From assembly GCF_000576555.1 (NCBI RefSeq), contig NZ_CP007145.1:1054001-1118000 (forward strand): a DNA stretch of 64,000 bases, given 5' to 3'. Positions 1 through 64,000 of the stretch are shown here, one piece after another. The notes under the pieces were generated by a model, which saw nothing but the letters and a program-made list of their open reading frames with translations, did not search any database and was not told where the DNA came from. Origin of the DNA: Hymenobacter swuensis DY53. Lineage in GTDB: Bacteria > Bacteroidota > Bacteroidia > Cytophagales > Hymenobacteraceae. Positions within the stretch are counted from its first letter, which is position 1. Every line of letters begins with the position of its first letter. The position numbers and the translations under genes are program-made.

Positions 1-128
1 CCGCCGCCGGGTTGCGCGGGCACGGGAAAGGTGAAATAGTGAGATGGTGAGTTTAATGTTCTGCCTGCGCTACTTGCGCTATCAAATCTGGCGAAACGCC
101 AAACTCACCATTTCACCATCTCACCACT
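1..128. repeat. Left-end gap with imperfect inverted TCACC-type repeat
   Basis: No coding sequence is supported here. Two arms, 30-54 and 101-125, are inverted copies matching at 22 of 25 positions, built from the unit TCACCATYTCAC. The right arm runs almost into the GTG start at 129. A direct copy of the right arm lies just before the acyl-CoA-binding protein gene at about 17960-17986, so this is a dispersed leader sequence rather than a one-off palindrome. Confidence 0.6.
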
Positions 129-485
129 GTGTCTATTCCCCGCAACCCTACGGAGCAGCAGCGTAACTTTTTTCAGGAGGTACACGAGGTAGTGCGGCTG
201 GTGCCCCAGGGCCGGGTGACTACCTACGGAGCCATTGCCCACTACCTAGGAGCCCGGCATGGTGCTCGCATGGTGGGCTGGGCCATGATGGCTGCGCACA
301 CGGCCAACGAGTACGTGCCGGCCCACCGCGTTATTAACCGCAACGGGCTGCTCACGGGCAAGCACCATTTTGCCACGCCCACGGCCATGCAAGAGGCGCT
401 GGAAACGGAGGGAGTAACGGTGGTGGAAGACCAGGTGCAGGACTTCAAAACCCGCTTCTGGGACCCGGCCGTGGAGCTGGAATAA
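129..485 (+). CDS. MGMT-like alkyltransferase-like protein (ATL)
   Basis: 118 residues, the length of stand-alone alkyltransferase-like proteins that bind O6-alkylguanine lesions and pass them to nucleotide excision repair. The methyltransferase core is recognisable: RVTTYG (residues 29-34), the arginine-finger segment ARMVGWAM (about 46-53) and the active-site loop VPAHRVINRNG (63-73). The acceptor cysteine of true methyltransferases (PCHR) is Ala65 (PAHR), so it should bind damage without accepting the alkyl group. The start is GTG at 129; no upstream ATG fits the domain. It stands alone, about 70 bases before the receptor gene. Family assignment is firm; the repair role is inferred from known ATL proteins. 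Confidence 0.88.
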   Translation: MSIPRNPTEQQRNFFQEVHEVVRLVPQGRVTTYGAIAHYLGARHGARMVGWAMMAAHTANEYVPAHRVINRNGLLTGKHHFATPTAMQEALETEGVTVVEDQVQDFKTRFWDPAVELE

Positions 486-533
486 GGGGCCGGCGGCGGC
501 GGTATTTTCTGCTTCCTGCTACCTGTCAAAATC

Positions 534-543
534 TTACCTTTAC
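534..543 (+). promoter_or_regulatory. Possible -7 element for the TonB-dependent receptor
   Basis: TTACCTTTAC holds TACCTTTA, one base away from the Bacteroidota -7 consensus TAnnTTTG, and lies 39 bases before the ATG at 582. No TTG is visible at the expected -33 distance, so this is a weak call. Confidence 0.35.
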
Positions 544-581
544 ACCCTCAATTTCCTTTGCGGGTCGTATTTCCCTTTTTC

Positions 582-3356
582 ATGAAGCACTTTTTACTTG
601 CTGGAGCTCTGATGACTACCTCCGTGGTGGCGGTGGCTCAAACCACTTACTCCATCAAAGGACGCGTACTGGATAAATTAACCGGGGAAGGCCTGCCCGG
701 TGCCACCGTGCAGGTGGTAGGCAATGGGGCCAACACCGGCGGCGGGGCCGAGGATAACGGCACCTACTCCGTAGCCGGCCTGAAACCCGGCACCTACACC
801 GTGCGGGCCTCCTTTATTGGCTATAAGGTGCTGGAGCAGCAGGTGACGGTGGGCAACCAGAACACTACCGCCACCTTCAACTTGGTGGCCGATAACGCTA
901 CCTTGAACGAGGTGCAGGTAGTTGGCTCGCTGGGCGTGGCCGTAGAACGCTCTACACCGGTGGCGTTTGCGGCCGTGAATGAGGTAAAGCTGCGCGAAAC
1001 CCTCTCCAACCGCGACCTGCCGATGATTCTTAACGAGACGCCCGGTGTGTACGCCACCCAGGGCGGCGGTGGCACCGGCGACTCCCGCATCAACATCCGG
1101 GGGTTCGACCAGCGCAACGTGGCCGTGCTGGTGAACGGGGTGCCCGTAAATGACATGGAAACCGGCCAGGTATTCTGGTCGAACTGGGATTTGGGCGACG
1201 TGACCAAGAGCCTGCAGGTGCAGCGCGGCCTGTCGGCTTCCAAGATTTCGGTGCCTTCCGTGGGCGGTACCATCAACGTCCTCACCAAGGGTTTCGATGA
1301 TAAGAAGGCAGCTCTGGCCCGGGTAGAAACCGGCTCCAACAACTACCAGAAATACTCCCTCATGCTCAGCAGCGGCACGCTGAAGGGCGACTGGGCCTTC
1401 ACCGCCTACGGCTCCCGCCGTACGTCCGATGGCTGGGTGGACAAGGCCTTTGATGATGCTTGGACCTACTTCGGCAACATCAGCAAACGGGCGGGCAACC
1501 ACCGCCTTTCCCTCACCGGCATGGGCTCCCCGCAGAGCCACGGCACCCGCTCCTTCCAAGCTGCGGTGGGGCTGTATTCCACCGAAAAGGCGGCAGAAAT
1601 TGGCGCTTCCCCCGTGGCCGGTGGCAACAAGGGCTTCTCCTACAACCCGTACTGGGGCACGCTCACGCGCTACGACCGGGACCCTACCACCCGGCAGGTA
1701 AGCAATGTGCAGGGTTCGGAAGTGCTGAACGAGCGGAGCAACTACTACCACAAGCCCCAGATCAACCTCAACGACTACTGGCAGGTAAACAGCAAGCTGT
1801 TCGTGAGTGCCGTGGCGTATGCCTCGTTTGGTAACGGGGGCGGGGTATCCGGCCTGACCAGCGGCAACTCCTCCACGCTCAGCCAGACAGTTGATGGCCA
1901 AACGAACTTCCAGGGTATTTATAATACCAACGTCCGCAACTACCCGTTCGTCTTCAACACCGCCACCCGTCGCAACGATACGCTGTTTACCGAGCAGCGG
2001 CAGTCGGGCTCTTTTTTGGTGAACAACGTGAACAGCCACCGCTGGTACGGCGGCGTACTAGGAGCCGATTATTCGCTCAACGACAAGGTGACTTTCTCGG
2101 CCGGGGTGGATGGCCGCCTATACCGGGGACTGCACTACCGTGAAGTGCGTGACTTGCTGGGCGGCGACTACGCCCGCACGATTGGCAACCTGAACGCCGA
2201 CCCAACGACCCGCCTGTATGAGGGGGACAAAATCAGCTACAACTACGACGGCAAAACCCAGTGGCTGGGCGGCTATGCCCAACTGGAGTACAAAACGCCC
2301 GTGCTGTCGGCCGTGGTAAGCGGTACCCTTTCCCAGATCCGCTACAAGCGCATCGATTATTTCCGGGCCAAGCAGGTGACCGTGGACGGGCAGAGCTACG
2401 ATGTGGGCTTCAACCAGACCCAGACCATCAATGGGCGCACGTACACCAGCGCCGATGGTCAGACAGTGGAAACGCCCTGGGCCGAATTCACGGGGTACAG
2501 TGTGAAGGCCGGAGCCAACTACAACGTAACGGAGCGCAACAACCTGTTCGTGAACGTGGGCTATAACAGCCGCGTACCGTTTTTTAACCAGGTGTATAAC
2601 ACCCAGGGTATTCGCTACAAGAGCGTGCAGCCCGAGGGCATCACCAGCATGGAACTGGGCTATGGTATCAGCTACCCCAGCCTAAAGGCCACGCTGAACG
2701 CTTATTATACCTTGTGGTCCAACAAATCCACCAACTCAGTTTCTACCGCTACGGGCGAGCCGGTGTACAGCTCGGTGCGTAACATTGACGCCCGCCACAT
2801 GGGCGTAGAGATGAGCGTGGCCCAGGAAATCAGCCGCAGCCTGCAGCTAAATGCCGCTATTTCATTGGGGGACTGGCGCTGGAAAGGCAAGGGCCTGCTC
2901 AACCAGGTAACAGAATCCAACGTGCAGGTAAACCAGCTGGACCAGCCCGTATTCCTGGACGGTGTGCACGTAGGCGACGCGGCACAAAACCAGTTCCAGC
3001 TGGGCCTGCGCTACGAGCCCATCCGGGGCCTGTACATCCGGCCTTCGTTCCTGGTGTTCTCGAAGTACTACGCCGCCTTCAACCCCGATAATATTCTGGA
3101 GGAAGCTTCTCGCACCGATGCTTACCGCCTGCCCACCAGCAAGAACCTGGACCTGCACTTCGGCTACGAGCTGAAGCCGGTGTACCAGGACAAGGTGCGC
3201 ATCAGCTTCCGGGCCTCGGTATTGAATGTGTTGAATGAGTTCTACTTTACTGACGTTTCGAACCGCAGCAACTCCAACGTGTTCGATGCCGGCAACCTGC
3301 AGGCCTTCTTCAACCGGGGCCGCACGTTCACGCTGGGCATGGCCGTGGGTCTGTAG
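582..3356 (+). CDS. TonB-dependent receptor with carboxypeptidase-regulatory-like domain
   Basis: An outer-membrane active transporter of about 924 residues. The ATG at 582 was preferred over an in-frame TTG at 558 because MKHFLLAGALMTTSVVAVAQ is a complete signal peptide. Domains in order: carboxypeptidase-D-regulatory-like beta sandwich (about 25-110, TYSIKGRVLDKLTGEGLPGA), TonB plug (about 130-230, with INIRGFDQRNVAVLVNGVPV and the FWSNWDLGDV segment), then a 22-strand-type barrel rich in alternating aromatic residues and ending FTLGMAVGL. No SusD-like partner lies nearby, so a polysaccharide locus is not indicated; substrate unknown (siderophore, vitamin or peptide are possible). It is followed by a strong hairpin shared with the convergent receiver gene. 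Confidence 0.93.
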   Translation: MKHFLLAGALMTTSVVAVAQTTYSIKGRVLDKLTGEGLPGATVQVVGNGANTGGGAEDNGTYSVAGLKPGTYTVRASFIGYKVLEQQVTVGNQNTTATFNLVADNATLNEVQVVGSLGVAVERSTPVAFAAVNEVKLRETLSNRDLPMILNETPGVYATQGGGGTGDSRINIRGFDQRNVAVLVNGVPVNDMETGQVFWSNWDLGDVTKSLQVQRGLSASKISVPSVGGTINVLTKGFDDKKAALARVETGSNNYQKYSLMLSSGTLKGDWAFTAYGSRRTSDGWVDKAFDDAWTYFGNISKRAGNHRLSLTGMGSPQSHGTRSFQAAVGLYSTEKAAEIGASPVAGGNKGFSYNPYWGTLTRYDRDPTTRQVSNVQGSEVLNERSNYYHKPQINLNDYWQVNSKLFVSAVAYASFGNGGGVSGLTSGNSSTLSQTVDGQTNFQGIYNTNVRNYPFVFNTATRRNDTLFTEQRQSGSFLVNNVNSHRWYGGVLGADYSLNDKVTFSAGVDGRLYRGLHYREVRDLLGGDYARTIGNLNADPTTRLYEGDKISYNYDGKTQWLGGYAQLEYKTPVLSAVVSGTLSQIRYKRIDYFRAKQVTVDGQSYDVGFNQTQTINGRTYTSADGQTVETPWAEFTGYSVKAGANYNVTERNNLFVNVGYNSRVPFFNQVYNTQGIRYKSVQPEGITSMELGYGISYPSLKATLNAYYTLWSNKSTNSVSTATGEPVYSSVRNIDARHMGVEMSVAQEISRSLQLNAAISLGDWRWKGKGLLNQVTESNVQVNQLDQPVFLDGVHVGDAAQNQFQLGLRYEPIRGLYIRPSFLVFSKYYAAFNPDNILEEASRTDAYRLPTSKNLDLHFGYELKPVYQDKVRISFRASVLNVLNEFYFTDVSNRSNSNVFDAGNLQAFFNRGRTFTLGMAVGL

Positions 3357-3376
3357 CCGGAACGTATCCTGCCCTG

Positions 3377-3423
3377 AAAACGACCAGAGCCGTTCCTGTT
3401 ACAGGAACGGCTCTGGTCGTTTT
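3377..3423. terminator. Bidirectional terminator hairpin, 23-bp arms
   Basis: Perfect inverted repeat (arms 3377-3399 and 3401-3423) with AAAA at one end and TTTT at the other, lying between the convergent receptor and receiver genes. It works as an intrinsic terminator in both directions. Confidence 0.85.
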
Positions 3424-3438
3424 ACAGAAAAGCCAGGG

Positions 3439-3864
3439 CTAGAAAGAAGCTGTAAGAATGGGCTTGGAAGCCCCGGAGCCCGGGCGGGTATCAATAACGT
3501 GCTGAATGGCCCCAAGGACTTCCTCCGGACTGGCATTCTTGAGCAGATAACCGTGCGCGCCTTCGGCCCGCAGGGAATCAATCAGCTCGGGCTCATCGTG
3601 CATAGAAATGATGATAGAGCGCACCTGCGGGTACTGAGCGCGTAGTAGACGCACGGTTTGCAGGCCGTCCAGCACGGGCATCTGCAGATCCATCAGAATT
3701 ACATCCGGAATAGTGCCCTGGTCGAGGCGTTCTAGCAGCTCCTGTCCGTCGCCGGCCTCAAACAGCACTTCCATGCCTGGAAAGCCACTTATCAGAGCCC
3801 GAAGCCCTTTACGAAACAGAATATGGTCATCTACTACGGCCAGGCGAATGGAAGGTGTGCTCAT
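3439..3864 (-). CDS. Stand-alone response-regulator receiver (NarL-type, no HTH)
   Basis: 141 residues forming one complete receiver domain: acidic pair Asp12-Asp13, phospho-acceptor Asp59 in VILMDLQMP, the conserved switch region ISMHD and the lysine in YLLKN. The sequence resembles NarL/FixJ-type regulators, which normally continue into a LuxR helix-turn-helix to about 210 residues. Here the protein stops about 15 residues past the receiver and the terminator follows at once, so no DNA-binding domain remains, even in another frame. Its ATG overlaps the stop of the kinase gene by four bases (ATGA), which indicates translational coupling. It may act through protein contacts like CheY or serve as a phosphate sink; loss of an HTH domain is the alternative. 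Confidence 0.88.
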   Translation of the reverse strand: MSTPSIRLAVVDDHILFRKGLRALISGFPGMEVLFEAGDGQELLERLDQGTIPDVILMDLQMPVLDGLQTVRLLRAQYPQVRSIIISMHDEPELIDSLRAEGAHGYLLKNASPEEVLGAIQHVIDTRPGSGASKPILTASF

Positions 3865-4673
3865 GCTAGGGAAAGGCTAGTGGGCTGGTTGGTAACAAGA
3901 TACGGCAAGGGCAGGGAAATCCAAACCCGGGTGCCCTGGCCCGGAGCCGACTCATGGCGGAGAGTTCCGCGTAATACGCCCACGCGGCTGCGTAGGTTGG
4001 TGAGGCCCAGGCCGGTGCGGGAGCCGGGCAGGGGAGGTTGGTCGGAAATGGTGGGGTCGAAGCCCACGCCGTTATCGGAGTAGCGCAGGGCCAGCGAATC
4101 GGCTCCGTATTCGACGGTAATCTGGATTTGGCTGGCGTGGGCGTGGCGCAGCCCGTTACCCAGTAGCTCCTGCACCACGCGGTACACAATCAGCTCATAC
4201 TTAGGATCAAGACGGCGCGGAATGCCGGTTTGTTCTACCTCCACCTGCGTGGGTCCGTCGGCGGGCATGGTGCGGGCCAGGGCTTCGAGGGCGAAGGAAA
4301 GGCCGAATTTCTGGAGTGCGGCCGGCAGCAGGTTGCGCGAAATCCGGCGCACCTCGTTGATGGCCTGGTCGAGCAGGATGGTGGCTTCCTGGGTGAGGTC
4401 GGGTTGGTTGAGCGTGTTCAGGTGCAGCTTCACGATGGCCAGGGTGGTGCCCACCCCGTCGTGCAAATCGGCGGCAATACGGCGCCGTTCTTCTTCCTGG
4501 GCCAGCAGCGCCGCCTCCAGGGCCTGCTGCTGGGCACTTTCGTGCAGCTCCTGTACTTCCTGCTGCTGCTGAATCAGCCGCCGCTGGTAGCGCACCACAA
4601 AGCCCACGATGCCCAGTGCCAATAACAGCAGAATGGGCGTCACCAGAACCAAGGGTAGAATTGCGTCGGGCAT
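3861..4673 (-). CDS. Sensor histidine kinase, HisKA_3/HATPase type, no sensor domain
   Basis: 270 residues. One N-terminal membrane helix (about 5-27) leads to a Gln/Glu-rich coiled coil (31-65), then the HisKA_3 dimerisation helix with phospho-accepting His71 in AADLHDGVG, and a HATPase domain with the N-box ELLGNGLRHAHAS (about 170-182), DNGVGFD (G1) and the TGLGLTNLRSR region. There is almost no extracytoplasmic sequence, so signal perception must come from a partner. The two multi-pass membrane proteins just upstream are obvious candidates. The gap to the upstream membrane-protein gene is 53 bases and holds a TACTTTAG sequence on the minus strand, so it may be in one operon or have its own weak promoter. 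Confidence 0.92.
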   Translation of the reverse strand: MPDAILPLVLVTPILLLLALGIVGFVVRYQRRLIQQQQEVQELHESAQQQALEAALLAQEEERRRIAADLHDGVGTTLAIVKLHLNTLNQPDLTQEATILLDQAINEVRRISRNLLPAALQKFGLSFALEALARTMPADGPTQVEVEQTGIPRRLDPKYELIVYRVVQELLGNGLRHAHASQIQITVEYGADSLALRYSDNGVGFDPTISDQPPLPGSRTGLGLTNLRSRVGVLRGTLRHESAPGQGTRVWISLPLPYLVTNQPTSLSLA

Positions 4674-4726
4674 TGAAGAAAAGCAGGCGGCTGCATAACT
4701 ATTCGGCTAAAGTAAACTAAACGCTT

Positions 4727-5491
4727 CTATTTCGAATGGTTAACCGACTGGGAAATGGGTGAATGAAGCGGTACCGGCCGCTTCCCAAAGCGGAAACGTA
4801 GCCATCCGGGCAACGCCCGGCGCGGAGCCGGACCGCCCGGTAAAATGCTCAGCAGGTAAATCAGCAGCCCCACTTGTAGTACCCGGAGCGGCGGATAAAG
4901 CAGCATGCTGCTAATAGTCGCACTATTTCCAGGAAAGCGGGCTGAGATGCCAGCAGGCAGTAACTCCTGCACAATAAACACCAGCGTTGAGCATGGATAG
5001 TACAGCAGAACCATTGCCCCCAGAACAAGCTCTGGGTTCTTTTCTGGTGGGCCGGCCGGCTGTAAATTCCAGACATGGTACATGGCCAGCATTGTTAGGA
5101 GGCTGTTGCCGGCTATGCGGCTTACCACGTTGATGCTGCTCATGAATGGATCAAACCACAATGCATCGCTGAGGGCTATCAACACAAATATGGCCCAGCA
5201 CCAGCCAAGTATTTGTCGCTGCTTATAGGGAAGTAACACACCAAACGCCCAGCAAAGCGTAGTGACATCGAAAGCAGTAGAGAGATGATAATTGAAGATG
5301 TTGTTATGTAAAATAACCCGGCCAAACATGTCCAACAGTAGGCAAATTACGTCACCAGCCAAATAGAAATATACCGGCCGAAAGCTTTGTGGTAGCAAAG
5401 ACTTTCGGCCGGTATAGATGACAAACGGAATTACGGTAAGATTACCGCATATCCTTAACAGAAGAACCAGATTGCTTAGTGATATAGGCAC
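4727..5491 (-). CDS. Multi-pass (about 7 TM) membrane protein, second copy of duplicated module
   Basis: 254 residues with about seven hydrophobic helices and a basic, Pro-rich cytoplasmic tail (GWLRFRFGKRPVP). No known family recognised. It begins with GTG one base after the TGA of the small CPPxC gene, so the two are translationally coupled. Length, helix count and gene order match the membrane protein at 5990-6685, although identity by eye is low, which suggests an old duplication. GC is lower than in neighbouring housekeeping genes. Its position directly upstream of a kinase lacking a sensor domain suggests a receptor or signal-input role; that is inference. Confidence 0.75.
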   Translation of the reverse strand: MPISLSNLVLLLRICGNLTVIPFVIYTGRKSLLPQSFRPVYFYLAGDVICLLLDMFGRVILHNNIFNYHLSTAFDVTTLCWAFGVLLPYKQRQILGWCWAIFVLIALSDALWFDPFMSSINVVSRIAGNSLLTMLAMYHVWNLQPAGPPEKNPELVLGAMVLLYYPCSTLVFIVQELLPAGISARFPGNSATISSMLLYPPLRVLQVGLLIYLLSILPGGPAPRRALPGWLRFRFGKRPVPLHSPISQSVNHSK

Positions 5492-5492
5492 A

Positions 5493-5906
5493 TCAGGTAT
5501 TCATTGGGCTCGTAGGGTCACACACAGGTGGACATTTTAGGGTCGAATCCCCCACAATACCGTCCTCATTCAGCAACTCGCCGGTTGGGCCGGTGCGGGG
5601 TATCAGGTCGTAGCCGTTCACGTCTACGCCCACGGCCAGCAGTTGGTACTCGTCTTTGCTCTTGTCGCCGGTCAGGTCCTGCTCCAGGCCCATGTAGAAG
5701 CGGATGCCCACGCAACCGGGCTGCTTCTGAATGGTGTCGAGCATCTCGTTACCAAAGTAATACGCTTTAATACGCTTCCGGCCGGCCAGCTCCTCCTGGG
5801 TCTGGGGCTGGTTGCGGTAATTGGCGGTCCACTGCTCGGCCTCAGCGGGTGGAATGGGGGCTCCGGCGTTGGGGTTGAAACCGGGAATAGGGTCGGTGAA
5901 AAGCAT
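5493..5906 (-). CDS. Small soluble protein with C-terminal CPPxC tail, second copy
   Basis: 137 residues, no signal peptide, no membrane helix, no recognised domain name. It aligns by eye with the protein at 6686-7075: a W(T)xxY/FR segment near residue 26, then GxRFYxG, then VxVDVxGxDL, then IVG and a tail CPPVC followed by T and ending MNT. The middle strands GIRFYMG and LLAVGVDVNGYDL look like a small alpha/beta fold, with a Cys pair or metal-binding tail. The start context on the plus strand, catacggtgtg (5904-5914), is identical to that of the other copy. The function is unknown; the fixed partner is the membrane protein one base downstream. Confidence 0.75.
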   Translation of the reverse strand: MLFTDPIPGFNPNAGAPIPPAEAEQWTANYRNQPQTQEELAGRKRIKAYYFGNEMLDTIQKQPGCVGIRFYMGLEQDLTGDKSKDEYQLLAVGVDVNGYDLIPRTGPTGELLNEDGIVGDSTLKCPPVCDPTSPMNT

Positions 5907-5989
5907 ACGGTGTGTGTGGGTAGGAGAGAAGAGGTATTTCGGGGTAATATAGAACTATCAGAATCAAAAACGTGACCTCCTGGCTATGC

Positions 5990-6685
5990 TCATCTGATAA
6001 CTTGTAATTCACTAGCTGGTATCCGGCAACTGAGCCAGAAAGCCCGCGTGAAGAAAGCAGCTAGTACAAGTAGCAGCATGCTGTTGATGGAATACAGCAA
6101 CGACATGCCTACTCCGTCATCGGTTTGCAGAAACGTATTGCTCCCTAGGTAAATGGCGACCGTGCCGGCCAGATACAACACAATGCCAGTGCCGGCAATC
6201 AGGAGCGGCCGACGATGGGTGTTAGTCGGCGCCAAGTGGCGGATTTCCTGTTCAAAATACAGTAGCACCAGCAGAATGCCCAGAAAGCTTTCCAGGGCGA
6301 TGGTGTAGCTGTTGAGTTGCGTTAACCCTTCCAACACCAAGGAATCAAGCGCGGCGAAGGCTAGAAAGCCTCCCAGTAGCCACCGCCGCCACGGCCGCAA
6401 CCGAGGCAACAGTAAGCTAAAGGCACAGATGTAGCACACCGTCTCGCCAATGGCGGCAAGGTGTGCTAGCCAGATGTTCTGCAAACCAAAGGCTACCGTC
6501 AGGCGCATCAACGTAAAAAGAACTAACATAAAGGCCGGTACAACAGCCAAAAGTTGTACCGGCCTCGTAAGCCGTTGCCAATGCACCAATGCCACACCCG
6601 CCGGAATGCTGAGGCTGCAGTAGGCCAGCACTTCCAGATAATCCGCTACCCGAGGTAGCCAGGCGGCTAGGGCACCATCGGTCAT
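5990..6685 (-). CDS. Multi-pass (about 7 TM) membrane protein, first copy of duplicated module
   Basis: 231 residues with about seven hydrophobic helices, no long loops and no recognised family. The ATG follows directly on the TAA of the upstream CPPxC gene (TAAATG), with no spacer. This is the same arrangement as in the second copy. Loops carry few charged residues and no obvious enzyme motif; possible conserved positions include the glutamate in IGETVCYICAF and the LxRLTVAFGL segment. A receptor, anchor or processing role for the small partner protein would each fit. Confidence 0.75.
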   Translation of the reverse strand: MTDGALAAWLPRVADYLEVLAYCSLSIPAGVALVHWQRLTRPVQLLAVVPAFMLVLFTLMRLTVAFGLQNIWLAHLAAIGETVCYICAFSLLLPRLRPWRRWLLGGFLAFAALDSLVLEGLTQLNSYTIALESFLGILLVLLYFEQEIRHLAPTNTHRRPLLIAGTGIVLYLAGTVAIYLGSNTFLQTDDGVGMSLLYSINSMLLLVLAAFFTRAFWLSCRIPASELQVIR

Positions 6686-7075
6686 TTAGCTGTTGAGTAG
6701 ATTGGTAACACTGCAGCAGGGCGGGCAGGTTTTACCCGGACCTACTATCGGGTCGTCATCAGAACTACTCAGGCTGGCGGTGGCCATTAGCATCGACTCT
6801 CCTTCCGTTGGCATCTGTCGGAGTGGTGTGTCTACTAAATCGTTGCCATCGACATCCACGGCCACCATCACCAGTTGCGGATGATTCTCTTCGTCGCGGC
6901 CATAGTAGAACCGTAAGCCCGTCGCATCGGAGCGGGATAGTAAGGCTTCCAGCGCGGCGCGGTCGAACAGGTGGCCTTTCACGGCGTGCTCACTTTGCTC
7001 CCGGAAACGGCGGGTCCATTCGCCGGCCTGTTCGAGGGTGAAGGGTTGTTTGGGCGCTTCGGAAAGAGAATCCAT
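6686..7075 (-). CDS. Small soluble protein with C-terminal CPPCC tail, first copy
   Basis: 129 residues, paralogue of the 137-residue protein at 5493-5906. Shared features in order: EWTRRFR, a basic-hydrophobic stretch VKGHLFDRAALEALL, GLRFYYG, LVMVAVDVDGNDLV, IVG, and the ending CPPCCSVTNLLNS. The middle is longer in acidic and serine residues (SLSSSDDDP). It is the first gene of the minus-strand run, with a perfect TATATTTG -7 element 47 bases upstream. No known function; the conserved Cys-Pro-Pro tail at the extreme C terminus is the feature to follow. Confidence 0.75.
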   Translation of the reverse strand: MDSLSEAPKQPFTLEQAGEWTRRFREQSEHAVKGHLFDRAALEALLSRSDATGLRFYYGRDEENHPQLVMVAVDVDGNDLVDTPLRQMPTEGESMLMATASLSSSDDDPIVGPGKTCPPCCSVTNLLNS

Positions 7076-7121
7076 ACGGTGTGCAAGAAATAGGATGGTA
7101 GAAAGAGCTGTTTGGCGGATT

Positions 7122-7129
7122 CAAATATA
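7122..7129 (-). promoter_or_regulatory. -7 promoter element TATATTTG for the CPPxC/7TM run
   Basis: A perfect match to the Bacteroidota -7 consensus TAnnTTTG on the minus strand, 47 bases before the ATG at 7075. A -33 TTG is not visible at the usual distance. It is placed to drive the whole run down to the receiver gene. Confidence 0.5.
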
Positions 7130-7161
7130 GCCTCCTTGCTACATATCCTTGCTATGCCGGA

Positions 7162-7380
7162 TCAGGCATCTTCCGGATCTTCCTCCTCCAGATTTTCAAA
7201 CACCTGGTCAATGGCCGTTTCAGCCGAGCGGAGCTTCTGCTTGCAGAGGCGAATAAGCTCGGCGGAGCGCTGCACGCGGGCCGTAAGGTCATCCACATCC
7301 ACCGCATCGGTTTCGAGGGCGCGCAGAATAGTTTCCAGCTCTTCGATGGCCTGGCGGTACGTTAAGTTTTGGGGCGACAT
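7162..7380 (-). CDS. xseB: Exodeoxyribonuclease VII small subunit
   Basis: 72 residues, the usual size of XseB. It shows the family signature of a short helical hairpin: LTYRQAIEELETILRALE, then VDDLTARVQRSAELIRLCKQKL, ending in an acidic tail. It pairs with XseA to form the enzyme that degrades single-stranded DNA from both ends. It starts 14 bases after the xseA stop, so the two subunits are made from one transcript. The assignment rests on sequence and on its partner next door. Confidence 0.92.
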   Translation of the reverse strand: MSPQNLTYRQAIEELETILRALETDAVDVDDLTARVQRSAELIRLCKQKLRSAETAIDQVFENLEEEDPEDA

Positions 7381-7394
7381 GAAAGCAAATGAAG

Positions 7395-8882
7395 TTAGGG
7401 AAGAAACAACGGGAGCTGCCCTCCGATACGGGCCGGCACCACCGAATCGGGCAGACGAAGCAAAATTTCCTGTCCCGGGCGTAACGGGCCCTTCACCGGC
7501 CGGCCTTTCGGCGTGAGCAGCTGAATACGAGTGGTGGCTGCCGGCGCAGCCGAGAGCTGGCTCAGTTGCAGTTCCTGGCGGTGCAACAGCTTCACGGCTG
7601 CCAGCTGCACAGCAAACCGCTGGCGCAGCAACTGCTCGCGGCGGCGGCGGTGCAGCCGGCGGAACCGCTGGGCCAGGAGCCGCCCGCGCTGCCGTAGCGT
7701 CTGCTCCTGGTGGCGCAGCGTGGTGCGGGCCGCCCGGTGCAGCTGGTGCTGCCGTCGGGTGAGCTGGTGGTTTTGCTGCCGAAGCTGGGCCCGGGGAGCA
7801 GTTGCCGCCAACCGAATGCGCTGGTGCAGCAGCTCCCGCTGGTCCTGCAGCTGGTTCTGGGCCGCCAGGTGGGCGTGGCGCAGCAGCCGGCTGAGCTGCA
7901 TAGCTGCCTGCTGCACCTGTGCCTGGGCTACTTCCCGAATACGGGTGCCGTAGCCTTCCAGGGCTGCTTCCAGCCGGGCCAGCCGCTCAATCAGGAAAGC
8001 CGCTACGGCCGTGGGCGTTTTGAGGGCAATATGCGCCGTGAGGTCCACTACAGCCTCATCCCGCTCGTGCCCTATACCGGTCAGAACGGGCAGCGGAAAC
8101 GACCCAATAGCCGCCGCCAGCCCGTAGTCATCAAACGCCAGGAGGTCGGTTTTAGAGCCCCCGCCCCGGATTAGCACCACGGCATCAAACTCGTGGCGGC
8201 GGGGCCGGATGCCGTCCAGCGCCGCCCGGATGCTGGCCGGGGCATCGTCGCCCTGCATGAGGGCGGGGAAGAGCGTGAGGGCAAAGTCGTAGGGCGCTTC
8301 CTGCAGCTGCTGCACGAAGTCCTGCCAGCCGGCCGCCGTGGGCGAAGAAATAACGGCCACGCGCTGCACCCCCAACGGCAACGGCAGGCGTTTTTGGCGC
8401 TCCAGCAGGTCTTCGGCCTGCAGCTTGCGCAGGGTTTCGAGGCGCAGGCGAGCCAGGTCGCCCACGGTGTAGGTGGGGTCGAGGGCCAACACGTCGAGGC
8501 TGAGGCCAAACTGCTCGTGGAACTTCACCTGCACCCGCAGCATCACTTTCAGACCCGTGCGCAGGGTGAGGCCGGTCTGCTCCTCGAAAGCCGCCGCCAG
8601 CTGCTGGTAGCGCGCACTCCAGATGGTAGCGCGGGCCTGGGCCTTGAGTTGGGCCCCACGGGCAGTAGTATGCTGGTCGGTGAGGGTGAGGTAACAATGC
8701 GCGCCGTAGGAGCGGGGCAAAGTGAGGTCGGCAATTTCGGCCACCACCCAATACGAATCGGCAAACCGCTCACTCAGCGTCTGGCGCACCCGGGCCAGCA
8801 GCTCACTGAGCGGCAGCGCGGCCGGGGGCAAGGCAGAAGGAGCGGATAGTCCCGGGTCAGGACGACGGTTATATAGCGGCAT
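7395..8882 (-). CDS. xseA: Exodeoxyribonuclease VII large subunit
   Basis: 495 residues, slightly longer than usual. Domains: N-terminal OB fold (about 22-130, LSELLARVRQTL and the WVVAEI strand), catalytic domain (about 150-330) with VAVISSPTAAGWQDF, the glycine loop IRGGGSKTDL, FDDYGLAAAI and TGIGHERDEAVVDLTA, followed by TPTAVAAFL. The last third is a long coiled coil that is extremely rich in Arg, Gln and His, longer and more basic than in well-known XseA proteins, then a short beta-rich tail. A TATCTTTA sequence lies about ten bases before the start on the minus strand. First gene of the xseA-xseB pair. Confidence 0.94.
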   Translation of the reverse strand: MPLYNRRPDPGLSAPSALPPAALPLSELLARVRQTLSERFADSYWVVAEIADLTLPRSYGAHCYLTLTDQHTTARGAQLKAQARATIWSARYQQLAAAFEEQTGLTLRTGLKVMLRVQVKFHEQFGLSLDVLALDPTYTVGDLARLRLETLRKLQAEDLLERQKRLPLPLGVQRVAVISSPTAAGWQDFVQQLQEAPYDFALTLFPALMQGDDAPASIRAALDGIRPRRHEFDAVVLIRGGGSKTDLLAFDDYGLAAAIGSFPLPVLTGIGHERDEAVVDLTAHIALKTPTAVAAFLIERLARLEAALEGYGTRIREVAQAQVQQAAMQLSRLLRHAHLAAQNQLQDQRELLHQRIRLAATAPRAQLRQQNHQLTRRQHQLHRAARTTLRHQEQTLRQRGRLLAQRFRRLHRRRREQLLRQRFAVQLAAVKLLHRQELQLSQLSAAPAATTRIQLLTPKGRPVKGPLRPGQEILLRLPDSVVPARIGGQLPLFLP

Positions 8883-9068
8883 TGCAAGTGTAAAGATAGC
8901 GCCTGGATGCTTGGCCTGGCCTGATGCGGCACATGTCTCGCAACGTCACTCCATCAGTTAAACCGTTCGCCTGTCTGCCAGTTCACCCGTTCACCCAAAA
9001 ATGGCAACGGGAAATTCTTTTACCTTGCCCGAACGTTTCATGGTCCCACTGTCCCTCTTACTCGCCCT

Positions 9069-11183
9069 ATGAAAAACCGTAATACCCTGACGCTGGCTGC
9101 TATGGCCGCCGCCGGCCTGTCGTTGGCCGGCTGCGCTTCCAGCAAAACGGCGGCGCCTACGGCCTCGGCCACTACTACTGCTACGCCGGCTGCTCCTGCT
9201 CCGGCCCCCGACCCCAAAGGCACCGGCCTCAACGTGGCCAACATCGACCAGGCCGTAAGCCCCTGCGACGATTTCTTTCAATACGCATCGGGTAACTGGC
9301 TGAAGAACAACCCGATTCCGGCGGCGGAAGTGCGCTGGGGCGCGTTCAACGAGCTGGCCGACAAAAACAACGCCGTGATGCGGCAGATTCTGGACGAAGC
9401 CGCTGCCAATACCACGGCCGCCAAGGGCACCAACGCCCAGAAAGTAGGCGACTATTACGCCTCGGCCATGGATTCAATGGCCATCGAAAAGGCTGGCCTG
9501 AAGTATTTGCAGCCCGAGCTGAACCGCATTGCGGCCGTGAAAGACCTGAAAGGCTTGCAGAGCGAAGTCGTACACGCCCAGAAAATCCAGACCGGCGCGT
9601 TCTATAACGGCTACGTGGGTCAGGACGATAAAAAGAGCGACGAATACGCCGTGAACCTGTACCAGGGCGGCCTGAGCCTGCCTGACCGGGACTATTATCT
9701 GAAGGATGATGCCCGCTCCAAAGGCATCCGGGCGGCGTACACCACCTACCTGGTGAACACCTTTAAGATGCTGGGCGACAATGAGGCTACGGCCGCTAAA
9801 AACGCCGCCACCGTAATTCGCCTCGAAACCCGGTTGGCCAAAGCCAGCAAGAGCCGCGTGGATCTGCGCGACCCGAACGCCAACTACACCAAAATGACGG
9901 TAGCCGATGCCGCCAAGCAGTTCCCCAACCTGAACCTGCCCGGCACGCTGGCCCAGATGAAGCTGGGAGCCGCCAAAACGGTGATTGTAGGCCAGCCCGC
10001 TTTCTTCAAGGAAGTAAGCACCATGATGAAGCAGGAGCCCCTCGGCGACCTGAAAACCTACATGCGCTGGCACTTGGTAACCTCCCTGACCCCGGCCCTG
10101 CCCAAAGCCTACGGCGACGAGTCGTTCCGGTTTGCGCAGGTGCTCACGGGCGCTAAAAAGCAGCAGCCCCGCTGGAAACGCATGTTGCGCTCCACCGACG
10201 GCGCACTGGGTGAAGCTTTCGGCCAAGTGTACGTGGAAAAAGCCTTCACGCCCGCTACCAAGGCCAAGGCGCTGGAAATGGTGAACAACATCAAAGAAGC
10301 CATGGGGGAGCACATCCAGAAGCTGGACTGGATGAGCGACGTGACCAAGGCGGAGGCCCAGAAAAAGCTGGCGGCCTTCACCGTCAAAATCGGCTACCCG
10401 GATAAGTGGAAGGACTACTCGGCCCTGACCATCTCACGCGAATCGTACCTGAAAAACGTGCTGGCGGCCCGGGAGTGGGGCATCAACGACAACGTGAGCA
10501 AGTTCGGCAAGCCCATCGACCGGCAGGAGTGGGGCATGACCCCGCCCACGGTGAATGCCTACTACAACCCGTCGATGAATGAAATTGTATTTCCGGCCGG
10601 CATTATGCAGCCCCCGTTCTTCGACCCTAACGCCGATGACGCCGTGAACTACGGTGGCATGGGCGCGGTTATCGGCCATGAAATCACCCACGGCTTCGAC
10701 GACCAAGGCCGCCAGTACGATGCTCAGGGTAACCTGCGCGACTGGTGGACCAAGGAGGACGCCGCCAAATTCGAGCAGCGTGCCGACATGGTGGGTAAGC
10801 AATATTCCGCCTTCTCGCCTCTGGATTCGGTAAACGTGAACGGCAAGCTGACCATGGGCGAAAACCTGGCCGACTTCGGCGGACTGGCCCTGGCCTACTC
10901 AGCACTTGAAAAGCAGCTCGCCAAGCAGTACGGCTCCGAAGCTCGTCCCAAGTTTGATGGCTTCACTCCGGAGCAGCGTTTCTTCCTGGCCTGGGCGCAG
11001 GTGTGGCGCACCAATGCGCGTCCCGAGTACCTGCGCCAGCAGGTAATGACGGACCCGCACTCCCCGGCGCAGTACCGCACGGTGGGCCCGCTCATGAACA
11101 TGCCAGAATTCTTTGAAGCCTTCGGCTGCAAGGAGGAAGGTAAAATGGTGCGCGCCCAAGCCGACCGCGCCAAAGTATGGTAG
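9069..11183 (+). CDS. M13 family zinc metallopeptidase (neprilysin/PepO type) lipoprotein
   Basis: 704 residues. A lipoprotein signal ends in LSLAGC (Cys22), so it is expected on a periplasmic face of a membrane. The linker is Ala/Thr/Pro-rich (23-52). The M13 N-terminal domain starts at DQAVSPCDDFFQYASGNWL. The zinc site is HEITH (His537, Glu538, His541) with the third ligand Glu598 in ENLADFGG, and the family C-terminal region ends with a cysteine-containing FGCKEEGKM and aromatic W. Length and motifs are complete. It acts on short peptides by analogy with PepO and neprilysin. Monocistronic, followed by a strong terminator. Confidence 0.94.
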   Translation: MKNRNTLTLAAMAAAGLSLAGCASSKTAAPTASATTTATPAAPAPAPDPKGTGLNVANIDQAVSPCDDFFQYASGNWLKNNPIPAAEVRWGAFNELADKNNAVMRQILDEAAANTTAAKGTNAQKVGDYYASAMDSMAIEKAGLKYLQPELNRIAAVKDLKGLQSEVVHAQKIQTGAFYNGYVGQDDKKSDEYAVNLYQGGLSLPDRDYYLKDDARSKGIRAAYTTYLVNTFKMLGDNEATAAKNAATVIRLETRLAKASKSRVDLRDPNANYTKMTVADAAKQFPNLNLPGTLAQMKLGAAKTVIVGQPAFFKEVSTMMKQEPLGDLKTYMRWHLVTSLTPALPKAYGDESFRFAQVLTGAKKQQPRWKRMLRSTDGALGEAFGQVYVEKAFTPATKAKALEMVNNIKEAMGEHIQKLDWMSDVTKAEAQKKLAAFTVKIGYPDKWKDYSALTISRESYLKNVLAAREWGINDNVSKFGKPIDRQEWGMTPPTVNAYYNPSMNEIVFPAGIMQPPFFDPNADDAVNYGGMGAVIGHEITHGFDDQGRQYDAQGNLRDWWTKEDAAKFEQRADMVGKQYSAFSPLDSVNVNGKLTMGENLADFGGLALAYSALEKQLAKQYGSEARPKFDGFTPEQRFFLAWAQVWRTNARPEYLRQQVMTDPHSPAQYRTVGPLMNMPEFFEAFGCKEEGKMVRAQADRAKVW

Positions 11184-11210
11184 CGGTTAGCGGCTAACCT
11201 GCCACTGAGT

Positions 11211-11248
11211 AAAAAGCCGGCCCGCACACTGTGCGGGCCGGCTTTTTT
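11211..11248 (+). terminator. Intrinsic terminator of the M13 peptidase gene
   Basis: GC-rich stem (11216-11227 with 11231-11242, extended by A/T pairs) with a 3-base loop and a run of six T. It lies 27 bases after the stop. Confidence 0.9.
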
Positions 11249-11283
11249 GTGCCGCTGCTGGGTATTGCTGGTTATCTTGCTCC

Positions 11284-11643
11284 ATGCAAAACCTCGTTCG
11301 TACCCTGCTGGGCGGAAGTATGTTGCTGTTAGCGGCCTGCCGGCCCGATGTGCAGGAGCTGGTACAGCAGCCGCAGGTCGGCGATGTGTACGTGGTGCAG
11401 TTTCAGCCGCCGGGCAGCCCTCAGCCGCAGTTCTACGTGTACCGCGTGCAGACTGTGCGCCCTGATGCGGTAGATCTGGCTGCCGCCCGCCAACCGTTGC
11501 CGGCACCACCCACCACGCCGCCCGCCCCTGCCATATTCTCCACCACCATTACGGAAACCTACACTCGCGCCGAAGCCCGGGAACTTCTCCATGAGCAACC
11601 CGGCGACGTCAACCACGCCCGGCTGATTGAGGTGCTTAGGTAG
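11284..11643 (+). CDS. Small lipoprotein, function unknown
   Basis: 119 residues with a lipoprotein signal MQNLVRTLLGGSMLLLAAC (lipobox LLAAC, Cys19). The mature part is short: a beta-like segment (VGDVYVVQFQPPG, FYVYRVQTV), a Pro/Ala-rich linker (about 68-85) and a charged helical end (YTRAEARELLHE). No domain recognised. A TATCTTGC sequence about ten bases before the ATG resembles a -7 element. It is isolated between the M13 terminator and a gap that holds a degenerate repeat. Confidence 0.7.
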   Translation: MQNLVRTLLGGSMLLLAACRPDVQELVQQPQVGDVYVVQFQPPGSPQPQFYVYRVQTVRPDAVDLAAARQPLPAPPTTPPAPAIFSTTITETYTRAEARELLHEQPGDVNHARLIEVLR

Positions 11644-11847
11644 AGCGGTGGCGTCTTTCGTTGCGAGGCCGGATTCCAAAGTAATCCTTCCTCCTCCAAA
11701 TGCACAACAGCAGCCTGTTCCCATGCTCCTGATGTTAAGGCCTTTCTACATTTGGATGGTCTGCACGCTGAAAAGGACGGCTTGCTTCGACACTGGCTTG
11801 ATGCGCCACATGCTCGCAGTGACACGCCCCACTGAGCCACCAGCCTG
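11644..11847. repeat. Gap with degenerate repeat resembling a genome-dispersed hairpin
   Basis: No gene is supported. The left end (TTCGTTGCGAGG at about 11657) and the right end (TGCTCGCAGTGACACG at about 11811-11826) look like decayed inverted ends of the dispersed repeat type ATTGCGAGG...TCGCAATGAC. The interior is unrelated low-complexity sequence. The identification is by eye and tentative. Confidence 0.35.
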
Positions 11848-12576
11848 TTATTTCAGTACCTTCACCTTAATGCCCACGTCCTGGATGGGCCATTTGTCGT
11901 TGCCGACGGGTTCAGCGGCAATTTTGTCGATAACATCCAGTCCTTCTACCACTTCCCCAAACACCGTGTACTGCCCATCGAGGCTGGGGACGCCGCCGAT
12001 GGTGGTGTAGGTGCGTAGCTGGGCCGGCGTGAGGGTGCGGCCGGTGCTGGACTGGGCCCCGTACTCGGTAAGTTTCTGGCCCTGCACAATGTAAAAATCG
12101 TGGCTAGAAGACAGGCGGCCGGGGTTCTGCTCGTCGTCGTATCGGGCCATGCCCACGGCCCCGCGCTTGTGAAAATGCTCTGCCCGAATTTCCGGGGGCA
12201 GCCGGTACCGGCTTAGGCGCAGGGCCAGCTTATCGGACGTGCCACCCTGAATGGCAAAATCCTTCACTACCCGGTTGAATACGGTCTGATCGAAATATCC
12301 TTTCCGGCTCAGTAGCAGGAAGTTGGCTGTGTGTAGCGGCGTGTCGTCATACAGCCGGATACGCAGGTTACCGTGGCGCGTCTGGAGGAGTACTTCGCGG
12401 GCCGGGTACTGGCGGCCATACTCGGTCAGCAACTGCACCACGTTGGAATCGGCCAGGGCGCGCAAATCGGGACCGGGTACGGGCGGCGGGGCGGTGGTCG
12501 TACCCGTGTCGGTCGGCTGAGAATTGCACGCTGCCAGCAGACTCAGGACGGGGATACACAAAAAACGAAGCTTCAT
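11848..12576 (-). CDS. Cyclophilin-type peptidyl-prolyl isomerase lipoprotein
   Basis: 242 residues from the ATG at 12576, chosen because it starts a lipoprotein signal (SLLAAC, Cys17); the frame opens further upstream without domain content. The cyclophilin core runs from about 60 to the end: the HGNLRIRLYDDTPLHTANF strand-helix unit, the active-site segment VFNRVVKDFAIQGG with catalytic Arg102 and Gln110, HDFYIVQG, and TVFGEVVEGLDVIDKI. An insertion between the Gln-Gly-Gly and the HKRGAVGMAR segment lengthens one loop. It should assist proline isomerisation in periplasmic or outer-membrane protein folding. Confidence 0.92.
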   Translation of the reverse strand: MKLRFLCIPVLSLLAACNSQPTDTGTTTAPPPVPGPDLRALADSNVVQLLTEYGRQYPAREVLLQTRHGNLRIRLYDDTPLHTANFLLLSRKGYFDQTVFNRVVKDFAIQGGTSDKLALRLSRYRLPPEIRAEHFHKRGAVGMARYDDEQNPGRLSSSHDFYIVQGQKLTEYGAQSSTGRTLTPAQLRTYTTIGGVPSLDGQYTVFGEVVEGLDVIDKIAAEPVGNDKWPIQDVGIKVKVLK

Positions 12577-12612
12577 GGCGGGGAACTGGGGTGGGAGAGA
12601 GGCACAAGAAAC

Positions 12613-12650
12613 CAAAAAAAGTGCGGCCTCGCCGTAGCAGAGCCGCACTC
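12613..12650 (-). terminator. Intrinsic terminator of the S1/P1-type hydrolase gene
   Basis: On the minus strand the 8-bp stem AGTGCGGC/GCCGCACT is followed by seven T, 30 bases after the stop of the gene at 12680. Confidence 0.85.
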
Positions 12651-12679
12651 AAACTAATACTGACTGCCGCTGCCGGGGG

Positions 12680-13936
12680 TTACCAGCCCGAGCCGCTGGG
12701 CGTGTCCCAGCCGTCGGAAGCGGGCTTTTTCTTGGTTTTGGCCGGCTTGTCGGCTTTGGCTTTCTCCTTTTGGGCGGGGCCGTTGGCGGGCTTGGTTTTC
12801 GTCTTGACTTTGGTGGTGCCTTCGGGCAAGGCGGGAGCACCGGGTACGGGAGTAGGACTTGGGGCGGCCGGGGCCGGTTTCACGGCTTCAGCCTCCGCAG
12901 GCAGCGGCTGCATGTCGCGGGCGGCGTTGATGAGGTCAGGGCGTTCCTCGGCCTTTACCTTCTGCATGGCCAGCAACAGGCCCTGCTCCACCAGCAGGTT
13001 GTCTTTCCAGGCGTCCAACTCCACGTCCAGCTTTTCCTTTTCTTCTTTGCCGGGGACCTTTTTCAGCAGGGCATCCAGGTCGGGCGAGCCGGCATCCTTC
13101 CAGGCTGTAATCCACATCGAGGCTACCATGGAAGGGGCCTTTTTCAGGCGGAAGGCCACTTCACCGCCCACTTTTTCGTGGTAGGAATCAGCAAAAGCAT
13201 CGGAGTAGGAGCGGCGGGTTTTGCCGTACTTATGGCTGAACACGTACTTGGTTTCGGGCGTGTACTTGCGCGTTATTTCCTCTTCCCGGTCGAAGGTGTC
13301 GCCCAGAAAGCCGTACGATTCCTGTACCACCTGCCAGATGCTTTTCAGGGCGTCTTTCTCGTAGCGGCCGGGCTCATTATCCAACTTGTACTTGCCAATG
13401 TTACGCTCAGGAAGCTTGCTTTCCCACAACGCATGAATGCCCTCCTGCTTGGTGAGCTGACCGTCGTAGTTTTCGGTGGTATGCAGCGGCACGTAGGCAT
13501 CGGCCACGTAATGGCCCAGATCAGCCGAAAGGGCCAGAATGGCGGTGGTGTCGCGCTGTTTGAAAGCTTCGGTCAGCTTCTCCTTGGTTTCCATAATGGC
13601 CCAGGGCAACGTACCGTATTTGCGTAGGGTGTCGGCGGTGTACTTGGCTACGGCTTTGTCCCAGGCTTTGGGCATGAGGCCAAACGGGTCGTCGCCGTAG
13701 TGGTCGATGTCGATGAAGTGGCGGCCGGCTTCTAGCGGGTCCTGGTCGCGCCGTTCATCGGGAGCCGTGCTGAGTTTCACCAGCTTCACCATGTTGCGGT
13801 AATAGAACCCACGCATGGGACTAGGCAGCGAGTACACGGCCAGCTGCGTAATGGTTCGATGGCCAAAAAAGCCCCAGCCCGGTGACAGCACCGGGCACAA
13901 CAGCACGATAAGAAGGGCAAGTAGTAGTTTTTTCAT
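12680..13936 (-). CDS. Secreted S1/P1 nuclease-like / zinc-dependent phospholipase C-like protein
   Basis: 418 residues from the ATG at 13936, which opens a signal peptide ending before Trp21. A mature N-terminal tryptophan (WGFFGHRTI) is the family hallmark, because its main-chain groups bind zinc. Other ligands are visible: His26, the HFIDIDHYG segment, and a DLGHYVADAYVPLH segment followed by TTENYDGQ. These match the tri-zinc alpha-helical fold of S1/P1 nuclease and phospholipase C. The last 80 residues are an extra low-complexity Lys/Pro/Ala/Thr tail not needed for catalysis. Whether it cuts nucleic acid or phospholipid cannot be told from sequence. It stands alone with its own terminator. 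Confidence 0.85.
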   Translation of the reverse strand: MKKLLLALLIVLLCPVLSPGWGFFGHRTITQLAVYSLPSPMRGFYYRNMVKLVKLSTAPDERRDQDPLEAGRHFIDIDHYGDDPFGLMPKAWDKAVAKYTADTLRKYGTLPWAIMETKEKLTEAFKQRDTTAILALSADLGHYVADAYVPLHTTENYDGQLTKQEGIHALWESKLPERNIGKYKLDNEPGRYEKDALKSIWQVVQESYGFLGDTFDREEEITRKYTPETKYVFSHKYGKTRRSYSDAFADSYHEKVGGEVAFRLKKAPSMVASMWITAWKDAGSPDLDALLKKVPGKEEKEKLDVELDAWKDNLLVEQGLLLAMQKVKAEERPDLINAARDMQPLPAEAEAVKPAPAAPSPTPVPGAPALPEGTTKVKTKTKPANGPAQKEKAKADKPAKTKKKPASDGWDTPSGSGW

Positions 13937-14099
13937 GGGACAGATCGGGCATGCGAAAGTCGAACGACGAAGGTACAATACAACCGATTGACGCGCTGAT
14001 TTTTTGCGCGTTACCATTTTCGTTTCTCCACCTCAGCTCCTGATAAAGCCGTAGTATTATGCTTGGCCTTGTACCGCTGCTTCCCGTGTTTCTTTGCTC

Positions 14100-15143
14100 A
14101 TGACGCTCATCTCCAAAAAGAAAATTAACTACCGCATTGGCGAGCGGCTGCGCCAGTATCTGCACCAGTATGACCGGGAAACCCACCTGCCCGTCACCTA
14201 CCTCGACCTGACCCGCTTTACCGGTTCCTTCCCGCTGCTCAACCGCCAGGGCCGCGACACGCTCTGGGAAACGGTGTATTACGAGCCCCAGGCCCTGCGC
14301 GAGCTAAGCGAGGGGCTGGCCCAGGTGTACGCTCTGCTCAAAACTGCCGGCGACCTATCGTTTACCGACCACTTGGTGGCCGACCGGGTGGACTACTGCC
14401 GCTTCGGCAACAGCCACCCGTTCCGGGTGCGCATCGTGAACCAGCTCAACGACAACTACGACTACTTCTACGTGAAGCGGGCCGATGCCTCGCGGGTGTA
14501 CGGCCTGGAGCTGGAGCACCTGTTGAGCCCCAACAGCATGAACTACCTGGTGCAAGGCGACTCGCTGATTGAGGAGCACATTGCCGGCATTCCCGGCGAC
14601 GACTTCATCCGGGAGCATCTGCAGCGGCCTCACCTCAACCAGGTGCGCATTGCCAAGGAGTTTGTGAAGTTCAATGAGCGGTGCTTTGCCCGTTTGTTGG
14701 GCGATATGCGAGCCTACAACTACGTTATCGACGTGACGCCCGACTTTGAGGACGAGCAGTACCGCGTGCGGGCCATCGACTTCGACCAGCAGTGCTACGA
14801 GGGCAAAAAAACGATGTACATGCCCCAGTTCTTCAAGGACAACCGGGCCGTGGTGCAGCTGTGCAGCCGGCTGCTCACGCCCGAAAGTATCCGCCAGTAC
14901 CAGACCGAGGAGCGCACCCTGATGGCCCGGCGCGTGCGCTCGGAACGGCACCGCCTCAAGGACCTGATGGATTGCCTCCGCCGCGACGAAGTATCACCGC
15001 CCGAGAAGGTGGAGCAGTTGCGTCAGCAGCTTAACCAGCACCACCGCACCCAGCAGTTCAGCCGCTGCCGCAGCATGGGCGACGTAGTGCGCCTCAACTT
15101 GAAAATCATGCTGTTGGCCCCCAATAAAGCGCTAGAAGGCTAG
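14100..15143 (+). CDS. Conserved Bacteroidota protein of unknown function, possibly kinase-like
   Basis: 347 residues from ATG 14100 (a TTG two codons upstream is less likely). I recall close relatives as a conserved hypothetical in Bacteroidota but know no assigned function. There is no signal peptide or membrane helix. Highly conserved-looking stretches are NDNYDYFYVKRADASRVYGL, LSPNSMNYLVQG, EEHIAGIPGDDFI, KEFVKFNERCFARLLGDMR and RAIDFDQQCYEGKK. The order lysine (YVKRAD), glutamates, a basic catalytic-like loop and DFD is loosely like an atypical protein or small-molecule kinase fold. That resemblance is weak and untested. It ends overlapping the convergent pncC gene by four bases. Confidence 0.8.
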   Translation: MTLISKKKINYRIGERLRQYLHQYDRETHLPVTYLDLTRFTGSFPLLNRQGRDTLWETVYYEPQALRELSEGLAQVYALLKTAGDLSFTDHLVADRVDYCRFGNSHPFRVRIVNQLNDNYDYFYVKRADASRVYGLELEHLLSPNSMNYLVQGDSLIEEHIAGIPGDDFIREHLQRPHLNQVRIAKEFVKFNERCFARLLGDMRAYNYVIDVTPDFEDEQYRVRAIDFDQQCYEGKKTMYMPQFFKDNRAVVQLCSRLLTPESIRQYQTEERTLMARRVRSERHRLKDLMDCLRRDEVSPPEKVEQLRQQLNQHHRTQQFSRCRSMGDVVRLNLKIMLLAPNKALEG

Positions 15144-15640
15144 CCCGGTGCCAGCTGTTGCCGCTCCAGCAACTCGGTCAGTTTTTCATAGATAAACTCC
15201 GTGGCGCGTTGGCGCAGGGCGTCGCCAGTACCGGCAAATGCCTCCCGGTACTCGTGAGCTTTGCCTTGGAAAAGAATGGTGACAAATACGGTACCCACCG
15301 GCTTTTCAGGTGTTTCCGATCTGCCGGGGCCGCACAGGCCGGTAACGGCCACGCACACGTCGGCTTTGGGTAGGTGCCGGTGCAGACCCAACGCCATTTC
15401 GTTAGTTGTTTGCTGACTCTCGGCCGAATAGGTGGTGAGCGTAGCCTTTTTCACGCCCAGCAGCTGCTGTTTGGCTTCCGGATGATAGGTCACAACAGAA
15501 CCCAGCAGCACCTCGCTAACGCCAGTAGCCGGGGCTAGCTGCGCCGCTACGAGTCCGCAAGTACAGCTTTCGGCCAGCGCCAGCGTGAGCTTGTGCTTGA
15601 GGAAATTCTGAATTAGCTCGTTAGGAAGGGACTTTTTCAT
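15140..15640 (-). CDS. pncC: CinA C-terminal domain protein, nicotinamide-nucleotide amidase
   Basis: 166 residues, the size of stand-alone PncC, which deamidates nicotinamide mononucleotide to nicotinate mononucleotide in NAD salvage. Motifs: LALAESCTCGL (catalytic Ser25; the usual form is ESCTGG, so the first glycine is Cys28), GVSEVLLGSVVTYHPEAK, and AVTGLCGPG (usual form GIAGPGG). These two substitutions by cysteine are unusual but leave the catalytic serine and fold signature. The N-terminal CinA domain is absent, as in many bacteria. Convergent four-base overlap with the upstream conserved gene. Confidence 0.88.
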   Translation of the reverse strand: MKKSLPNELIQNFLKHKLTLALAESCTCGLVAAQLAPATGVSEVLLGSVVTYHPEAKQQLLGVKKATLTTYSAESQQTTNEMALGLHRHLPKADVCVAVTGLCGPGRSETPEKPVGTVFVTILFQGKAHEYREAFAGTGDALRQRATEFIYEKLTELLERQQLAPG

Positions 15641-15718
15641 AGGTAGGCAGAAAGTATGCTACCTACGCAGGCACCAACGGGAAGGGTGCGGCCGAGCTTA
15701 TTCTCTCTAAAGTATTTG

Positions 15719-15761
15719 CGGGTGGTACGTTGCCGGTGCACCACCAGCAACGTACCACCCG
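15719..15761. repeat. Perfect 15-bp inverted repeat
   Basis: Arms 15719-15733 and 15747-15761 (CGGGTGGTACGTTGC and its complement) around a 13-base loop, between two minus-strand genes. No T-run follows on either strand, so it is not a normal terminator. It lies about 80 bases upstream of the pncC start. Confidence 0.7.
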
Positions 15762-15809
15762 TAAGCTACCCATAGCTACATGTGCCGCGCAGCCTGTAGA
15801 CCACTGGCC

Positions 15810-16469
15810 CTACCGGCCCAGTCCAATTACCAGTCCCACCGAAACCTCCACGCCGCCGGGATTGATGATCTGCACCACATTACGCAGCCGCTGCGACGGA
15901 TTGTACCCTATATCATACGTGACCGGGTCGCCGGTGAGCAGGATGCCGTAACCACCCGTCGCCAGCAGCCCAATGCGGCCCGGCTGCCAGCGCAGGCCAC
16001 CACGCAGGTGCAGCGTGCCGCTGGGGCTCATGGAATACACGGCCTGCTCCCCATCCACCTCCACCGAAACGTCACTGATGCGGCCGGTGCGTACCAGGTT
16101 GGCCCCCACGTAAGGCGTGAATGGGCGGTCGGGGTTGAAGTAGTAGCGGGTGCCAATGCCAACCTTACCGCCTATGCCCAGGCCCAGTCCACCGTTGATA
16201 TCCCAGTTGGGCGAGAGATGGTGCGCGTAGGAGACGCCAAACCCGTAGGGCGCGCCCCAACCCAGTTCCAGCGTCAGGCTGCCCTGGTAACGCGGCGCGG
16301 CGTCGGCGGCCGGGCGCTGGGGCATCTGCGGATACGTGGGCGTGGGGGCCGCGGGCTGGGGCGTGGTGCCGGGCTGCGGGACGCTGTTCAATTCTGTCTG
16401 GGCCAGGGCCTGGCCCGTAATCAGATACGCTAGCCCACCGGCCAGCAAAAGCGTAGATAATTTCTGCAT
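15810..16469 (-). CDS. Secreted outer-membrane beta-barrel-like protein
   Basis: 219 residues. The signal peptide ends ALAQ (about residue 24). A Pro/Gln/Ala-rich linker follows (about 30-60), then alternating aromatic and small residues typical of an eight-strand barrel: SLTLELGWGAPYGFGVSYAHHL, WDINGGLGLGIGGKVGIGTRYYF, FTPYVGANLVR, TLHLRGGLRW, GLLATGGYGILL, VEVSVGLVIGLG. No specific family recognised; a porin or structural surface protein are both possible. A monocistronic gene on the minus strand. Confidence 0.75.
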   Translation of the reverse strand: MQKLSTLLLAGGLAYLITGQALAQTELNSVPQPGTTPQPAAPTPTYPQMPQRPAADAAPRYQGSLTLELGWGAPYGFGVSYAHHLSPNWDINGGLGLGIGGKVGIGTRYYFNPDRPFTPYVGANLVRTGRISDVSVEVDGEQAVYSMSPSGTLHLRGGLRWQPGRIGLLATGGYGILLTGDPVTYDIGYNPSQRLRNVVQIINPGGVEVSVGLVIGLGR

Positions 16470-16542
16470 GAGATAGGGTAAAAAATGTGTCTATATAGTC
16501 TTGGGCAAATATAGAGCCAGAATGCCCGGTTTCTTCGCCAGA

Positions 16543-17838
16543 TTATTCCTGCCGGTACACCACGCCTTGTTTCATCACGAAGCGGACCTGCTGCATGGCG
16601 TTGATATCCTGCGTCGGGTCGCCCTGCACGGCCACCACGTCGGCCAGCTTGCCGGGCTCCAGCGTGCCCAGGTTGCTGGTCTGGCCCAGCAGCTCGGCGG
16701 CCCGCACGGTGGCACTGCGCAGCGCCTCCACGGGCGGCATGCCGGCCTCCACCATGTAGCGGAACTCCAGCGCATTCACGCCGTGCCGGAACACGGCCGC
16801 ATCGGTACCAAACGCAATTTTGACCCCCGCCTTGTACGCCCGCCCGAAGGTGGCCTGCAGCTTGGGGCCGATGGCCAACGCCTTGGGCGTCACCAGCGGC
16901 GGGTAGTAGTTGGGGATGGTGGCCGAGTCGGCTACCGATTTGCCGGCCGTGATGGTGGGCACGTACCAGGTGCCGTATTTCTTCATCAGCCCGATGGTTT
17001 CGTCGTCCATCAGCGTGCCGTGCTCGATGCTGGTGACGCCCGCCCGGATGGCGCGCTTCATGCCCTCGGCCCCGTGGGCGTGGCAGGCCACGGCCAGGCC
17101 CAGGTCGCGGGCGGTTTCCACCACGGCCCGGATTTCGGCTTCCGTGAACTGCGGGGCCGAGCCGTCCTTGGCCACGCTGAGTACGCCGCCGGTGCTGGCA
17201 ATCTTGATGAGGTCGGCCCCGCGCTTGTACTGCTCGCGCACGGCCTGACGGCCCTGGTCGGGGCCGTTGGCAATGCCATCGGCGGGGCCGGGCATGCCCA
17301 TCAGGTCGAGGCGGTAGCCGTTGGTGGGGTCCATGTGGCCGCCGGTACCCGAAATGGCCTTGCCCGCCGTGAATACGCGCGGCCCCGTCACCTGTCCCCG
17401 GTTGATGGCGTTGCGCAGGGCGATGTTCACGCCGGAGCCGCCCAAATCACGCACCGTGGTAAAGCCGGCCAGCAGGGTTTTACGGGCGTAGTCGAGGGAG
17501 CCAAACGCCACGTCGGCCGGGTTCTGGGTGAATTCCTTGAGGTAGTTGTCTTTGCTGGTTTCGTTTTCCAGGTGCACGTGGCAGTCGATGAGGCCAGGCA
17601 GCACGGTGCGGTTCTTCAGGTCGATGACCTTATCCTGCGCCCCGGCCGGGGTCGAGTAGCCGCGTTCCACAGCTAACACGCGGCCTTTTTCTATTACCAG
17701 CGTCATCTCCGTCTGGGCGCGCTCAGAGCGCATATCCAGCAAACGGCCGCAGTGGAGGTAGGTTTTCTGCGCGTGCGCGGTCGTGCAGGCCAGTAGCAGG
17801 CCGCCGAGGGCCAAAGGCAAACGAAAGGAAAAGGGCAT
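16543..17838 (-). CDS. Secreted metal-dependent amidohydrolase (imidazolonepropionase/prolidase-like)
   Basis: 431 residues with a signal peptide (ends about AHAQ24). The amidohydrolase motifs are complete: LPGLIDCHVHLE (His87, His89), the strand ADLIKIASTGGV with the lysine that can be carboxylated as metal bridge, ACHAHG, SIEHG, and the metal Asp in IAFGTDAAVF. The C-terminal composite domain gives GTLEPGKLADVVAVQGDP. Secreted members of this group in Bacteroidota often act on dipeptides or related amides; the substrate cannot be assigned. It stands alone. Confidence 0.9.
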   Translation of the reverse strand: MPFSFRLPLALGGLLLACTTAHAQKTYLHCGRLLDMRSERAQTEMTLVIEKGRVLAVERGYSTPAGAQDKVIDLKNRTVLPGLIDCHVHLENETSKDNYLKEFTQNPADVAFGSLDYARKTLLAGFTTVRDLGGSGVNIALRNAINRGQVTGPRVFTAGKAISGTGGHMDPTNGYRLDLMGMPGPADGIANGPDQGRQAVREQYKRGADLIKIASTGGVLSVAKDGSAPQFTEAEIRAVVETARDLGLAVACHAHGAEGMKRAIRAGVTSIEHGTLMDDETIGLMKKYGTWYVPTITAGKSVADSATIPNYYPPLVTPKALAIGPKLQATFGRAYKAGVKIAFGTDAAVFRHGVNALEFRYMVEAGMPPVEALRSATVRAAELLGQTSNLGTLEPGKLADVVAVQGDPTQDINAMQQVRFVMKQGVVYRQE

Positions 17839-17992
17839 GATTGGGAGGGAGGCAAAGAATGAAGCAGGGCGGAAGATACAGCGGAAATAAACGCTGCATG
17901 CAGCCTAAAGTCGCGGCAATTCGTACCTTTTGGCACCCGTCCGGGCCTCCCGGATGACACACTCACTATTTCACCATCTCACCACTTTCCTT

Positions 17993-18244
17993 ATGGCCTC
18001 TCCCGAAGAATTTGAAGCCGCTGCCGCCCGCAGCAAAGAGCTGCCCGCCAAGCCTGATAACACCACCCTGCTCAAAATGTACGCCCTCTACAAGCAGGGC
18101 AGCGAAGGTGACATCAGCGGCGACCGGCCCGGCGGGTTCGATTTCAAAGCCATTGCCAAGTACGACGCCTGGGCCGGCCTGCGCGGCAAATCCCAGGAGG
18201 AAGCCCGCCAAGAGTACGTTGACTTCGTAAACTCCCTGTTCTAA
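17993..18244 (+). CDS. Acyl-CoA-binding protein
   Basis: 83 residues, the normal length. The ACBP signature is clear: EEFEAAAARSKELPAKPDN, LLKMYALYKQGSEGDISGDRPG (the YKQ.T/S.GD.....RPG motif), and KYDAWAGLRGKSQEEARQEYVDF. It binds long-chain acyl-CoA in the cytoplasm. The ATG at 17993 was chosen because the motif family begins here. A TCACC-rich leader (about 17960-17986) and a TACCTTTTG -7-like element (about 17923) precede it. Confidence 0.95.
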   Translation: MASPEEFEAAAARSKELPAKPDNTTLLKMYALYKQGSEGDISGDRPGGFDFKAIAKYDAWAGLRGKSQEEARQEYVDFVNSLF

Positions 18245-18245
18245 G

Positions 18246-18345
18246 CTTTCTGTCAGGAAGCTACAAGCCCTCAGCTACAAGCGGCAAGCCTTCTAAAAGG
18301 GACTTGCTGCCTGCAGCTGAGGGCTTGCCGCTTGTAGCTTGCCGC
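18246..18345. repeat. Intergenic hairpin, 18-bp perfect arms
   Basis: Arms 18273-18290 and 18322-18339 are perfect complements (AGCTACAAGCGGCAAGCC and its reverse complement), flanked by more imperfect pairing. It fills the space between two convergent genes and may end both transcripts. The unit AGCTTGTAGC/GGCAAGCC is a low-complexity type that recurs within itself. Confidence 0.7.
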
Positions 18346-18624
18346 CTACGCCAGCGGAGCTGCGCCGGCGTCGGGCGTAGCGGGGGGCGTTACGGGAGCA
18401 GCGGGCTTGGGCGCAGGCAGGTCGAAGGCAGTGGCGTCGTGCTCGAAGTGGCCTTTGTGCGAACCGTCGCAGAAGGGCTTGTTCTTGGAGAGGCCGCAGC
18501 GGCAGATGCTGATTCGCTCCCGGCCGGCGAGGCCGTAGGGCTGGCCCTGGGCATCTACCAGCTCGAAATCGTTGCCATCAACGCGCAGAGAGCCATTGCT
18601 CAGGACGGTAAGTTTGGTTGCCAT
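18346..18624 (-). CDS. CDGSH iron-sulfur domain protein
   Basis: 92 residues from the ATG at 18624. It contains a full CDGSH motif, CRCGLSKNKPFCDGSH, with cluster ligands Cys41, Cys43, Cys52 and His56, which holds a 2Fe-2S cluster in the mitoNEET fold. The N-terminal strand SNGSLRVDG matches the bacterial single-motif subgroup. The tail (about 68-92) is Pro/Ala-rich and probably disordered. A redox or cluster-transfer role is known for the family. Minus strand, 63 bases ahead of the acetyltransferase start region. Confidence 0.93.
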   Translation of the reverse strand: MATKLTVLSNGSLRVDGNDFELVDAQGQPYGLAGRERISICRCGLSKNKPFCDGSHKGHFEHDATAFDLPAPKPAAPVTPPATPDAGAAPLA

Positions 18625-18687
18625 GGGGCGGGGAAAAGTAAGGTGAGAAAACAGGTGATTGGAATGCCGGAGTGGCGTCACAAGGAG

Positions 18688-19200
18688 CTATAGTGCCTTG
18701 CGCATCACATAGTCATTCATCCAGTAGGGGCCAATGGCAATGTCTTCCTCGTGGTGACGATGGAAGCCCAAATGCTCATAGAAGGCCTGGGCCGGGTTAT
18801 GGCGGTTTACGTTCAGATCCAGCGTGTGGCCACCCGCCGCCCGTACAGCCTGTTCTACGGCCGCTACCAGCCGTTGGCCCAGGCCCTGGCCCTGATGCGC
18901 GGGCAGCACATAGATTTTCTGGAGCTTGTACAGGCCAGCCTCCGACTGCGCCGAGAAGGAGGCATAACCACCGGCCTGCCCTTCTACGTACACCAGCAAA
19001 AACGTGTGGCCTTGCTCCGTCATCTGCCGCTCCAACGATGCCGGCGTGTAAATCACCCGGTACATGTATTCCAGCTGCTCCCGCGAGATGATAAACCGGT
19101 ACGTGGGCTCCCAGGTGGCTTCCGCCAGCCCCACAATCACCGGAATGTCGGCTAGGGTAGCGGGCTGGATGTGAATGGAAGGCGCGGTGGAAACTGACAT
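18688..19200 (-). CDS. GNAT family N-acetyltransferase
   Basis: 170 residues from ATG 19200. GNAT fold elements: IHIQPATLADIPVIVGLAE at the N terminus, FLLVYVEGQAGGYASF, then the acetyl-CoA-binding loop LQKIYVLPAHQGQGLGQRL (Q/RxxGxG/A), and LNVNRHNPAQAFYEHLGF near the end. Substrate unknown. The last strand, IAIGPYWMNDYVM, is typical of the single-domain RimI-like group. It is transcribed toward the CDGSH gene with a gap of about 60 bases, possibly one transcript. Confidence 0.88.
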   Translation of the reverse strand: MSVSTAPSIHIQPATLADIPVIVGLAEATWEPTYRFIISREQLEYMYRVIYTPASLERQMTEQGHTFLLVYVEGQAGGYASFSAQSEAGLYKLQKIYVLPAHQGQGLGQRLVAAVEQAVRAAGGHTLDLNVNRHNPAQAFYEHLGFHRHHEEDIAIGPYWMNDYVMRKAL

Positions 19201-19356
19201 AGCGGGCAAAAAACGGTATTTTTCGGCGTAAAACCGCGCCAAAAATCCAGAGTCGCGTGTTTTGGGCCGGAAATTGCCCAGGCCCCTATACGGGTTCGGC
19301 ACCGGGGCCGTTCCTATTCTACTTCTTCCTCACCTACTCCCGCCAACTCCTGCTCT

Positions 19357-20037
19357 ATGAAACTTCCTTTTTCGGGTGCGCTACTAACGGCTGCCGGCTT
19401 GTTGCTGACTACGGCGGCCACCGCCCAGCAAACGCCTAAAACAACGACCAAGCCTTCGGCTTCCACCTCGAAAACCTCTACTGCCACCACGGCCGGTGTG
19501 GAGCGCGACCTGCGTGACTTCAGTGACTGGGTGAACGACAAGGTGGACCGCGCCGCTACCACGGCCCGCCGCGAGCTGCCGCGCATCAGCGAGGAGTTTG
19601 ACCGCCAGAGCAAGCGCATCGATAAGGCCGTGGACAGTCTCACGGTGGAAGGCAAACGCGAGTACAGCACCCAGAAAGTGCGCTACCAACGCTGGGCTAC
19701 TCGTCAGGACAGCCTTGATGCCTCCGCCCGCCGCCCCGCTACCGCCGACCAGGCCCAGCGCCGCCTGCTGAACGAAGACGTGAACATCAGTAAGGCCCGC
19801 CCCACCGAACTATCAGACCTGTATTTCCGCCTGATCGAAACTATGCGCTCCGATAAGCAGAACTGGACGCAGGCCGACTGGAGTGCTGCCAGTGCCGTGC
19901 TGACCCGCCTGAACACCCGTTATGAACAGGTGCGGGAGCAGATTCCGCTGGAAGAGCGCCTGCGCATCCGTACGCTGCAGGGCGAGTTCCGGACCCTGGA
20001 GAAAGCCCGCGACGTGAAAGATGTGATTCGCGAATAA
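19357..20037 (+). CDS. Secreted helical protein, function unknown
   Basis: 226 residues with a signal peptide ending ATAQ (about residue 24), a Thr/Ser/Lys linker (25-46) and then an all-helical, highly charged region (VERDLRDFSDWVNDKVDRAA, ISEEFDRQSKRIDKAVDSL, YEQVREQIPLEERLRIRTLQ). No family recognised. It is probably a soluble periplasmic protein of coiled-coil type. It stands alone, closed by a palindrome shared with the next convergent gene. Confidence 0.7.
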   Translation: MKLPFSGALLTAAGLLLTTAATAQQTPKTTTKPSASTSKTSTATTAGVERDLRDFSDWVNDKVDRAATTARRELPRISEEFDRQSKRIDKAVDSLTVEGKREYSTQKVRYQRWATRQDSLDASARRPATADQAQRRLLNEDVNISKARPTELSDLYFRLIETMRSDKQNWTQADWSAASAVLTRLNTRYEQVREQIPLEERLRIRTLQGEFRTLEKARDVKDVIRE

Positions 20038-20063
20038 CCGCTTTTTATTATGCACATGTACCG

Positions 20064-20098
20064 CCGCGCCCGATGAACAAGTTGTTCATCGGGCGCGG
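20064..20098. terminator. Hairpin between convergent genes, 17-bp arms
   Basis: CCGCGCCCGATGAACAA (20064-20080) and its complement (20082-20098). It has no clean T-run but sits between two convergent stops. Confidence 0.6.
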
Positions 20099-20113
20099 CT
20101 GGTTTTGAATGTT

Positions 20114-20581
20114 TTAGGTAGGGTTGGCAGTATGGGGAGGCCTGTGCAACGGCTGGGGCTGAATACGGAGCCATTGCCAAGCGGCCGGCACATCGTAGAA
20201 AAGCTGAATGGGAATATGCTTTCGGACGCGTTCAAAGAAAGTCAGGCTGGCCAGCTGGTTGTGCATATCGGGGGAGAAGACGTAGGCAATGGCGCGCAGC
20301 CCACCCTCCATTGCCTGCGGCAGCCACTCGTACTCCAGCCAGTCCATGGCCTCATTCCAGTCGCCGGTAGCCTGGCTTTTATCATTGAGCAGGAGCGGAC
20401 AATAAAGGGTAGTCTGCGCCCTGAGATACTCCTGGGCCACATGGGTAACCTCGCGGCCTGTGAGGTTGCCGTACCAGCGGGCGCACAATACTTTCTGGGT
20501 TGGTGAGTGCAGGAAGTCCACCAGCGGCTTGCCATTCGCGTCAGCAACAGTGCCTACTGGCTCTAAATGAAGGGATGACAT
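20114..20581 (-). CDS. Conserved hypothetical, STAS/SpoIIAA-like size
   Basis: 155 residues from ATG 20581 (an upstream TTT-rich extension to 20605 is possible). No signal peptide. Soluble alpha/beta pattern with strands such as VLCARWYGNLTG, LYCPLLLND and LRAIAYVFSPD, and a tryptophan-rich middle (GDWNEAMDWLEYEWLP). It looks like small Bacteroidota proteins of the SpoIIAA/STAS-like shape, but I cannot assign it. No operon partner. Confidence 0.65.
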   Translation of the reverse strand: MSSLHLEPVGTVADANGKPLVDFLHSPTQKVLCARWYGNLTGREVTHVAQEYLRAQTTLYCPLLLNDKSQATGDWNEAMDWLEYEWLPQAMEGGLRAIAYVFSPDMHNQLASLTFFERVRKHIPIQLFYDVPAAWQWLRIQPQPLHRPPHTANPT

Positions 20582-20647
20582 GGCGCGGGTAGTTAAAAAG
20601 AACATGCAGGAAAGGCTATATGGTTCTACGGCCGGGTTAGCGTAGCG

Positions 20648-20675
20648 TTGAGTTCGTTTGGCTTGCCTATTTTTG
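20648..20675 (+). promoter_or_regulatory. Promoter of the deoxynucleoside kinase gene
   Basis: TTG (20648-20650), 17 bases, then TATTTTTG (20668-20675), a full match to the Bacteroidota TTG/TAnnTTTG arrangement. The ATG follows 28 bases later. Confidence 0.7.
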
Positions 20676-20703
20676 GGGCTCCGTTTTTTTCTGCACCTCG
20701 CTC

Positions 20704-21327
20704 ATGCACATTGCAATCGTCGGCAACATTGGCGCCGGCAAAACCACGCTGGCTAACAAACTGGCCCATCACTTCAATTGGGAAGTATTCCTGGAGGACG
20801 TCGACCATAATCCGTATCTGAAGGATTTCTACGACGATATGCCGCGCTGGGCGTTCCATCTGCAGGTATATTTCCTTAACAGCCGCTTCCGCCAGACCCA
20901 GCGTATCAAGGAGCTGCAGAAAACCGGCAAGGGCGTCATTCAGGACCGCACCATTTATGAGGATGCTCACATCTTCGCGGCCAATCTGAACCAATCGGGC
21001 CTGATGACGGAGCGGGACTACCAGAACTACCTGAGCCTGTTCAACTCCATGATCAGCATGGTGAACCCGCCCGACCTGCTGCTCTACCTGCGCGCCGACC
21101 TACCCAAGCTGGTTCAGCAGATTGAAAAGCGCAACCGCGACTACGAAAACAATATCAAAATCGACTACCTCAAGCACCTCAACGAGCACTATGAGGAGTG
21201 GATTCAGCAATACGACCACGGCAAGCTGCTCATCGTAGACGTGAACAACTTGGACTACGTGAACAACCCCGAAGATCTGAGCGTCATCATCGAGAAGATT
21301 AACAGCAAGCTGTTCGGGTTCTTTTAA
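20704..21327 (+). CDS. Deoxynucleoside kinase
   Basis: 207 residues, the usual length. It phosphorylates deoxynucleosides for the salvage pathway. P-loop GNIGAGKTT (residues 7-15), the FLEDVDHNPYLKDFY substrate segment, the conserved catalytic glutamate/arginine region IQDRTIYEDAHIFA and the lid PDLLLYLRADLPKLVQQIEKRNRDYE. Which of dA/dG/dC it prefers is not evident. It has its own promoter and is closed by a palindromic terminator. Confidence 0.93.
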   Translation: MHIAIVGNIGAGKTTLANKLAHHFNWEVFLEDVDHNPYLKDFYDDMPRWAFHLQVYFLNSRFRQTQRIKELQKTGKGVIQDRTIYEDAHIFAANLNQSGLMTERDYQNYLSLFNSMISMVNPPDLLLYLRADLPKLVQQIEKRNRDYENNIKIDYLKHLNEHYEEWIQQYDHGKLLIVDVNNLDYVNNPEDLSVIIEKINSKLFGFF

Positions 21328-21337
21328 TTGAAGTAGA

Positions 21338-21376
21338 AGAGAAAAAAGTAAAAGCGCCGCTTTTACTTTTTTCTCT
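21338..21376. terminator. Bidirectional A/T-rich terminator
   Basis: 19-bp arms (21338-21356 and 21358-21376, AGAGAAAAAAGTAAAAGCG and its complement) between two convergent genes; A-run and T-run serve opposite strands. Confidence 0.8.
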
Positions 21377-21386
21377 TTGACCTCCC

Positions 21387-22061
21387 TTACTCCCCCGTCA
21401 TAGCCTCATTAAGGAACTGCACGAAGGGTTTGGCGGCCTGCCAGGCTTCCAGCACCCGGGCCGGGAAATCGGGGCGGCGCACGTCGGCGTCGGAGAAGGA
21501 GCGCCACACGAAGAAGCTTTTCAGCCGCAGCCACTCAATGTCGGGGTCGGTTTTGTCGTAGCCCTTGGGAGCCGTTTTGAGGGCCTGTGACTGATCGAGG
21601 CCGTGGGGAAAGTGGTGCACTAGCTCGGGGTGCTGGCGGATGGCGTGGAAGGCGGCCCCATTGTAGTGGATTTCCTGGCGGATGCCAGCTAGCTGCTGGG
21701 GCTCGGGCATCCAGCGGCCGGCACCTACGTATGTTTCGCCATCGGGCTGCAGGGCAATAAAATAGCCGGCCTGGGGGCTGTGCCGGCCGCCGGGCTTGAT
21801 GCCCGCACCCATATGGCGCTTGTACGGCTCGTCGCTCTGCTGAAACCGGTCGTTTTTGTTAATGCGGAACATTACCTCGGAAGGCGAGAGGCCGCGCAGG
21901 CCGGGTTCCAAATCGGCGGAAGCATCGCGCAGCAGTTGGGCAATGAAGGCGGTGTACTCGGCGCGGGCTTGGTGGTAGTCGGCGCGGTGCTGGTCCATCC
22001 AGGCTTTGTTGTTGTTGGCGGCCAGGGCACGCAGGAAATCCAGAATGAGGGCAAGATTCAT
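21387..22061 (-). CDS. DUF2461 family protein
   Basis: 224 residues covering the whole DUF2461 fold: N-terminal LDFLRALAANNNKAWMDQHRADY, MFRINKNDRF, DEPYKRHMGAGI, YFIALQPDGETYVGAGRWMPEPQQLAGIRQEI and FVWRSFSDADV. The family is widespread and has no established activity. No signal peptide. It is followed on the same strand, after a terminator on its upstream side, by nothing closely linked, so it is probably monocistronic. Confidence 0.9.
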   Translation of the reverse strand: MNLALILDFLRALAANNNKAWMDQHRADYHQARAEYTAFIAQLLRDASADLEPGLRGLSPSEVMFRINKNDRFQQSDEPYKRHMGAGIKPGGRHSPQAGYFIALQPDGETYVGAGRWMPEPQQLAGIRQEIHYNGAAFHAIRQHPELVHHFPHGLDQSQALKTAPKGYDKTDPDIEWLRLKSFFVWRSFSDADVRRPDFPARVLEAWQAAKPFVQFLNEAMTGE

Positions 22062-22094
22062 AAGCAGAAGGAAGAAAGGCGGGCAGGGCCTGAA

Positions 22095-22132
22095 AAGCAG
22101 CCGCCCCGCACCGCTAAGCGGTACGGGGCGGC
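22095..22132 (-). terminator. Terminator of the DUF547 gene
   Basis: On the minus strand GCCGCCCCGTACCGCT pairs with AGCGGTGCGGGGCGGC (22100-22132) with one mismatch, then TGCTTTTC. It lies 22 bases after the stop at 22154. Confidence 0.75.
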
Positions 22133-22153
22133 CGTGATGCGGGTTGGCGGTGG

Positions 22154-22963
22154 CTAATGTTTGCCCAGCGCCTGCGAGTTGCTCAGACCGGTCCGGTCGT
22201 TGAGAGCCCAGTTAAACGAGCGGTATTCCACCTTGGCCGTGGGTAGCACCGGTACCAGCGCGTAGCGGTTCACAAACTCGAGTACCTGCGCTTCGGGACC
22301 GAATTCGGCTGCGTAGGATTCAAACAGGCCCGAGAGCTGCACCTGTTGCGGGGTGAGCTGGTTGAAGGCCGGGTCGTTGAGGAAGCGTTTGGCCTGGGCG
22401 TCGAGCTGCTCGTTGACACGGGTGCCGGTGTAGGCTTCGGCCAGCACCGGGGGGCAGGAGGCCGCGCCGTACATTAAGGCAAAGTGGACGCGTGGGTCGT
22501 GAAACTGATTGCGCAGCACTTCCCGCTCAATCTGGTTGAGCGAATACGACTGGCCGCCCACGTTGACTACAGGCGCTTCCCAGGGCGACTTCAGCCCTCC
22601 GATTTCCTTCACCCGGATGTCGTTGATGCTGGCCAGCGGGTAATACTGCAGAATAAGGGAAGCGGCGGCGGCGTTGTAAGTGTTAATCCAGAAGGCCTTG
22701 GTGTCGTCCGCGGACCAGGTTTGCGGGTCGGGCTTTATTTTGCGCAGGCTTTGCAGGTAGTCCAGCAGCTGGGTTTCCTCGTCCAGCATGGCTTCGTAGT
22801 TGAAGCGGCCATCGGTGGTGACGTGGTGCTGCAACAACTGGTTCCAGGGTTGCTGCAGCTTGTCCAGCGCTGGGTTTGCTGCCGCGTTGCTCAAGGCCGG
22901 CCACCAGCTCAGCAGCAGGATAACCAGGAAAAAGCGGGAAACCAGACGGGGCAGCAACGGCAT
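22154..22963 (-). CDS. Secreted DUF547 protein
   Basis: 269 residues from ATG 22963, whose first 30 residues form a signal peptide. An in-frame TTG upstream at 22996 is less likely. The DUF547 signature is visible: DDTKAFWINTYNAAAASLIL, SLNQIEREVLR, DPRVHFALMYGAASCPPVLAEAYTG. The conserved Asn/His/Cys pattern suggests a transglutaminase-like or cysteine-protease-like fold in this family, though activity has not been shown as far as I know. Expected in the periplasm. Single gene with its own terminator. Confidence 0.9.
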   Translation of the reverse strand: MPLLPRLVSRFFLVILLLSWWPALSNAAANPALDKLQQPWNQLLQHHVTTDGRFNYEAMLDEETQLLDYLQSLRKIKPDPQTWSADDTKAFWINTYNAAAASLILQYYPLASINDIRVKEIGGLKSPWEAPVVNVGGQSYSLNQIEREVLRNQFHDPRVHFALMYGAASCPPVLAEAYTGTRVNEQLDAQAKRFLNDPAFNQLTPQQVQLSGLFESYAAEFGPEAQVLEFVNRYALVPVLPTAKVEYRSFNWALNDRTGLSNSQALGKH

Positions 22964-23146
22964 GAGCAAGAACGAAGGGCGGCGGAGAAAAAGCAAAGAT
23001 AAGCAGCTGAACCAGAACCGCCCTAAGTCCTTGTCTCAGTCAGGTGCCCTTGTTTCACCATTGAGTTTATTCAAGATTGAAAAGGGAGCAGCAAATAGTT
23101 CGGATTCGCCGCAACTGGTCAACGAGCAGCAAACAGCCAGCCCGGG

Positions 23147-23974
23147 TTACGCCTTATAACTGACCACCGTCAGCGTGTCGCCGACGCGCACGCTACCCTG
23201 ACCAGTGCTGGTTACGTTTTGCCCGAACATGACTTTGCTGCCTTCTGTGCGGTAGGTGGCCAGGGTGCGGAGCGGCTCGCCACCCGGGTTTTTTTTGGCA
23301 GTAGTCTGGTCGATGGTCGTGAGCACGCACCGGCCGCAGGCACGCACGGCCCGGAAGCTGACATCGCCGACTTGGAAGCTGGCCCAGTCGTCCTCGGCAA
23401 AGGCCTCGCCGCCGCTGAACACCAAGTTGGGCCGGAACCGGTCCATGCCCACCGCCTCCGCTAGCCGCGTGTTCAGCTCTGCCAACGACTCCTGCCCGAT
23501 CAGCAGAAACGGGTAGCCATCGGCAAAGCTCACTAGCTGGCCCTCGGGGTTGTGCTCGGGCTCCACGTCGCGCCGCACCATATCCGACATGTACACCAGC
23601 TTGCACTCTTCGCCTAAAGCCTCCGTCAGCCAGGTATCGCACTCGGGCTTACCGCGCCAGGCAAACACCATATCGTCCCAGATGGTCACGAACAGGGTTT
23701 TTTCGGGCGTGGCCTCAAAGGGCACGTAGAGCGGCAGCAGCTCGGGCCGCTGCTGGTGGCTAAGCAGGAAGCCGTTGTAGGCCGGGGCCACTTTCAGGTG
23801 GGCCATGGCGGCGGTCTGGCGCTGCGTCATGAACTGATTGCGCGCATTCACAATCAGCCAGCGCCGGTCGTGGCGCAGGCCGCGTGGTTCCACGGTAGCC
23901 TCGGTGAGGCGAATACCGCCCAGGGATTTTACCGGATAGATGTACAGATCGGAGAGCAGAAGGGGAGCAGCCAT
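23147..23974 (-). CDS. MOSC domain protein with N-terminal beta barrel (mARC-like)
   Basis: 275 residues from ATG 23974; the frame continues upstream into a CCATCC repeat, which is not coding. N-terminal MOSC_N barrel: LSDLYIYPVKSLGG, ATVEPRGLRHDRRWLIVN. MOSC domain: FADGYPFLLIGQESLAELN, FRPNLVF, and the molybdenum-cofactor cysteine region FRAVRACGRCVLTTID. It ends with MFGQNVTSTGQGSVRVGDTL. The family carries sulfur or molybdenum cofactor and reduces N-hydroxylated compounds in related enzymes. Substrate unknown. No cofactor genes nearby. Confidence 0.92.
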   Translation of the reverse strand: MAAPLLLSDLYIYPVKSLGGIRLTEATVEPRGLRHDRRWLIVNARNQFMTQRQTAAMAHLKVAPAYNGFLLSHQQRPELLPLYVPFEATPEKTLFVTIWDDMVFAWRGKPECDTWLTEALGEECKLVYMSDMVRRDVEPEHNPEGQLVSFADGYPFLLIGQESLAELNTRLAEAVGMDRFRPNLVFSGGEAFAEDDWASFQVGDVSFRAVRACGRCVLTTIDQTTAKKNPGGEPLRTLATYRTEGSKVMFGQNVTSTGQGSVRVGDTLTVVSYKA

Positions 23975-24000
23975 GCTGCAAAGATTGTTGAATTGTTGGA

Positions 24001-24087
24001 GTGTTGGATGGCTGGATGGGTGCATGGTTGGGCACTTCACCAATTCACCCATCCAGCCATCTAACCATCCAACCATCCAACCATTCA
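24001..24087. repeat. CCATCC/TTGGATGG repeat with inverted arms
   Basis: Arms 24003-24022 and 24046-24065 are inverted copies matching 19 of 20 positions. The right arm continues into near-tandem CCATCCAAC units up to 24087. It separates the MOSC gene from the YitT gene and is the source of a false N-terminal extension (MNGWMVGWLDGW). Confidence 0.75.
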
Positions 24088-24088
24088 C

Positions 24089-25021
24089 CTAATGCAACGG
24101 CCGCTTTTTGATCATGCCGCCTTTGGTTTCTTTGACGCTGTGCATCACCATGAAGGCATTCTGGTCGATCTGCTCGACTTCGGCTTTGAGCTTGGTGAGC
24201 TCCAGACGGGTGATGACAGTGAAAACAATGTCGATGGCATTGGCCTGGTGGCCGTGGGTGCCGTAGCCGCCTTTGCCGCTATATACGGTGGCACCCCGGC
24301 CCATTTTCTCGGTAATCATGCGCCGGACGGCATCAGCCTGACCCGACATGATGGTAACGCCGGTGTACTCCTCTAAACCATCAATTACGAAGTCGATGGT
24401 TTTGGCGGCGGATAAGTAGGCCAGGATAGAATACAGCGCCGTTTCCAGGGACAACACGTAGGCAGCCACCCCGAAGATGACGATATTGAACACCAATACA
24501 ATATCGCCGATGGTCATGCTGGATTGCTTGCTGAGGAAGATAGCCATGATTTCTGTGCCATCGAGCACACCGCCGCCCCGCATAGCCAGCCCAATACCGG
24601 CCCCCAGGAAGAACCCGCCAAAAACGGAAATCAGCAACTTGTCGTGGGTGATGATGGGGTAAGGCACCAGGGCCAGCACCAAGGCCAGGGCTACAATGCC
24701 CAGCAGTGTACGGATGGCCACGCCGGGGTCGAGCTGCCGCCAGGCCATGAATACGAACGGGACGTTGAGCAGCACGATAAGCACGGGCAGCGGCCAGCCG
24801 AAAATCTGGACCAGCAGCAGGGAGATACCCGTGACGCCGCCATCCAGGAAGCCGCCGGGCAGCAGGAAGCTCTCCAGCCCGAAGCCTGCCGACAGCACGC
24901 CTGCCACCATCAGAAGCGTATTGGTAATTTGTCGTCGCCACCAGAGCCCGTCGCGGGGCGGACTTTTCGGGGCAGCCGAAACGGGTTGGATAAGCGGTGT
25001 GGTAGTAGCCGGTTGATGCAT
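24089..25021 (-). CDS. YitT family membrane protein (DUF161 plus DUF2179)
   Basis: 310 residues. A soluble N-terminal extension of about 28 residues leads to five or six membrane helices (TLLMVAGVLSAGFGLESFLLPGG, GGVTGISLLLVQIFGWPLPVL, GGFFLGAGIGLAMRGGGVLDG) and then a cytoplasmic C-terminal DUF2179 domain (VTIMSGQADAVRRMITEKMGRGATVYSGKGGYG). This matches YitT/YpjC-type proteins, whose transport role is unproven. Start ATG 25021. It stands by itself, with 219 bases before the next gene. Confidence 0.93.
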   Translation of the reverse strand: MHQPATTTPLIQPVSAAPKSPPRDGLWWRRQITNTLLMVAGVLSAGFGLESFLLPGGFLDGGVTGISLLLVQIFGWPLPVLIVLLNVPFVFMAWRQLDPGVAIRTLLGIVALALVLALVPYPIITHDKLLISVFGGFFLGAGIGLAMRGGGVLDGTEIMAIFLSKQSSMTIGDIVLVFNIVIFGVAAYVLSLETALYSILAYLSAAKTIDFVIDGLEEYTGVTIMSGQADAVRRMITEKMGRGATVYSGKGGYGTHGHQANAIDIVFTVITRLELTKLKAEVEQIDQNAFMVMHSVKETKGGMIKKRPLH

Positions 25022-25163
25022 GTTGTGCAGGAACAGAAGATAAGAAATCAGATTAAACAGCAGTGGCTGCTTAACAAGGATACGCTTACAGAAGGCGTAA
25101 CGTTGGTTTTTAGCCGAATGGCCAGACTTTCTATAGAGGCTGCCTGCTCCGCTGGAAAGCCAA

Positions 25164-25212
25164 CTGCCCCTGCCGCCGCATCGTCTTTTTAACGACCCAG
25201 TGGCAGGGGCAG
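25164..25212 (-). terminator. Hairpin downstream of the subtilase gene
   Basis: CTGCCCCTGCC (25164-25174) pairs with GGCAGGGGCAG (25202-25212); a smaller TCGT/ACGA pair sits in the loop beside TTTTT. It lies just past the stop at 25241 on the minus strand. The rest of the 25022-25240 gap shows nothing else. Confidence 0.5.
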
Positions 25213-25240
25213 GGTTGCGCGTCAGCCGCGAATCTGGCCC

Positions 25241-26896
25241 TTACGGCGTGGGCTGCTGGGCCAGCTGCACGGCCCGGTACAGGTTCACGATGCCGCCCGT
25301 GCTCGACAGCTCAGCGAAGTCTATCAGCTTGGTAGAGCCGGGCTGGCGCACCTTGGTGTGTACCGGCTGGGCTGAGGCCAGAATGATGCGCTTGAGCTGC
25401 GCCGCCGTCAGCTGCGGGAAGTACGATTTGAGGGTGGCCGCAATGCCCGTCACCACGGGCGCGGCCATGCTGGTGCCGCTCAGGTTGCCATATTTGCCGC
25501 CGGGTAGGGTAGAGTAGATCTGGTGGCCGGGTGCAAATACATCCACCTGCGTCTTGCCGAAGTTGGAGAAGTCGGCGGCCAGGGATTCGTCGTTGAGGCG
25601 GGCCGAGGCGCCCACGGTAATCATGTTCGGGATGCGCTGGCCGCTCTGGAACACCGGGGCCGGGTACTGCAGCGTCTTGTCGAGGTCGTTGTTCTCGTTA
25701 CCGGCTGAGTGGATGAGCAGCACACCCTTCTGGTCGGCGTAGCGAATGGCTTCCTCCACGGCCGGCCGCTGGGGCGAGTAGTACTTGCCGAAGCTCATGT
25801 TGATAATCTGGGCCCCATTGTCCACGGCGTAGCGGATGGCGTTGGCCACATCCTTGTCCCGCTCGTCGCCGTCGGGAATGGCGCGCACGGCCATCAGCTG
25901 CACGTTGGGCGCAATGCCCAGGATGCCTTCCCGGTTTTCCCGGTCGGCCCCAATGATGCCGGCTACGTGGGTGCCGTGCAGGGCGTCGGGGCCGGTTACG
26001 TCACGGTTGCCGTAGTCGCGCTGCTTCACATTGTCGGGCTGGTCGCCGACGATGGGGCGGGGGTTGAACTGCAGGTTGAGGCCGTACTCCTGCTGGTCCT
26101 GAGTTTCCTGGAGGCCCTTTTTCATTTCCATCAGCACGTCGTCCATCGAGGCGAAGCCGGTCTGCACCAGCATCTGGTAAATACCCCTTGACACCTGGCG
26201 CAGCTCAGGGTCCTGGGTGGGTGGGGTGCGCAGGGTGGCCGTATCGAGGCGGGCTACTCCGAGGGCGACCCTGAGGCCCTCAGCACCTTGGGCGTTTTCG
26301 GCGTAGGCTTGGCGGTAGTTCTGGAGCTGTTCCACATTCTCCTTCACCTTGGCCTCGTAGCTCTTCTTTACCTTCAGGTAGAGGTCGTACTCGGCGCGCT
26401 TGGCAGTGGGCACGGCAGTGCGGGTTTTGCCTTTGTAGAGGGGCTGCAGCCGGGCCAGCAGGCGGGTTTCCTCCAACGCTTCCTGGTTGATGTTGCGGCC
26501 GTCGGCCCCACCCAGGTAGTTCCAGCCGCGCACGTCGTCGGCGTATCCGTTCTGGTCATCGTCCTGACCGTTGCTCACTATTTCCCGGGGGTTGCGCCAG
26601 AGCACGCGCCGCAGGTCAGCGTGGGTGGTGTCGATGCCGGCATCAATCACGGCCACTACCACGGGCGTGGAGGCTTTGCCTTGCAGCAGCTCTTGGTAAG
26701 CGCGCGTCACGCTCACGCCCATTACGCCGCCATCTTGCTCCGCATCGAGCAGGTACCACTGCGGGGCCGCTGGCACCGGGGCGGCCACGGTAGTAGGGGC
26801 TGAAACCGACGGGGGCGTACTCTGGGCCGAAGCCAGGGCAGGCAATAAAAACGAAAAACCCAGCAGCCGAAGCCGGGCGGAGAGGGGATATGCCAT
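25241..26896 (-). CDS. Secreted S8 subtilisin-like serine protease
   Basis: 551 residues from ATG 26896, which starts a signal peptide (ends LASAQ25). The catalytic triad is complete: Asp85 in VVVAVIDAGID, His307 in LHGTHVAGI, Ser476 in NLSGTSMAAP, with oxyanion Asn400 in HSAGNEN. Between Asp and His lies about 220 residues rather than the usual 30-40, a charged helical insertion (LYLKVKKSYEAKVKENVEQL and more). No separate propeptide domain is obvious, and no type IX sorting tail is present. Expected in the periplasm or outside. Same insertion architecture is known in Bacteroidota subtilases, but its job is unclear. Confidence 0.93.
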   Translation of the reverse strand: MAYPLSARLRLLGFSFLLPALASAQSTPPSVSAPTTVAAPVPAAPQWYLLDAEQDGGVMGVSVTRAYQELLQGKASTPVVVAVIDAGIDTTHADLRRVLWRNPREIVSNGQDDDQNGYADDVRGWNYLGGADGRNINQEALEETRLLARLQPLYKGKTRTAVPTAKRAEYDLYLKVKKSYEAKVKENVEQLQNYRQAYAENAQGAEGLRVALGVARLDTATLRTPPTQDPELRQVSRGIYQMLVQTGFASMDDVLMEMKKGLQETQDQQEYGLNLQFNPRPIVGDQPDNVKQRDYGNRDVTGPDALHGTHVAGIIGADRENREGILGIAPNVQLMAVRAIPDGDERDKDVANAIRYAVDNGAQIINMSFGKYYSPQRPAVEEAIRYADQKGVLLIHSAGNENNDLDKTLQYPAPVFQSGQRIPNMITVGASARLNDESLAADFSNFGKTQVDVFAPGHQIYSTLPGGKYGNLSGTSMAAPVVTGIAATLKSYFPQLTAAQLKRIILASAQPVHTKVRQPGSTKLIDFAELSSTGGIVNLYRAVQLAQQPTP

Positions 26897-27094
26897 GCGA
26901 GAGAAGTCAGAGACAAAGGTAACGCCCGCTGTACGCAAGCACCGGGCCAACAGATTAAAGCAGTGGTTCAGCCGGAAGGTAACTGGTATAGGCAAGGCTG
27001 CAACCGCAACAGGCCGTAACGGACGCGGGACTTTTCAGCGGGTTGCCTGTTGTGCCCGGCTGTCTGTCTGCCTGCAACCTCCCGGCTGGCCGCC

Positions 27095-27102
27095 TATCTT
27101 TA
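27095..27102 (+). promoter_or_regulatory. Possible -7 element of the PIG-L gene
   Basis: TATCTTTA, one base off TAnnTTTG, 28 bases before the ATG at 27131, the same distance as in the deoxynucleoside kinase promoter. No TTG at -33. Confidence 0.4.
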
Positions 27103-27130
27103 CTGCCCGGCCACCTCAACTGCCTCTTTC

Positions 27131-29704
27131 ATGCGCCTCCGCTACTTCCGCGCCGTTTTATCGGCATTCTTACTTCTTACTTCTCAATTCTTAGTTGGCG
27201 AAGCCCAGGCCCAGGCCCCCAAAACCTGGTCGTCCTCCGAGATTCTGCTGGGGCTCAAGAAGCTGAACGTGCTGGGCTCGGCTCTGTACGTGGCCGCTCA
27301 CCCCGACGATGAGAACACCCGCCTGATTGCCTACCTCGCCAACGGCCGCCTGGTGGAAACCGGCTACCTCAGCTGCACCCGCGGCGACGGGGGCCAGAAC
27401 CTCATCGGCCCGGAGCTGCGTGAGGGGCTGGGCGTTATCCGGACGCAGGAGCTGCTAGCGGCCCGCCGCATCGATGGGGGCCGGCAGTTCTTCACCCGCG
27501 CTAACGACTTCGGCTTCTCGAAAACGCCCGAGGAAACCTTCACCATCTGGGACAAAGAGCAGGTGCTGGCCGATATGGTCTGGGTGATCCGGCAGCGCCG
27601 GCCCGACGTGATGATTACCCGCTTCCCGCCCGACGCCCGGGCCGGCCACGGCCACCATACGGCTTCGGCCATGCTGGCCATTGAAGCCTTCTCGGCCGCC
27701 GCCGACCCCAAGCGCTTCCCTGAGCAGCTGCAATACGTGCAGCCCTGGCAGGCCAGGCGGCTGCTCTGGAATACCGGCAGCTTCTTCGTGAAGGCCGGCG
27801 AGGACATGAGCCAGTACCTGAAGCTGGATGCCGGCGGCTACAACCCGCTGCTGGGGCAGAGCTACGGCGAAATTGCCGCCCGCAGCCGCTCCCAGCACCG
27901 CAGCCAGGGCTTCGGCAGCAGCGCCCAGCGCGGCGAGGCTCTGGAGTATTTCCAGCCCCTGAAAGGCGACAAGGCCACTACCGACCTGTTCGAGGGCGTG
28001 GATATGACCTGGAACCGGGTGCCCGGCGGCGCGGCCGTGGGCAAGCTGGTAGACGAGGTAATCCGCAAGTACGACCCGGCCAATCCGTCAGCGAGTGTGG
28101 CCGGGTTGCTGAAGGTGCGGACGGCGTTGCAGAAGCTCAAAGAAGAATCTAGTAACTACTGGTTTAGTGAAAAGCAGACAAGTTTAGATCAGCTAATTCA
28201 GGCTAGCCTTGGATTGCATTTAGCGGCAACTGTAAGTGAGCCTAATGTTGCGCTTGGACAGACTATCAAAATCAATAGAGAAGCACTTAATACCTCAGAT
28301 ATACATATCACTTGGCACCGAGATGTGTACAAGTCGGATGGCCAAGCAGCAACTGGAGAATTACCAAAAGGCAAAGTTGTAAGTGATCCTGTGGACTTTG
28401 AGGTGCCATTAGCCACGAGCATTTCTCAGCCTTTTTGGCTCACATCTCCGGGTACAATTGGTATGTACCGAATAGATCTAACAGGTATCAAAACAGTGCA
28501 AGGGTTTGGGTTCGGTAAGCACCAATGGACTATTCAGGAACTGATAGGTAAGCCAGATAATCCTGCTAGCATAAGTGTTTGGAATGAGTGTTTGATCCTC
28601 GCTCCGGGCATGAAAGAAAGCCAGACTTTGAGATTTGAAGTCCCCGTCCAATACAAAAGCACCGACCCGGTGGAAGGGGAGAAGTACCGCCCGCTGACGG
28701 TGGTGCCGCCGGTGATGGTGAACGTGGGCGGCCACGCCTACGTGTTTGCCGATAACCAGCCCAAAACCATTCCCGTGACGCTGCGCGCCGGCAAGGCGGG
28801 TGTGAAGGGTACCCTGGCCCTGAACCTGCCCAAAGGCTGGACCGCCGAGCCCGCCAGCATTCCGTTCGAGCTGGGAGCTAAAGACGCCGAGCAGACCGTG
28901 CAGTTCCGGGTGCAGCCCGACGCGGGCGCGGCGGAAGGCAAATCGGAGCTGCGGGCCGTGGCTACCGTGGACGGGCAGGCGTACTCGCGCGGCTACCAGA
29001 CCATAGCGTACACCCACATTCCCACCCAAACGCTGTTCCCCGAAGCCGTGGCCCCGCTGGTGAAGCTGGATTTGCGGCGCAAGGGCCAGGAAATCGGCTA
29101 CCTGATGGGGGCCGGCGACGAGGTGCCCGACGCCCTGCGCCAGATTGGCTACACCGTGACCCTGCTCAAGCCCGAAGACCTCACCGAGCCGAACCTGCGC
29201 CGCTTCGACGCCGTGGTGCTGGGCGTGCGCGCCTACAACACCCTGGACCGGCTCAAAACCCTGCAGCCCACGCTGCTGAAGTACGTGGAGCAGGGCGGCA
29301 ATCTGGTAGTGCAGTACGTGGTAAACCGCGGCACCGTGCTGCCGCAAATCGGCCCCTACCCGCTCACCCTCAGCACCGACCGGGTGACGGTGGAAAACGC
29401 TCCGGTTACCTTCCTCAACCCCACGCAGCCCCTGCTCAACACGCCCAACAAAATCACCAGCAAGGATTTCGAGGGCTGGGTGCAGGAGCAGGGCCTCTAC
29501 TACCCCAGCCAGTGGGACCCCAAATACCAGACCGTACTCAGCAGCAACGACCCCGGCGAGAAAGCCAAGGAAAGCGCCATCCTGGTAGCCGACTACGGCA
29601 AAGGCCACTACATCTACACCGGCCTCTCTCTGTTTCGGGAGCTGCCCGCCGGCGTACCCGGCGCGTACCGGATCTTGACCAATATGGTGTCGTTGGGCAA
29701 GTAG
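27131..29704 (+). CDS. Secreted PIG-L family deacetylase with large C-terminal region
   Basis: 857 residues from ATG 27131, opening a signal peptide (ends EAQAQ28). The PIG-L/LmbE zinc site is AAHPDDE (His57, Asp59, Asp60) with the later ligand region AGHGHHTASA (about 171-180). These enzymes remove acetyl groups from N-acetylglucosamine-type sugars. After about residue 300 comes a long beta-rich part ending in a glutamine-amidotransferase-like strand set (VVLGVRAYNTLDRLKTLQP, YVEQGGNLVVQYVVNRG) and KGHYIYTGLSLFRELPAGVPGAYRILTNM. The stretch 28141-28660 (about residues 337-510) is only about 44% GC against 62-72% on either side and uses different codons; see findings. Frame is intact throughout. 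Confidence 0.92.
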   Translation: MRLRYFRAVLSAFLLLTSQFLVGEAQAQAPKTWSSSEILLGLKKLNVLGSALYVAAHPDDENTRLIAYLANGRLVETGYLSCTRGDGGQNLIGPELREGLGVIRTQELLAARRIDGGRQFFTRANDFGFSKTPEETFTIWDKEQVLADMVWVIRQRRPDVMITRFPPDARAGHGHHTASAMLAIEAFSAAADPKRFPEQLQYVQPWQARRLLWNTGSFFVKAGEDMSQYLKLDAGGYNPLLGQSYGEIAARSRSQHRSQGFGSSAQRGEALEYFQPLKGDKATTDLFEGVDMTWNRVPGGAAVGKLVDEVIRKYDPANPSASVAGLLKVRTALQKLKEESSNYWFSEKQTSLDQLIQASLGLHLAATVSEPNVALGQTIKINREALNTSDIHITWHRDVYKSDGQAATGELPKGKVVSDPVDFEVPLATSISQPFWLTSPGTIGMYRIDLTGIKTVQGFGFGKHQWTIQELIGKPDNPASISVWNECLILAPGMKESQTLRFEVPVQYKSTDPVEGEKYRPLTVVPPVMVNVGGHAYVFADNQPKTIPVTLRAGKAGVKGTLALNLPKGWTAEPASIPFELGAKDAEQTVQFRVQPDAGAAEGKSELRAVATVDGQAYSRGYQTIAYTHIPTQTLFPEAVAPLVKLDLRRKGQEIGYLMGAGDEVPDALRQIGYTVTLLKPEDLTEPNLRRFDAVVLGVRAYNTLDRLKTLQPTLLKYVEQGGNLVVQYVVNRGTVLPQIGPYPLTLSTDRVTVENAPVTFLNPTQPLLNTPNKITSKDFEGWVQEQGLYYPSQWDPKYQTVLSSNDPGEKAKESAILVADYGKGHYIYTGLSLFRELPAGVPGAYRILTNMVSLGK
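28141..28660 (+). other. Low-GC patch inside the PIG-L gene
   Basis: By hand count 28141-28620 is about 44% GC (33-50% per 60-base line), while the neighbouring lines at 28021-28140 and 28681-28740 are 62-72%. Codon choice changes too: TTA, AGA, ATA and GTA codons are frequent. The reading frame stays open and the borders are sharp. It looks like an imported segment within one gene. Confidence 0.8.
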
Positions 29705-29739
29705 CGCGCAGCTCTGCTTCGCGCATCGTTGTGAAAAGG

Positions 29740-29815
29740 TAAGTAGTCAGTACCGCATCGGGCAACGTTGCGCCTCACCCCCCCCGGCCCCCTCTCCGAA
29801 AAGGAGAGGGGGAGC
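29740..29815. repeat. Intergenic repeats: TAAGTAGTCAGTA and CCCCCTCTCC hairpin
   Basis: TAAGTAGTCAGTA (29740-29752) recurs at 38189-38201. CCCCCTCTCC (29788-29797) pairs with GGAGAGGGGG (29803-29812) as a short-loop stem of a type common in bacterial intergenic DNA. The gap 29705-29838 holds nothing else recognisable. Confidence 0.6.
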
Positions 29816-29838
29816 CGAACGACAGTGATATTCCAGTT

Positions 29839-30681
29839 ATGTACTCGTTTACTGTGCCTCTGCGTTTTTATGTATGGTCTTTGATTTTCGGGTTACTCTC
29901 TATCCCGCTTGTTCTACTGCTGATTATAGCCGTGGACGAGCCGCTGGCCGGGCTGTTGCACCGGCACGGCGCGCCGCTGCGGCCGTTTTTTGCGGGCATT
30001 ATGCGGGCGCATGATGCGATTACGGATAAGCTGATGCCGCTGTGGCTGTGGCCGCTGCTGCTACTGCTGTTTGCCGTGGCCCGGCTGCGGTGGTGGCCCC
30101 ACTGCACCATCTGGCTGGTGGCGCTGCTGACGATGGTGAGCAGTCAGGGACTGCGCCACCCTCTGGCCATGTATTTCAACCGGCCCCGGCCGGGGCAAGT
30201 GTTCGGGCATTTGGTCACCAACGCTGATTTCTGGCAGGCGGCCGGGCGGTTTGACGCGTTTCCGTCGGGGCACGCGGCCGGCACGGCGGGGCTGCTGCTG
30301 CCCTGGGCGCTACGGTTTCCGAAGGCGCGGCCCTGGCTGTTGGGCTGGCTGGGGCTGGTGTGCCTGGGCCGGGTGGTGCTGGAGTTTCACTGGCTCAGCG
30401 ACGTGGTGGCGGGCGCGGCGCTGGGGCTGCTGCTCACCTGCGGCTGGGACCTGACCACCGGCTGGCTGCGCCCTAGTAGCGCGCTACTGGAAGCTACGGT
30501 TTCGTGCGTTATCTTGCCACTGTCAATTCCTTTCCTAATCGTGCCGCACCCCGCAACTCCCGAAACCGAATCTGATTTGCCGCCGCTGCTGCCTTCGTGG
30601 CGGGCGTGGTACTGGCTGGTGCTGGGGGCGCTGGCGCTGGAAATCGGGCTGTTTGTGTACCTGACCCAGGCGTTTGCATGA
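29839..30681 (+). CDS. PAP2-family membrane phosphatase
   Basis: 280 residues with about six membrane helices. PAP2 motifs: NRPRPGQVFG (motif 1 core), AFPSGHAAGTAG (motif 2, with catalytic His) and RVVLEFHWLSDVVAG (motif 3, with Arg and His). The lysine that normally stands seven residues before the RP of motif 1 is not present at the expected place (LAMYFNRPRP). Members remove phosphate from lipid phosphates such as undecaprenyl pyrophosphate or phosphatidic acid. The stop overlaps the next ATG by four bases, coupling it to the sodium symporter. Confidence 0.9.
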   Translation: MYSFTVPLRFYVWSLIFGLLSIPLVLLLIIAVDEPLAGLLHRHGAPLRPFFAGIMRAHDAITDKLMPLWLWPLLLLLFAVARLRWWPHCTIWLVALLTMVSSQGLRHPLAMYFNRPRPGQVFGHLVTNADFWQAAGRFDAFPSGHAAGTAGLLLPWALRFPKARPWLLGWLGLVCLGRVVLEFHWLSDVVAGAALGLLLTCGWDLTTGWLRPSSALLEATVSCVILPLSIPFLIVPHPATPETESDLPPLLPSWRAWYWLVLGALALEIGLFVYLTQAFA

Positions 30682-32363
30682 GCGGGCTCGACTGGCTGAT
30701 TCTGGGCGGAACGCTGCTGTTCATTGTGGGCTACGGCACCTGGCGCACCCGCCGCGCCGGCGAGTCGCTGGATGGCTATTTGCTGGGCGGGCGGCAGGCT
30801 TCGTGGTGGGCCATCGGGCTCAGCATAATGGCCACCCAGGCTTCGGCCATTACCTTTCTGAGCACCCCCGGCCAGGCCTACGACGACGGGATGCGCTTCA
30901 TCCAGTTCTACCTGGGGCTGCCGGTGGCCATGGTGCTCATTGCCATTTTCGTGGTGCCCATCTACCACCGCTTGCAGGTATTTACGGCCTACGAGTACCT
31001 GGAAGGCCGTTTTGACCGGCGCACGCGCACGTTTGCGGCACTGCTGTTTCTGGTGCAGCGGGGCCTGAGCAACGGCCTGAGCCTGTACGCGCCGGCGCTG
31101 GTGCTGTCGGCTATTCTGGGCTGGGATATTCAGCTGACGGTGTGGCTGCTGGGTACCGTGATGATTGCCTACACCGTATCGGGCGGCACCCGAGCCGTGA
31201 TGGTGACCCAGCAGGGGCAGGTGGCCGTAATATTCGTGGGGCTGTTGGTGGCGGGCTACCTGTTGGTACATTACATGCCGGCTGAGGTCGGGTTTACCGA
31301 TGCCATGCGCGTGGCTGGGCACCAGGGTAAGCTCAACCTCATCGACTTCCACTTCGACCCCACCGACCGGTACAACTTCTGGTCGGGCATGACGGGCGGC
31401 CTGTTCCTGGCCCTCTCGTACTTCGGCACCGACCAGAGCCAGGTGCAGCGCTACCTCACCGGCCGCAACGTGACGGAAAGCCGCCTGGGTTTGCTGATGA
31501 ACGGCCTGCTCAAGATTCCGATGCAGTTCGGGATTCTGCTGCTGGGCGTGCTGCTGTTCGTGTTCTATCAGTTCAACCCCGCCCCGCTCACCTTCAACCG
31601 GCCGGTGTACATGAAGGTGGCCCACTCCGAGCAGTACGGGCCGGCGTTGCGGGAACTGGAGCGCGAGCACGCTACGCTGTTTGAGGTGCGCCGCCGCGCT
31701 ACCGGCCGCCTGGTGCAGGCCCTGCAGGCCGACGACCCTGCCGCCATTGCCGCCGCCGAAACGCACCTGCAAGCCACCCAGGCCGCCAACCTAGGCCTGC
31801 GCCAGCAAGCCCAGCAGCTGCTCAAAAAAGCCGAGCCCACCACCGAAGCCAAAGACACCGATTATGTGTTCCTCACCTTCGTGCTCAACTACCTGCCCCA
31901 GGGGCTGGTGGGGTTGCTGGTGGCCGTGGTGCTGAGCGCCGCCCTGGGTTCGGCCGCCGCTGGGCTCAATGCCCTAGCCTCTACCACGGTGGTTGACTTG
32001 TACAAGCCGCGTCGGCCGGGGCAGCCGGAGGTACACTACGTGCTGGCCTCGCGGGCCGCGGCCGTGGGGTGGGGCGTGCTGGGTATCGGGTTTGCCACCT
32101 TCGCCGCCCGCCTCGAAAACCTGATTCAGGCCGTCAATATTTTGGGCTCGTTGTTCTACGGCACCATTCTGGGTATTTTCATGGTGGCGTTTTTCCTGAA
32201 AGCCGTGGGCGGCCGGGCCGTGTTCTGGGCCGCCGTGGTGGCCCAGGCCGTGGTGCTGGTTCTGTTCTTCACCACCGACATCGGCTACCTCTGGTTCAAC
32301 ATCATCGGCTGCGGCGTGGTGGTGTTGGGGAGTCTTTTAGGACGCAAGACTACAAAAGGCTAA
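30678..32363 (+). CDS. Sodium:solute symporter (SSS family) with hydrophilic insertion
   Basis: 561 residues from ATG 30678, inside the PAP2 stop (ATGA). About 13 membrane helices with SSS features: GYLLGGRQASWWAIGLSIMATQASAITFLSTPGQAYDDG, GTDQSQVQRYLTGR, and LSAALGSAAAGLNALASTTVVDLYK. An insertion of about 80 hydrophilic helical residues (about 320-400; EREHATLFEVRRRATGRLVQALQ) lies between two helices and has no counterpart in classical symporters. Substrate unknown (sugar, amino acid or a sialic-acid type). Translationally coupled to a lipid phosphatase, an unusual pair. Confidence 0.92.
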   Translation: MSGLDWLILGGTLLFIVGYGTWRTRRAGESLDGYLLGGRQASWWAIGLSIMATQASAITFLSTPGQAYDDGMRFIQFYLGLPVAMVLIAIFVVPIYHRLQVFTAYEYLEGRFDRRTRTFAALLFLVQRGLSNGLSLYAPALVLSAILGWDIQLTVWLLGTVMIAYTVSGGTRAVMVTQQGQVAVIFVGLLVAGYLLVHYMPAEVGFTDAMRVAGHQGKLNLIDFHFDPTDRYNFWSGMTGGLFLALSYFGTDQSQVQRYLTGRNVTESRLGLLMNGLLKIPMQFGILLLGVLLFVFYQFNPAPLTFNRPVYMKVAHSEQYGPALRELEREHATLFEVRRRATGRLVQALQADDPAAIAAAETHLQATQAANLGLRQQAQQLLKKAEPTTEAKDTDYVFLTFVLNYLPQGLVGLLVAVVLSAALGSAAAGLNALASTTVVDLYKPRRPGQPEVHYVLASRAAAVGWGVLGIGFATFAARLENLIQAVNILGSLFYGTILGIFMVAFFLKAVGGRAVFWAAVVAQAVVLVLFFTTDIGYLWFNIIGCGVVVLGSLLGRKTTKG

Positions 32364-32414
32364 AAAGCCAGTTCCCCTCCTTGGAAAGGAGGGGAACTGG
32401 CTTTTTAGCCTTTT
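32354..32414. terminator. Bidirectional terminator with 29-bp arms
   Basis: Arms 32354-32382 and 32386-32414 are perfect complements (AAAAGGCTAAAAAGCCAGTT... and its reverse), three-base loop. It overlaps the end of the symporter gene and closes the convergent DUF2911 gene as well. Confidence 0.9.
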
Positions 32415-32418
32415 GATC

Positions 32419-33312
32419 TTACAGCTTGCCGGCTTTCTTGGCTTCCATCATCAAGTCCTCGTTCATCTTCACGTAGTCAGCGTTTTTGTTGTCGAGGGCC
32501 AGCTTTTTGGATTGTTCGGCGGCGGTGATGGTGCCTTTGTAATCCTTCATTTTCATGCGGATTTTGGCCTCGGTGTGCAGGTTCCAGAACTTGGGGTCGG
32601 TGGCGTTGGCTTTCTGCATCCAGGCCAGGGCCTGCTTGAGGTCCTTGTCGTTGTCGAGGTAGTAGACGGCGGCGGCGGCCATGTCACCGGTACTGGCGCT
32701 AGCGTTTTTGATGACTTTCTCATCAATCTGGGCCATTACCTTGGTTTCCACGTCGGTGGTGATTTTGAACTTAGCGCCGGTCATTTCCCACTGCATGTCC
32801 ACGTTGGCGGTGGCGGGCGTGAGGTCGGTGAAGTTCATGGTGAAGGTTTCCACCTTGGCGGGCACCTTGTAGGTTTTGATGGTGAAGCGGGCCACGTCCT
32901 CATCGTCCTTGAAGCCGTCCACGTTGGCCCCCATCTTGGTGCTCTTGTTCAGTACTACAATCCACTCCGTCTTGCCGGGAATGGTGTAGATGCCGTACTC
33001 GCCGGCCGGTACCTTTTTGCCTTCCACGGTTACATCATCCGAGAATTTGATGCTGGTGGTGGCGTTGGCACCCGTGCGCCACCGCTTGCTGAATGGTACC
33101 AGGTTACCGAAGGCAGCACGGCCCCGTAGGTTGGGGCGGGAGTAGACCAGCGTTACATCGGTGAGGCCCACGCGCTGCTGAATGGTGCTTTTGGGGCTGG
33201 CCTGGGGCGTGCTGATCTGGGCCTGGGCGGCGGTGCTCAGGAGCAGGCCGCTCACCAGCAGCGTCGCGCTCAGGGCGCGGGAAGAAGACGTGCGAAAAGT
33301 CGAAGTAATCAT
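32419..33312 (-). CDS. Secreted DUF2911 protein
   Basis: 297 residues from ATG 33312, with signal peptide ending AAQAQ (about 32). The DUF2911 domain covers about 45-190: VTLVYSRPNLRGRAAFGNLVPF, WRTGANATTSIKFSDDVTVEGKKVPAGEYGIYTIPG and WEMTGAKFKITTDVE. The C-terminal 100 residues are helical TPR-like (ALAWMQKANATDPKFWNLHTEAKIRMKMKDYKGTITAAEQ). No known activity; secreted and common in Bacteroidota. Single gene closed by the 29-bp-arm terminator. Confidence 0.9.
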   Translation of the reverse strand: MITSTFRTSSSRALSATLLVSGLLLSTAAQAQISTPQASPKSTIQQRVGLTDVTLVYSRPNLRGRAAFGNLVPFSKRWRTGANATTSIKFSDDVTVEGKKVPAGEYGIYTIPGKTEWIVVLNKSTKMGANVDGFKDDEDVARFTIKTYKVPAKVETFTMNFTDLTPATANVDMQWEMTGAKFKITTDVETKVMAQIDEKVIKNASASTGDMAAAAVYYLDNDKDLKQALAWMQKANATDPKFWNLHTEAKIRMKMKDYKGTITAAEQSKKLALDNKNADYVKMNEDLMMEAKKAGKL

Positions 33313-33424
33313 GCGAGAGAGAAAAGAGGCGTTGGGAATTCGATGCGAAAGTAAGGGAAATCTGCCCGGGTAGTTGGTGGGGGTAACCGGCCCACAGACG
33401 CACCGGGCCCCGGCCGGGTTGCGG

Positions 33425-33958
33425 CTACAAAGTTTGCTGGGCAATGTGGTGGCGGGTGAGCAGCGCGGCTACCTCGGCGGGCGTGGCGGGTGGTTGCAGG
33501 CGGCGCATATCCAGGTAGTAGCAGGCGGCCTCGGTAGGGTAGAGTAGTAGCCAGTGCGGCTGCACCCATACTGCTCGTCGGATCAGGCTCCACTTGCCGG
33601 AAAATTGCCCCAGCAAACTGCGTCCGATGATTTCGGTATCAGTCAGCGTAAATTCCACGGGCTGTTGCAGCGTTGTGTTTTTGGCGTAGCCCTGGCGCAG
33701 CTGGTAGCGCACCAGCCCGGCTCGGAACAGCGCATATAGCACTGCCACGGCCAGAAAAACCAGGGTGGAAGGCTGGGTAAGCCGGCCGTGCTGGTACGCA
33801 TCCAGCCCCACACTCACGCCTAATAGTGCCATGGCCGCGCCCAGAATCCAATGGTTGAGGCGGGTGCGTGGCCGAGCCCGCCACAGTCGGAAGTTCACGG
33901 CCACAAACTCCTCGGCGGAAAGCTGCACGCCGGCCAGCGTAATCGGGGTTAATTTCAT
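33425..33958 (-). CDS. YcxB-like membrane protein, array copy 4
   Basis: 177 residues with two membrane helices (about 40-60 and 72-92) and a C-terminal beta-rich cytoplasmic domain of YcxB type: VEFTLTDTEIIGRSLLGQFSGKWSLIRRAVWVQPHWLLLYP, then YLDMRRLQPPATPAEVAALL. The ATG overlaps the stop of the preceding gene by one base (TGATG). It is the last of four tandem paralogues read in this direction. The C-terminal YLDMRRxQPPAT motif is shared by all four. Function unknown. Confidence 0.85.
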   Translation of the reverse strand: MKLTPITLAGVQLSAEEFVAVNFRLWRARPRTRLNHWILGAAMALLGVSVGLDAYQHGRLTQPSTLVFLAVAVLYALFRAGLVRYQLRQGYAKNTTLQQPVEFTLTDTEIIGRSLLGQFSGKWSLIRRAVWVQPHWLLLYPTEAACYYLDMRRLQPPATPAEVAALLTRHHIAQQTL

Positions 33959-34512
33959 CAAGAGGCGAAGGTAGCCGCTGGGCCGCTTTCTTTGTGTTTG
34001 CCAATGAGAACCAGCACATCTACGGCCGTATAAGGTTCCGGTACCTGCCGCAAATCCAGGTAGTAGGCGAAATCGGGGCCGGGGTAGAGCAGCAGCCAGT
34101 CGCCGACCTGCTGCACCCGGGTGAGGGAGTGCCAGTGCAGCCGCTGCCAGCCCTGGGGCCATTGCACAGCTAGGCCGGTTTCGGAAACCCGAAAGCCCAG
34201 CGGCTGCGGCCGTTGCTGGTATTCCCGAAAGGCCCGTCGGTACTCCCACCACTGGTATAGCAGGCCCAGGCCGGTAAACAGGCTGAATATCACCAGATAT
34301 CCAACCCCACCTGTTGGCTCGAACCAAATACAATAGCCCACGGCCCCAGCTAGTAAACCCAACCACAACTGCACCTTACGTCTCCACGGGTCGGAAGTAG
34401 CTGGTTTCTGCTTAGCGGCCAACTCCGGGTACCGCTGCCGCTCTTGCGTCTGATGAATCAACTGGTACTCCGGGAAAGTAGGCGGGGTGGCGGGGAGTTG
34501 AATAGAAGGCAT
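33958..34512 (-). CDS. YcxB-like membrane protein, array copy 3
   Basis: 184 residues. An N-terminal soluble part (about 1-45, FPEYQLIHQTQERQRYPEL) precedes two membrane helices (about 49-90), then the YcxB domain with LGFRVSETGLAVQWPQGWQRLHWHSLTRVQQVGDWLLLYPG and YLDLRQVPEPYTAVDVL. It has diverged most from the other copies (the QPPAT becomes PEPYT). Stop overlaps the next start by one base; eight bases separate it from the gene before, so it is in one operon. Confidence 0.82.
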   Translation of the reverse strand: MPSIQLPATPPTFPEYQLIHQTQERQRYPELAAKQKPATSDPWRRKVQLWLGLLAGAVGYCIWFEPTGGVGYLVIFSLFTGLGLLYQWWEYRRAFREYQQRPQPLGFRVSETGLAVQWPQGWQRLHWHSLTRVQQVGDWLLLYPGPDFAYYLDLRQVPEPYTAVDVLVLIGKHKESGPAATFAS

Positions 34513-34520
34513 ACGTGTGA

Positions 34521-35009
34521 TTACCGGAAGAAGCCTAGCACATCAGCTGGGGTAGCTGGGGGCTGCACCCGACGCATATCCAGGAAAAAAGCGGTTTGAG
34601 CAGAGGTTTGCAGCAACAGCCAGTTGCCATAATGGCGCAGTTGCACTATCGCCTCCCAATCCAGAGTGGTGTGAAACGAAGGGGCCGTTACCTGTACCCC
34701 GTTATCGTCCAACGTATAGGTAACGGCTTCCTGCAGAAACGCACTTCGTTGGTATTGCTGCCAGATAGACCACACTATAAGGAAGGGTAAGCCCATCATG
34801 ACCAGTGAGAAAATACTTCCTGTCGGGTCATTTTTCCACTGACCGCCTAGCGGTTGGTCATCCATCAGCTGTAGGATGAAAACCGCCCAAATACCCGCTG
34901 TTGCGAGGAGAGGAACAAGGAATAGGGGACGCGTTTGGAGCGTGAAGCGGAGCGACAGAAGCAGATATTGCCAAAAGGACAGCCGTACTTCAGTAAAAAT
35001 AATAGGCAT
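34521..35009 (-). CDS. YcxB-like membrane protein, array copy 2
   Basis: 162 residues. Starts with a short VRLSFWQYLLLSLRF segment, two membrane helices (about 30-49 and 66-85) and a YcxB domain: VTYTLDDNGVQVTAPSFHTTLDWEAIVQLRHYGNWLLLQTS, then FLDMRRVQPPATPADVLGFF. GC is visibly lower than in the window average. Seventeen bases after copy 1, eight bases before copy 3. Confidence 0.82.
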   Translation of the reverse strand: MPIIFTEVRLSFWQYLLLSLRFTLQTRPLFLVPLLATAGIWAVFILQLMDDQPLGGQWKNDPTGSIFSLVMMGLPFLIVWSIWQQYQRSAFLQEAVTYTLDDNGVQVTAPSFHTTLDWEAIVQLRHYGNWLLLQTSAQTAFFLDMRRVQPPATPADVLGFFR

Positions 35010-35026
35010 TACCGGAGAACAGGAGC

Positions 35027-35530
35027 TTATAGAATGGCTATACCATAATGCTGCAGTAAAGCACGTAAATCGGCCTCGGTGGCTGGAGCCTGGATGCGGC
35101 GGCTATCCAGCAGATAACCTTGTTGGTTTTTATTTGCGAGAAAATACCAATCCCCCACCTTGCGGGCGCTATGCACGGTGTGCCAGGCGCTGCTACTTTG
35201 TAGGAGCGGTGTACGAAGCGCAATGCCGCTTTCCGACAACGTGTAGGTGGCTGGCTGCTGGTACAAGGGTATTTTGCTGAAACTATGCTTCAATAAGACC
35301 CGGTTAGCAAACATCAGCACGCCAACCATCAGCATAATAAGAAAAGTACTGATGCCTGCTTTGAAAAGCACAGATGAAGAGGCCGTATCGGCAAACCAAG
35401 TGGTATAAAGCAGATAGCCTAGCACCAAAGCGTAGAGCCACCATCTTTGTCGCAGCAGAATGTGCTGCTGAATTCGGCGAAACTCCGGGAATGAAATCTG
35501 AACGTCGGGGATAGTAATAGTGGACTGCAT
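35027..35530 (-). CDS. YcxB-like membrane protein, array copy 1
   Basis: 167 residues from ATG 35530 (an upstream open stretch to 35710 overlaps the ExbD-like gene and is not convincing). FPEFRRIQQHILLRQR at the start, two membrane helices (about 33-50 and 60-82), then YcxB domain: ATYTLSESGIALRTPLLQSSSAWHTVHSARKVGDWYFLANK and LLDSRRIQAPATEADLRALL. First gene of the tandem array, 136 bases after the ExbD-like gene, with an AT-rich region in between that might hold its promoter. Confidence 0.8.
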   Translation of the reverse strand: MQSTITIPDVQISFPEFRRIQQHILLRQRWWLYALVLGYLLYTTWFADTASSSVLFKAGISTFLIMLMVGVLMFANRVLLKHSFSKIPLYQQPATYTLSESGIALRTPLLQSSSAWHTVHSARKVGDWYFLANKNQQGYLLDSRRIQAPATEADLRALLQHYGIAIL

Positions 35531-35666
35531 CAGCTCAAAGATAAAAGCCACCACAGGAGTTTGACACCCTATTCGGATTCCGTAGCCAGAACAGGTTAAT
35601 ACCTTAAGTCTGGAGCCGCTGTAGAAAAGGCATAACTGCATCAGCCAGCCGGCCGGCAGCCACATC

Positions 35667-36233
35667 CTACCGCTGGTATGTGTAGGCCAAAAAGACATGA
35701 CGGCTGTCATGCTCCTGCAACTGGTTCATTAACTTCCTGATGCGGAAAGCCGGGGTACATTGGTCGGCTTCCAAGATGAAGTTGGTGTGGTAAACCGGAT
35801 TATATTCTGGATAGTAATACGGATTATGCATAATTACCTGCTTATGTGCCTGTAGCCAGCGCGGCAGGAATTTCAGATCTAGGCCGGGCTGCCGGAAATG
35901 GTTCAGATTGATAGCATTCTGCCCGAGTACTGTGGGTAAGGCGTAACCCGCTGTCAGATGCCGCATTAGTTGCATGTGAGTTAGCGAATCCCCTTCTTCC
36001 ATATAAAAACGCCCCTGCTCAGTCAGATAAATAGTTGTAACCGGACTCTCCATTAGTTGGCAGCCCAAGTATCGGTATTGCTTGGACGGCAGCTGAATAT
36101 GCGGTCGGTTGGAAAAATGCGGCGGCGCAATTATCAACAGCATGGCTGTGAGAAGCAAAGCCACGCTGGCCAGTGCCGGCATACCATATAAAGGCTGGAG
36201 GCTGAGGCGACGAGGATGCGCTAAGGCAGGCAT
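35667..36233 (-). CDS. ExbD/TolR-like single-pass membrane protein
   Basis: 188 residues with one membrane helix (about 20-37). The periplasmic part fits the ExbD/TolR pattern: IQLPSKQYRYLG after the helix, TTIYLTEQGRFYMEEGDSLTH, and the C-terminal ILEADQCTPAFRIRKLMNQLQEHDSRHVFLA, which matches the ExbD repeat I-x-A-D-x-x-x-P. A middle part (about 95-145) rich in Tyr and Pro (MHNPYYYPEYNPVYH) is an added feature. No ExbB/TolQ partner is nearby, so either it uses a motor encoded elsewhere or it has a new role. ExbD-like call is moderate. Confidence 0.55.
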   Translation of the reverse strand: MPALAHPRRLSLQPLYGMPALASVALLLTAMLLIIAPPHFSNRPHIQLPSKQYRYLGCQLMESPVTTIYLTEQGRFYMEEGDSLTHMQLMRHLTAGYALPTVLGQNAINLNHFRQPGLDLKFLPRWLQAHKQVIMHNPYYYPEYNPVYHTNFILEADQCTPAFRIRKLMNQLQEHDSRHVFLAYTYQR

Positions 36234-36274
36234 AGAAGGAAAAAACAGGATGTGCAGATAAGATAGAAAACGTC

Positions 36275-36311
36275 AAACAAAAAACGGGCAACGCTACAGC
36301 GTTGCCCGTTT
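36275..36311 (-). terminator. Terminator of the ABC exporter gene
   Basis: On the minus strand AAACGGGCAACGCT pairs with AGCGTTGCCCGTTT (36282-36311), followed by a TTTTTTGTTTG run. It lies about 45 bases past the stop at 36355. Confidence 0.85.
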
Positions 36312-36354
36312 CATTCAATCCGTGCCATCCGATGAATCTGGCTAAATCCGTGTT

Positions 36355-38178
36355 TTAGGTCAGCTCAAACTGTAGCTTGAGCAGGTTGGCGTAGAGGCCG
36401 TTTTCGTTGTGGCTGAGGTCATCGTGGGAGCCTTGCTCGGCAATGCGGCCGCCGTCAATTACCAGAATCTTGTCCACCTTGCGGATGGTGCTCAGGCGGT
36501 GGGCAATGATGATGCTGGTGCGGTTCTGCATGAGCTCATCCATGGCCTGCTGCACCAGCTTCTCGCTTTCCGAGTCGAGGGCGGAGGTGGCTTCGTCGAG
36601 TAGCAGGATGGCGGGGTTTTTCAGGATGGCGCGGGCAATGGCCACGCGTTGGCGCTGCCCACCCGAGAGCTTGATGCCCCGCTCGCCCACCAGCGTATCC
36701 AGCCCCTCGGGAAAGGAGCTGATGAACTGCCAGGCGTTGGCTTTGCGGGCGGCCTGCACAATTTCCTCATCGGTAGCGTCAGTTTTGCCGTAGGCAATGT
36801 TTTCGCGGATAGAGCCACCGAACAGGATGGTTTCCTGGGGTACGATGCCGATGTGGCGGCGCAGCTCCGTAAGGTCGTACTGCCCGATGGGGCGGCCGTC
36901 GATGGTAATCTGACCGCTGCTGAGCACATAGAACTGCATCAGCAGCTGCACAATGGTGCTTTTGCCCGCGCCTGAAGGGCCTACCAGCGCAATCTTCTCG
37001 CCGGCCCGGATGGAGAAGCTGATGTCCTGGAGCACCGTCAGATCGGGGCGGGTAGGGTACTGGAAGGCGACATGCTCGTAGGCAATATCGCCCCGCAGGC
37101 GGATGGGAAGCGCGCTTGGCTGGTGCGTGGGTTCGGTGGGTTCATCCAAAATTTCCAGGATGCGCTCCGAAGCGCCCAGCGTGCTTTGCACCTTGCCGTA
37201 CAGCTCGCCCAGCCCCGCCACGGAGGCTCCAATGAAGATGGTGTAGAGCGCAAACTGCGTCAGGTCGCCGATGGACATCTGGCCCGATTGTACCAGCGAG
37301 GCCGCCCGCCACAGCACCAAAATAATGCCCCCAAACAGCCCGATAATCACGAACGACACGAAACCGCCCCGGTAGAGGTTGCTTTTCAGGGCCGCCTGCA
37401 CGGTTTTGGTGAGCGAGGAGGTGTAGCGGCTCGTTTCGAACTGCTCATTGGTGAAGGCCTTCACGGTGTTGATGCCCTGCAGGGTTTCCTCCACAATGAC
37501 GTTGGTTTTGGCCAACTCGTCCTGGGTCGTTTTGGCCAGCACCCGGATTTTCTTGCCGAACACCATGGCCAGCACCACAATGGGCGGAAAAGTGAGCAGC
37601 ATAAACAACGACAGCTTCACCGACACCACCATGATGAAGATAATGCCCACCACCAGCGTCATCACCTGCCGGAACAGTTCGGCCAGCGTGAGCGAAAACG
37701 AGTCCTGGATAATGCCCACATCGGAGGTGATGCGGGAGGTGATGGCGCCTACGCGGTTTTTCTCAAAGTACGGAATGGGCAGCGTCACGAATTTACGGTA
37801 GAGCGCCTGCCGGATGTCGCGCACGGTAAACTCACTTACCTGGGTAAAAAACCAGATCCGCCCGAACGAGAAGATACCCTGCAGCAAAATTACCAGAAAC
37901 AGTCCCAGCGCAATCTGATTGATGGTGAGCGTGGTGCCGTTGAGGCGTACCGGCTGGCCGTTGGCCGTGTCCGTGAGCTTGCCGATAATCCAGGGGAAAG
38001 CCATAACTGTGGCGCTGGACAGCGTCAGAAGCACCATGCCCACAATAAACTTAGCGCGGTATGGCAGCGTGAAGCGGAAAATCCGCAGACCTTGTTGAAA
38101 ACTCTCTTTGGTAAGCTTGACCTTGGGGGCGTCGGCCCCCGCCTGGCCACTGGTATTCATTCCGCTTCTGGCTGCCAT
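36355..38178 (-). CDS. MsbA-like ABC exporter (permease fused to ATPase)
   Basis: 607 residues, usual for a half-transporter. Six-helix type I exporter domain (about 40-340; PYFEKNRVGAITSRITSDVG coupling region) and nucleotide-binding domain (about 365-600) with Walker A GPSGAGKST, Q-loop VPQETILFGGSI, signature LSGGQRQR, Walker B ILLLDEATSALD and H-loop IIAHRLST. All catalytic residues are present, so a homodimer should be active. Likely exports lipid, drug or peptide; a specific substrate cannot be named. Monocistronic with its own terminator. Confidence 0.94.
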   Translation of the reverse strand: MAARSGMNTSGQAGADAPKVKLTKESFQQGLRIFRFTLPYRAKFIVGMVLLTLSSATVMAFPWIIGKLTDTANGQPVRLNGTTLTINQIALGLFLVILLQGIFSFGRIWFFTQVSEFTVRDIRQALYRKFVTLPIPYFEKNRVGAITSRITSDVGIIQDSFSLTLAELFRQVMTLVVGIIFIMVVSVKLSLFMLLTFPPIVVLAMVFGKKIRVLAKTTQDELAKTNVIVEETLQGINTVKAFTNEQFETSRYTSSLTKTVQAALKSNLYRGGFVSFVIIGLFGGIILVLWRAASLVQSGQMSIGDLTQFALYTIFIGASVAGLGELYGKVQSTLGASERILEILDEPTEPTHQPSALPIRLRGDIAYEHVAFQYPTRPDLTVLQDISFSIRAGEKIALVGPSGAGKSTIVQLLMQFYVLSSGQITIDGRPIGQYDLTELRRHIGIVPQETILFGGSIRENIAYGKTDATDEEIVQAARKANAWQFISSFPEGLDTLVGERGIKLSGGQRQRVAIARAILKNPAILLLDEATSALDSESEKLVQQAMDELMQNRTSIIIAHRLSTIRKVDKILVIDGGRIAEQGSHDDLSHNENGLYANLLKLQFELT

Positions 38179-38188
38179 TTTGCTAAAG

Positions 38189-38271
38189 TAAGTAGTCAGT
38201 AATGGGTAATGAGTAGTTATGGCAGGATTACCGGTTACTCACTACTTACTACCCATTACTGACTACCAGAG
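38189..38271. repeat. Long intergenic hairpin, 26-bp arms (23 of 26 paired)
   Basis: Arms 38192-38217 and 38241-38266 are built from GTAGTCAGTAATGGGTA. The first 13 bases (38189-38201) also occur at 29740-29752. It lies between the ABC gene start and the TonB-like gene stop. Confidence 0.75.
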
Positions 38272-38274
38272 ACA

Positions 38275-38757
38275 CTATTCAAATTTATTCTTGCCCTGTT
38301 CTACCTTCAGACCTTCGGAGTTGCCGAAGGGGATGGGCAGGCGCACCTGGGTGGCAATGGGCCGCCCCTTGCGGGTGGCCGGTTTCCAGGCCGGCATCAG
38401 GCCCAGCACCCGCAGCGCCTCCGTATCGCACTCGGGGCTGAGGGGCTGCACTACTGAGGGGTTGGTGAGGTGGCCGTCGGCTTCTACCGTGAAGGTCATT
38501 ACCACGTTGCCGCTGATTTGCTTGACGCTGGCCGCTTCCGGATACTTTAGGTTCTGTTGAAAAAACGTACCCAGGCCCTGCGCTCCGCCCGGAAACTGGG
38601 GGGGCGCATCGGGGCGGTTAGCGGCGGGTTTGGCTTGGGCCTGCATCCGGCCAGGCTGCAGCTCGATTGGTTGCTTGGGGGCCGGAGCCGTTTGCTGGGC
38701 CTGCGCCGCCGGAGCGGCCAAAGCTACGAGCATGAAGATGAAGAACGCATGTTTCAT
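38275..38757 (-). CDS. Secreted protein with TonB C-terminal domain
   Basis: 160 residues from ATG 38757, which opens a signal peptide (ends APAAQAQ). A longer frame to 38952 enters the 95-bp repeat and is rejected. After a short Pro/Gln/Lys-rich linker comes a full TonB_C domain (about 65-155): PPQFPGGAQGLGTFFQQNLKYPEAA, GNVVMTFTVEADGHLTNPSVVQPLSPECDTEALRVL and WKPATRKGRPIATQVRLPIPF. Unlike TonB there is no transmembrane anchor plus long proline linker; the protein seems to be exported and processed. Role unknown. Confidence 0.88.
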   Translation of the reverse strand: MKHAFFIFMLVALAAPAAQAQQTAPAPKQPIELQPGRMQAQAKPAANRPDAPPQFPGGAQGLGTFFQQNLKYPEAASVKQISGNVVMTFTVEADGHLTNPSVVQPLSPECDTEALRVLGLMPAWKPATRKGRPIATQVRLPIPFGNSEGLKVEQGKNKFE

Positions 38758-38801
38758 AGGGCTGGCAGGGTTGGGAGGAGTGGCGGGTTGAAATGAACGT
38801 C

Positions 38802-38896
38802 CGTCATGCTGAGCTTGCCGAAGCATCTCTACCGAGGATAATCTATGCTCATTGCAACGAAGCAGGGGAGATGCTTCGGCTGCGCTCAGCATGACG
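38802..38896. repeat. 95-bp inverted repeat element, copy 1 (CGTCATGCTGAGC type)
   Basis: Ends CGTCATGCTGAGC (38802-38814) and GCTCAGCATGACG (38884-38896); the inner arms GAAGCATCT and AGATGCTTC also pair. Same length and end sequence as the copy at 48911-49005. Confidence 0.85.
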
Positions 38897-38944
38897 TTCA
38901 GATAAGCTACCTCTGACGCAAAGGTACGCCTCCCTAAACAACCC

Positions 38945-40426
38945 CTAGGCAACCGGGTTCAATTCGAGGTTACGGGCGCGCGAAATTGCCAGCAAACCCA
39001 GGAAGGTAATCAGCCCATTGAGCATCAGAATCTCGAAGCCGAACTCGTAGCCCCACCAGGCTTTGGAGTTGGCGTTGATAAACCACGTCAGCAGCGGAGC
39101 TACCACGCACACGGGCAGTACCAGCTTATCGTGCAGGCCCCGGCTGGTGAAGATGCCGAACGAGAACAGGCCCAGCAGCGGCCCATAGGTGTAGCCTGCC
39201 GCCTTAAACACAGAGGTGATTACGCTCTGGTCGTTGATGGCCCGGAAAATCAGGATGATGATGATGAGCACGATGCTGAAGCCGAAATGCGTGGCTTGGC
39301 GCAGCTGCTTCTGTTTGGCCTCGTCATACTGCTTGATGTCGAGCATGTCCACGCAGAAGGAGGTCGTCAGGGCCGTGAGGGCTGAGTCGGCGGAAGCGTA
39401 GGTAACAGCAATGATGCCCAGAATGAACACGATGCCGGCAAACAGGCTGAAGTGGTTGGTGGCCAGCAGAGGAAACACATTGTCGCCGATGACCTTGCCG
39501 GTGGCCGGGTTCATGGGCAGCGCAATCCCCTTGGCGGCGGCAAACTGGTAGAGCAGCACGCCCAGCGAGAGGAAGAATACGTTCACCACCACAATGGCTA
39601 GCGTAAACCAGAACATGTTTTTCTGGGCGTCGGGCAGGCTGCGGCAACTCAGGTTTTTCTGCATCATGTCCTGGTCAAGGCCGGTCATGACGATGGTGAT
39701 GAACGCGCCCGAGGCAAACTGCTTCCAGAAGAACTTATCGTCCTTGGGGTCGGAGAAGTAAATCTGCGACATAGTGCTTTCCTTCACCGTTTTCACTAGT
39801 CCGGCAAAACCCAGGTTCAGCTCGTCGGCCATCAGGTAAATGCTCACCCCCACGCACACGAGCATGGCCAGGGTCTGGAAAGTATCGGTCCAGAGGATGG
39901 TTTTCAGGCCCCCCCGAAATGTATAGAGGTAAATCAGGAAGATGCTGACCGTAACGGTAACGGCAAACGGCACGCCCAGCCCATCAAACACGGCAAACTG
40001 CAGCACGCCCGCCACCAGAAACAGCCGGAAAGCGGCCCCCACCGCCCGGGAAATCAGGAAAAACAGTGCTCCAGTTTTGTAGCTCCAGAACCCGAACCGC
40101 TGCTCCAGGTAGGTATAAATGCTTACCAGCCGCATGCGGTAGTACAAGGGCATCAGCACGGTACCAATCACTAGGTAGCCCACAATATAGCCCAGCACCA
40201 CGGCCATGTAGCTCCAGCTTTGCGAAGCCACCATGCCGGGAATGGAAATGAACGTGACGCCCGACAGCGAAGTGCCAATCATGGCAAAGGCCACCATATA
40301 CCAGGGCGCGTTGCGGTTGGCAATGAAGAACGACTCACTGGTCACCTTACGGGAGGTGAGGTAGGCGATGATGATAAGGACGACGAAATAGCCCGCAATC
40401 AGGCTCAGAACGAGGGTGGGGGACAT
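38945..40426 (-). CDS. Sodium:solute symporter (SSS family)
   Basis: 493 residues, about 13 membrane helices. Typical SSS pieces: SESFFIANRNAPWYMVAFAMIGTSLSGVTFISIPG, AVGAAFRLFLVAGVL, YLYTFRGGLKTILWTDTFQTLAML, GLDQDMMQKNLSCRSL and AVTYASADSALTALTTSFCVDML. The alignment is complete and there is no large insertion, unlike the symporter at 30678. Substrate unknown. Monocistronic. The 150-base gap upstream (40427-40576) shows no clear promoter. Confidence 0.93.
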   Translation of the reverse strand: MSPTLVLSLIAGYFVVLIIIAYLTSRKVTSESFFIANRNAPWYMVAFAMIGTSLSGVTFISIPGMVASQSWSYMAVVLGYIVGYLVIGTVLMPLYYRMRLVSIYTYLEQRFGFWSYKTGALFFLISRAVGAAFRLFLVAGVLQFAVFDGLGVPFAVTVTVSIFLIYLYTFRGGLKTILWTDTFQTLAMLVCVGVSIYLMADELNLGFAGLVKTVKESTMSQIYFSDPKDDKFFWKQFASGAFITIVMTGLDQDMMQKNLSCRSLPDAQKNMFWFTLAIVVVNVFFLSLGVLLYQFAAAKGIALPMNPATGKVIGDNVFPLLATNHFSLFAGIVFILGIIAVTYASADSALTALTTSFCVDMLDIKQYDEAKQKQLRQATHFGFSIVLIIIILIFRAINDQSVITSVFKAAGYTYGPLLGLFSFGIFTSRGLHDKLVLPVCVVAPLLTWFINANSKAWWGYEFGFEILMLNGLITFLGLLAISRARNLELNPVA

Positions 40427-40576
40427 GGAGAAGCAGTTACCGGTTGCCGGTTACGAGTTGCCAGTTCGAGGGAAAAAAGCAACAAGCCGTCGGCCGCAGA
40501 TGAAATAAGGTATCAAAGCTACCAACAAGCGGCTAACTACACGCTATGCAATTTGCCCGGCACCCGGCAACCCGGC

Positions 40577-41593
40577 TTACTCCCACTCCTGCCAGCGGAG
40601 CACTTCCCCTACGGCGGGCGCGTGCAGCTCGCCGCGCAGCATGCCACCCTGAGCTACGTGCCGGAGCTGCTGCAAAGGCTCGGAGGCCGGCTCGTCGCTC
40701 AGGTCGAAGGTGCCGTAGTGCATGGGCACGATGTGGCCGGCGCGCAGCTGGTTCACCGCTTTGGCCGCCTCATGCGGGTTTACGTGGCTCATCTGCATCA
40801 TGTAGGCTGGTTTATAGGCCCCAATCGGCATCAGCACGATATCCAGGGGGCCGAACTGCCGCTCAATCTCCTCGAAGTGCCCCGCCTGGGACGTGTCGCC
40901 GGCGAAGTACAAGGTGCGGCCATCGGGCAGGCGCAGCAGAAAGGAGCCCCAGAGTACGGTGTTCAAATCGGCAAGGCCGCGGCGGTGCCAGTGCGAGGCG
41001 GGCAGGTAAAACAGCTCAAACGGCGCATCCGGCCCCAAGTCAAACTGCTGCCACCAGCCGGCTTCCTGCACCAGCAACCCCGGTGCCATGCCGCGCAGCA
41101 GTCCTGCCATGCCCAACGGCCCGAACGTGCGCAACTGCGGATTCTGACGGGCTAGCAGTTTAACTGATTTCTCATCCAAATGGTCACGGTGGCCGTGGCT
41201 GAGCAGCAGGTAATCGAGGTCGGTGAGCTGTTCCACCAAGCAGGGCAGCCCGTGGCGGCGGCGCAGTCCCAGAGAGGAAAACAGGACCGGGTCGAACACC
41301 AACGTCTTGCCGCTTACCCGCAGCACAAACGAGGCGTGGCCCAGCCACACCAGCCCGTCTTCAGAGCCCTGCAGAAAGGCCGTGCAGTCAACTACCGTTG
41401 GCACCCAGGTATCGGCTTTCTTCTCCTCTTTCTGTGGGTTGGTGCTGAGCTGCCACTTGATGACGGTGCTAAAACCGGGCTCGTACAGTTCCTCGCCGTT
41501 GCAGTATTCGCGCCCGATCATCTTGTTGCCGGGGTAGTTGGGCTTGATAACAGGCAGGCGCGGATTGGAAACGAATCGGGGAGCAGAGGCCAT
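40577..41593 (-). CDS. MBL-fold metallo-hydrolase (NAPE-PLD/UlaG-like)
   Basis: 338 residues. The metal site HGHRDHLD (His133, His135, Asp137, His138) and later ligands FAGDTSQAGHF and IVPMHYGTFDLSDEP are intact. Before the metal site: SEDGLVWLGHASFVLRVSGKTLVFDP. This pattern belongs to the branch with N-acylphosphatidylethanolamine phospholipase D and related lactonases/phosphodiesterases. No signal peptide; a soluble cytoplasmic enzyme. Real substrate unknown. Single gene. Confidence 0.92.
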   Translation of the reverse strand: MASAPRFVSNPRLPVIKPNYPGNKMIGREYCNGEELYEPGFSTVIKWQLSTNPQKEEKKADTWVPTVVDCTAFLQGSEDGLVWLGHASFVLRVSGKTLVFDPVLFSSLGLRRRHGLPCLVEQLTDLDYLLLSHGHRDHLDEKSVKLLARQNPQLRTFGPLGMAGLLRGMAPGLLVQEAGWWQQFDLGPDAPFELFYLPASHWHRRGLADLNTVLWGSFLLRLPDGRTLYFAGDTSQAGHFEEIERQFGPLDIVLMPIGAYKPAYMMQMSHVNPHEAAKAVNQLRAGHIVPMHYGTFDLSDEPASEPLQQLRHVAQGGMLRGELHAPAVGEVLRWQEWE

Positions 41594-41635
41594 AAAAGCA
41601 AGGAATGCAGCAGAAAATCAGCCCAAAGAAACGGC

Positions 41636-41675
41636 AAAACAAACGGGCAATCCGAAGCTGGTTCAGATTGCCCGT
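41636..41675 (-). terminator. Terminator of the beta-barrel gene
   Basis: On the minus strand ACGGGCAATC pairs with GATTGCCCGT (41643-41675), followed by TTGTTTTG. It follows the stop at 41701. Confidence 0.75.
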
Positions 41676-41700
41676 ACTCGTACTCGTTCAACCGGCAACG

Positions 41701-42270
41701 CTAGTACCCCAGCGGCGTGCCCGGCCCGAACAGGGGCGAATAGCCTCCTCCCGGATACGCCGTAGCCCCGTTGCTCACCCGTACCCCGCCCGATACGGAG
41801 AAGTTCTCGGTGATGTGGTAATCGGCCCGCAGGTTCACGCCCGTACCCAAGTTGCCCCCGAAGCCGGCGTACGGATTCACGGTGAAGCTGTTGGCGGGCG
41901 TCAGATCCTTCCAGGCCGAGCCAGTGAGGATGAGGCGTGGCGACACGGCATACTGCCCGCCGCCCTGCAGCAGGTAATGGTTCGTGGCAATTGGGAAAGC
42001 CCGACCCGCCTCGCCGAACGGCGCGTAGGCCCGTCCCGGCGTGGCGCGCAGGTAGGTAACGCCCCCGAATACGGACAGCCGCTTGGTGAGCGGGAGCGAA
42101 ACCGTGGGGCTCAGGTAGGTAGCCGAGCCGTAGCGGCCGGCAAACGTGGCCCCGGCCTCCAGATGGTAGCGCGGCTGCAGTCCCAGGCGCGGCCGGGTGG
42201 GCTCGGTGGTCTGAGCCTGGGCGGCGAAAGTCAGCAACAGGCCAGTCAGAAGCAAAAAAGGTCGGATCAT
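41701..42270 (-). CDS. Secreted outer-membrane beta-barrel-like protein
   Basis: 189 residues from ATG 42270, with signal peptide ending FAAQAQ. The mature part is made of short amphipathic strands: YHLEAGATFAGRYGSATYLSP, LSVFGGVTYLRA, HYLLQGGGQYAVS, PYAGFGGNLGTGVNLRADYHITENFSVSGGVRVS. The upstream frame to 42396 overlaps the divergent gene and is not used. No named family. It looks like a small OmpA/OmpX-type barrel; role unknown. Confidence 0.72.
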   Translation of the reverse strand: MIRPFLLLTGLLLTFAAQAQTTEPTRPRLGLQPRYHLEAGATFAGRYGSATYLSPTVSLPLTKRLSVFGGVTYLRATPGRAYAPFGEAGRAFPIATNHYLLQGGGQYAVSPRLILTGSAWKDLTPANSFTVNPYAGFGGNLGTGVNLRADYHITENFSVSGGVRVSNGATAYPGGGYSPLFGPGTPLGY

Positions 42271-42394
42271 AAGCAGAGGGCGGCCCGGCAGCGGGTAAAT
42301 ACCGGTAGCTAAGGTACGAAACGGCAGCCGGCCCGAAGTGGTGCATGCCAAGAGAAAAAACGCAACTTTACTTCGTCCTATCCCTGCTATACTC

Positions 42395-43048
42395 ATGAGC
42401 GAGTTCCAGTCCTATCAGCGTTTTCCGAACGTAGAAGTAGCCCAGCCGCTGCTGCAACTGCTACACCAGCACGCTATTCCTTACGAAACCATTCTGGACC
42501 AGCCGCGCATCGACCCGTCGTTTGCGTTCAATCCTACCAACTCCTACTTCGTGGTGCAGGTGCGGCCAACGGATATGGAGGCCGTCCGGGCGCTGGAACG
42601 GGCCATCGATGAGGAATTGACGGCCACCGCGCCGGCCGACCACTACCTGTTCCGCTTCACGGAGGAGGAGCTGCTGGACGTCCTGCTCAAGCCCGATGAG
42701 TGGAACAGCTTCGATGTAGCCCTGGCCCGCCGCATTCTGCACCAGCGCGGTCAGGAGGTCAGCCCGGCGCTGATAGAGCGGCTGCGGCTGCAGCGCCTCC
42801 ATGATCTGGCCCAGCCCGAGCCGTCGCAAAAGGCCTGGGTGCTGTTTGGCTACGCGGTGGCGCTGCTGGGCGGCCTGGTGGCCATGTTTATCGGCTGGCA
42901 CCTGTACCGGCATACCCGGCAGCTGCCCGACTGCCGCATCGTGCGGGCCTTCAGCCGCGCCGATCAGGCACACGGCCTGCGGATTCTGATGTTGGGGGTG
43001 GTCTGCTTTGTGGGGTCCGTGGCCTGGCGGCTGCTGGGAGGCGAATAG
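42395..43048 (+). CDS. Conserved protein with N-terminal DUF2007-like part and two C-terminal membrane helices
   Basis: 217 residues from ATG 42395. The N-terminal 75 residues (FQSYQRFPNVEVAQPLLQLLHQHAIPYET, FVVQVRPTDMEAVRALE) resemble DUF2007-type putative signal-transducing domains. A helical middle (about 80-145; LLKPDEWNSFDVALARRILHQRG, VSPALIERLR) and two hydrophobic helices (about 151-170 and 190-210) separated by a polar loop follow. Function unknown. Upstream of and close to glgC (68 bases), perhaps on one transcript. Confidence 0.72.
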   Translation: MSEFQSYQRFPNVEVAQPLLQLLHQHAIPYETILDQPRIDPSFAFNPTNSYFVVQVRPTDMEAVRALERAIDEELTATAPADHYLFRFTEEELLDVLLKPDEWNSFDVALARRILHQRGQEVSPALIERLRLQRLHDLAQPEPSQKAWVLFGYAVALLGGLVAMFIGWHLYRHTRQLPDCRIVRAFSRADQAHGLRILMLGVVCFVGSVAWRLLGGE

Positions 43049-43116
43049 CGTGGAGGTAGTTTCGGCGGTTGGGGCGGGGGCTGCGTAAGTACAAGCCTCT
43101 ACCTGACCTCCCGCGT

Positions 43117-44283
43117 ATGCAAACTCCCGTTCTCAACCAGGCCCGTGGCACGCGCCTGCACGGCCAGAAAGTGCTGGTGCTGATACTGGCTGGCGGGGCT
43201 GGCTCCCGCATGGGTGCCCTTACCCGGCGGCGGGCCAAGCCGGTGCTGCCCTTCGCCGGTACGTATCGGCTCATCGATTTCGCCCTTTCCAACTGCGTCA
43301 ACTCGGGCCTGACCGACGTGTGGGTGCTGGAATCCTACGAGCTGCACACGCTCAACGACCACCTCGGCGGCGGCCGGCCTTGGGACCTGGACCGCACTTA
43401 CGGCGGGCTGCGGGTGCTGCCACCCGTCACGGGCCCCGAGGGCGGCGGCTTTGCGGGCGGCAACGCCGATGCGCTCTACCGCCAGCTGCCCCTGATCCGG
43501 GAATTTGCCCCCGATGTGCTGCTGGTGCTGTCGGCCGACCACCTCTATACCCTCGATTTTGGGGCGGTGCTGGCCGAGCACCTGCACCGCCGCGCCCACC
43601 TGACGATGGTCACCACGCCCGTACCGCCCCACGATACGGCCTCCCGCTTCGGCAACGTGCGCCTGACCCGGGCCGGCCGGGTGCAGCGCTTCGCCTACAA
43701 ACCCACCCGGCCGCTGTCGGACACGATTACCACCGAGGTCTTTCTCTACGATATGGCCACGCTCGATAGCACGCTCACGGAGCTGGCCGCCCGGCATGTC
43801 AACCTCAAGGATTTCGGCGACTACCTGCTGCCTGCCCTAGTGCAGAACGGCCACGCCTACGCCTACCCCTTGCAAAGCTACTGGCGCGACGTGGGTATCC
43901 CGCAGGCGTACTGGCAGGCCCACATGGATGTGCTCGACGGCCATGGCGTGCCGCTGGACGCCCCCGACTGGCCCCTTTATACCTTGGCTTTACCGCGTCC
44001 GCCGGCCCGGCTGGATGCCGGTAGTGAGGTAGCGGACAGCCTGCTGGCTCCTGGCTGCCGGGTGGCGGGCACCGTGCGCCGCAGCGTGCTGGGGCCGGGC
44101 GTGACGGTGGCAGCCGGGGCCGTGTTGGAAGAATGCGTGCTGTTAGGCAATACCCATGTTGGCGCGAACGTACATCTGCGCCGCGTGGTAGTTGATGCTG
44201 GCTATGACCTGACGGACGGCCGCCGGTGGTGGGGCGAAAAGGTGAAAGTCCTGGGCGACCCTGCCGATGAGGAAACCGCGTGA
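43117..44283 (+). CDS. glgC: Glucose-1-phosphate adenylyltransferase (ADP-glucose synthesis)
   Basis: 388 residues from ATG 43117, near the usual 400-430. GlgC motifs: VLILAGGAGSRMGALTRRRAKPVLPFAG (nucleotide loop), YRLIDFALSNCVNSG, VLSADHLYTLDF, YWRDVGIPQAYWQAH, and a C-terminal left-handed beta helix (VAGTVRRSVLGPGVTVAAGAVLEECVLLG). It makes ADP-glucose for glycogen synthesis, but no glgA, glgB or phosphorylase lies in the window. Sequence identity to classical GlgC is clear though several loops are shortened. Stops before a strong hairpin. Confidence 0.9.
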   Translation: MQTPVLNQARGTRLHGQKVLVLILAGGAGSRMGALTRRRAKPVLPFAGTYRLIDFALSNCVNSGLTDVWVLESYELHTLNDHLGGGRPWDLDRTYGGLRVLPPVTGPEGGGFAGGNADALYRQLPLIREFAPDVLLVLSADHLYTLDFGAVLAEHLHRRAHLTMVTTPVPPHDTASRFGNVRLTRAGRVQRFAYKPTRPLSDTITTEVFLYDMATLDSTLTELAARHVNLKDFGDYLLPALVQNGHAYAYPLQSYWRDVGIPQAYWQAHMDVLDGHGVPLDAPDWPLYTLALPRPPARLDAGSEVADSLLAPGCRVAGTVRRSVLGPGVTVAAGAVLEECVLLGNTHVGANVHLRRVVVDAGYDLTDGRRWWGEKVKVLGDPADEETA

Positions 44284-44369
44284 TCTAGCCGTTTGAAAGT
44301 CTATCAGGTTGTGTACAGGTCCGGCAATTGGCGTTGTTCCGACTTCGCGCAGTAGGCCCCAAACGACAA

Positions 44370-44400
44370 CCGGTCCGGCCGCTGGAAGCTGCCGGACCGG
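44370..44400. terminator. Hairpin between convergent glgC and M61 genes
   Basis: CCGGTCCGGC (44370-44379) and GCCGGACCGG (44391-44400), loop of 11 bases, between converging stops. No T-run. Confidence 0.55.
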
Positions 44401-44422
44401 TGCATAGTCTGTGATGAGTTTG

Positions 44423-46255
44423 CTACTTGGTCTTGCCGTTCAGCCACGCTTCTCGGAATTTCTTCTGAGCCCTCGTGACGGGGCGTTTGGCGTCCTCGTA
44501 GGTCACTACTTCCAGCGTATTGTCTTCCTGCAGCGTTACCGAAGCGGTGCGCACAAGGCCCCGGGTGCGGTATTCCACGGGCAGCACGTCGCCGGGTTTG
44601 TGGGCAGCCAGTAGTGCCTGCACCTCTTTGGAGCTGGTGGGTTTGCGGCCGTCCAGCTTCAGCAGTACATCTTCCCGGTCAAGGCCAGCCTCATAAAGGG
44701 GACTGCCCAGCAGCGTGGTGCCCAGCATAGCAGTACTGTCGGGGTTGAATTGCAGGCGGGCCGCCAAGGTGGCCTGCCCGGCGCGGGCCGGGCGCACCAG
44801 CATACCTGCCGGAGCCAGCAACTCAGTGTATTTCGGCAGCTCGTGGCCCGTAATATGTTGGCGGAAAAACTGCCCGGCGAAGGCCGTATCCTTCGTTACG
44901 GTGCCTAGCACCCGCTGCAGGTCGCGGAGAGTATAGGGTTTGGCGGGGGCGTAGTTCTGCTGCGTGCCGTGCTCCTGCCACAGGGTGCGCATGTAGGTAT
45001 CGAGGTCGGTTTTGAAGCGGCTGCGCAGCTCCAGATCCAGGGCCAACGCATTGGCCGCCCCGATGTAATAGTAGCTCAGGTAGGTATTCGAACGGTTGTT
45101 GGGGTCGATGGCGGCGGCGGCATCCACGAAGGGCGCCTGCTGGCTCATGTACACCGGTGAGTACCGCTTAGGGCCTGGCATGTTCAGCATAGCGTCTACC
45201 ATACCGCTGAGGGCTTCCTTGGCGTATTCCGCATCGGTGTGTACGCCGGCCCGCCGCAACAGTAGCTCGCCGTAGTACTGCGTGAAGCCTTCGGCAAACC
45301 ACAGGTTGCTGCTCATGTTAGCCCGCTGAAAATCGAACGGTTCCAGGTCCTGGGGCCGCAGGCGCTCCACGTTCCAGCCATGGAAAAATTCGTGCGCTAC
45401 CGTGCCTAGGTTATTAATGGCTCCGGGGCCGCGCAAGGGGCGGCTGCTGGTGAGGCTGGTGGAATTGCGGTGTTCCATGCCGTCGCCGCTGGTCTGGGGC
45501 AGGTAGTTGGCTATGAAGGTATAGCGGCCGAAATCGTACGGCGGCAACCCCCCGAAGATGGCGGCGGCTTCCTTGACCACTTTTTTCGTGTTAGCCACGT
45601 AGGCGTCCAGCTCGGCGGGCGTACCATCGTGCAACACCTGCATTTCAATGGTGCGGCCGGCTTCCTGCCAGCTGCGCACCTGTTGCGGCCCCAGTGATGT
45701 GGGCGAGTCCATCAGGTACTGCAGGTGAGGTGCGGTCCAGGTGCCGCCGGCTTCGAGCTTGAGCTGGGAGGCCACCGTCCAGCCCTCGGGTAGCTGAAAC
45801 TTCACGGCGGCGGGCCGCTGCTCCAAGCCCTGCGCGTACGCCAGCGTGGCGGGCATGTTCAGGTGGGCGTGGCGGGCATCAATGCCGACATATGTGCCGT
45901 CGGTCCGGTCGCCGAACAGGGTGTAGGTGAATACTACCGTGCCGTCGTGACCGGTCACATTCCAGCCGTAGGGGTCCGGCTTCACCACCGATAAGGCTTG
46001 GCCTTTGGAGTCGGTGGCCTGCACGTCGTACACGTTTTTGGCAAACTCATGGAGGGCGTAGCGGCCCGGTGAGGAGCGGGCCATACGTACCTGCAGCGGG
46101 CCGGCCGGCAGCTCCCGGAACGTAACCGTCACGCGGGCTTCGTGGTGAACAGCATTCGGGAAGGCCAGATCATAATGCACGGGAGCCTGGGCCTGCACGG
46201 GACGGCTCAGGGCCAGCGGCAGGCTTACCAACAGCAGGGCGGCGGTTTTCCGCAT
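44423..46255 (-). CDS. M61 glycyl-aminopeptidase-like protease with PDZ domain
   Basis: 610 residues with signal peptide (ends VQAQ, about 23). The M61 core: N-terminal beta domain, then HEFFHGWNVERLRP (zinc site His288, Glu289, His292) with the downstream ligand in LWFAEGFTQYYGELLLRRAG. A C-terminal PDZ domain (about 500-580) has TTLLGSPLYEAGLDREDVLLKLDGR. Expected in the periplasm, where M61 enzymes act on N-terminal Gly or Ala of peptides. All catalytic residues are intact. It stands alone; 150 bases separate it from the methyltransferase gene. Confidence 0.94.
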   Translation of the reverse strand: MRKTAALLLVSLPLALSRPVQAQAPVHYDLAFPNAVHHEARVTVTFRELPAGPLQVRMARSSPGRYALHEFAKNVYDVQATDSKGQALSVVKPDPYGWNVTGHDGTVVFTYTLFGDRTDGTYVGIDARHAHLNMPATLAYAQGLEQRPAAVKFQLPEGWTVASQLKLEAGGTWTAPHLQYLMDSPTSLGPQQVRSWQEAGRTIEMQVLHDGTPAELDAYVANTKKVVKEAAAIFGGLPPYDFGRYTFIANYLPQTSGDGMEHRNSTSLTSSRPLRGPGAINNLGTVAHEFFHGWNVERLRPQDLEPFDFQRANMSSNLWFAEGFTQYYGELLLRRAGVHTDAEYAKEALSGMVDAMLNMPGPKRYSPVYMSQQAPFVDAAAAIDPNNRSNTYLSYYYIGAANALALDLELRSRFKTDLDTYMRTLWQEHGTQQNYAPAKPYTLRDLQRVLGTVTKDTAFAGQFFRQHITGHELPKYTELLAPAGMLVRPARAGQATLAARLQFNPDSTAMLGTTLLGSPLYEAGLDREDVLLKLDGRKPTSSKEVQALLAAHKPGDVLPVEYRTRGLVRTASVTLQEDNTLEVVTYEDAKRPVTRAQKKFREAWLNGKTK

Positions 46256-46326
46256 AATTCAGTCAGGAAACAGGTAGAAGATGGATACAGACGCGAACCT
46301 ACGGCTTTCCGTTGCGAGTTCATCAA

Positions 46327-46392
46327 TTGCGGGTTACCGGCAGAACATCATTCTTCGCAGGCTCGGAATGACGTTCTGCCGGTAACCCGCAA
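46327..46392. repeat. Perfect 20-bp inverted repeat with nested repeat ends in its loop
   Basis: Arms 46327-46346 and 46373-46392 are perfect complements (TTGCGGGTTACCGGCAGAAC). The 26-base loop itself contains ATCATTCT and GGCTCGGAATGAC, recognisable as parts of the 95-bp element ends. A composite or nested intergenic element. Confidence 0.75.
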
Positions 46393-46407
46393 CTCACAAC
46401 TAGTAAT

Positions 46408-47058
46408 TCACACCTCACGCCAGACGCTGGATTCTACCATCCTCCCAAAAAACTGCCCGGCAGCTTCCGGCTGCAGGCCCACGCGGTACAATTCGGCCTC
46501 GATAGGTGGCCGTTGGCGGGCACTGATACCGGTGGTCAGGCCAAAAAAATGGTACATCAGCCCCAGCAGCATGCTTTGCCACCAAGCCTGGGGCAACCCA
46601 AAATCGGCCAGCAGCCATACGCCGCCCGTTGCCAACACCGCCCGAAGCCGCGCCACCAAAGCCCGCAGGCGCACCGGCTCAAACAGATCCAAAAAAAAGA
46701 ATGTCAGCACTGCGTCAAACTGTTCCTGCGGCTGTAGGGCCGCTTCCGTGCCCTGCCGGAACTCTACCTGCGCCATGTGCTGGGGCATGTGCTGGTGCAG
46801 CCATGCGCGGCTGCGGTGCAGCATCCGGGGCGCAGCTTCCAGATATACAAGGCGAGCTGTGGGCCGTCGTCGCAGTACCTCACCCAGCACCCACCCCGTG
46901 CCGCCCCCGATGATGAGCATTCGGGAAATACCCGCCGGTAACCCGGCCTCCAGAGCCTCCTGCTGGGCCCGGCGCAGGGAGGTGCCGTACACCAGTCGGG
47001 CCAGTGGATCATAAAAAGCGGCTACGAAATCAAAACCGGAATCGGGGAGGGTGGGCAT
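46408..47058 (-). CDS. Class I SAM-dependent methyltransferase
   Basis: 216 residues from ATG 47058. The SAM-binding motif I is MLIIGGGTGWVLGEV, with the acidic residue of motif II in VYLEAAPRML, then DAVLTFFFLDLFEP and VWLLADFGLPQAWW. N-terminal FDFVAAFYDPLARLVYG is typical of small UbiE-like or lipid methyltransferases. A membrane-touching C-terminal part (LLGLMYHFFGLTTGI) is hydrophobic. Substrate unknown. It is transcribed away from the PAP2 gene, with starts about 76 bases apart. Confidence 0.88.
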   Translation of the reverse strand: MPTLPDSGFDFVAAFYDPLARLVYGTSLRRAQQEALEAGLPAGISRMLIIGGGTGWVLGEVLRRRPTARLVYLEAAPRMLHRSRAWLHQHMPQHMAQVEFRQGTEAALQPQEQFDAVLTFFFLDLFEPVRLRALVARLRAVLATGGVWLLADFGLPQAWWQSMLLGLMYHFFGLTTGISARQRPPIEAELYRVGLQPEAAGQFFGRMVESSVWREV

Positions 47059-47134
47059 AGCGGAAATGGATTGGCGGCAAGATGCACTGCGGCAACCAAA
47101 CACCAAGGAACCCATTCCTACGTATCAAGGCACC

Positions 47135-47851
47135 ATGAATGACCAACTGCGGCGGTTGCTGGCCGGTTTTACCTTGTTCCTGACCGAGTTTGCCATTACC
47201 TTGGCACTTGGCACCCTGGGGGTAGTGCTGTTTCTGGCGCTGGGCCGGGAAGTATTCGACCAGGATGCCGCCACCTTCGATGCGGAAGCTTTCCGCTGGA
47301 CGCGTCGGCTGCTGGGACCGGACCGGCAGCAATGGGTAGAGGGCATTACCTTTCTGGCTTCGCGCAACTTTATAACCGGTGCGGCCGGGTTGCTGGTCAA
47401 CTGGTTTCTGCTCCTGCGGCGGCACCGGTGGTACTCGCTGCTGGTGCCGGTGGTGGCCTTGGGCAGCATCACGCTGAACCTAGTGCTAAAGCAGTTTTAC
47501 AACCGCCCCCGGCCGCTGCTGCCGCTGGTATCGGCCTCAGGCCTGAGCTTTCCCAGCGGCCACGCCATGATTTCGGCCTCGTTCTACGGCCTGCTCATTT
47601 ACCTGGTCTGGACGCACGTCCGCCGGCCGGGCTGGCGCTATGCGCTGGTGGCACTGTTAGTCGGTGTTATCCTGCTCATTGGCCTGACGCGAGTATACCT
47701 GCGGGTGCATTACGCTACCGATGTGCTGGCTGGCTTCACGGCCGGAGCCGCGTGGCTGGTAGTAGCCATACCACTGCTGAAACGGCTGGAAATTGAAATA
47801 AAAAAACGATTCAGAAACACGCTGCAAACGACTGAAAAACAGCCTATATAG
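47135..47851 (+). CDS. PAP2-family membrane phosphatase (paralogue 1)
   Basis: 238 residues from ATG 47135 (in-frame upstream ATG at 47066 less likely). About six membrane helices. PAP2 motifs: KQFYNRPRP (motif 1), FPSGHAMISASF (motif 2) and RVYLRVHYATDVLAGF (motif 3). All three catalytic motifs are complete, unlike the protein at 29839. Ends with a basic tail rich in Lys and Arg. It likely removes phosphate from an isoprenoid or lipid phosphate. Paralogue of the gene at 48209, on the other side of the tRNA. Confidence 0.92.
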   Translation: MNDQLRRLLAGFTLFLTEFAITLALGTLGVVLFLALGREVFDQDAATFDAEAFRWTRRLLGPDRQQWVEGITFLASRNFITGAAGLLVNWFLLLRRHRWYSLLVPVVALGSITLNLVLKQFYNRPRPLLPLVSASGLSFPSGHAMISASFYGLLIYLVWTHVRRPGWRYALVALLVGVILLIGLTRVYLRVHYATDVLAGFTAGAAWLVVAIPLLKRLEIEIKKRFRNTLQTTEKQPI

Positions 47852-47904
47852 CGCAGAATCGAAATATTTTAAAGAAAATAATCTGACTTTTTTTAGCGTA
47901 AAGC

Positions 47905-47936
47905 TTGACACGCGTCGGAAAATGCCCCTATCTTTG
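47905..47936 (+). promoter_or_regulatory. Promoter of the tRNA-Leu gene
   Basis: TTGACA (47905-47910), then TATCTTTG (47929-47936), matching the Bacteroidota -33 TTG and -7 TAnnTTTG consensus with 21 bases between TTG and the -7 box. The tRNA starts 46 bases later. This is the clearest promoter in the window. Confidence 0.8.
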
Positions 47937-47981
47937 CAGCATCAAATGACACTCACTCGGAGGTCAGAAGATAAAAGTGCT

Positions 47982-48063
47982 GCGCTTGTGGCGAAATTGG
48001 TAGACGCGCTGTCTTCAGGCGGCAGTTCCGCAAGGTGTGGGAGTTCGAGTCTCCCCGAGCGCA
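47982..48063 (+). tRNA. trnL: tRNA-Leu (anticodon CAG)
   Basis: 82 bases folding as a class II tRNA. Acceptor GCGCTTG pairs with CGAGCGC (one G-T wobble). D arm GCG/CGC, anticodon stem CTGTC/GGCAG with loop TTCAGGC giving anticodon CAG (leucine, CTG codons), variable arm of about 13 bases, and T arm GGGAG/CTCCC with loop TTCGAGT. The discriminator is A. CCA is not encoded in full (the genome reads ACA). It has a strong promoter upstream and a stable terminator directly downstream. Confidence 0.97.
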
Positions 48064-48068
48064 CAAAA

Positions 48069-48096
48069 GCCGACCCAGAAATGGGTCGGCTTTTTT
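48069..48096 (+). terminator. Intrinsic terminator of the tRNA-Leu gene
   Basis: GCCGACCC pairs with GGGTCGGC (loop of six), followed by six T, starting six bases after the tRNA end. Confidence 0.92.
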
Positions 48097-48208
48097 GTGT
48101 GCTACATTTTCGCTGCCTGCGCAGATTTTTTGTGAGCAGGCCGGAGGTGAACAGAGTTAACCGCCATTATCTGCGTAATCACACGTAATCAGCGAAAATC
48201 CGTGCTGT

Positions 48209-48883
48209 ATGAAGAACCTGACGGCCCGGCTATTGGCCTTGTTTAGCCTGCTCACGCTGGAGGCGCTGGTAGTAGGCGGGGTATTTGTGGGAGCGGCACT
48301 GGGGTTCTTCTACCTCACGCGGGTCGTCTTCGTGGCCCATTCCGTGCAATTTGATACCTGGGCTTTCCGCCAACTGGATGCGGTGCGCACCGCCGCTCCC
48401 GGCCTGACGGGGCCGGTACGGAGCCTCACGTTTTTTGCCTCGCTGCCGTGGCTGGTAGCGGCCGGTATCGGTATTCCGGTACTCATGCGGTGGCGGGGAC
48501 ACCGACGCGAGGCACTGGAAGTTTTTCTGGCGGTAGTCGGGGCCGCGCTGCTGAACCAACTGCTCAAAACCCATTTTCACCGCGTCCGGCCTTCATCGGC
48601 TCTATACTTCCAGCCGGGCCTGAGCTTTCCCAGCGGCCATGCCATGATTGGGTTGGCCCTGTACGGTTGCCTAGCCTGGATTCTGTGGCGACACCGGAGA
48701 CACCCGGCGTGGGCCGTGCTGCTGCTGGCGTTTGCTATGGGCATTGGTCTTACGCGGGTGTACCTACACGTGCATTACGCTACCGACGTAGCGGCCGGCT
48801 TTGCCGGCGGCCTGTTGTGGCTGATTCTGCTACGGATTGCTCTGCGCTTCTTCTGGCGGGAGGAACAGCAGGTGATGCAGTGA
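48209..48883 (+). CDS. PAP2-family membrane phosphatase (paralogue 2)
   Basis: 224 residues, five or six membrane helices. Motif 1 KTHFHRVRP, motif 2 FPSGHAMIGLAL and motif 3 RVYLHVHYATDVAAGFAGG are complete. The shared blocks PGLSFPSGHAMI and TRVYLxVHYATDV mark it as a duplicate of the gene at 47135, which has the same neighbours and reading direction, with the tRNA lying between. Start ATG 48209. Ends QQVMQ. A membrane phosphatase for lipid phosphates is the likely role. Confidence 0.92.
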   Translation: MKNLTARLLALFSLLTLEALVVGGVFVGAALGFFYLTRVVFVAHSVQFDTWAFRQLDAVRTAAPGLTGPVRSLTFFASLPWLVAAGIGIPVLMRWRGHRREALEVFLAVVGAALLNQLLKTHFHRVRPSSALYFQPGLSFPSGHAMIGLALYGCLAWILWRHRRHPAWAVLLLAFAMGIGLTRVYLHVHYATDVAAGFAGGLLWLILLRIALRFFWREEQQVMQ

Positions 48884-48910
48884 AGGGAGGAGCCAGCAAG
48901 TAAAGAAGAA

Positions 48911-49005
48911 CGTCATTCTGAGCTTGCCGAGGAATTTCGCGCGCTGAAGTTGCAATCGTATTCAGACGTCAGCACGAGAGATTCCTCGGCAAGCTCGGAA
49001 TGACG
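48911..49005. repeat. 95-bp inverted repeat element, copy 2 (CGTCATTCTGAGC type)
   Basis: Arms of 25 bases (48911-48935 and 48981-49005) with a single mismatch: CGTCATTCTGAGCTTGCCGA... and its complement. Same overall length as the copy at 38802-38896. Confidence 0.88.
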
Positions 49006-49045
49006 CTTTTTTAGCTGTTCGCTACCCCGTTACAGATTTATAAAC

Positions 49046-51400
49046 TCACAATTTTACCTTCACGCGCAGGGCCAGTAAGCCTTTTACGCCCTGCAATTCT
49101 TCCAGCTCCAGCTCCTCGATTTCGGGTTCCAGCAGCCCCCGATCCTGGAGATAGTCGATATACTCCAGGTACTCGTCGGCTTCGCGCTGCTGGCTGTACA
49201 CCAGGGCAATCAGGCCGGGCTGGGTGAGCCGCTCCCCGGTGCCCTGCACGGTGGCCTTATCAATGCGCTTCTTGATGATTTCGTAGCGAATATTGTAGGC
49301 TCCGTCTACGTCGAACTGGCGCTCATCCTGGCGAAACCGGATGCTCAGAGGCTGACTATGGATGAGGATGAGCTGGGTGGTTTCGAGCGGCACGGGCAGC
49401 GTGGGCCGCAGGGCAGCAGTACGGCGCGTGATTTCCACCATGACCAGCAGCTGCCACAGCCGCAGGTTTTTCAGGAATACTAGGTCAAAGGGCTTGTCCT
49501 CCACCAAAGCCGCGCCCACGTAAATGTTGTGCTCCACGCCATCGGTTTTGAAGCGCTGGAAGTAGTGTGGAAACATAGCCTGGGCCTTGGCGTCTTCCTC
49601 GTCAAGGTAGCTGCTCACGGCATCGTTGAGCAGAGTGGTGGTTTCCTCGAAAGCCTTGCGGCGCTTGTAGAGGATACCTAGCTCAGGGTCGATATTGGAC
49701 CAATACTGCCGGATAACGGGCTGCAGTTCGGGCGTGTTCTGGCCCAGGTACTCAAACAAGGGTTCCATCTCGGTACGGATGGACTCGAAAATGCTCACCT
49801 CGTCGCCGGTGAGGATACCCTGGCGCAGGCGGCGCAGGTTCTTGTTTACGTAGAATTTCAGCTCATCTAGAATGGGTAGCTGCTGAAACTCGGAGGCTTT
49901 TTTCAGGACCTTGCCGGCCAGGGTGAGGTGCTCAATCAGGTCGCCCTGAATGGCCTCGTTGCGGGCCACACTGCTGCCCCGGATGTCACTGGAGCCGTGC
50001 AGCGGGTACACATCATGAAACACGATATCCTCCATTTCGGCCTGACGGTTGCCGTCTTCCAGCTTCTGGAGCAGGTTCTGGGCCGCGTCCGTGAAGCGCC
50101 ACTCCATGGTGGGGTGAATGGCCGTGAACTTCTCCTTGATGATGGCCTGCACCCGCGTCTGAATGTCCTCGGCGTTGCGTTTCACCGCCACTGCAAACAA
50201 AGGCACAAACTGGTTCACATTTTCCAGGCTGAACTCGTTCAGGTCGCCTACGTTGGGGGAGCCCAGCTCCAGCAGGCCCACCGTATCGTCGCCGTAGGGC
50301 AGCAGGGCCAGAATGGCCGAGCGGATGCCCAGGCTCAGAATCTGCTGGCGCAGGTCCTCGGGGATGTCGGCTTTTTCGACGTCCTCAATCACCAGCGGCT
50401 GGCGGTGCTGCCAGAGCTGGCTGTAAATCTGGCGGAAGCCGGAGCTGGCATCGGGGTTGTGCAGCTGCTTGGTAAGGAAGCTGTGGTTGATTTTGCGGCC
50501 GAAATCCACGAAGGCCCGCTTCTTTTCATCGTAAGCGGCAATACCGAGCTGCAGAAACGGCTTGCCGAACAGCACCCGCAGCTTCTCCTGAATCTGCTCC
50601 AGCCGGTCAGACGCCTGCAGCACGTCCCGCTCCAGCAAGTCGTACTTCAGCTCCGAAAGAATTTCCTGTTCCGTAACATCTACCAGGTGCAGAATATTGA
50701 AGCCTACCAGCTCAAAATGCTCGGGGGGCAGTAGTTCCAGCCACAGCTCACTCCGCTGAGGGTTGCGGCTCAGAAAATCGAGCTGTTCAGCCGTCAGTTC
50801 CGGTTTTTCGCCGTGGAGCTGCACTTCCAGGAACGTGGAGTTGAACTCGACGCTGTAATGCCGGTACAGGCCGATGCTGTAGTCGGGAACGGTAAAAATG
50901 ATGCTGCCCTGCAGGGGCAGCTGCACCCCGTACACCTTCTCTAGAATCAGTTGATAGGCCATGCGGGTGGTGTACACCTCCAGCTGGCGCATATCAATAT
51001 TGAGCGGCTGCTTAATAGTGTTGGCTGCGTTCAGCAGCACCTGGGCGAAGCGCGGCGTATGATAAAAGCTATGCCGCTGAAACGGCGGAATGGCCCCGGC
51101 AATGTCGGTATTGAAGGACGCCGGGGGAAACACGGCCAACATCAGCGTCTCCACCAGGTCGCAGTTGCACTCCAGCATGGTCAGGTCGGAGATGGTGCCC
51201 CGGGCCCATTCAGCGGCGGCTACTTCCTGGCCTACTGAACGGGACAACAAGGCAATACCCGCATTCTGCGAATCCTCGCCCGCCCGCCAATAAGCAATAA
51301 GCGGCTCCAGGCTCAGCGTGGTCCGGAAAGGAAACGTGGGGGAAACGGCCGGCGTAGGTTCTTTCAGCATAACAAGCAAAGGCGCTTTCCGCGCGGCCAT
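49046..51400 (-). CDS. Large conserved GAF-domain protein
   Basis: 784 residues, no signal peptide and no membrane helix. The middle (about 265-420) is a GAF-like domain: LRVLFGKPFLQLGIAAYDEKKRAFVDFG, QPLVIEDVEKADIPEDLRQQILSLGIRSAILALLPYGDDTVGLLELGS. The N-terminal 260 residues and the C-terminal 350 are not recognised; conserved-looking blocks include FHDVYPLHGSSDIRGSSVARNEAIQ and the last helical-beta segment EADEYLEYIDYLQDRGLLEPE. I recall it as a Bacteroidota-specific cytoplasmic protein; no DNA-binding, kinase or cyclase domain is attached, so it may sense small molecules and act by contact. No operon partner. Confidence 0.75.
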   Translation of the reverse strand: MAARKAPLLVMLKEPTPAVSPTFPFRTTLSLEPLIAYWRAGEDSQNAGIALLSRSVGQEVAAAEWARGTISDLTMLECNCDLVETLMLAVFPPASFNTDIAGAIPPFQRHSFYHTPRFAQVLLNAANTIKQPLNIDMRQLEVYTTRMAYQLILEKVYGVQLPLQGSIIFTVPDYSIGLYRHYSVEFNSTFLEVQLHGEKPELTAEQLDFLSRNPQRSELWLELLPPEHFELVGFNILHLVDVTEQEILSELKYDLLERDVLQASDRLEQIQEKLRVLFGKPFLQLGIAAYDEKKRAFVDFGRKINHSFLTKQLHNPDASSGFRQIYSQLWQHRQPLVIEDVEKADIPEDLRQQILSLGIRSAILALLPYGDDTVGLLELGSPNVGDLNEFSLENVNQFVPLFAVAVKRNAEDIQTRVQAIIKEKFTAIHPTMEWRFTDAAQNLLQKLEDGNRQAEMEDIVFHDVYPLHGSSDIRGSSVARNEAIQGDLIEHLTLAGKVLKKASEFQQLPILDELKFYVNKNLRRLRQGILTGDEVSIFESIRTEMEPLFEYLGQNTPELQPVIRQYWSNIDPELGILYKRRKAFEETTTLLNDAVSSYLDEEDAKAQAMFPHYFQRFKTDGVEHNIYVGAALVEDKPFDLVFLKNLRLWQLLVMVEITRRTAALRPTLPVPLETTQLILIHSQPLSIRFRQDERQFDVDGAYNIRYEIIKKRIDKATVQGTGERLTQPGLIALVYSQQREADEYLEYIDYLQDRGLLEPEIEELELEELQGVKGLLALRVKVKL

Positions 51401-51469
51401 AAGCGGCCAGGGCGGCGGAATGGTTCTTATACGGCGTAACTGCCCGCCCGGACGTTAGCCAACCGTTAC

Positions 51470-52030
51470 CTAGGGCTTAGTGACCTCAATGAACCGCAGC
51501 TGGTTTTCTCCGGTGGGGTCCGTCTGGTTCAGCGGGGTCGGATTACCGTTCACGTACACCAGTTTGTTGCTGTTCTGGAAGCAGGTACAGCACCCATCGG
51601 CCTCATAATCGGTCCGTAGCTCTACCCGGTTGATCAGGTAACGGAAAGTAGGCGTAGCATTCAGGCTAGGGGCTAGGTACAGCTCGTAGGTGTACTGGTC
51701 GAGGTTGCGGTTGCCGGCCCGGGTGAAGGGCGTGGCGTTGTTGATGATGATGGGCTGGGTAATGGCCTGGCTGCGTGAGCGGGTGAGAGTGACCGTCTCA
51801 GTCCGGGGGCGCTGGGCAGTATCTAGGGGTGTGCGCACTAGGTACACCGTCGCAATTTCGGCCGAGAGAAACCCTTTTCGGGGACCGGTGCCCAGGGTAT
51901 CGGTGCTGAAACGCAGGCCCACGGCATCAGCAAACTCATCGTCACATTCGCAGGCTGTGGAGCCGCAGCAGGCCGCCACTAGGATAGCCGTAGTCAGCAG
52001 GAGAAACCAGGTAAGGAAGGAGCGCAACAT
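51470..52030 (-). CDS. Cysteine-rich lipoprotein, function unknown
   Basis: 186 residues. Lipobox VAAC (about residue 21) is followed by a cluster of cysteines CCGSTACEC, and a second pair/triple later in DGCCTCF (about 147-153). The body is beta-rich (ETVTLTRSRSQAITQPIIINN, YTYELYLAPS, RYLINRVELRTD). No family recognised. It is probably held by disulfides on the periplasmic or outer-membrane surface. It stands alone between the GAF gene and the type IX cargo gene. Confidence 0.7.
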   Translation of the reverse strand: MLRSFLTWFLLLTTAILVAACCGSTACECDDEFADAVGLRFSTDTLGTGPRKGFLSAEIATVYLVRTPLDTAQRPRTETVTLTRSRSQAITQPIIINNATPFTRAGNRNLDQYTYELYLAPSLNATPTFRYLINRVELRTDYEADGCCTCFQNSNKLVYVNGNPTPLNQTDPTGENQLRFIEVTKP

Positions 52031-52095
52031 AGGCGTAAAGATAGAGCGGTTTCAGGAGCAATAACTCAACTGACAGGCACCGGTGCGCCTGGGTA

Positions 52096-52124
52096 CAAAA
52101 AAGCCAGCCCGCTACGGGCTGGCT
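52096..52124 (-). terminator. Terminator of the type IX cargo gene
   Basis: On the minus strand AGCCAGCCCG pairs with CGGGCTGGCT (52102-52124), followed by TTTTTTG, about 52 bases past the stop at 52177. Confidence 0.85.
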
Positions 52125-52176
52125 GGCTGACTAACGACCTAAGAAGGCAGGATATTGGAACGGCAGAGGCCGGCGT

Positions 52177-53043
52177 TTATTCTTTCACGAACCGCTTGGT
52201 TTCGGCCCCGGTGCGGGTAGTTATTTTAAAGAAGTAGGTGCCCACGGGCAGGTCGGCGACGTCCACGGGCAAGCTGTGCGGGCCTTTTTCCTGCTTGCTT
52301 TCCGAATGCACGGTGCGCAGGGTGTTGCCCCGGCCGTCCAGCAGTTCTACTGTCACCGCGCCGGCTTTCTGTACCTCGTAGTCGAGCTGCGTGGCAGTAG
52401 CGGTAGGGTTGGGATACACCCGGGTACCCGTAGGAGCCGGCAGGGTGGGTGTCTGCGCTGCTGGGTCGAGGAGCAGAAAGGCCGCTGGCTGAAAGAAGCG
52501 GGATAAGGCGTCGCGGCGGTGGTGCTTGCTTCGGTGGGCGGCCTGCTCTGGGCTGGCGTGGCGGGTAGTAATGGCCTGCAAATCGGCGGCCCATTGTTCC
52601 TTCTGCGGCTTCAGCTCCTGCGCAAGACGAGCTATTTCAGTGTCGTACTTCTGGGCCAGCTGACTCACACTGAGCAGCAGGGAGCGGGTTTCGGTGTGCA
52701 ACTCCCGAAGCTGTTGTTGCTGCGCTTCGGTAAAGGCAGGCCGAGCGGTTGCCGTAGTGGTGGAACGGGCAGCCTGCCGTAAGTCTTTTCCGCGCTGGCG
52801 CAGGTCGTGGAGCTGGGCGCGGTACACAGCCAGCTGGGCTTTATCGGAAGTGGAGAGCCGGGGCTCCAGCTTCTGACGCTGCTGCCGCACAGTAGGCAGC
52901 ACGTTCTGCTGCACGTACGCCCGGATTTCGCGGCGGGCGGGCTGATCGGGGCCGGGCTGACCGGAAGGCTGGGCGTAGCTGGCTGGCGTAGTGAGGGCCA
53001 GTAGGAAGCCCAGGGCGAGGGCGGGTAACCAGGTTGCTTTCAT
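52177..53043 (-). CDS. Secreted helical protein with type IX sorting tail
   Basis: 288 residues from ATG 53043, with signal peptide ending ASYAQ (about 25). Central part (about 35-180) is a Gln/Arg-rich helical region (EIRAYVQQNVLPTVRQQRQKL, FTEAQQQQLRELHTETRSLLL). The last 80 residues form a type A type IX sorting domain: RVYPNPTATATQLDYEVQKAG, VELLDGRGNTLRTV, and DLPVGTYFFKITTRTGAETKRFVKE with its terminal basic-hydrophobic end. So it should be moved across the outer membrane by PorSS. Activity unknown. A terminator follows. Confidence 0.9.
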   Translation of the reverse strand: MKATWLPALALGFLLALTTPASYAQPSGQPGPDQPARREIRAYVQQNVLPTVRQQRQKLEPRLSTSDKAQLAVYRAQLHDLRQRGKDLRQAARSTTTATARPAFTEAQQQQLRELHTETRSLLLSVSQLAQKYDTEIARLAQELKPQKEQWAADLQAITTRHASPEQAAHRSKHHRRDALSRFFQPAAFLLLDPAAQTPTLPAPTGTRVYPNPTATATQLDYEVQKAGAVTVELLDGRGNTLRTVHSESKQEKGPHSLPVDVADLPVGTYFFKITTRTGAETKRFVKE

Positions 53044-53177
53044 AAGAGGAAGAAGTGGGGGCGGAAATACCGGGTTTACTGGCATAGAGGTGAATGTCGC
53101 GCACTGGTTTAACTGCCGAACGAAAAAACCGACGAATCCGCCCAATTCATCCGCGAATCCGCCATCTTGCGGCCACT

Positions 53178-54530
53178 ATGCCCGTTGCTTTTTTTCGTGT
53201 TTTCGCGCTGTTGTGGCTGTTGCCCGCTGCCGTATTTGCCCAGAACAATGTGCCCGCCGCGCCGCGCCCGGCGGCTCCTACTCTAACCTGGCTGGAGCAG
53301 CTGGTGCGCGAATCGAAGGTGTTGCGGCTGCATAACGTGGGTGTGTGCCTGACTGAGGTGGCCACCGGTCAGCAGCTGTTCGGGCTGAACGAAGACCGGT
53401 ACTTCACGCCTGCCAGCACCATGAAGCTGTTCAGCCTGTACGCCGGCCTCAAGCTGCTGCCTGATTCGCTGCCCAGCCTGCACTACGTACTGCGGCCCGA
53501 TACGCTCCTGTTCTGGGGCACCGGCGACCCTACGCTGCTCCACGGCGACGTACCTTCGCGGCGAGCTTTCACGTTTCTGCAGAGCCGGCCCGAGCAGTTG
53601 ATGTACGCCGAGGTGCCCACGGTAGCCGCCTTCGGCCCCGGCTGGAGCTGGGACGACTACAATTACTATTTCCAGCCGGAGCGCGGCCCGTTCCCGATTT
53701 ACGGCCACACGGTGCGCTTCTACGCCAAAGCTGGCCAACTCATGCCGCGCGTGCTGCCCCGGTTTTTTCGGCCCCTCACCGAACTGGCCCCGGCCGGCAC
53801 GCCCAACCCGGCCGAGGACCATGTGCACCGGCCAGTGCTGGAAAACAGGTTTACAGTGCTGCCTTCCACCGGCAGCTGGGTTGATGAAACGCCGTTCCGG
53901 ACCAGCCCGGCCCTGCTGCTCCAGCTGCTGCAGGACACGCTGCGTCGGCCGGTGCTGCTGGCCCCGCTGCGGCTGCGGCCCCAGGACTCGGTGCGCACGT
54001 TGCGCGGCCTGCCCGTCGATTCGCTCTACCGCCGTATGATTCGGGTGAGCGATAATTTTCTGGCTGAGCAGCTGCTGCTCCTGTGCGCTTCTTCGCTCAG
54101 TGCTGATTCGCTGAGTACGGCGCGGGCCATAAGGGCCGTGCAGCGCAACTATCTGCGCACCCTGCCCGATGCCCCGGTGTGGGTGGATGGCTCCGGCCTT
54201 TCGCGCCTGAACCTAGTGACGCCCCGGACCCTGGTGGCCCTGCTGCTGAAGCTGCACCAGGAAGTGCCCGAGCCGCGTCTGCTGGGTCTGCTGGCCGCTG
54301 GCGGCGGTCAGGGCACGCTACGCCGCGTGTACCGGCCGGTAGCGGGGCAGCCCTGGCTCTGGGGCAAAACCGGCACCCTCACCAACAACCATAACCTGGT
54401 GGGCTACCTGCGTACCAAATCGGGACGCCTGCTGGCATTCAGCTTCCTGAATAACAATCATGTGGCCACTACCGGCGAAGTACGCCGGGAAATGGAACGA
54501 ATCCTGACGCTGGTGCGGGAAAGACTCTAG
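53178..54530 (+). CDS. dacB: D-alanyl-D-alanine carboxypeptidase/endopeptidase (S13, PBP4 type)
   Basis: 450 residues from ATG 53178, with signal peptide ending VFAQ22. S13 motifs: SxxK as TPASTMK (Ser80, Lys83), SxN as VSDN (Ser291, Asn293), and KTG as WGKTGTLTNNHNLVG (Lys397). LNEDRYFTPAS before the serine and NYLRTLPDAPVWVDGSGLS near the middle are typical. It trims or cuts peptidoglycan cross-links in the periplasm. Length is close to that of E. coli DacB. Single gene, with starts about 135 bases from the divergent type IX cargo gene. Confidence 0.93.
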   Translation: MPVAFFRVFALLWLLPAAVFAQNNVPAAPRPAAPTLTWLEQLVRESKVLRLHNVGVCLTEVATGQQLFGLNEDRYFTPASTMKLFSLYAGLKLLPDSLPSLHYVLRPDTLLFWGTGDPTLLHGDVPSRRAFTFLQSRPEQLMYAEVPTVAAFGPGWSWDDYNYYFQPERGPFPIYGHTVRFYAKAGQLMPRVLPRFFRPLTELAPAGTPNPAEDHVHRPVLENRFTVLPSTGSWVDETPFRTSPALLLQLLQDTLRRPVLLAPLRLRPQDSVRTLRGLPVDSLYRRMIRVSDNFLAEQLLLLCASSLSADSLSTARAIRAVQRNYLRTLPDAPVWVDGSGLSRLNLVTPRTLVALLLKLHQEVPEPRLLGLLAAGGGQGTLRRVYRPVAGQPWLWGKTGTLTNNHNLVGYLRTKSGRLLAFSFLNNNHVATTGEVRREMERILTLVRERL

Positions 54531-54745
54531 CGGCGCGCAAAGGGCTGTCAGCTGCCAAATTCGGTAACTCGGGGCCGCGCTAGGCTACCATTTAGATACC
54601 AATATATAGCTTTCAGCTACGAAAAAGCGGGGAATAGCGAAATCCGGCGGTGGAGGTTTCAGGACGGGATAGTTTTGCCAAAAAGAAACGGAGTTGCTGT
54701 CATTCTCCCGTTTCGCGCTTTGTCATTCTCCCTCTCTTGCCGCCT

Positions 54746-56512
54746 ATGAAACCGTCGCTCTACTCTTCGCTGCCGCTTGCTTTATTACTGGGTGGAGGCT
54801 TACTGCTGCCCCTGGCTGCCCGGGCCCAGGCACCGGTAGTTGCCAATTTCACGCCCACCAGCGGTACTTCGGGCCAGACGCAAGTGCCGGTCAGTGCCGC
54901 CACGGTTGTTACCATCACGGGTACGTTTCTGACGGGGGTGCAGTCGGTACTGCTCAATGGCCAGCAGATGCCCATTGTGGCGGGTTCCAACTCAGCTACG
55001 CAGGTGCAGGTAACGGTACCGCGCGGGGCGCTTTCAGGGCGGCTGCGGGTAACCACGGCGGCTGGCACCACACTGGGCCTCGGCTCACTCACCATTACGC
55101 GGCCCGCCGGTACCGGTAATTTCCGGCTGGTGAGCAGCTCTTTCAACGGTATTGATGTGGGCACCTACTCTACGGCCGCTTCCACCGACCTCGACCACGA
55201 CGGCTTGGTGGACCTGCTGGTGGGAGAAGCCACGGGTACTATTTCGCGCTACGAGCAGTCGGCCCTGAACTCCACCACCTTCACCAGTACGGGGCAGGTG
55301 CGTCTGTCGGATGGCACCATCATCAACAACAATAACGCCGGCAACACCCGCCAGTTTGCCAAGCCCGTGGTGGCTGATCTGGACGGCGACGGGTTGCTGG
55401 ATCTGCTGGTGGGGGCTCAGGATGGCTTCATCACCCGCTACGAGCAGTCGGCCGTGGATGCCGGCACGTTCGTGAAAATCGGCGACCTGCCCATGGATGC
55501 TTCTGACGTGGTAAAGCCTTCGATTGTGGATCTGGATAACGACGGCCTGCTGGACCTGATTGTAGGATCAACCGACGGCCTGCTGCGCCGCTACGAGCAA
55601 ACCACGGCCAACGGGGCCTTCGGCACCACGGCTACGTTCCTGACGGCAGGTGGCGTGAACATCGATGCCGGTAACTACTCCAAGCCGGTATTCACCGACC
55701 TCGACGGCGACGGCCTCATCGATATGATTGTGGGCAACCAGGACGGTACCCTGTACCGGGCCGAGCAGACCGGCGCGGGCCTGACCACCTTCACGGCCCT
55801 GGCCTTGATTACGGATGCGGCCGGCACGGCCGTGGACGTGGGCGACTTCTCAGCTCCTTCGCTGACGGACGTGGACGGCGACGGTTACCTGGACCTACTG
55901 GTAGGCAACGCGGCCGGTACAGTGTATCAGCTGGAGCAGATTGTATCAGTGGCCCGGCCGCTGCCTGTGACGCTCACGGCCTTCACTGGCCAGGCCACGG
56001 CCGCCGGCAACCAGCTGCGCTGGACTACCGCTCAGGAAATCAACAGCGCCCGGTTTGTAATCGAGCGTTCCGCTGATGGCCGCACCTACCAATCTGTGGC
56101 CACGGTGGCTGCCGCCGGTACCAGCAGCAGTGCCCACACTTACCAGCACATGGATGCGGCCAGCAGCAGCCTGCCAACGGCCTACTACCGCCTGCGGGCC
56201 GAAGACCAGGACGGTACGTTTACCTACTCCTCGGTAGTGGTAATCCGCCGCGCCGCCGCTACCGCCGTGCTGACCACCTTCCCGAACCCCTTTGAAAGCG
56301 AGTTGCTGGTAGCTTTGCCTGCCGGCTCCGAAACCCAGCCCGTCACGGTTACCCTCAGCACCCTGGCCGGCCAGCAGGTGTACCGCAGCCAGCAGGCCTT
56401 GTCATCGGTGGCCCAGCCGCTGCCCGGCCTGCCCGCCCTGAAAACCGGGGTGTACGTGCTGCGCCTCACCACCACCACCGGCAGCACCGCCCAGCGCGTA
56501 GTGCACCGCTAG
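54746..56512 (+). CDS. Secreted IPT/FG-GAP repeat protein with type IX sorting tail
   Basis: 588 residues from ATG 54746, with signal peptide ending ARAQ (about 28). Order: IPT/TIG domain (about 30-125, NFTPTSGTSGQTQVPV, ATVVTITGTFLTGVQSVLLNG), then five FG-GAP/VCBS blades each with a calcium-type motif (DLDHDGLVD, DLDGDGLLD, DLDNDGLLD, DLDGDGLID, DVDGDGYLD, about 160-420), then a linking Ig-like part (LTAFTGQATAAGNQLRWTTAQ) and a type A sorting tail (TFPNPFESELLVALPAG, LKTGVYVLRLTTTTGSTAQRVVHR). A surface adhesin or binding protein moved by the type IX system. Gap 54531-54745 shows nothing recognisable. Confidence 0.94.
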   Translation: MKPSLYSSLPLALLLGGGLLLPLAARAQAPVVANFTPTSGTSGQTQVPVSAATVVTITGTFLTGVQSVLLNGQQMPIVAGSNSATQVQVTVPRGALSGRLRVTTAAGTTLGLGSLTITRPAGTGNFRLVSSSFNGIDVGTYSTAASTDLDHDGLVDLLVGEATGTISRYEQSALNSTTFTSTGQVRLSDGTIINNNNAGNTRQFAKPVVADLDGDGLLDLLVGAQDGFITRYEQSAVDAGTFVKIGDLPMDASDVVKPSIVDLDNDGLLDLIVGSTDGLLRRYEQTTANGAFGTTATFLTAGGVNIDAGNYSKPVFTDLDGDGLIDMIVGNQDGTLYRAEQTGAGLTTFTALALITDAAGTAVDVGDFSAPSLTDVDGDGYLDLLVGNAAGTVYQLEQIVSVARPLPVTLTAFTGQATAAGNQLRWTTAQEINSARFVIERSADGRTYQSVATVAAAGTSSSAHTYQHMDAASSSLPTAYYRLRAEDQDGTFTYSSVVVIRRAAATAVLTTFPNPFESELLVALPAGSETQPVTVTLSTLAGQQVYRSQQALSSVAQPLPGLPALKTGVYVLRLTTTTGSTAQRVVHR

Positions 56513-56531
56513 GTAGTAATCATCACAACGT

Positions 56532-56568
56532 AACCGGCCGCCCTGAAACTACTTCGGGGCGGCCGGTT
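56532..56568 (+). terminator. Terminator-like hairpin after the FG-GAP gene
   Basis: AACCGGCCGCCC (56532-56543) pairs with GGGCGGCCGGTT (56557-56568). The T-run is weak. Confidence 0.6.
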
Positions 56569-56668
56569 GGCGTTTCGGGTAGGGAGACAATTCGCCCGGA
56601 ATGGTCCGGAGCTGTTGTTGGATATGTAGCTTTGGCGGCCCTCGGGGTATTGCTAACGTGTTTTTCTG

Positions 56669-57328
56669 ATGTCAGATAAATTCCTCCCATCGATAGGTTC
56701 TGCCGCACTCGTTTTCTTGGCAGCCTGTCAATCGGCTCCTGAAACGGCCACCAAGGGGACTCCAACGGTGGGTGTGACGGAGGTTTCTGCCCCTGTGCTG
56801 GCTACCCCGACTGCGGTGCCCGACTCGGTGGTGCTGCGCCGGTTTGTGCCGGCCGGCTACCGCATCCTCGACACGGCCACCGGCGACCTGAACCGGGATG
56901 CCTACCCCGACAAGCTGCTGGCTCTGGACAGCGTACCAACTGACCCCGAAGCCTTCGGGAGCGAGGCGCTGCGGCCGTTGCTAGTGCTGCTGGGCAACGC
57001 GCAGGGCGATTACCGCCTAGCCGCCCGCAACGACCACGCCGTGCTGTGCGGCGGCTGCGGCGGCGTAATGGGCGACCCATACCAGGGCCTGACCATCAAA
57101 AACGGCTACTTCTCACTAGAGCACTACGGCGGCAGCGGCTGGCGCTGGACACGCATCATCACCTTCCGCCACGACCCCGCTACCCGCCGCTGGTGGCTGC
57201 ACCGTGTGGGGGGCGAAACCTTCCACTCCGCTTCCCCTGACAGCGCACAGTCCTACATGCACACCGCGCGCGACTTCGGCCGCGTGTCTTTCGAGCAGTT
57301 CACCGGCGACGAGGGAGCCGGAGAGTAA
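56669..57328 (+). CDS. Lipoprotein, function unknown
   Basis: 219 residues with lipobox FLAAC (about residue 20), a Thr/Pro/Ala linker (about 25-55), and a mature domain with an FG-GAP-like stretch (LDTATGDLNRDAYPDKLLAL), a glycine/cysteine turn (LCGGCGGVMGDP) and an aromatic C-terminal part (YFSLEHYGGSGWRWTRIITFRHDPATRRWWL). It ends one base before the stop of a convergent gene whose product also has an FG-GAP-like motif. No name can be given. Confidence 0.72.
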   Translation: MSDKFLPSIGSAALVFLAACQSAPETATKGTPTVGVTEVSAPVLATPTAVPDSVVLRRFVPAGYRILDTATGDLNRDAYPDKLLALDSVPTDPEAFGSEALRPLLVLLGNAQGDYRLAARNDHAVLCGGCGGVMGDPYQGLTIKNGYFSLEHYGGSGWRWTRIITFRHDPATRRWWLHRVGGETFHSASPDSAQSYMHTARDFGRVSFEQFTGDEGAGE

Positions 57329-57329
57329 G

Positions 57330-57821
57330 TCAGCAACTCTGGTATAGCCAGCGGTATGTACGACCAGTCCAATAGAGCAAGCCACCGCCACTTTCATCAC
57401 TTTTGAACTCAATAGCTGGATAATGCAGCTTTATTGGTCTGGTGCCGCTTATATCACCGTTTCTGTCGGTCGTAACTTCGAAAGTGGTGCGTTTAGTGTA
57501 AAGCTTCCATTGGCTGGCCCAATCAAAACTGGCCCCCGGAAGTTCAGCACCTATTTTACCTGACATACCCAGAATAAATGGTTTACTCTGGCCTTGGTGA
57601 AAAATAACAAGCCCTCGGCTGGAAGAGGCACGTCGGGCCACTGGAATAGCTACATCCAGTTTCCCGTCGCCGTTGAAATCAGCCTGCAAAATGCTTGGCT
57701 GCAGATAGGTGCTGCATACATACGTTCGCTCAAGGTCCGCCTGCTGCCAAGCCGTTTGTACCCACGCGGGCAGCTGTGTGGGAGCGGTAATGGCAACAGG
57801 CGAGAGCAGTAGCAAAAACAT
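57330..57821 (-). CDS. Secreted hypothetical protein with a DFNGDG motif
   Basis: 163 residues with an N-terminal hydrophobic stretch (signal peptide, MFLLLLSPVAITA). One calcium-type motif (LQADFNGDGKLDVAIPV, about 45-60) as in FG-GAP blades; the rest is beta-rich (GLVIFHQGQSKPFILGMSG, IEFKSDESGGGLLYWTGRTYRWLYQSC) ending in a cysteine. GC is below the window average. No family recognised. It is convergent with, and separated by one base from, the lipoprotein gene at 56669. Confidence 0.65.
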   Translation of the reverse strand: MFLLLLSPVAITAPTQLPAWVQTAWQQADLERTYVCSTYLQPSILQADFNGDGKLDVAIPVARRASSSRGLVIFHQGQSKPFILGMSGKIGAELPGASFDWASQWKLYTKRTTFEVTTDRNGDISGTRPIKLHYPAIEFKSDESGGGLLYWTGRTYRWLYQSC

Positions 57822-57849
57822 AACAGGCAGTGCCGCTGGCGGGAATGAT

Positions 57850-59751
57850 TTAATACAGCACTCGGAACTTGATGGTGTGCTCCACTTCCCGTAAGGCTTG
57901 GATGACTTCCGGCTCGTACTGCTTGTCGATGTCGGTGATGACGTAGCCGATGTGCTCGTTGGTTTTCAGGTACTGGCCCAGGATGTTGACGTGGTGCGCG
58001 GCCAGTACGTTGTTGATGCTCGCCAGCACGCCGGGCACGTTGTGGTGAATGTGGATCAGGCGGTGGGCCTGCTGCTCGGGCAGCTGAATGTTAGGGAAAT
58101 TGACGCTCTGCTGGGTGTTGCCGGTGTTCACGTACTGCATAATCCGCTCGGGCACAAACTCGGCAATGTTGCGCTGGGCCTCGGCCGTGCTGCCCCCGAT
58201 GTGGGGCGTGAGCAGTACGTTGGGCAGGCCGCGCAGCTCGCTCTCGAAGCTCTCCTGGTTGGTTTTGGGCTCATACGGAAACACATCCACGGCGGCCCCG
58301 CCCAGGTGGCCCGAGCGGAGCACGGCGGCCAGCGCCGACACGTCTACCACGTGGCCGCGGGCGTTGTTGAGAAACAGCGCGCCGGGCTTCATGCGGGCAA
58401 ACTCGTCGGCCCCGAACAAATTGGTGTTTTCCTGGCGGCCATCTACGTGCAGCGTCACGATGTCGGCCTGCTGGAGCAGCTCGTCGAGGGTGCGGCACTT
58501 CACAGCGTTGCCTAGCTGCAGCTTCTCGGCTACATCGTAGTAGAGTACCTGCAGGCCGATGGCCTCGGCCACTACCGACAGCTGGCTTCCGATGTTGCCG
58601 TAGCCCACAATGCCCAGCTTCTTACCCCGCACCTCAAAGGCGCCGTTGGCCGACTTATCCCACTCGCCGCGGTGCATTTTAGGGTTTTTCTCGGGGATGC
58701 GGCGGGCCAGCATGATGATTTCGCCCAACGCCAGCTCTACCACCGAGCGGGTGTTGCTGAACGGGGCGTTGAACACCGGCACGCCCTTCTGCATGCAGCC
58801 CACCAGATCAATCTGGTTGGTGCCGATGCAGAACGCGCCCACGGCCATCAGGCGGTTGGCGGCTTCCAGCACCTTGGCCGTCACCTGGGTTTTGCTGCGG
58901 ATGCCCAGGATGCTCACGCCCTCAATACGGGCGGCTAGCTCGTCCTCATCGAGGCCGCCGGGCACGGTGTCTACTTGGTAGCCTTCCTGGCGGAACAGCT
59001 CAGCGGCGCGCGGGTCGGGGTTTTCGAGGAGCAGGACTTTGATGCGGTTCTTGGGGTACGAGAGGGTCATCGGGAGCTTGTTCTGGTAGAGAAATTCGTC
59101 GAAACTGGGCAGCACTTCATCGGCGCGGGCCACCACGGCGTCGCGGGTCACGTTTTCGGTGAAGGCGTAGAAACGGTCAGCCAAGCCGGCCTCGCGGATC
59201 TGGTAGTCGGTGTAGCCGTCGCCCAGGGCGTACACGGGGCCTTGGAGGTCGAGCTGGCGCAGCTGCAGGATTTTGCCGCCGTCCTGGCTGAGCGGGTTGG
59301 TCGTGTCGAAGCCCGTAATATGGTCCTCGGCGTCGAAGGTGAAGGTATTAGCCAGCACGAATTCGGGGGTGATGCCGAACTCGGCTACCACCGGCTCAAT
59401 GAACTCACGGAAGCCGCTGCTCACGATGTACACCCGGCCCGGAAACTGCTCGAAGAAGCCCCGGTTGCGCCGGATACTCTCCGATACCTTGCCCTTGAGC
59501 CGTTCCACCAGCAGCGCAATATGCTCGCGCCGGGCCGGCAGCAGCGCCAGCCGCTCCCGCAGCGACTCGGAAAACTTCAGCTCCCCACTCATGCCCCGGT
59601 CGGTGAGGGCGCGGATGGCAGCCACTACTGCCTCCTGGTTGGGCTGGCCGGTGAGGGCAATATCAGCCAGCTCGTCCAGGCCTTCCACTTGGGTAAACGT
59701 GCTGTCGAAATCAATGATGAGGTAGGGGAGTGGTGCGGGGGTATCGGGCAT
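57850..59751 (-). CDS. serA: Fused phosphoserine phosphatase-like and D-3-phosphoglycerate dehydrogenase
   Basis: 633 residues from ATG 59751. N-terminal HAD domain (about 8-215) of SerB type: nucleophile and acid pair in IIDFDSTFT (Asp14, Asp16), IVSSGFREFIEPV and GDGYTDYQIREAG. C-terminal part is SerA: substrate domain from about 235 (RIKVLLLENPDPRAAELF), NAD loop LGIVGYGNIGSQL, catalytic Arg in NNARGHVVD, Glu in DVFPYEPKTN, His in LTPHIGG, and an ACT domain at the end (HRLIHIHHNVPGVLASINN) that usually binds serine. One chain therefore carries the first and third steps of serine synthesis. serC is not in the window. Confidence 0.93.
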   Translation of the reverse strand: MPDTPAPLPYLIIDFDSTFTQVEGLDELADIALTGQPNQEAVVAAIRALTDRGMSGELKFSESLRERLALLPARREHIALLVERLKGKVSESIRRNRGFFEQFPGRVYIVSSGFREFIEPVVAEFGITPEFVLANTFTFDAEDHITGFDTTNPLSQDGGKILQLRQLDLQGPVYALGDGYTDYQIREAGLADRFYAFTENVTRDAVVARADEVLPSFDEFLYQNKLPMTLSYPKNRIKVLLLENPDPRAAELFRQEGYQVDTVPGGLDEDELAARIEGVSILGIRSKTQVTAKVLEAANRLMAVGAFCIGTNQIDLVGCMQKGVPVFNAPFSNTRSVVELALGEIIMLARRIPEKNPKMHRGEWDKSANGAFEVRGKKLGIVGYGNIGSQLSVVAEAIGLQVLYYDVAEKLQLGNAVKCRTLDELLQQADIVTLHVDGRQENTNLFGADEFARMKPGALFLNNARGHVVDVSALAAVLRSGHLGGAAVDVFPYEPKTNQESFESELRGLPNVLLTPHIGGSTAEAQRNIAEFVPERIMQYVNTGNTQQSVNFPNIQLPEQQAHRLIHIHHNVPGVLASINNVLAAHHVNILGQYLKTNEHIGYVITDIDKQYEPEVIQALREVEHTIKFRVLY

Positions 59752-59837
59752 GATGGGGGCAAGGTAGGGGGCGGCGGGCAATGCGCCAACCACCGGAACC
59801 GGGCCGTTCTACGATTTCAAACCCACTGTGGCCCGAT

Positions 59838-60227
59838 TTACACCTCATAAAACTCCAGCGGCAGCCCGTCGGGGTCCTCGATGAAGGTGAAGCGGCGGCC
59901 CGTAAACTCGTCCGTGCGGATGGGCTCCGAAGTTACGCCGTGAGTGGTGAGGTGGTGCACGGTGGCCTCGATATCCGACACGGCAAAGGCCAGGTGGCGC
60001 AGGCCGGTGGCCTCGGGGCGGGTGGGACGGGGTGGCGGCTCGGGGAAGGAGAACAGCTCGATGACGTATTGCTCACCCAGCGCCAGATCCAGCTTCCACG
60101 ACTGACGGGCTTCGCGGTACACTTCGTGCAGGATGCGTAACCCCAGCACCTCGGTGTAAAAGCGTTTGGAGCGGGCGTAGTCGGAGCTGATGATGGCAAT
60201 ATGGTGGACGTAGAGCAACGGGAGCAT
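59838..60227 (-). CDS. VOC-family (glyoxalase-like) protein
   Basis: 129 residues with two beta-alpha-beta-beta-beta units. Possible metal ligands: His8/His9 in LYVHHIAIIS, Glu in LDLALGEQYVIELFSF, His in LRHLAFAVSD and Glu in LPLEFYEV. Typical glyoxalase I or fosfomycin-resistance-like members; the pattern best fits the small YaeR-type lactoylglutathione-lyase-like group. Substrate unknown. Single gene. Confidence 0.87.
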   Translation of the reverse strand: MLPLLYVHHIAIISSDYARSKRFYTEVLGLRILHEVYREARQSWKLDLALGEQYVIELFSFPEPPPRPTRPEATGLRHLAFAVSDIEATVHHLTTHGVTSEPIRTDEFTGRRFTFIEDPDGLPLEFYEV

Positions 60228-60302
60228 AAGGCGCGGAAAGTTCAGTGGGCAATATTGACGGAAAATCTTTCCTTCGTTTGGTAATCAACCAGCGCGGGCA
60301 GT

Positions 60303-61478
60303 ATGAAAGCACTCCTCCTCATTGCGGGTATTCTGGCGGCAACCCAGCCGCTGGCGGCGCAGCCAACCCGGCCGTTTCACACCCTCGACGGCCGTACGCT
60401 CCGCCCTGCCGACGTGGACCGCACCGTGCAGCAGCTGATGGATTCGGCGCGGGTAACGGGGCTGGCGGTGGCGTTGCTGGAAAACAATCAGGTGCGCTAC
60501 CTGCATACGTTTGGCTTCCGCAACGTGGCCGAAAAAACGCCGCTACAGCCCACCACGGCCATGTACGGGGCCTCGCTAAGCAAGGCGGTATTTGCCTGCC
60601 TGGTGATGCAGCTGGTCCAGGAAAAACAGCTCGACCTCGACAAGCCGCTGCACGAATACCTGGGCCAGCCGATTCCGGCGCTGGCAGGGTGGCAGGACTT
60701 GGCCGGTGACGAGCGGTGGCGCAAACTCACGGCCCGTATGGCCCTTACGCACACCACGGGTCTGCCCAACTGGCGCTGGATTGAGCCCGACAAAAAGCTG
60801 CGGTTCAAATTCGAGCCCGGGGCCCGCTATGGCTACTCAGGCGAAGGCCTGCAGTTGCTACAGCTGGTGGTGGAAACTGCTACCGGCAAAAACCTGCTGC
60901 AGCTCAGTGAGGAGCGACTGTGGCGGCCCTTGCAGCTCACGCGCACCAGCTACGTGTGGCAGTTCGCCTTCGAAGCCAACTACGCGCTGGGTTACGACGA
61001 GTAGGGCCAGCCGCTGGAAAAGCGCCGACGCACCAAAGCCCAGGCCGCCGGCTCGCTCGAAACCACTCTCGCCGACTACGCCGCGTTTCTGGCCGCTCTT
61101 ATGCAGGGCCGGGTGCTGCCACCCGCCGCGCTGGCCGAAATGACCCGCCCCCAGGTCCGGATTCCGTACAGAAGCCAGTTTGGCCCGCTGGCTACCGTGG
61201 CCGCCCCGGACAGCAACCGAACCATTCAGCTGGCCTACGGGCTGGGCTGGGGTACCTTTCAGTCGCCATATGGCCCTGCCTATTTTAAAGAAGGGCACGA
61301 TGACGGGTGGGAAAACCACAGCGTAGTATTTCCGCAGCAGAAAAAGGCATTGCTCCTGCTCAGTAACAGTGCCAATGCCGACAAAATATTTCGGCCGTTG
61401 CTGGTCCGTCTGCTTGGCGACACAGCCACGCCGTGGCAGTGGGAAAACTACGTGCCGTACAACTACGCAGAGAAATAA
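60303..61478 (+). pseudogene. Serine hydrolase (beta-lactamase class C-like), split by one amber codon
   Basis: Signal peptide (MKALLLIAGILAATQPLAAQ) then a class C/DD-peptidase-like domain: SLSKAVFA (SxxK), LTHTTGLPNW, YGYSGEGLQLLQ (YxN/G), and later FKEGHDDGWENHSVVFPQQKKALLLLSNSAN. At 61002-61004 an in-frame TAG follows GYDE and precedes GQPLEKRR; the same frame stays open to a TAA at 61478 and keeps all expected motifs. Translated through, it would be 391 residues, normal for the family. Upstream context fits an original CAG (DEQGQPLE), a single C-to-T change. So one of: recent nonsense mutation, sequencing error or readthrough. As it stands the product ends after 233 residues and lacks the C-terminal HxG region. 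Confidence 0.85.
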
Positions 61479-61487
61479 GCCGGCGGC

Positions 61488-62201
61488 CTACGCAATACGC
61501 TTGGCGTCGCAGGCCGGCAGCCACTCGTCGTGGTGGCAGACGGCACAGTGGGCCAACTCACCTTTAGCCAGCGTCTGGATGTGGGCGCAGCAGGCACAGG
61601 CATACTGGCCGGCCTGCTCGGCGCGGTGACGTTTGTCGGCCTTACGCTCGGGCCAGATGGGCAGGCCAGGGCGCACGTCCTCATCGGCAAAAAAGTACAC
61701 GCTCACGTCACCGGTGGCTTCGATATAGGCGCGGCGGATCTGGCCCAGGTGCTCTATTTGCCGCTGCCTCAATTCTCCGAACAGCTCCTTTTGCGTGAGG
61801 TTCTGTTTGGTGAAGTTGGGCAGGTTGATTTCGCCATTTTCCACCAGCAGCACCGGGGCGCCTTCCAGCCAGTCGGAAAACTTCGGAAACCGCTCAGTAA
61901 GCCGGTTGAAGAGCAGATACATGGCGGAAACCAGCCCAAATACGACGGCCGCATGCAGCAGCGGAGTGTCATGATAGAGCATGGCGTCGCCGGCGGCTGA
62001 GCCCAGGCCCAGAATGATGCTCAACTCGAAGATGGACAGCTGCCGCACCCCGCGCCGGCCCGTCACGCGCAACGCCCCCAGCACCATCAGATACGTTAGA
62101 AAGCACCGCAGGCCCACTTCCAGCAGGAATAAAGGCGGTGACTCATCGGAGAAGAAAATACGGTTCCAGTCGAAGGGCTGGATATCGGTGGCAAGGAGCA
62201 T
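61488..62201 (-). CDS. DUF421 (YetF-like) membrane protein with cysteine-rich C-terminal tail
   Basis: 237 residues from ATG 62201 (a TTG two codons earlier is possible). Three membrane helices (about 25-45, 57-75, 81-100) and a soluble DUF421 domain: GRRGVRQLSIFELSIILGLGSAAGD, APVLLVENGEINLPNFTKQNLTQKELFGELRQ, then a strand set typical of YetF. The last 50 residues add a cysteine-rich tail, CACCAH, then CAVCHH and CDAKR, resembling a zinc ribbon; this is not part of usual DUF421 proteins. Function of the family is not established. Confidence 0.88.
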   Translation of the reverse strand: MLLATDIQPFDWNRIFFSDESPPLFLLEVGLRCFLTYLMVLGALRVTGRRGVRQLSIFELSIILGLGSAAGDAMLYHDTPLLHAAVVFGLVSAMYLLFNRLTERFPKFSDWLEGAPVLLVENGEINLPNFTKQNLTQKELFGELRQRQIEHLGQIRRAYIEATGDVSVYFFADEDVRPGLPIWPERKADKRHRAEQAGQYACACCAHIQTLAKGELAHCAVCHHDEWLPACDAKRIA

Positions 62202-62277
62202 AAGCAACGGAGGTAGCTGGCGTAGCAGGAATACACTAGCTAACGCAAAGCCAGGGCCGACAGTTAAGCCGGATCCG

Positions 62278-62775
62278 CTATTCGGGCCAGTCGTGGGGGC
62301 CGGGCGGCGGCACTAGGGGCAGTACCAGGTGGTAGGTGGTGGGCGCGAAGCCCATAGCGGCCCAAAACCGCCGGCCCACTTCGTTGGCCACGGCCGCCTG
62401 CAGCTCCAGATGGTCGGCGCCCTGGTGCAGAAGCCATTCTTTGGCCGTGAGAAACAGCTCCCGCCCGATGCCCAGCCGCCGGTAGGGCGGGCGCACCATC
62501 GTTTCGGCTATGTAGCCGCGCCGCTTGTAGTGCATGCCGTTGTTGCCAATCTGGTACATGGCAATCAGCAGACCAGCCAGGCCATCCGGCGTGTCGGCCA
62601 CAAAAAACCGCGTGTAGGGTTCCCGCAGCCGATGCAGCAGCACTTGCTTGAGTTCTATCTCAGCCATGCGGTGGTAGCCAAAAACCGGGTGATACTGCTC
62701 ATGCGAATCCATCAGCTCGCACCACAGGCGGTACACGGCGTGCAGATCGGAGCGGGTAGCCGGGCGAATTATCAT
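62278..62775 (-). CDS. GNAT family N-acetyltransferase
   Basis: 165 residues from ATG 62775. Starts IIRPATRSDLHAVYRLWCELMDSH; acetyl-CoA loop VRPPYRRLGIGRELF (R/QxxGxG/A); later LELQAAVANEVGRRFWAAMGF. The motifs fit a standard GNAT. Substrate unknown. A stretch to the upstream repeat at 62874 was rejected as a start because no domain content lies there. Confidence 0.88.
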   Translation of the reverse strand: MIIRPATRSDLHAVYRLWCELMDSHEQYHPVFGYHRMAEIELKQVLLHRLREPYTRFFVADTPDGLAGLLIAMYQIGNNGMHYKRRGYIAETMVRPPYRRLGIGRELFLTAKEWLLHQGADHLELQAAVANEVGRRFWAAMGFAPTTYHLVLPLVPPPGPHDWPE

Positions 62776-62883
62776 GCGGGGAAAGGAGCGGACGAAGCGG
62801 TAAGATGCGGACGGATGGCGGAAAACCCAATGCCCGGCTGGATTCTTTTGCTGCTCCGGCCCGGGCGTGGGCACTACCGGAGT

Positions 62884-62930
62884 AGCAAAAAGCCGCCGGT
62901 ATCAGGACATGATACCGGCGGCTTTTTGCT
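62884..62930 (-). terminator. Terminator of the aldo/keto reductase gene
   Basis: 21-bp arms (62884-62904 and 62910-62930: AGCAAAAAGCCGCCGGTATCA and complement) with a TTTTTGCT run on the minus strand, 10 bases past the stop at 62941. Confidence 0.9.
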
Positions 62931-62940
62931 TGCTGCAAGG

Positions 62941-63894
62941 CTATGCGCTGGCCTGATTCAGCTCCTGCACGTCGGCGGGGGTGAGCTGCAGAGTAGTGGC
63001 CTGCAGCAGCTCCGTCACCTGCTCGGGGGTAGTGCCGCTGGCAATGGGGCCAGTGAGGCCGGGCTGGGCCATAATCCAGGCCAGAGCTACCTGGGCGGGC
63101 GTAGCCTCCGGGTGACGGGCCACCACGGCATCAAGGGCAGCCAGAATGCGGCGGCCCCGGTCGTTGAGGTACTTGGGGCCGATGCTGCTGCCCCGGATGC
63201 TTTTCGAGAGGTCGGCCTCTGTGCGGTACTTGCCGGTGAGGAAGCCGGAAGCCAGCCCGAAATAGGGAATTACACCCACGCCGTACTCCAGCACCAGCGG
63301 CTGCAGCTCTTTTTCAAAATCAGCGCGGTTGTAGAGGTTGTACTCCGGCTGCAGGCTCTCGTAGCGGGGCAGGCCGTGTGTGGTGCTGGCCTCCAGGGCC
63401 TCGCGCAGGCGGGCCGCCGAGAAGTTGCTGGCCCCGATGGCGCGTACTTTTCCTTCCTTGATCAGTTCAGCGTAGGCTTCCAGCGGCTCGGTAACGGGCA
63501 GCGTCTCATCATCCTGGTGGCTCTGGTAGAGGTCGATGTAATCGGTCTGGAGGCGCTGGAGCGATGCTTCCACCGAGCGGCGGATGTAGTATTTGGCCAG
63601 GCCCTTGGTGCCGTCGCCCATCTGCATACCTACTTTGGTCAGGATGAGCACGTCGTCGCGGCGGTTGCGTTGCTTCAGCCACTTGCCCAGCACGGTTTCC
63701 GACTCCCCGCCCTGGTGGCCGGGGGCCCAGGCCGAGTACACGTTAGCGGTATCAATGGCGTTGCCGCCGCCGGCCACAAAGGCATCGAGCACGCGGAAGG
63801 AGGTGGCTTCGTCGGCGGTCCAGCCGAATACGTTGCCGCCCAGCACCAACGGGGCTATGTGCAGGCCGGAGCGGCCCAGTTCACGGTGTTGCAT
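62941..63894 (-). CDS. Aldo/keto reductase
   Basis: 317 residues in one TIM-barrel. Catalytic tetrad: Asp48 in NAIDTANVYSAW, Tyr53, Lys87 in ILTKVGM, His126 in LYQSHQDD. Cofactor-binding part: GVGVIPYFGLASGFLTGKY and VALAWIMAQPGLTGPIASGTTPEQVTELL. The family uses NADPH to reduce aldehydes and ketones; this branch resembles YghZ/Gfo-type or KCNAB-like reductases. Substrate unknown. It has its own terminator. Confidence 0.93.
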   Translation of the reverse strand: MQHRELGRSGLHIAPLVLGGNVFGWTADEATSFRVLDAFVAGGGNAIDTANVYSAWAPGHQGGESETVLGKWLKQRNRRDDVLILTKVGMQMGDGTKGLAKYYIRRSVEASLQRLQTDYIDLYQSHQDDETLPVTEPLEAYAELIKEGKVRAIGASNFSAARLREALEASTTHGLPRYESLQPEYNLYNRADFEKELQPLVLEYGVGVIPYFGLASGFLTGKYRTEADLSKSIRGSSIGPKYLNDRGRRILAALDAVVARHPEATPAQVALAWIMAQPGLTGPIASGTTPEQVTELLQATTLQLTPADVQELNQASA

Positions 63895-63989
63895 GTGATA
63901 ATCGAAAAGGATGGATAGAACAGTCTGGCCTAAACCCGTTCCCGGGCCGATAGGTTATCTTGGCCGCCGAAACTACCCAATCCAACCGT

Positions 63990-64000
63990 ATGCTTTCTAT
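63990..64000 (+). CDS. Possible start of a gene running off the window
   Basis: ATG at 63990 (codes Met-Leu-Ser before the edge), preceded by TATCTTGG at about 63956-63963, a weak -7-like element. It would diverge from the aldo/keto reductase gene. Only three codons are visible, so the product is unknown. Confidence 0.35.

Follow-up and report, generated by a model that had tools for sequence, protein, structure and literature searches.

A cassette of CPxxC-tailed proteins, seven-helix membrane proteins and a two-component system recurs across Bacteroidota

A signalling-like cassette, in which a small protein with a CPxxC-type C-terminal tail adjoins a seven-helix (7TM) membrane protein ahead of a histidine kinase and a receiver, recurs across Bacteroidota and is not a local accident of one genome. 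The sensory pair, small protein and 7TM protein, evolves fast, whereas the kinase and the receiver do not. We think it likely that this pair feeds the two-component system, with the 7TM protein as a putative sensor and the tail protein as its dedicated partner; the contact between them, the action of the 7TM protein on the kinase and the ligand role of the tail protein are inferences from the sequence evidence below.

The original prediction was of six minus-strand genes in a row, two pairs of a small CPPxC gene and a 7TM gene followed by a kinase and a receiver. This row is present from 7075 to 3439 of the window, by which we mean the whole 64,000-nucleotide stretch of Hymenobacter swuensis DY53 that was analysed:

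6686 to 7075, minus strand: small tail protein A, 129 residues, type 1, leaderless (family alignment A3)
6689 to 6727, minus strand: C-terminal tail of small A, CPPCC and a further 8 residues, SVTNLLNS (sequence; motif statistics)
5990 to 6685, minus strand: 7TM-A, proposed receptor, 231 residues (match to profile A4, E 2.4e-54)
5493 to 5906, minus strand: small tail protein B, 137 residues, type 1, leaderless
5496 to 5534, minus strand: C-terminal tail of small B, CPPVC and a further 8 residues, DPTSPMNT (sequence; motif statistics)
4727 to 5491, minus strand: 7TM-B, proposed receptor, 254 residues, GTG start (seven helices in the model)
3861 to 4673, minus strand: HisKA_3 histidine kinase, 270 residues, with one N-terminal membrane helix and without a sensor domain (Pfam)
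3439 to 3864, minus strand: stand-alone NarL-like receiver, 141 residues, without a DNA-binding domain (Pfam, NCBIfam)
3377 to 3423, no strand assigned: perfect inverted repeat, 22 bases, 3-base loop, T run (read from the sequence)

Each small gene abuts its membrane gene, as had been described: 0 bases separate small A from 7TM-A and 1 base separates small B from 7TM-B. Read in order from 7075 to 3439, the gene spacing is 0, 83, 1 and 53 bases, and the row closes with a 4-base overlap of the kinase and receiver genes. The inverted repeat with its T run at 3423-3377 is probably the operon end and likely serves as a terminator also for the plus-strand gene that converges on it and stops at 3356; it is not among the features listed by the scan. 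The promoter scan, which covers the sigma-70 type only, gave no match upstream of small A. The two small proteins are relatives of one another (31% identity in alignment A1). Their open frames are 144 and 153 residues long and extend no more than about 16 codons beyond the chosen starts, so the small proteins of the window have no hidden signal peptide.

The window kinase has a HisKA_3 dimerisation domain with its histidine (Pfam, residues 62-119, E 8.1e-9, 36.4 bits against a cut-off of 24) followed by HATPase_c (residues 162-257, E 8.8e-18). It had been predicted to lack any sensing part, and a sensor domain is indeed absent, but the kinase is not wholly bare: it retains the N-terminal membrane helix, which is 87% identical among 23 double modules. 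The cognate receiver, whose gene overlaps that of the kinase, matches Response_reg only (E 1.4e-23), and the GerE DNA-binding domain of NarL/LuxR-type regulators is absent from it by Pfam. GerE is present in four of five scanned regulators of relatives (loci L127, L161, L184 and L065) and absent in the fifth (L037).

In the genus, 78 of 120 genomes contain relatives found with the small-protein query P0001, of which no plasmid-borne copies were found in a plasmid collection. Profile A3, made from 37 small proteins, matches 77 of 395 genomes of the class, spread over 47 of 196 genera, and 34 of 296 genomes of a phylum sample, 6 of them outside the class (families f81 and f105). We read 121 loci, namely the window, 60 from the P0001 search, 40 from the class search and 20 mainly from the phylum search, chosen by rank and variety from the Bacteroidota genome searches rather than exhaustively. 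They hold 155 open reading frames of the small family, 141 single-domain and 14 two-domain. Our synteny rule asks for a multi-TM reading frame directly after the small gene (gap -60 to 300), with a kinase no farther than 4.5 kb away, all downstream and on the same strand. Of the 141 single-domain small proteins, 130 satisfy it, and for 124 a receiver is present too; each small gene of a double module enters this count by itself, although the two share one kinase. It is thus usual for the CPPxC protein to adjoin a 7TM gene and a HisKA_3-type kinase, the genome comparison that had been proposed as a check on the prediction. Because the loci were found via the small protein, these counts describe the company of the small protein only.

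In Hymenobacter all three partners accompany 79 of 83 single-domain small proteins; outside the genus a membrane gene and a kinase accompany 51 of 58, and all three partners 45 of 58. The two-domain frames differ, with membrane gene and kinase in just 5 of 14, and the loci that break synteny include L083, L126, L132, L177, L182, L194 and L195. The small gene lies within 30 bases of the membrane gene in 105 of 139 cases, and outside the genus the membrane and kinase genes often overlap by 22 bases. Since the neighbouring flank genes vary between most loci, the cassette either travels or is retained as one block; within family f55, several genomes have it at a constant place next to an ACCA and a DnaB gene. 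Nor is the recurrence an accident of kinase density, because the 5.25 Mb genome of the organism itself encodes just 5 HisKA_3 kinases.

Seen from the membrane protein, the association is broader. Profile A4, made from 57 7TM proteins, has matches in 56 of 61 Hymenobacter genomes, of which only 40 contain the small protein by its own profile, and in 81 of 295 class genomes; because these counts exceed those of the small protein, the 7TM family is the wider of the two. Among the matches listed, one genome holds up to 6 members, and a protein-database search with the same profile gave at least 17 proteins among 7994 candidates sharing most words. In 20 Hymenobacter stretches without a nearby small relative, the 7TM gene is preceded mostly by a longer soluble protein of about 220-320 residues, with no Pfam match in the four that were scanned, and these longer proteins end in the identical tail (for example FFDMSSPCPPKC and YYDISKPCPPAC). 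A second such set occurs in the organism's own genome, at locus L196, with the tail YYDLTAPCPRTC. Elsewhere in the class the tailed partner can be a lipoprotein (for example at L228, L245, L248, L255, L256, L263 and L265). We classified the upstream frames of 75 7TM genes (21 lacking a small relative, 33 top matches and 21 lower matches): 41 carry CP..C in the last 60 residues and 16 a looser CP/PP tail, a rule-based assignment in which the loose class is generous and the frames at L198 and L201 look spurious. The remaining genes comprise 9 with no tail, 5 with no upstream frame and 4 that are the second of two 7TMs. From the side of the 7TM gene, a tailed partner upstream is thus frequent but not universal, and some 7TM relatives stand without a tail gene or without a kinase (the latter at L197, L198 and L211, for example).

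What is constant in the partners is the tail. In both small proteins of the window exactly 8 residues follow the motif (CPPCC and CPPVC). Of 135 cassette proteins, 106 have CP..C within their last 60 residues, and in 72 of these the motif stands exactly 8 residues before the end; among 530 other genes called in the Hymenobacter loci, none has it there. The cysteine pair is missing in 29 of the 135, and CP or PP stands close to the end in 131. Given these last two counts, we did not adopt a metal or redox role of the two cysteines as the main function. The original description of a conserved Cys-Pro-Pro tail is upheld, with the change that the constant feature is the tail and not the fold family of the small protein: genes preceding members of this 7TM family can encode partners that look unrelated and still carry the tail.

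The two halves of the cassette have diverged at very different rates. Averaged over the 23 double modules, kinases are 79.6% and receivers 81.7% identical, whereas 7TM-A and 7TM-B reach only 38.5% and 35.5%, and small A and small B 46.6% and 46.9%. With kinase distance held constant, the partial correlation of distances is 0.83 between small A and 7TM-A and 0.84 between small B and 7TM-B; the crossed pairs give 0.40 and 0.29, lower yet significant by permutation (p 0.001 and 0.003). Such co-divergence of each small protein with its own 7TM would be expected of a matched pair of partner and receptor; joint exchange of neighbouring genes could also produce it.

The sensory proteins belong to no family in the libraries that we searched. 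Pfam and NCBIfam returned none for the small or 7TM proteins among the six proteins of the window, Pfam none that fits when run on all members of alignments A1 (23), A3 (37) and A4 (57), and the PADLOC models of known defence systems none for four window proteins. Weak and scattered matches were set aside as chance: EGF_Tme5 (in 8 of 23, with a best E of 0.0037, and in 2 of 37), Phage_T4_Ndd (7 of 23, best E 0.1), HlyIII (1 of 57, E 0.0011) and CD47 (0.25). Neither did we read kinship into the PDB sequence matches, of which the best were E 0.74 for the small profile and, for the 7TM profile, E 0.011 for a 76-residue match to four-helix SMR transporters, with YetJ at E 3.8. The model of 7TM-B has seven helices (pLDDT 78.4, pTM 0.73), and charge places the N-terminus outside and the C-terminus inside in 57 of 57 sequences; seven helices and an outer N-terminus are also the topology of GPCRs. 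The inner loops and C-terminus are positively charged and partly conserved, and N64 (91%), Y164 (82%) and E75 (60%) are conserved among the 57.

In the mechanism that we propose, the 7TM protein, with its N-terminus outside, would act as the sensor and would contact the single membrane helix of the kinase, thereby setting its activity. The tail protein would be the dedicated partner of its 7TM protein by virtue of a C-terminal tail of the type D-[FLMI]-x-x-P-C-P-x-x-C, either as the ligand or as a ligand-binding co-receptor that plugs the tail into the receptor. One kinase would, in Hymenobacter, often receive input from both an A and a B pair. More tentatively, the cassettes could represent a phylum-wide protein-ligand family, with seven-helix receptors of GPCR topology, a co-made protein partner for each receptor, the CPxxC tail as agonist and separate sensor-less kinases, in which ligand scaffolds are exchanged while the tail is kept; we regard this extension as possible rather than probable.

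Among distinct cassettes the tail protein is leaderless in 145 of 162 and has a hydrophobic N-terminus in 17, to 7 of which a simple rule assigns a lipobox. A quick kinase tree of 87 rows, 13 of them exported, has many weak branches; on it the label has to change 10 times, at least 7 of them by well-supported branches, against a mean of 12.4 in shuffles; the exported label is scattered but somewhat clustered. We read the occurrence of leaderless and exported partners of one receptor family as repeated switching, which favours an outside role for the exported ones only. The leaderless majority, together with the absence of room for a hidden signal peptide in the window proteins and the charged, partly conserved inner side of the 7TM protein, is what one would expect if the tail protein were instead a cytoplasmic regulator, an adaptor or inhibitor that binds by its tail to the cytoplasmic side of the 7TM protein or to the kinase while the 7TM protein senses some other stimulus. 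We regard this as less likely than not: a role on the inner face only does not predict the lipoprotein-like or other hydrophobic N-termini of the 17 cassettes, nor the at least 7-10 changes of the label on the kinase tree.

It is unlikely that the 7TM protein is an enzyme or transporter, with the kinase and receiver as its regulators and the tail protein as a substrate or cofactor carrier. Some 7TM relatives do occur without a kinase, the conserved polar residues N64, Y164 and E75 could form a catalytic or binding site, and there is the lone HlyIII match. However, no Pfam enzyme or transporter family is matched by more than one of the 57 members at E <= 0.1, an outcome opposite to the one by which the signalling idea was to fail, and the kinase has no other input and its gene, outside the genus, often overlaps that of the 7TM protein. 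Quite improbable is an Agr-like secreted signal, in which the tail protein would be a precursor whose released tail is sensed by neighbours via the 7TM protein: Agr likewise has a precursor-like protein, a membrane protein, a kinase and a regulator in a row, and the fast divergence and pair-specific co-divergence of the sensory proteins would fit, but no export or processing gene is constant in the contexts that we read (judged by eye and by TM counts), the tail is the conserved rather than the variable part, no AgrB/AgrD-type Pfam match was found, and the window kinase has a single helix where the Agr kinase has its own multi-TM sensor.

An accessory sensor acting on a two-component system, the reading that we prefer, has several parallels. 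In the Lia system (PMC11237479), LiaF is a membrane protein whose gene adjoins those of a HisKA_3-type kinase (LiaS) and a NarL-type regulator (LiaR), and it is thought to set kinase activity; by contrast, our cassette has a seven-helix protein with a tail-protein partner, and no LiaF-type Pfam or NCBIfam match was found in the window 7TMs. Separate proteins also alter the two-component state in QseG-QseE, where an accessory lipoprotein acts on the kinase (PMC12691602, PMC6075780), and in PorA acting on PorXY, where the title of PMC7712824 names a C-terminal domain, but no seven-helix receptor stands between them. Seven helices serve as the signal input of a kinase or other output in the 7TMR-DISM and 7TMR-HD receptors and in BtsS, a LytS-type kinase with a 7TM sensor (PMC10653868); there the helices are fused to the output, whereas here receptor and kinase are separate genes, and the 7TMR-DISM, 7TMR-HD and 5TMR-LYT Pfam models match neither the window 7TMs (E <= 1) nor the 57 members (E <= 0.1). 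Microbial rhodopsins with separate transducers and GPCRs are also among the closest systems. A retinal-binding lysine is lacking from helix 7 of 7TM-B (187-216) and from the matching last helix of 7TM-A; 21 of the 57 relatives have a lysine somewhere in the last-helix stretch. The cassette thus resembles two-component systems whose membrane sensor is an accessory protein, and by the tests run it falls outside the 7TMR, LytS-type, LiaF, Agr and rhodopsin families. No description of it was found in the literature that we searched, most subscription papers and preprints lying outside that search.

If our reading is true, two-component systems in a large part of Bacteroidota take their input from seven-helix receptors that are separate proteins, each with a dedicated protein partner. 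It would supply a sensor for kinases that have no sensor domain, and a name for two protein families absent from the libraries searched. It would also offer a simple bacterial model, open to genetics, for the recognition of a protein tail by a seven-helix receptor.

In the protein database, 7TM-B (P0030, 4727-5491, minus strand), one of the two proposed receptors of the window cassette, is entered for this genome as a 200-aa protein starting at an inner Met. A GTG start lies 54 codons upstream of that Met, and the longer form it opens agrees with relatives and gains the first helices that the 200-aa form lacks. In most Hymenobacter cassettes read, including that of the window (receiver at 3439-3864), the receiver is 131-162 aa long and carries no DNA-binding domain, whereas such a domain is present on the receivers of locus L065 and of class members.

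A second cassette is found in the same genome, and its 321-aa protein has the C-terminal end YYDLTAPCPRTC:

L196, 4087-6563 (contig C3, about 2847586-2850062): 321-aa protein, 7TM gene and kinase

Within family f55 (L184, L185, L188, L189 and L190) the cassette occupies a fixed genomic place, with a 514-aa gene (DnaB in L184) on its upstream side, except in L190, where only the downstream gene is in view, and also upstream, in four of the five loci, a 317-aa gene (ACCA in L184). The downstream side holds a 419-aa gene matching no known family. The L190 cassette includes a second small protein, which is lipoprotein-like.

Tail proteins also occur in two-domain and doubled arrangements:

L073, 6279-8496: two-domain small-family member
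L078, 6719-7450: two-domain small-family member
L089, 6834-7577: two-domain small-family member
L095, 6118-6861: two-domain small-family member
L256, 1868-4799: one 7TM gene between two lipoprotein-like genes

The two-domain members combine lipoprotein-like N-termini with a CPPxC tail; neither 7TM nor kinase lies alongside them, and a RecQ-like gene (named by eye) adjoins three of the four. Both flanking genes of L256 bear nearly identical tails, FFDITEPCPNACG and FLDITEPCPNACG.

Some 7TM relatives are without a kinase. Those at L197, L198 and L211 lie downstream of a 454-aa protein, or a 197-aa frame of it, and those at L209 and L214 lie amid genes conserved between these two loci. Such kinase-less relatives may represent a separate branch with a different job.
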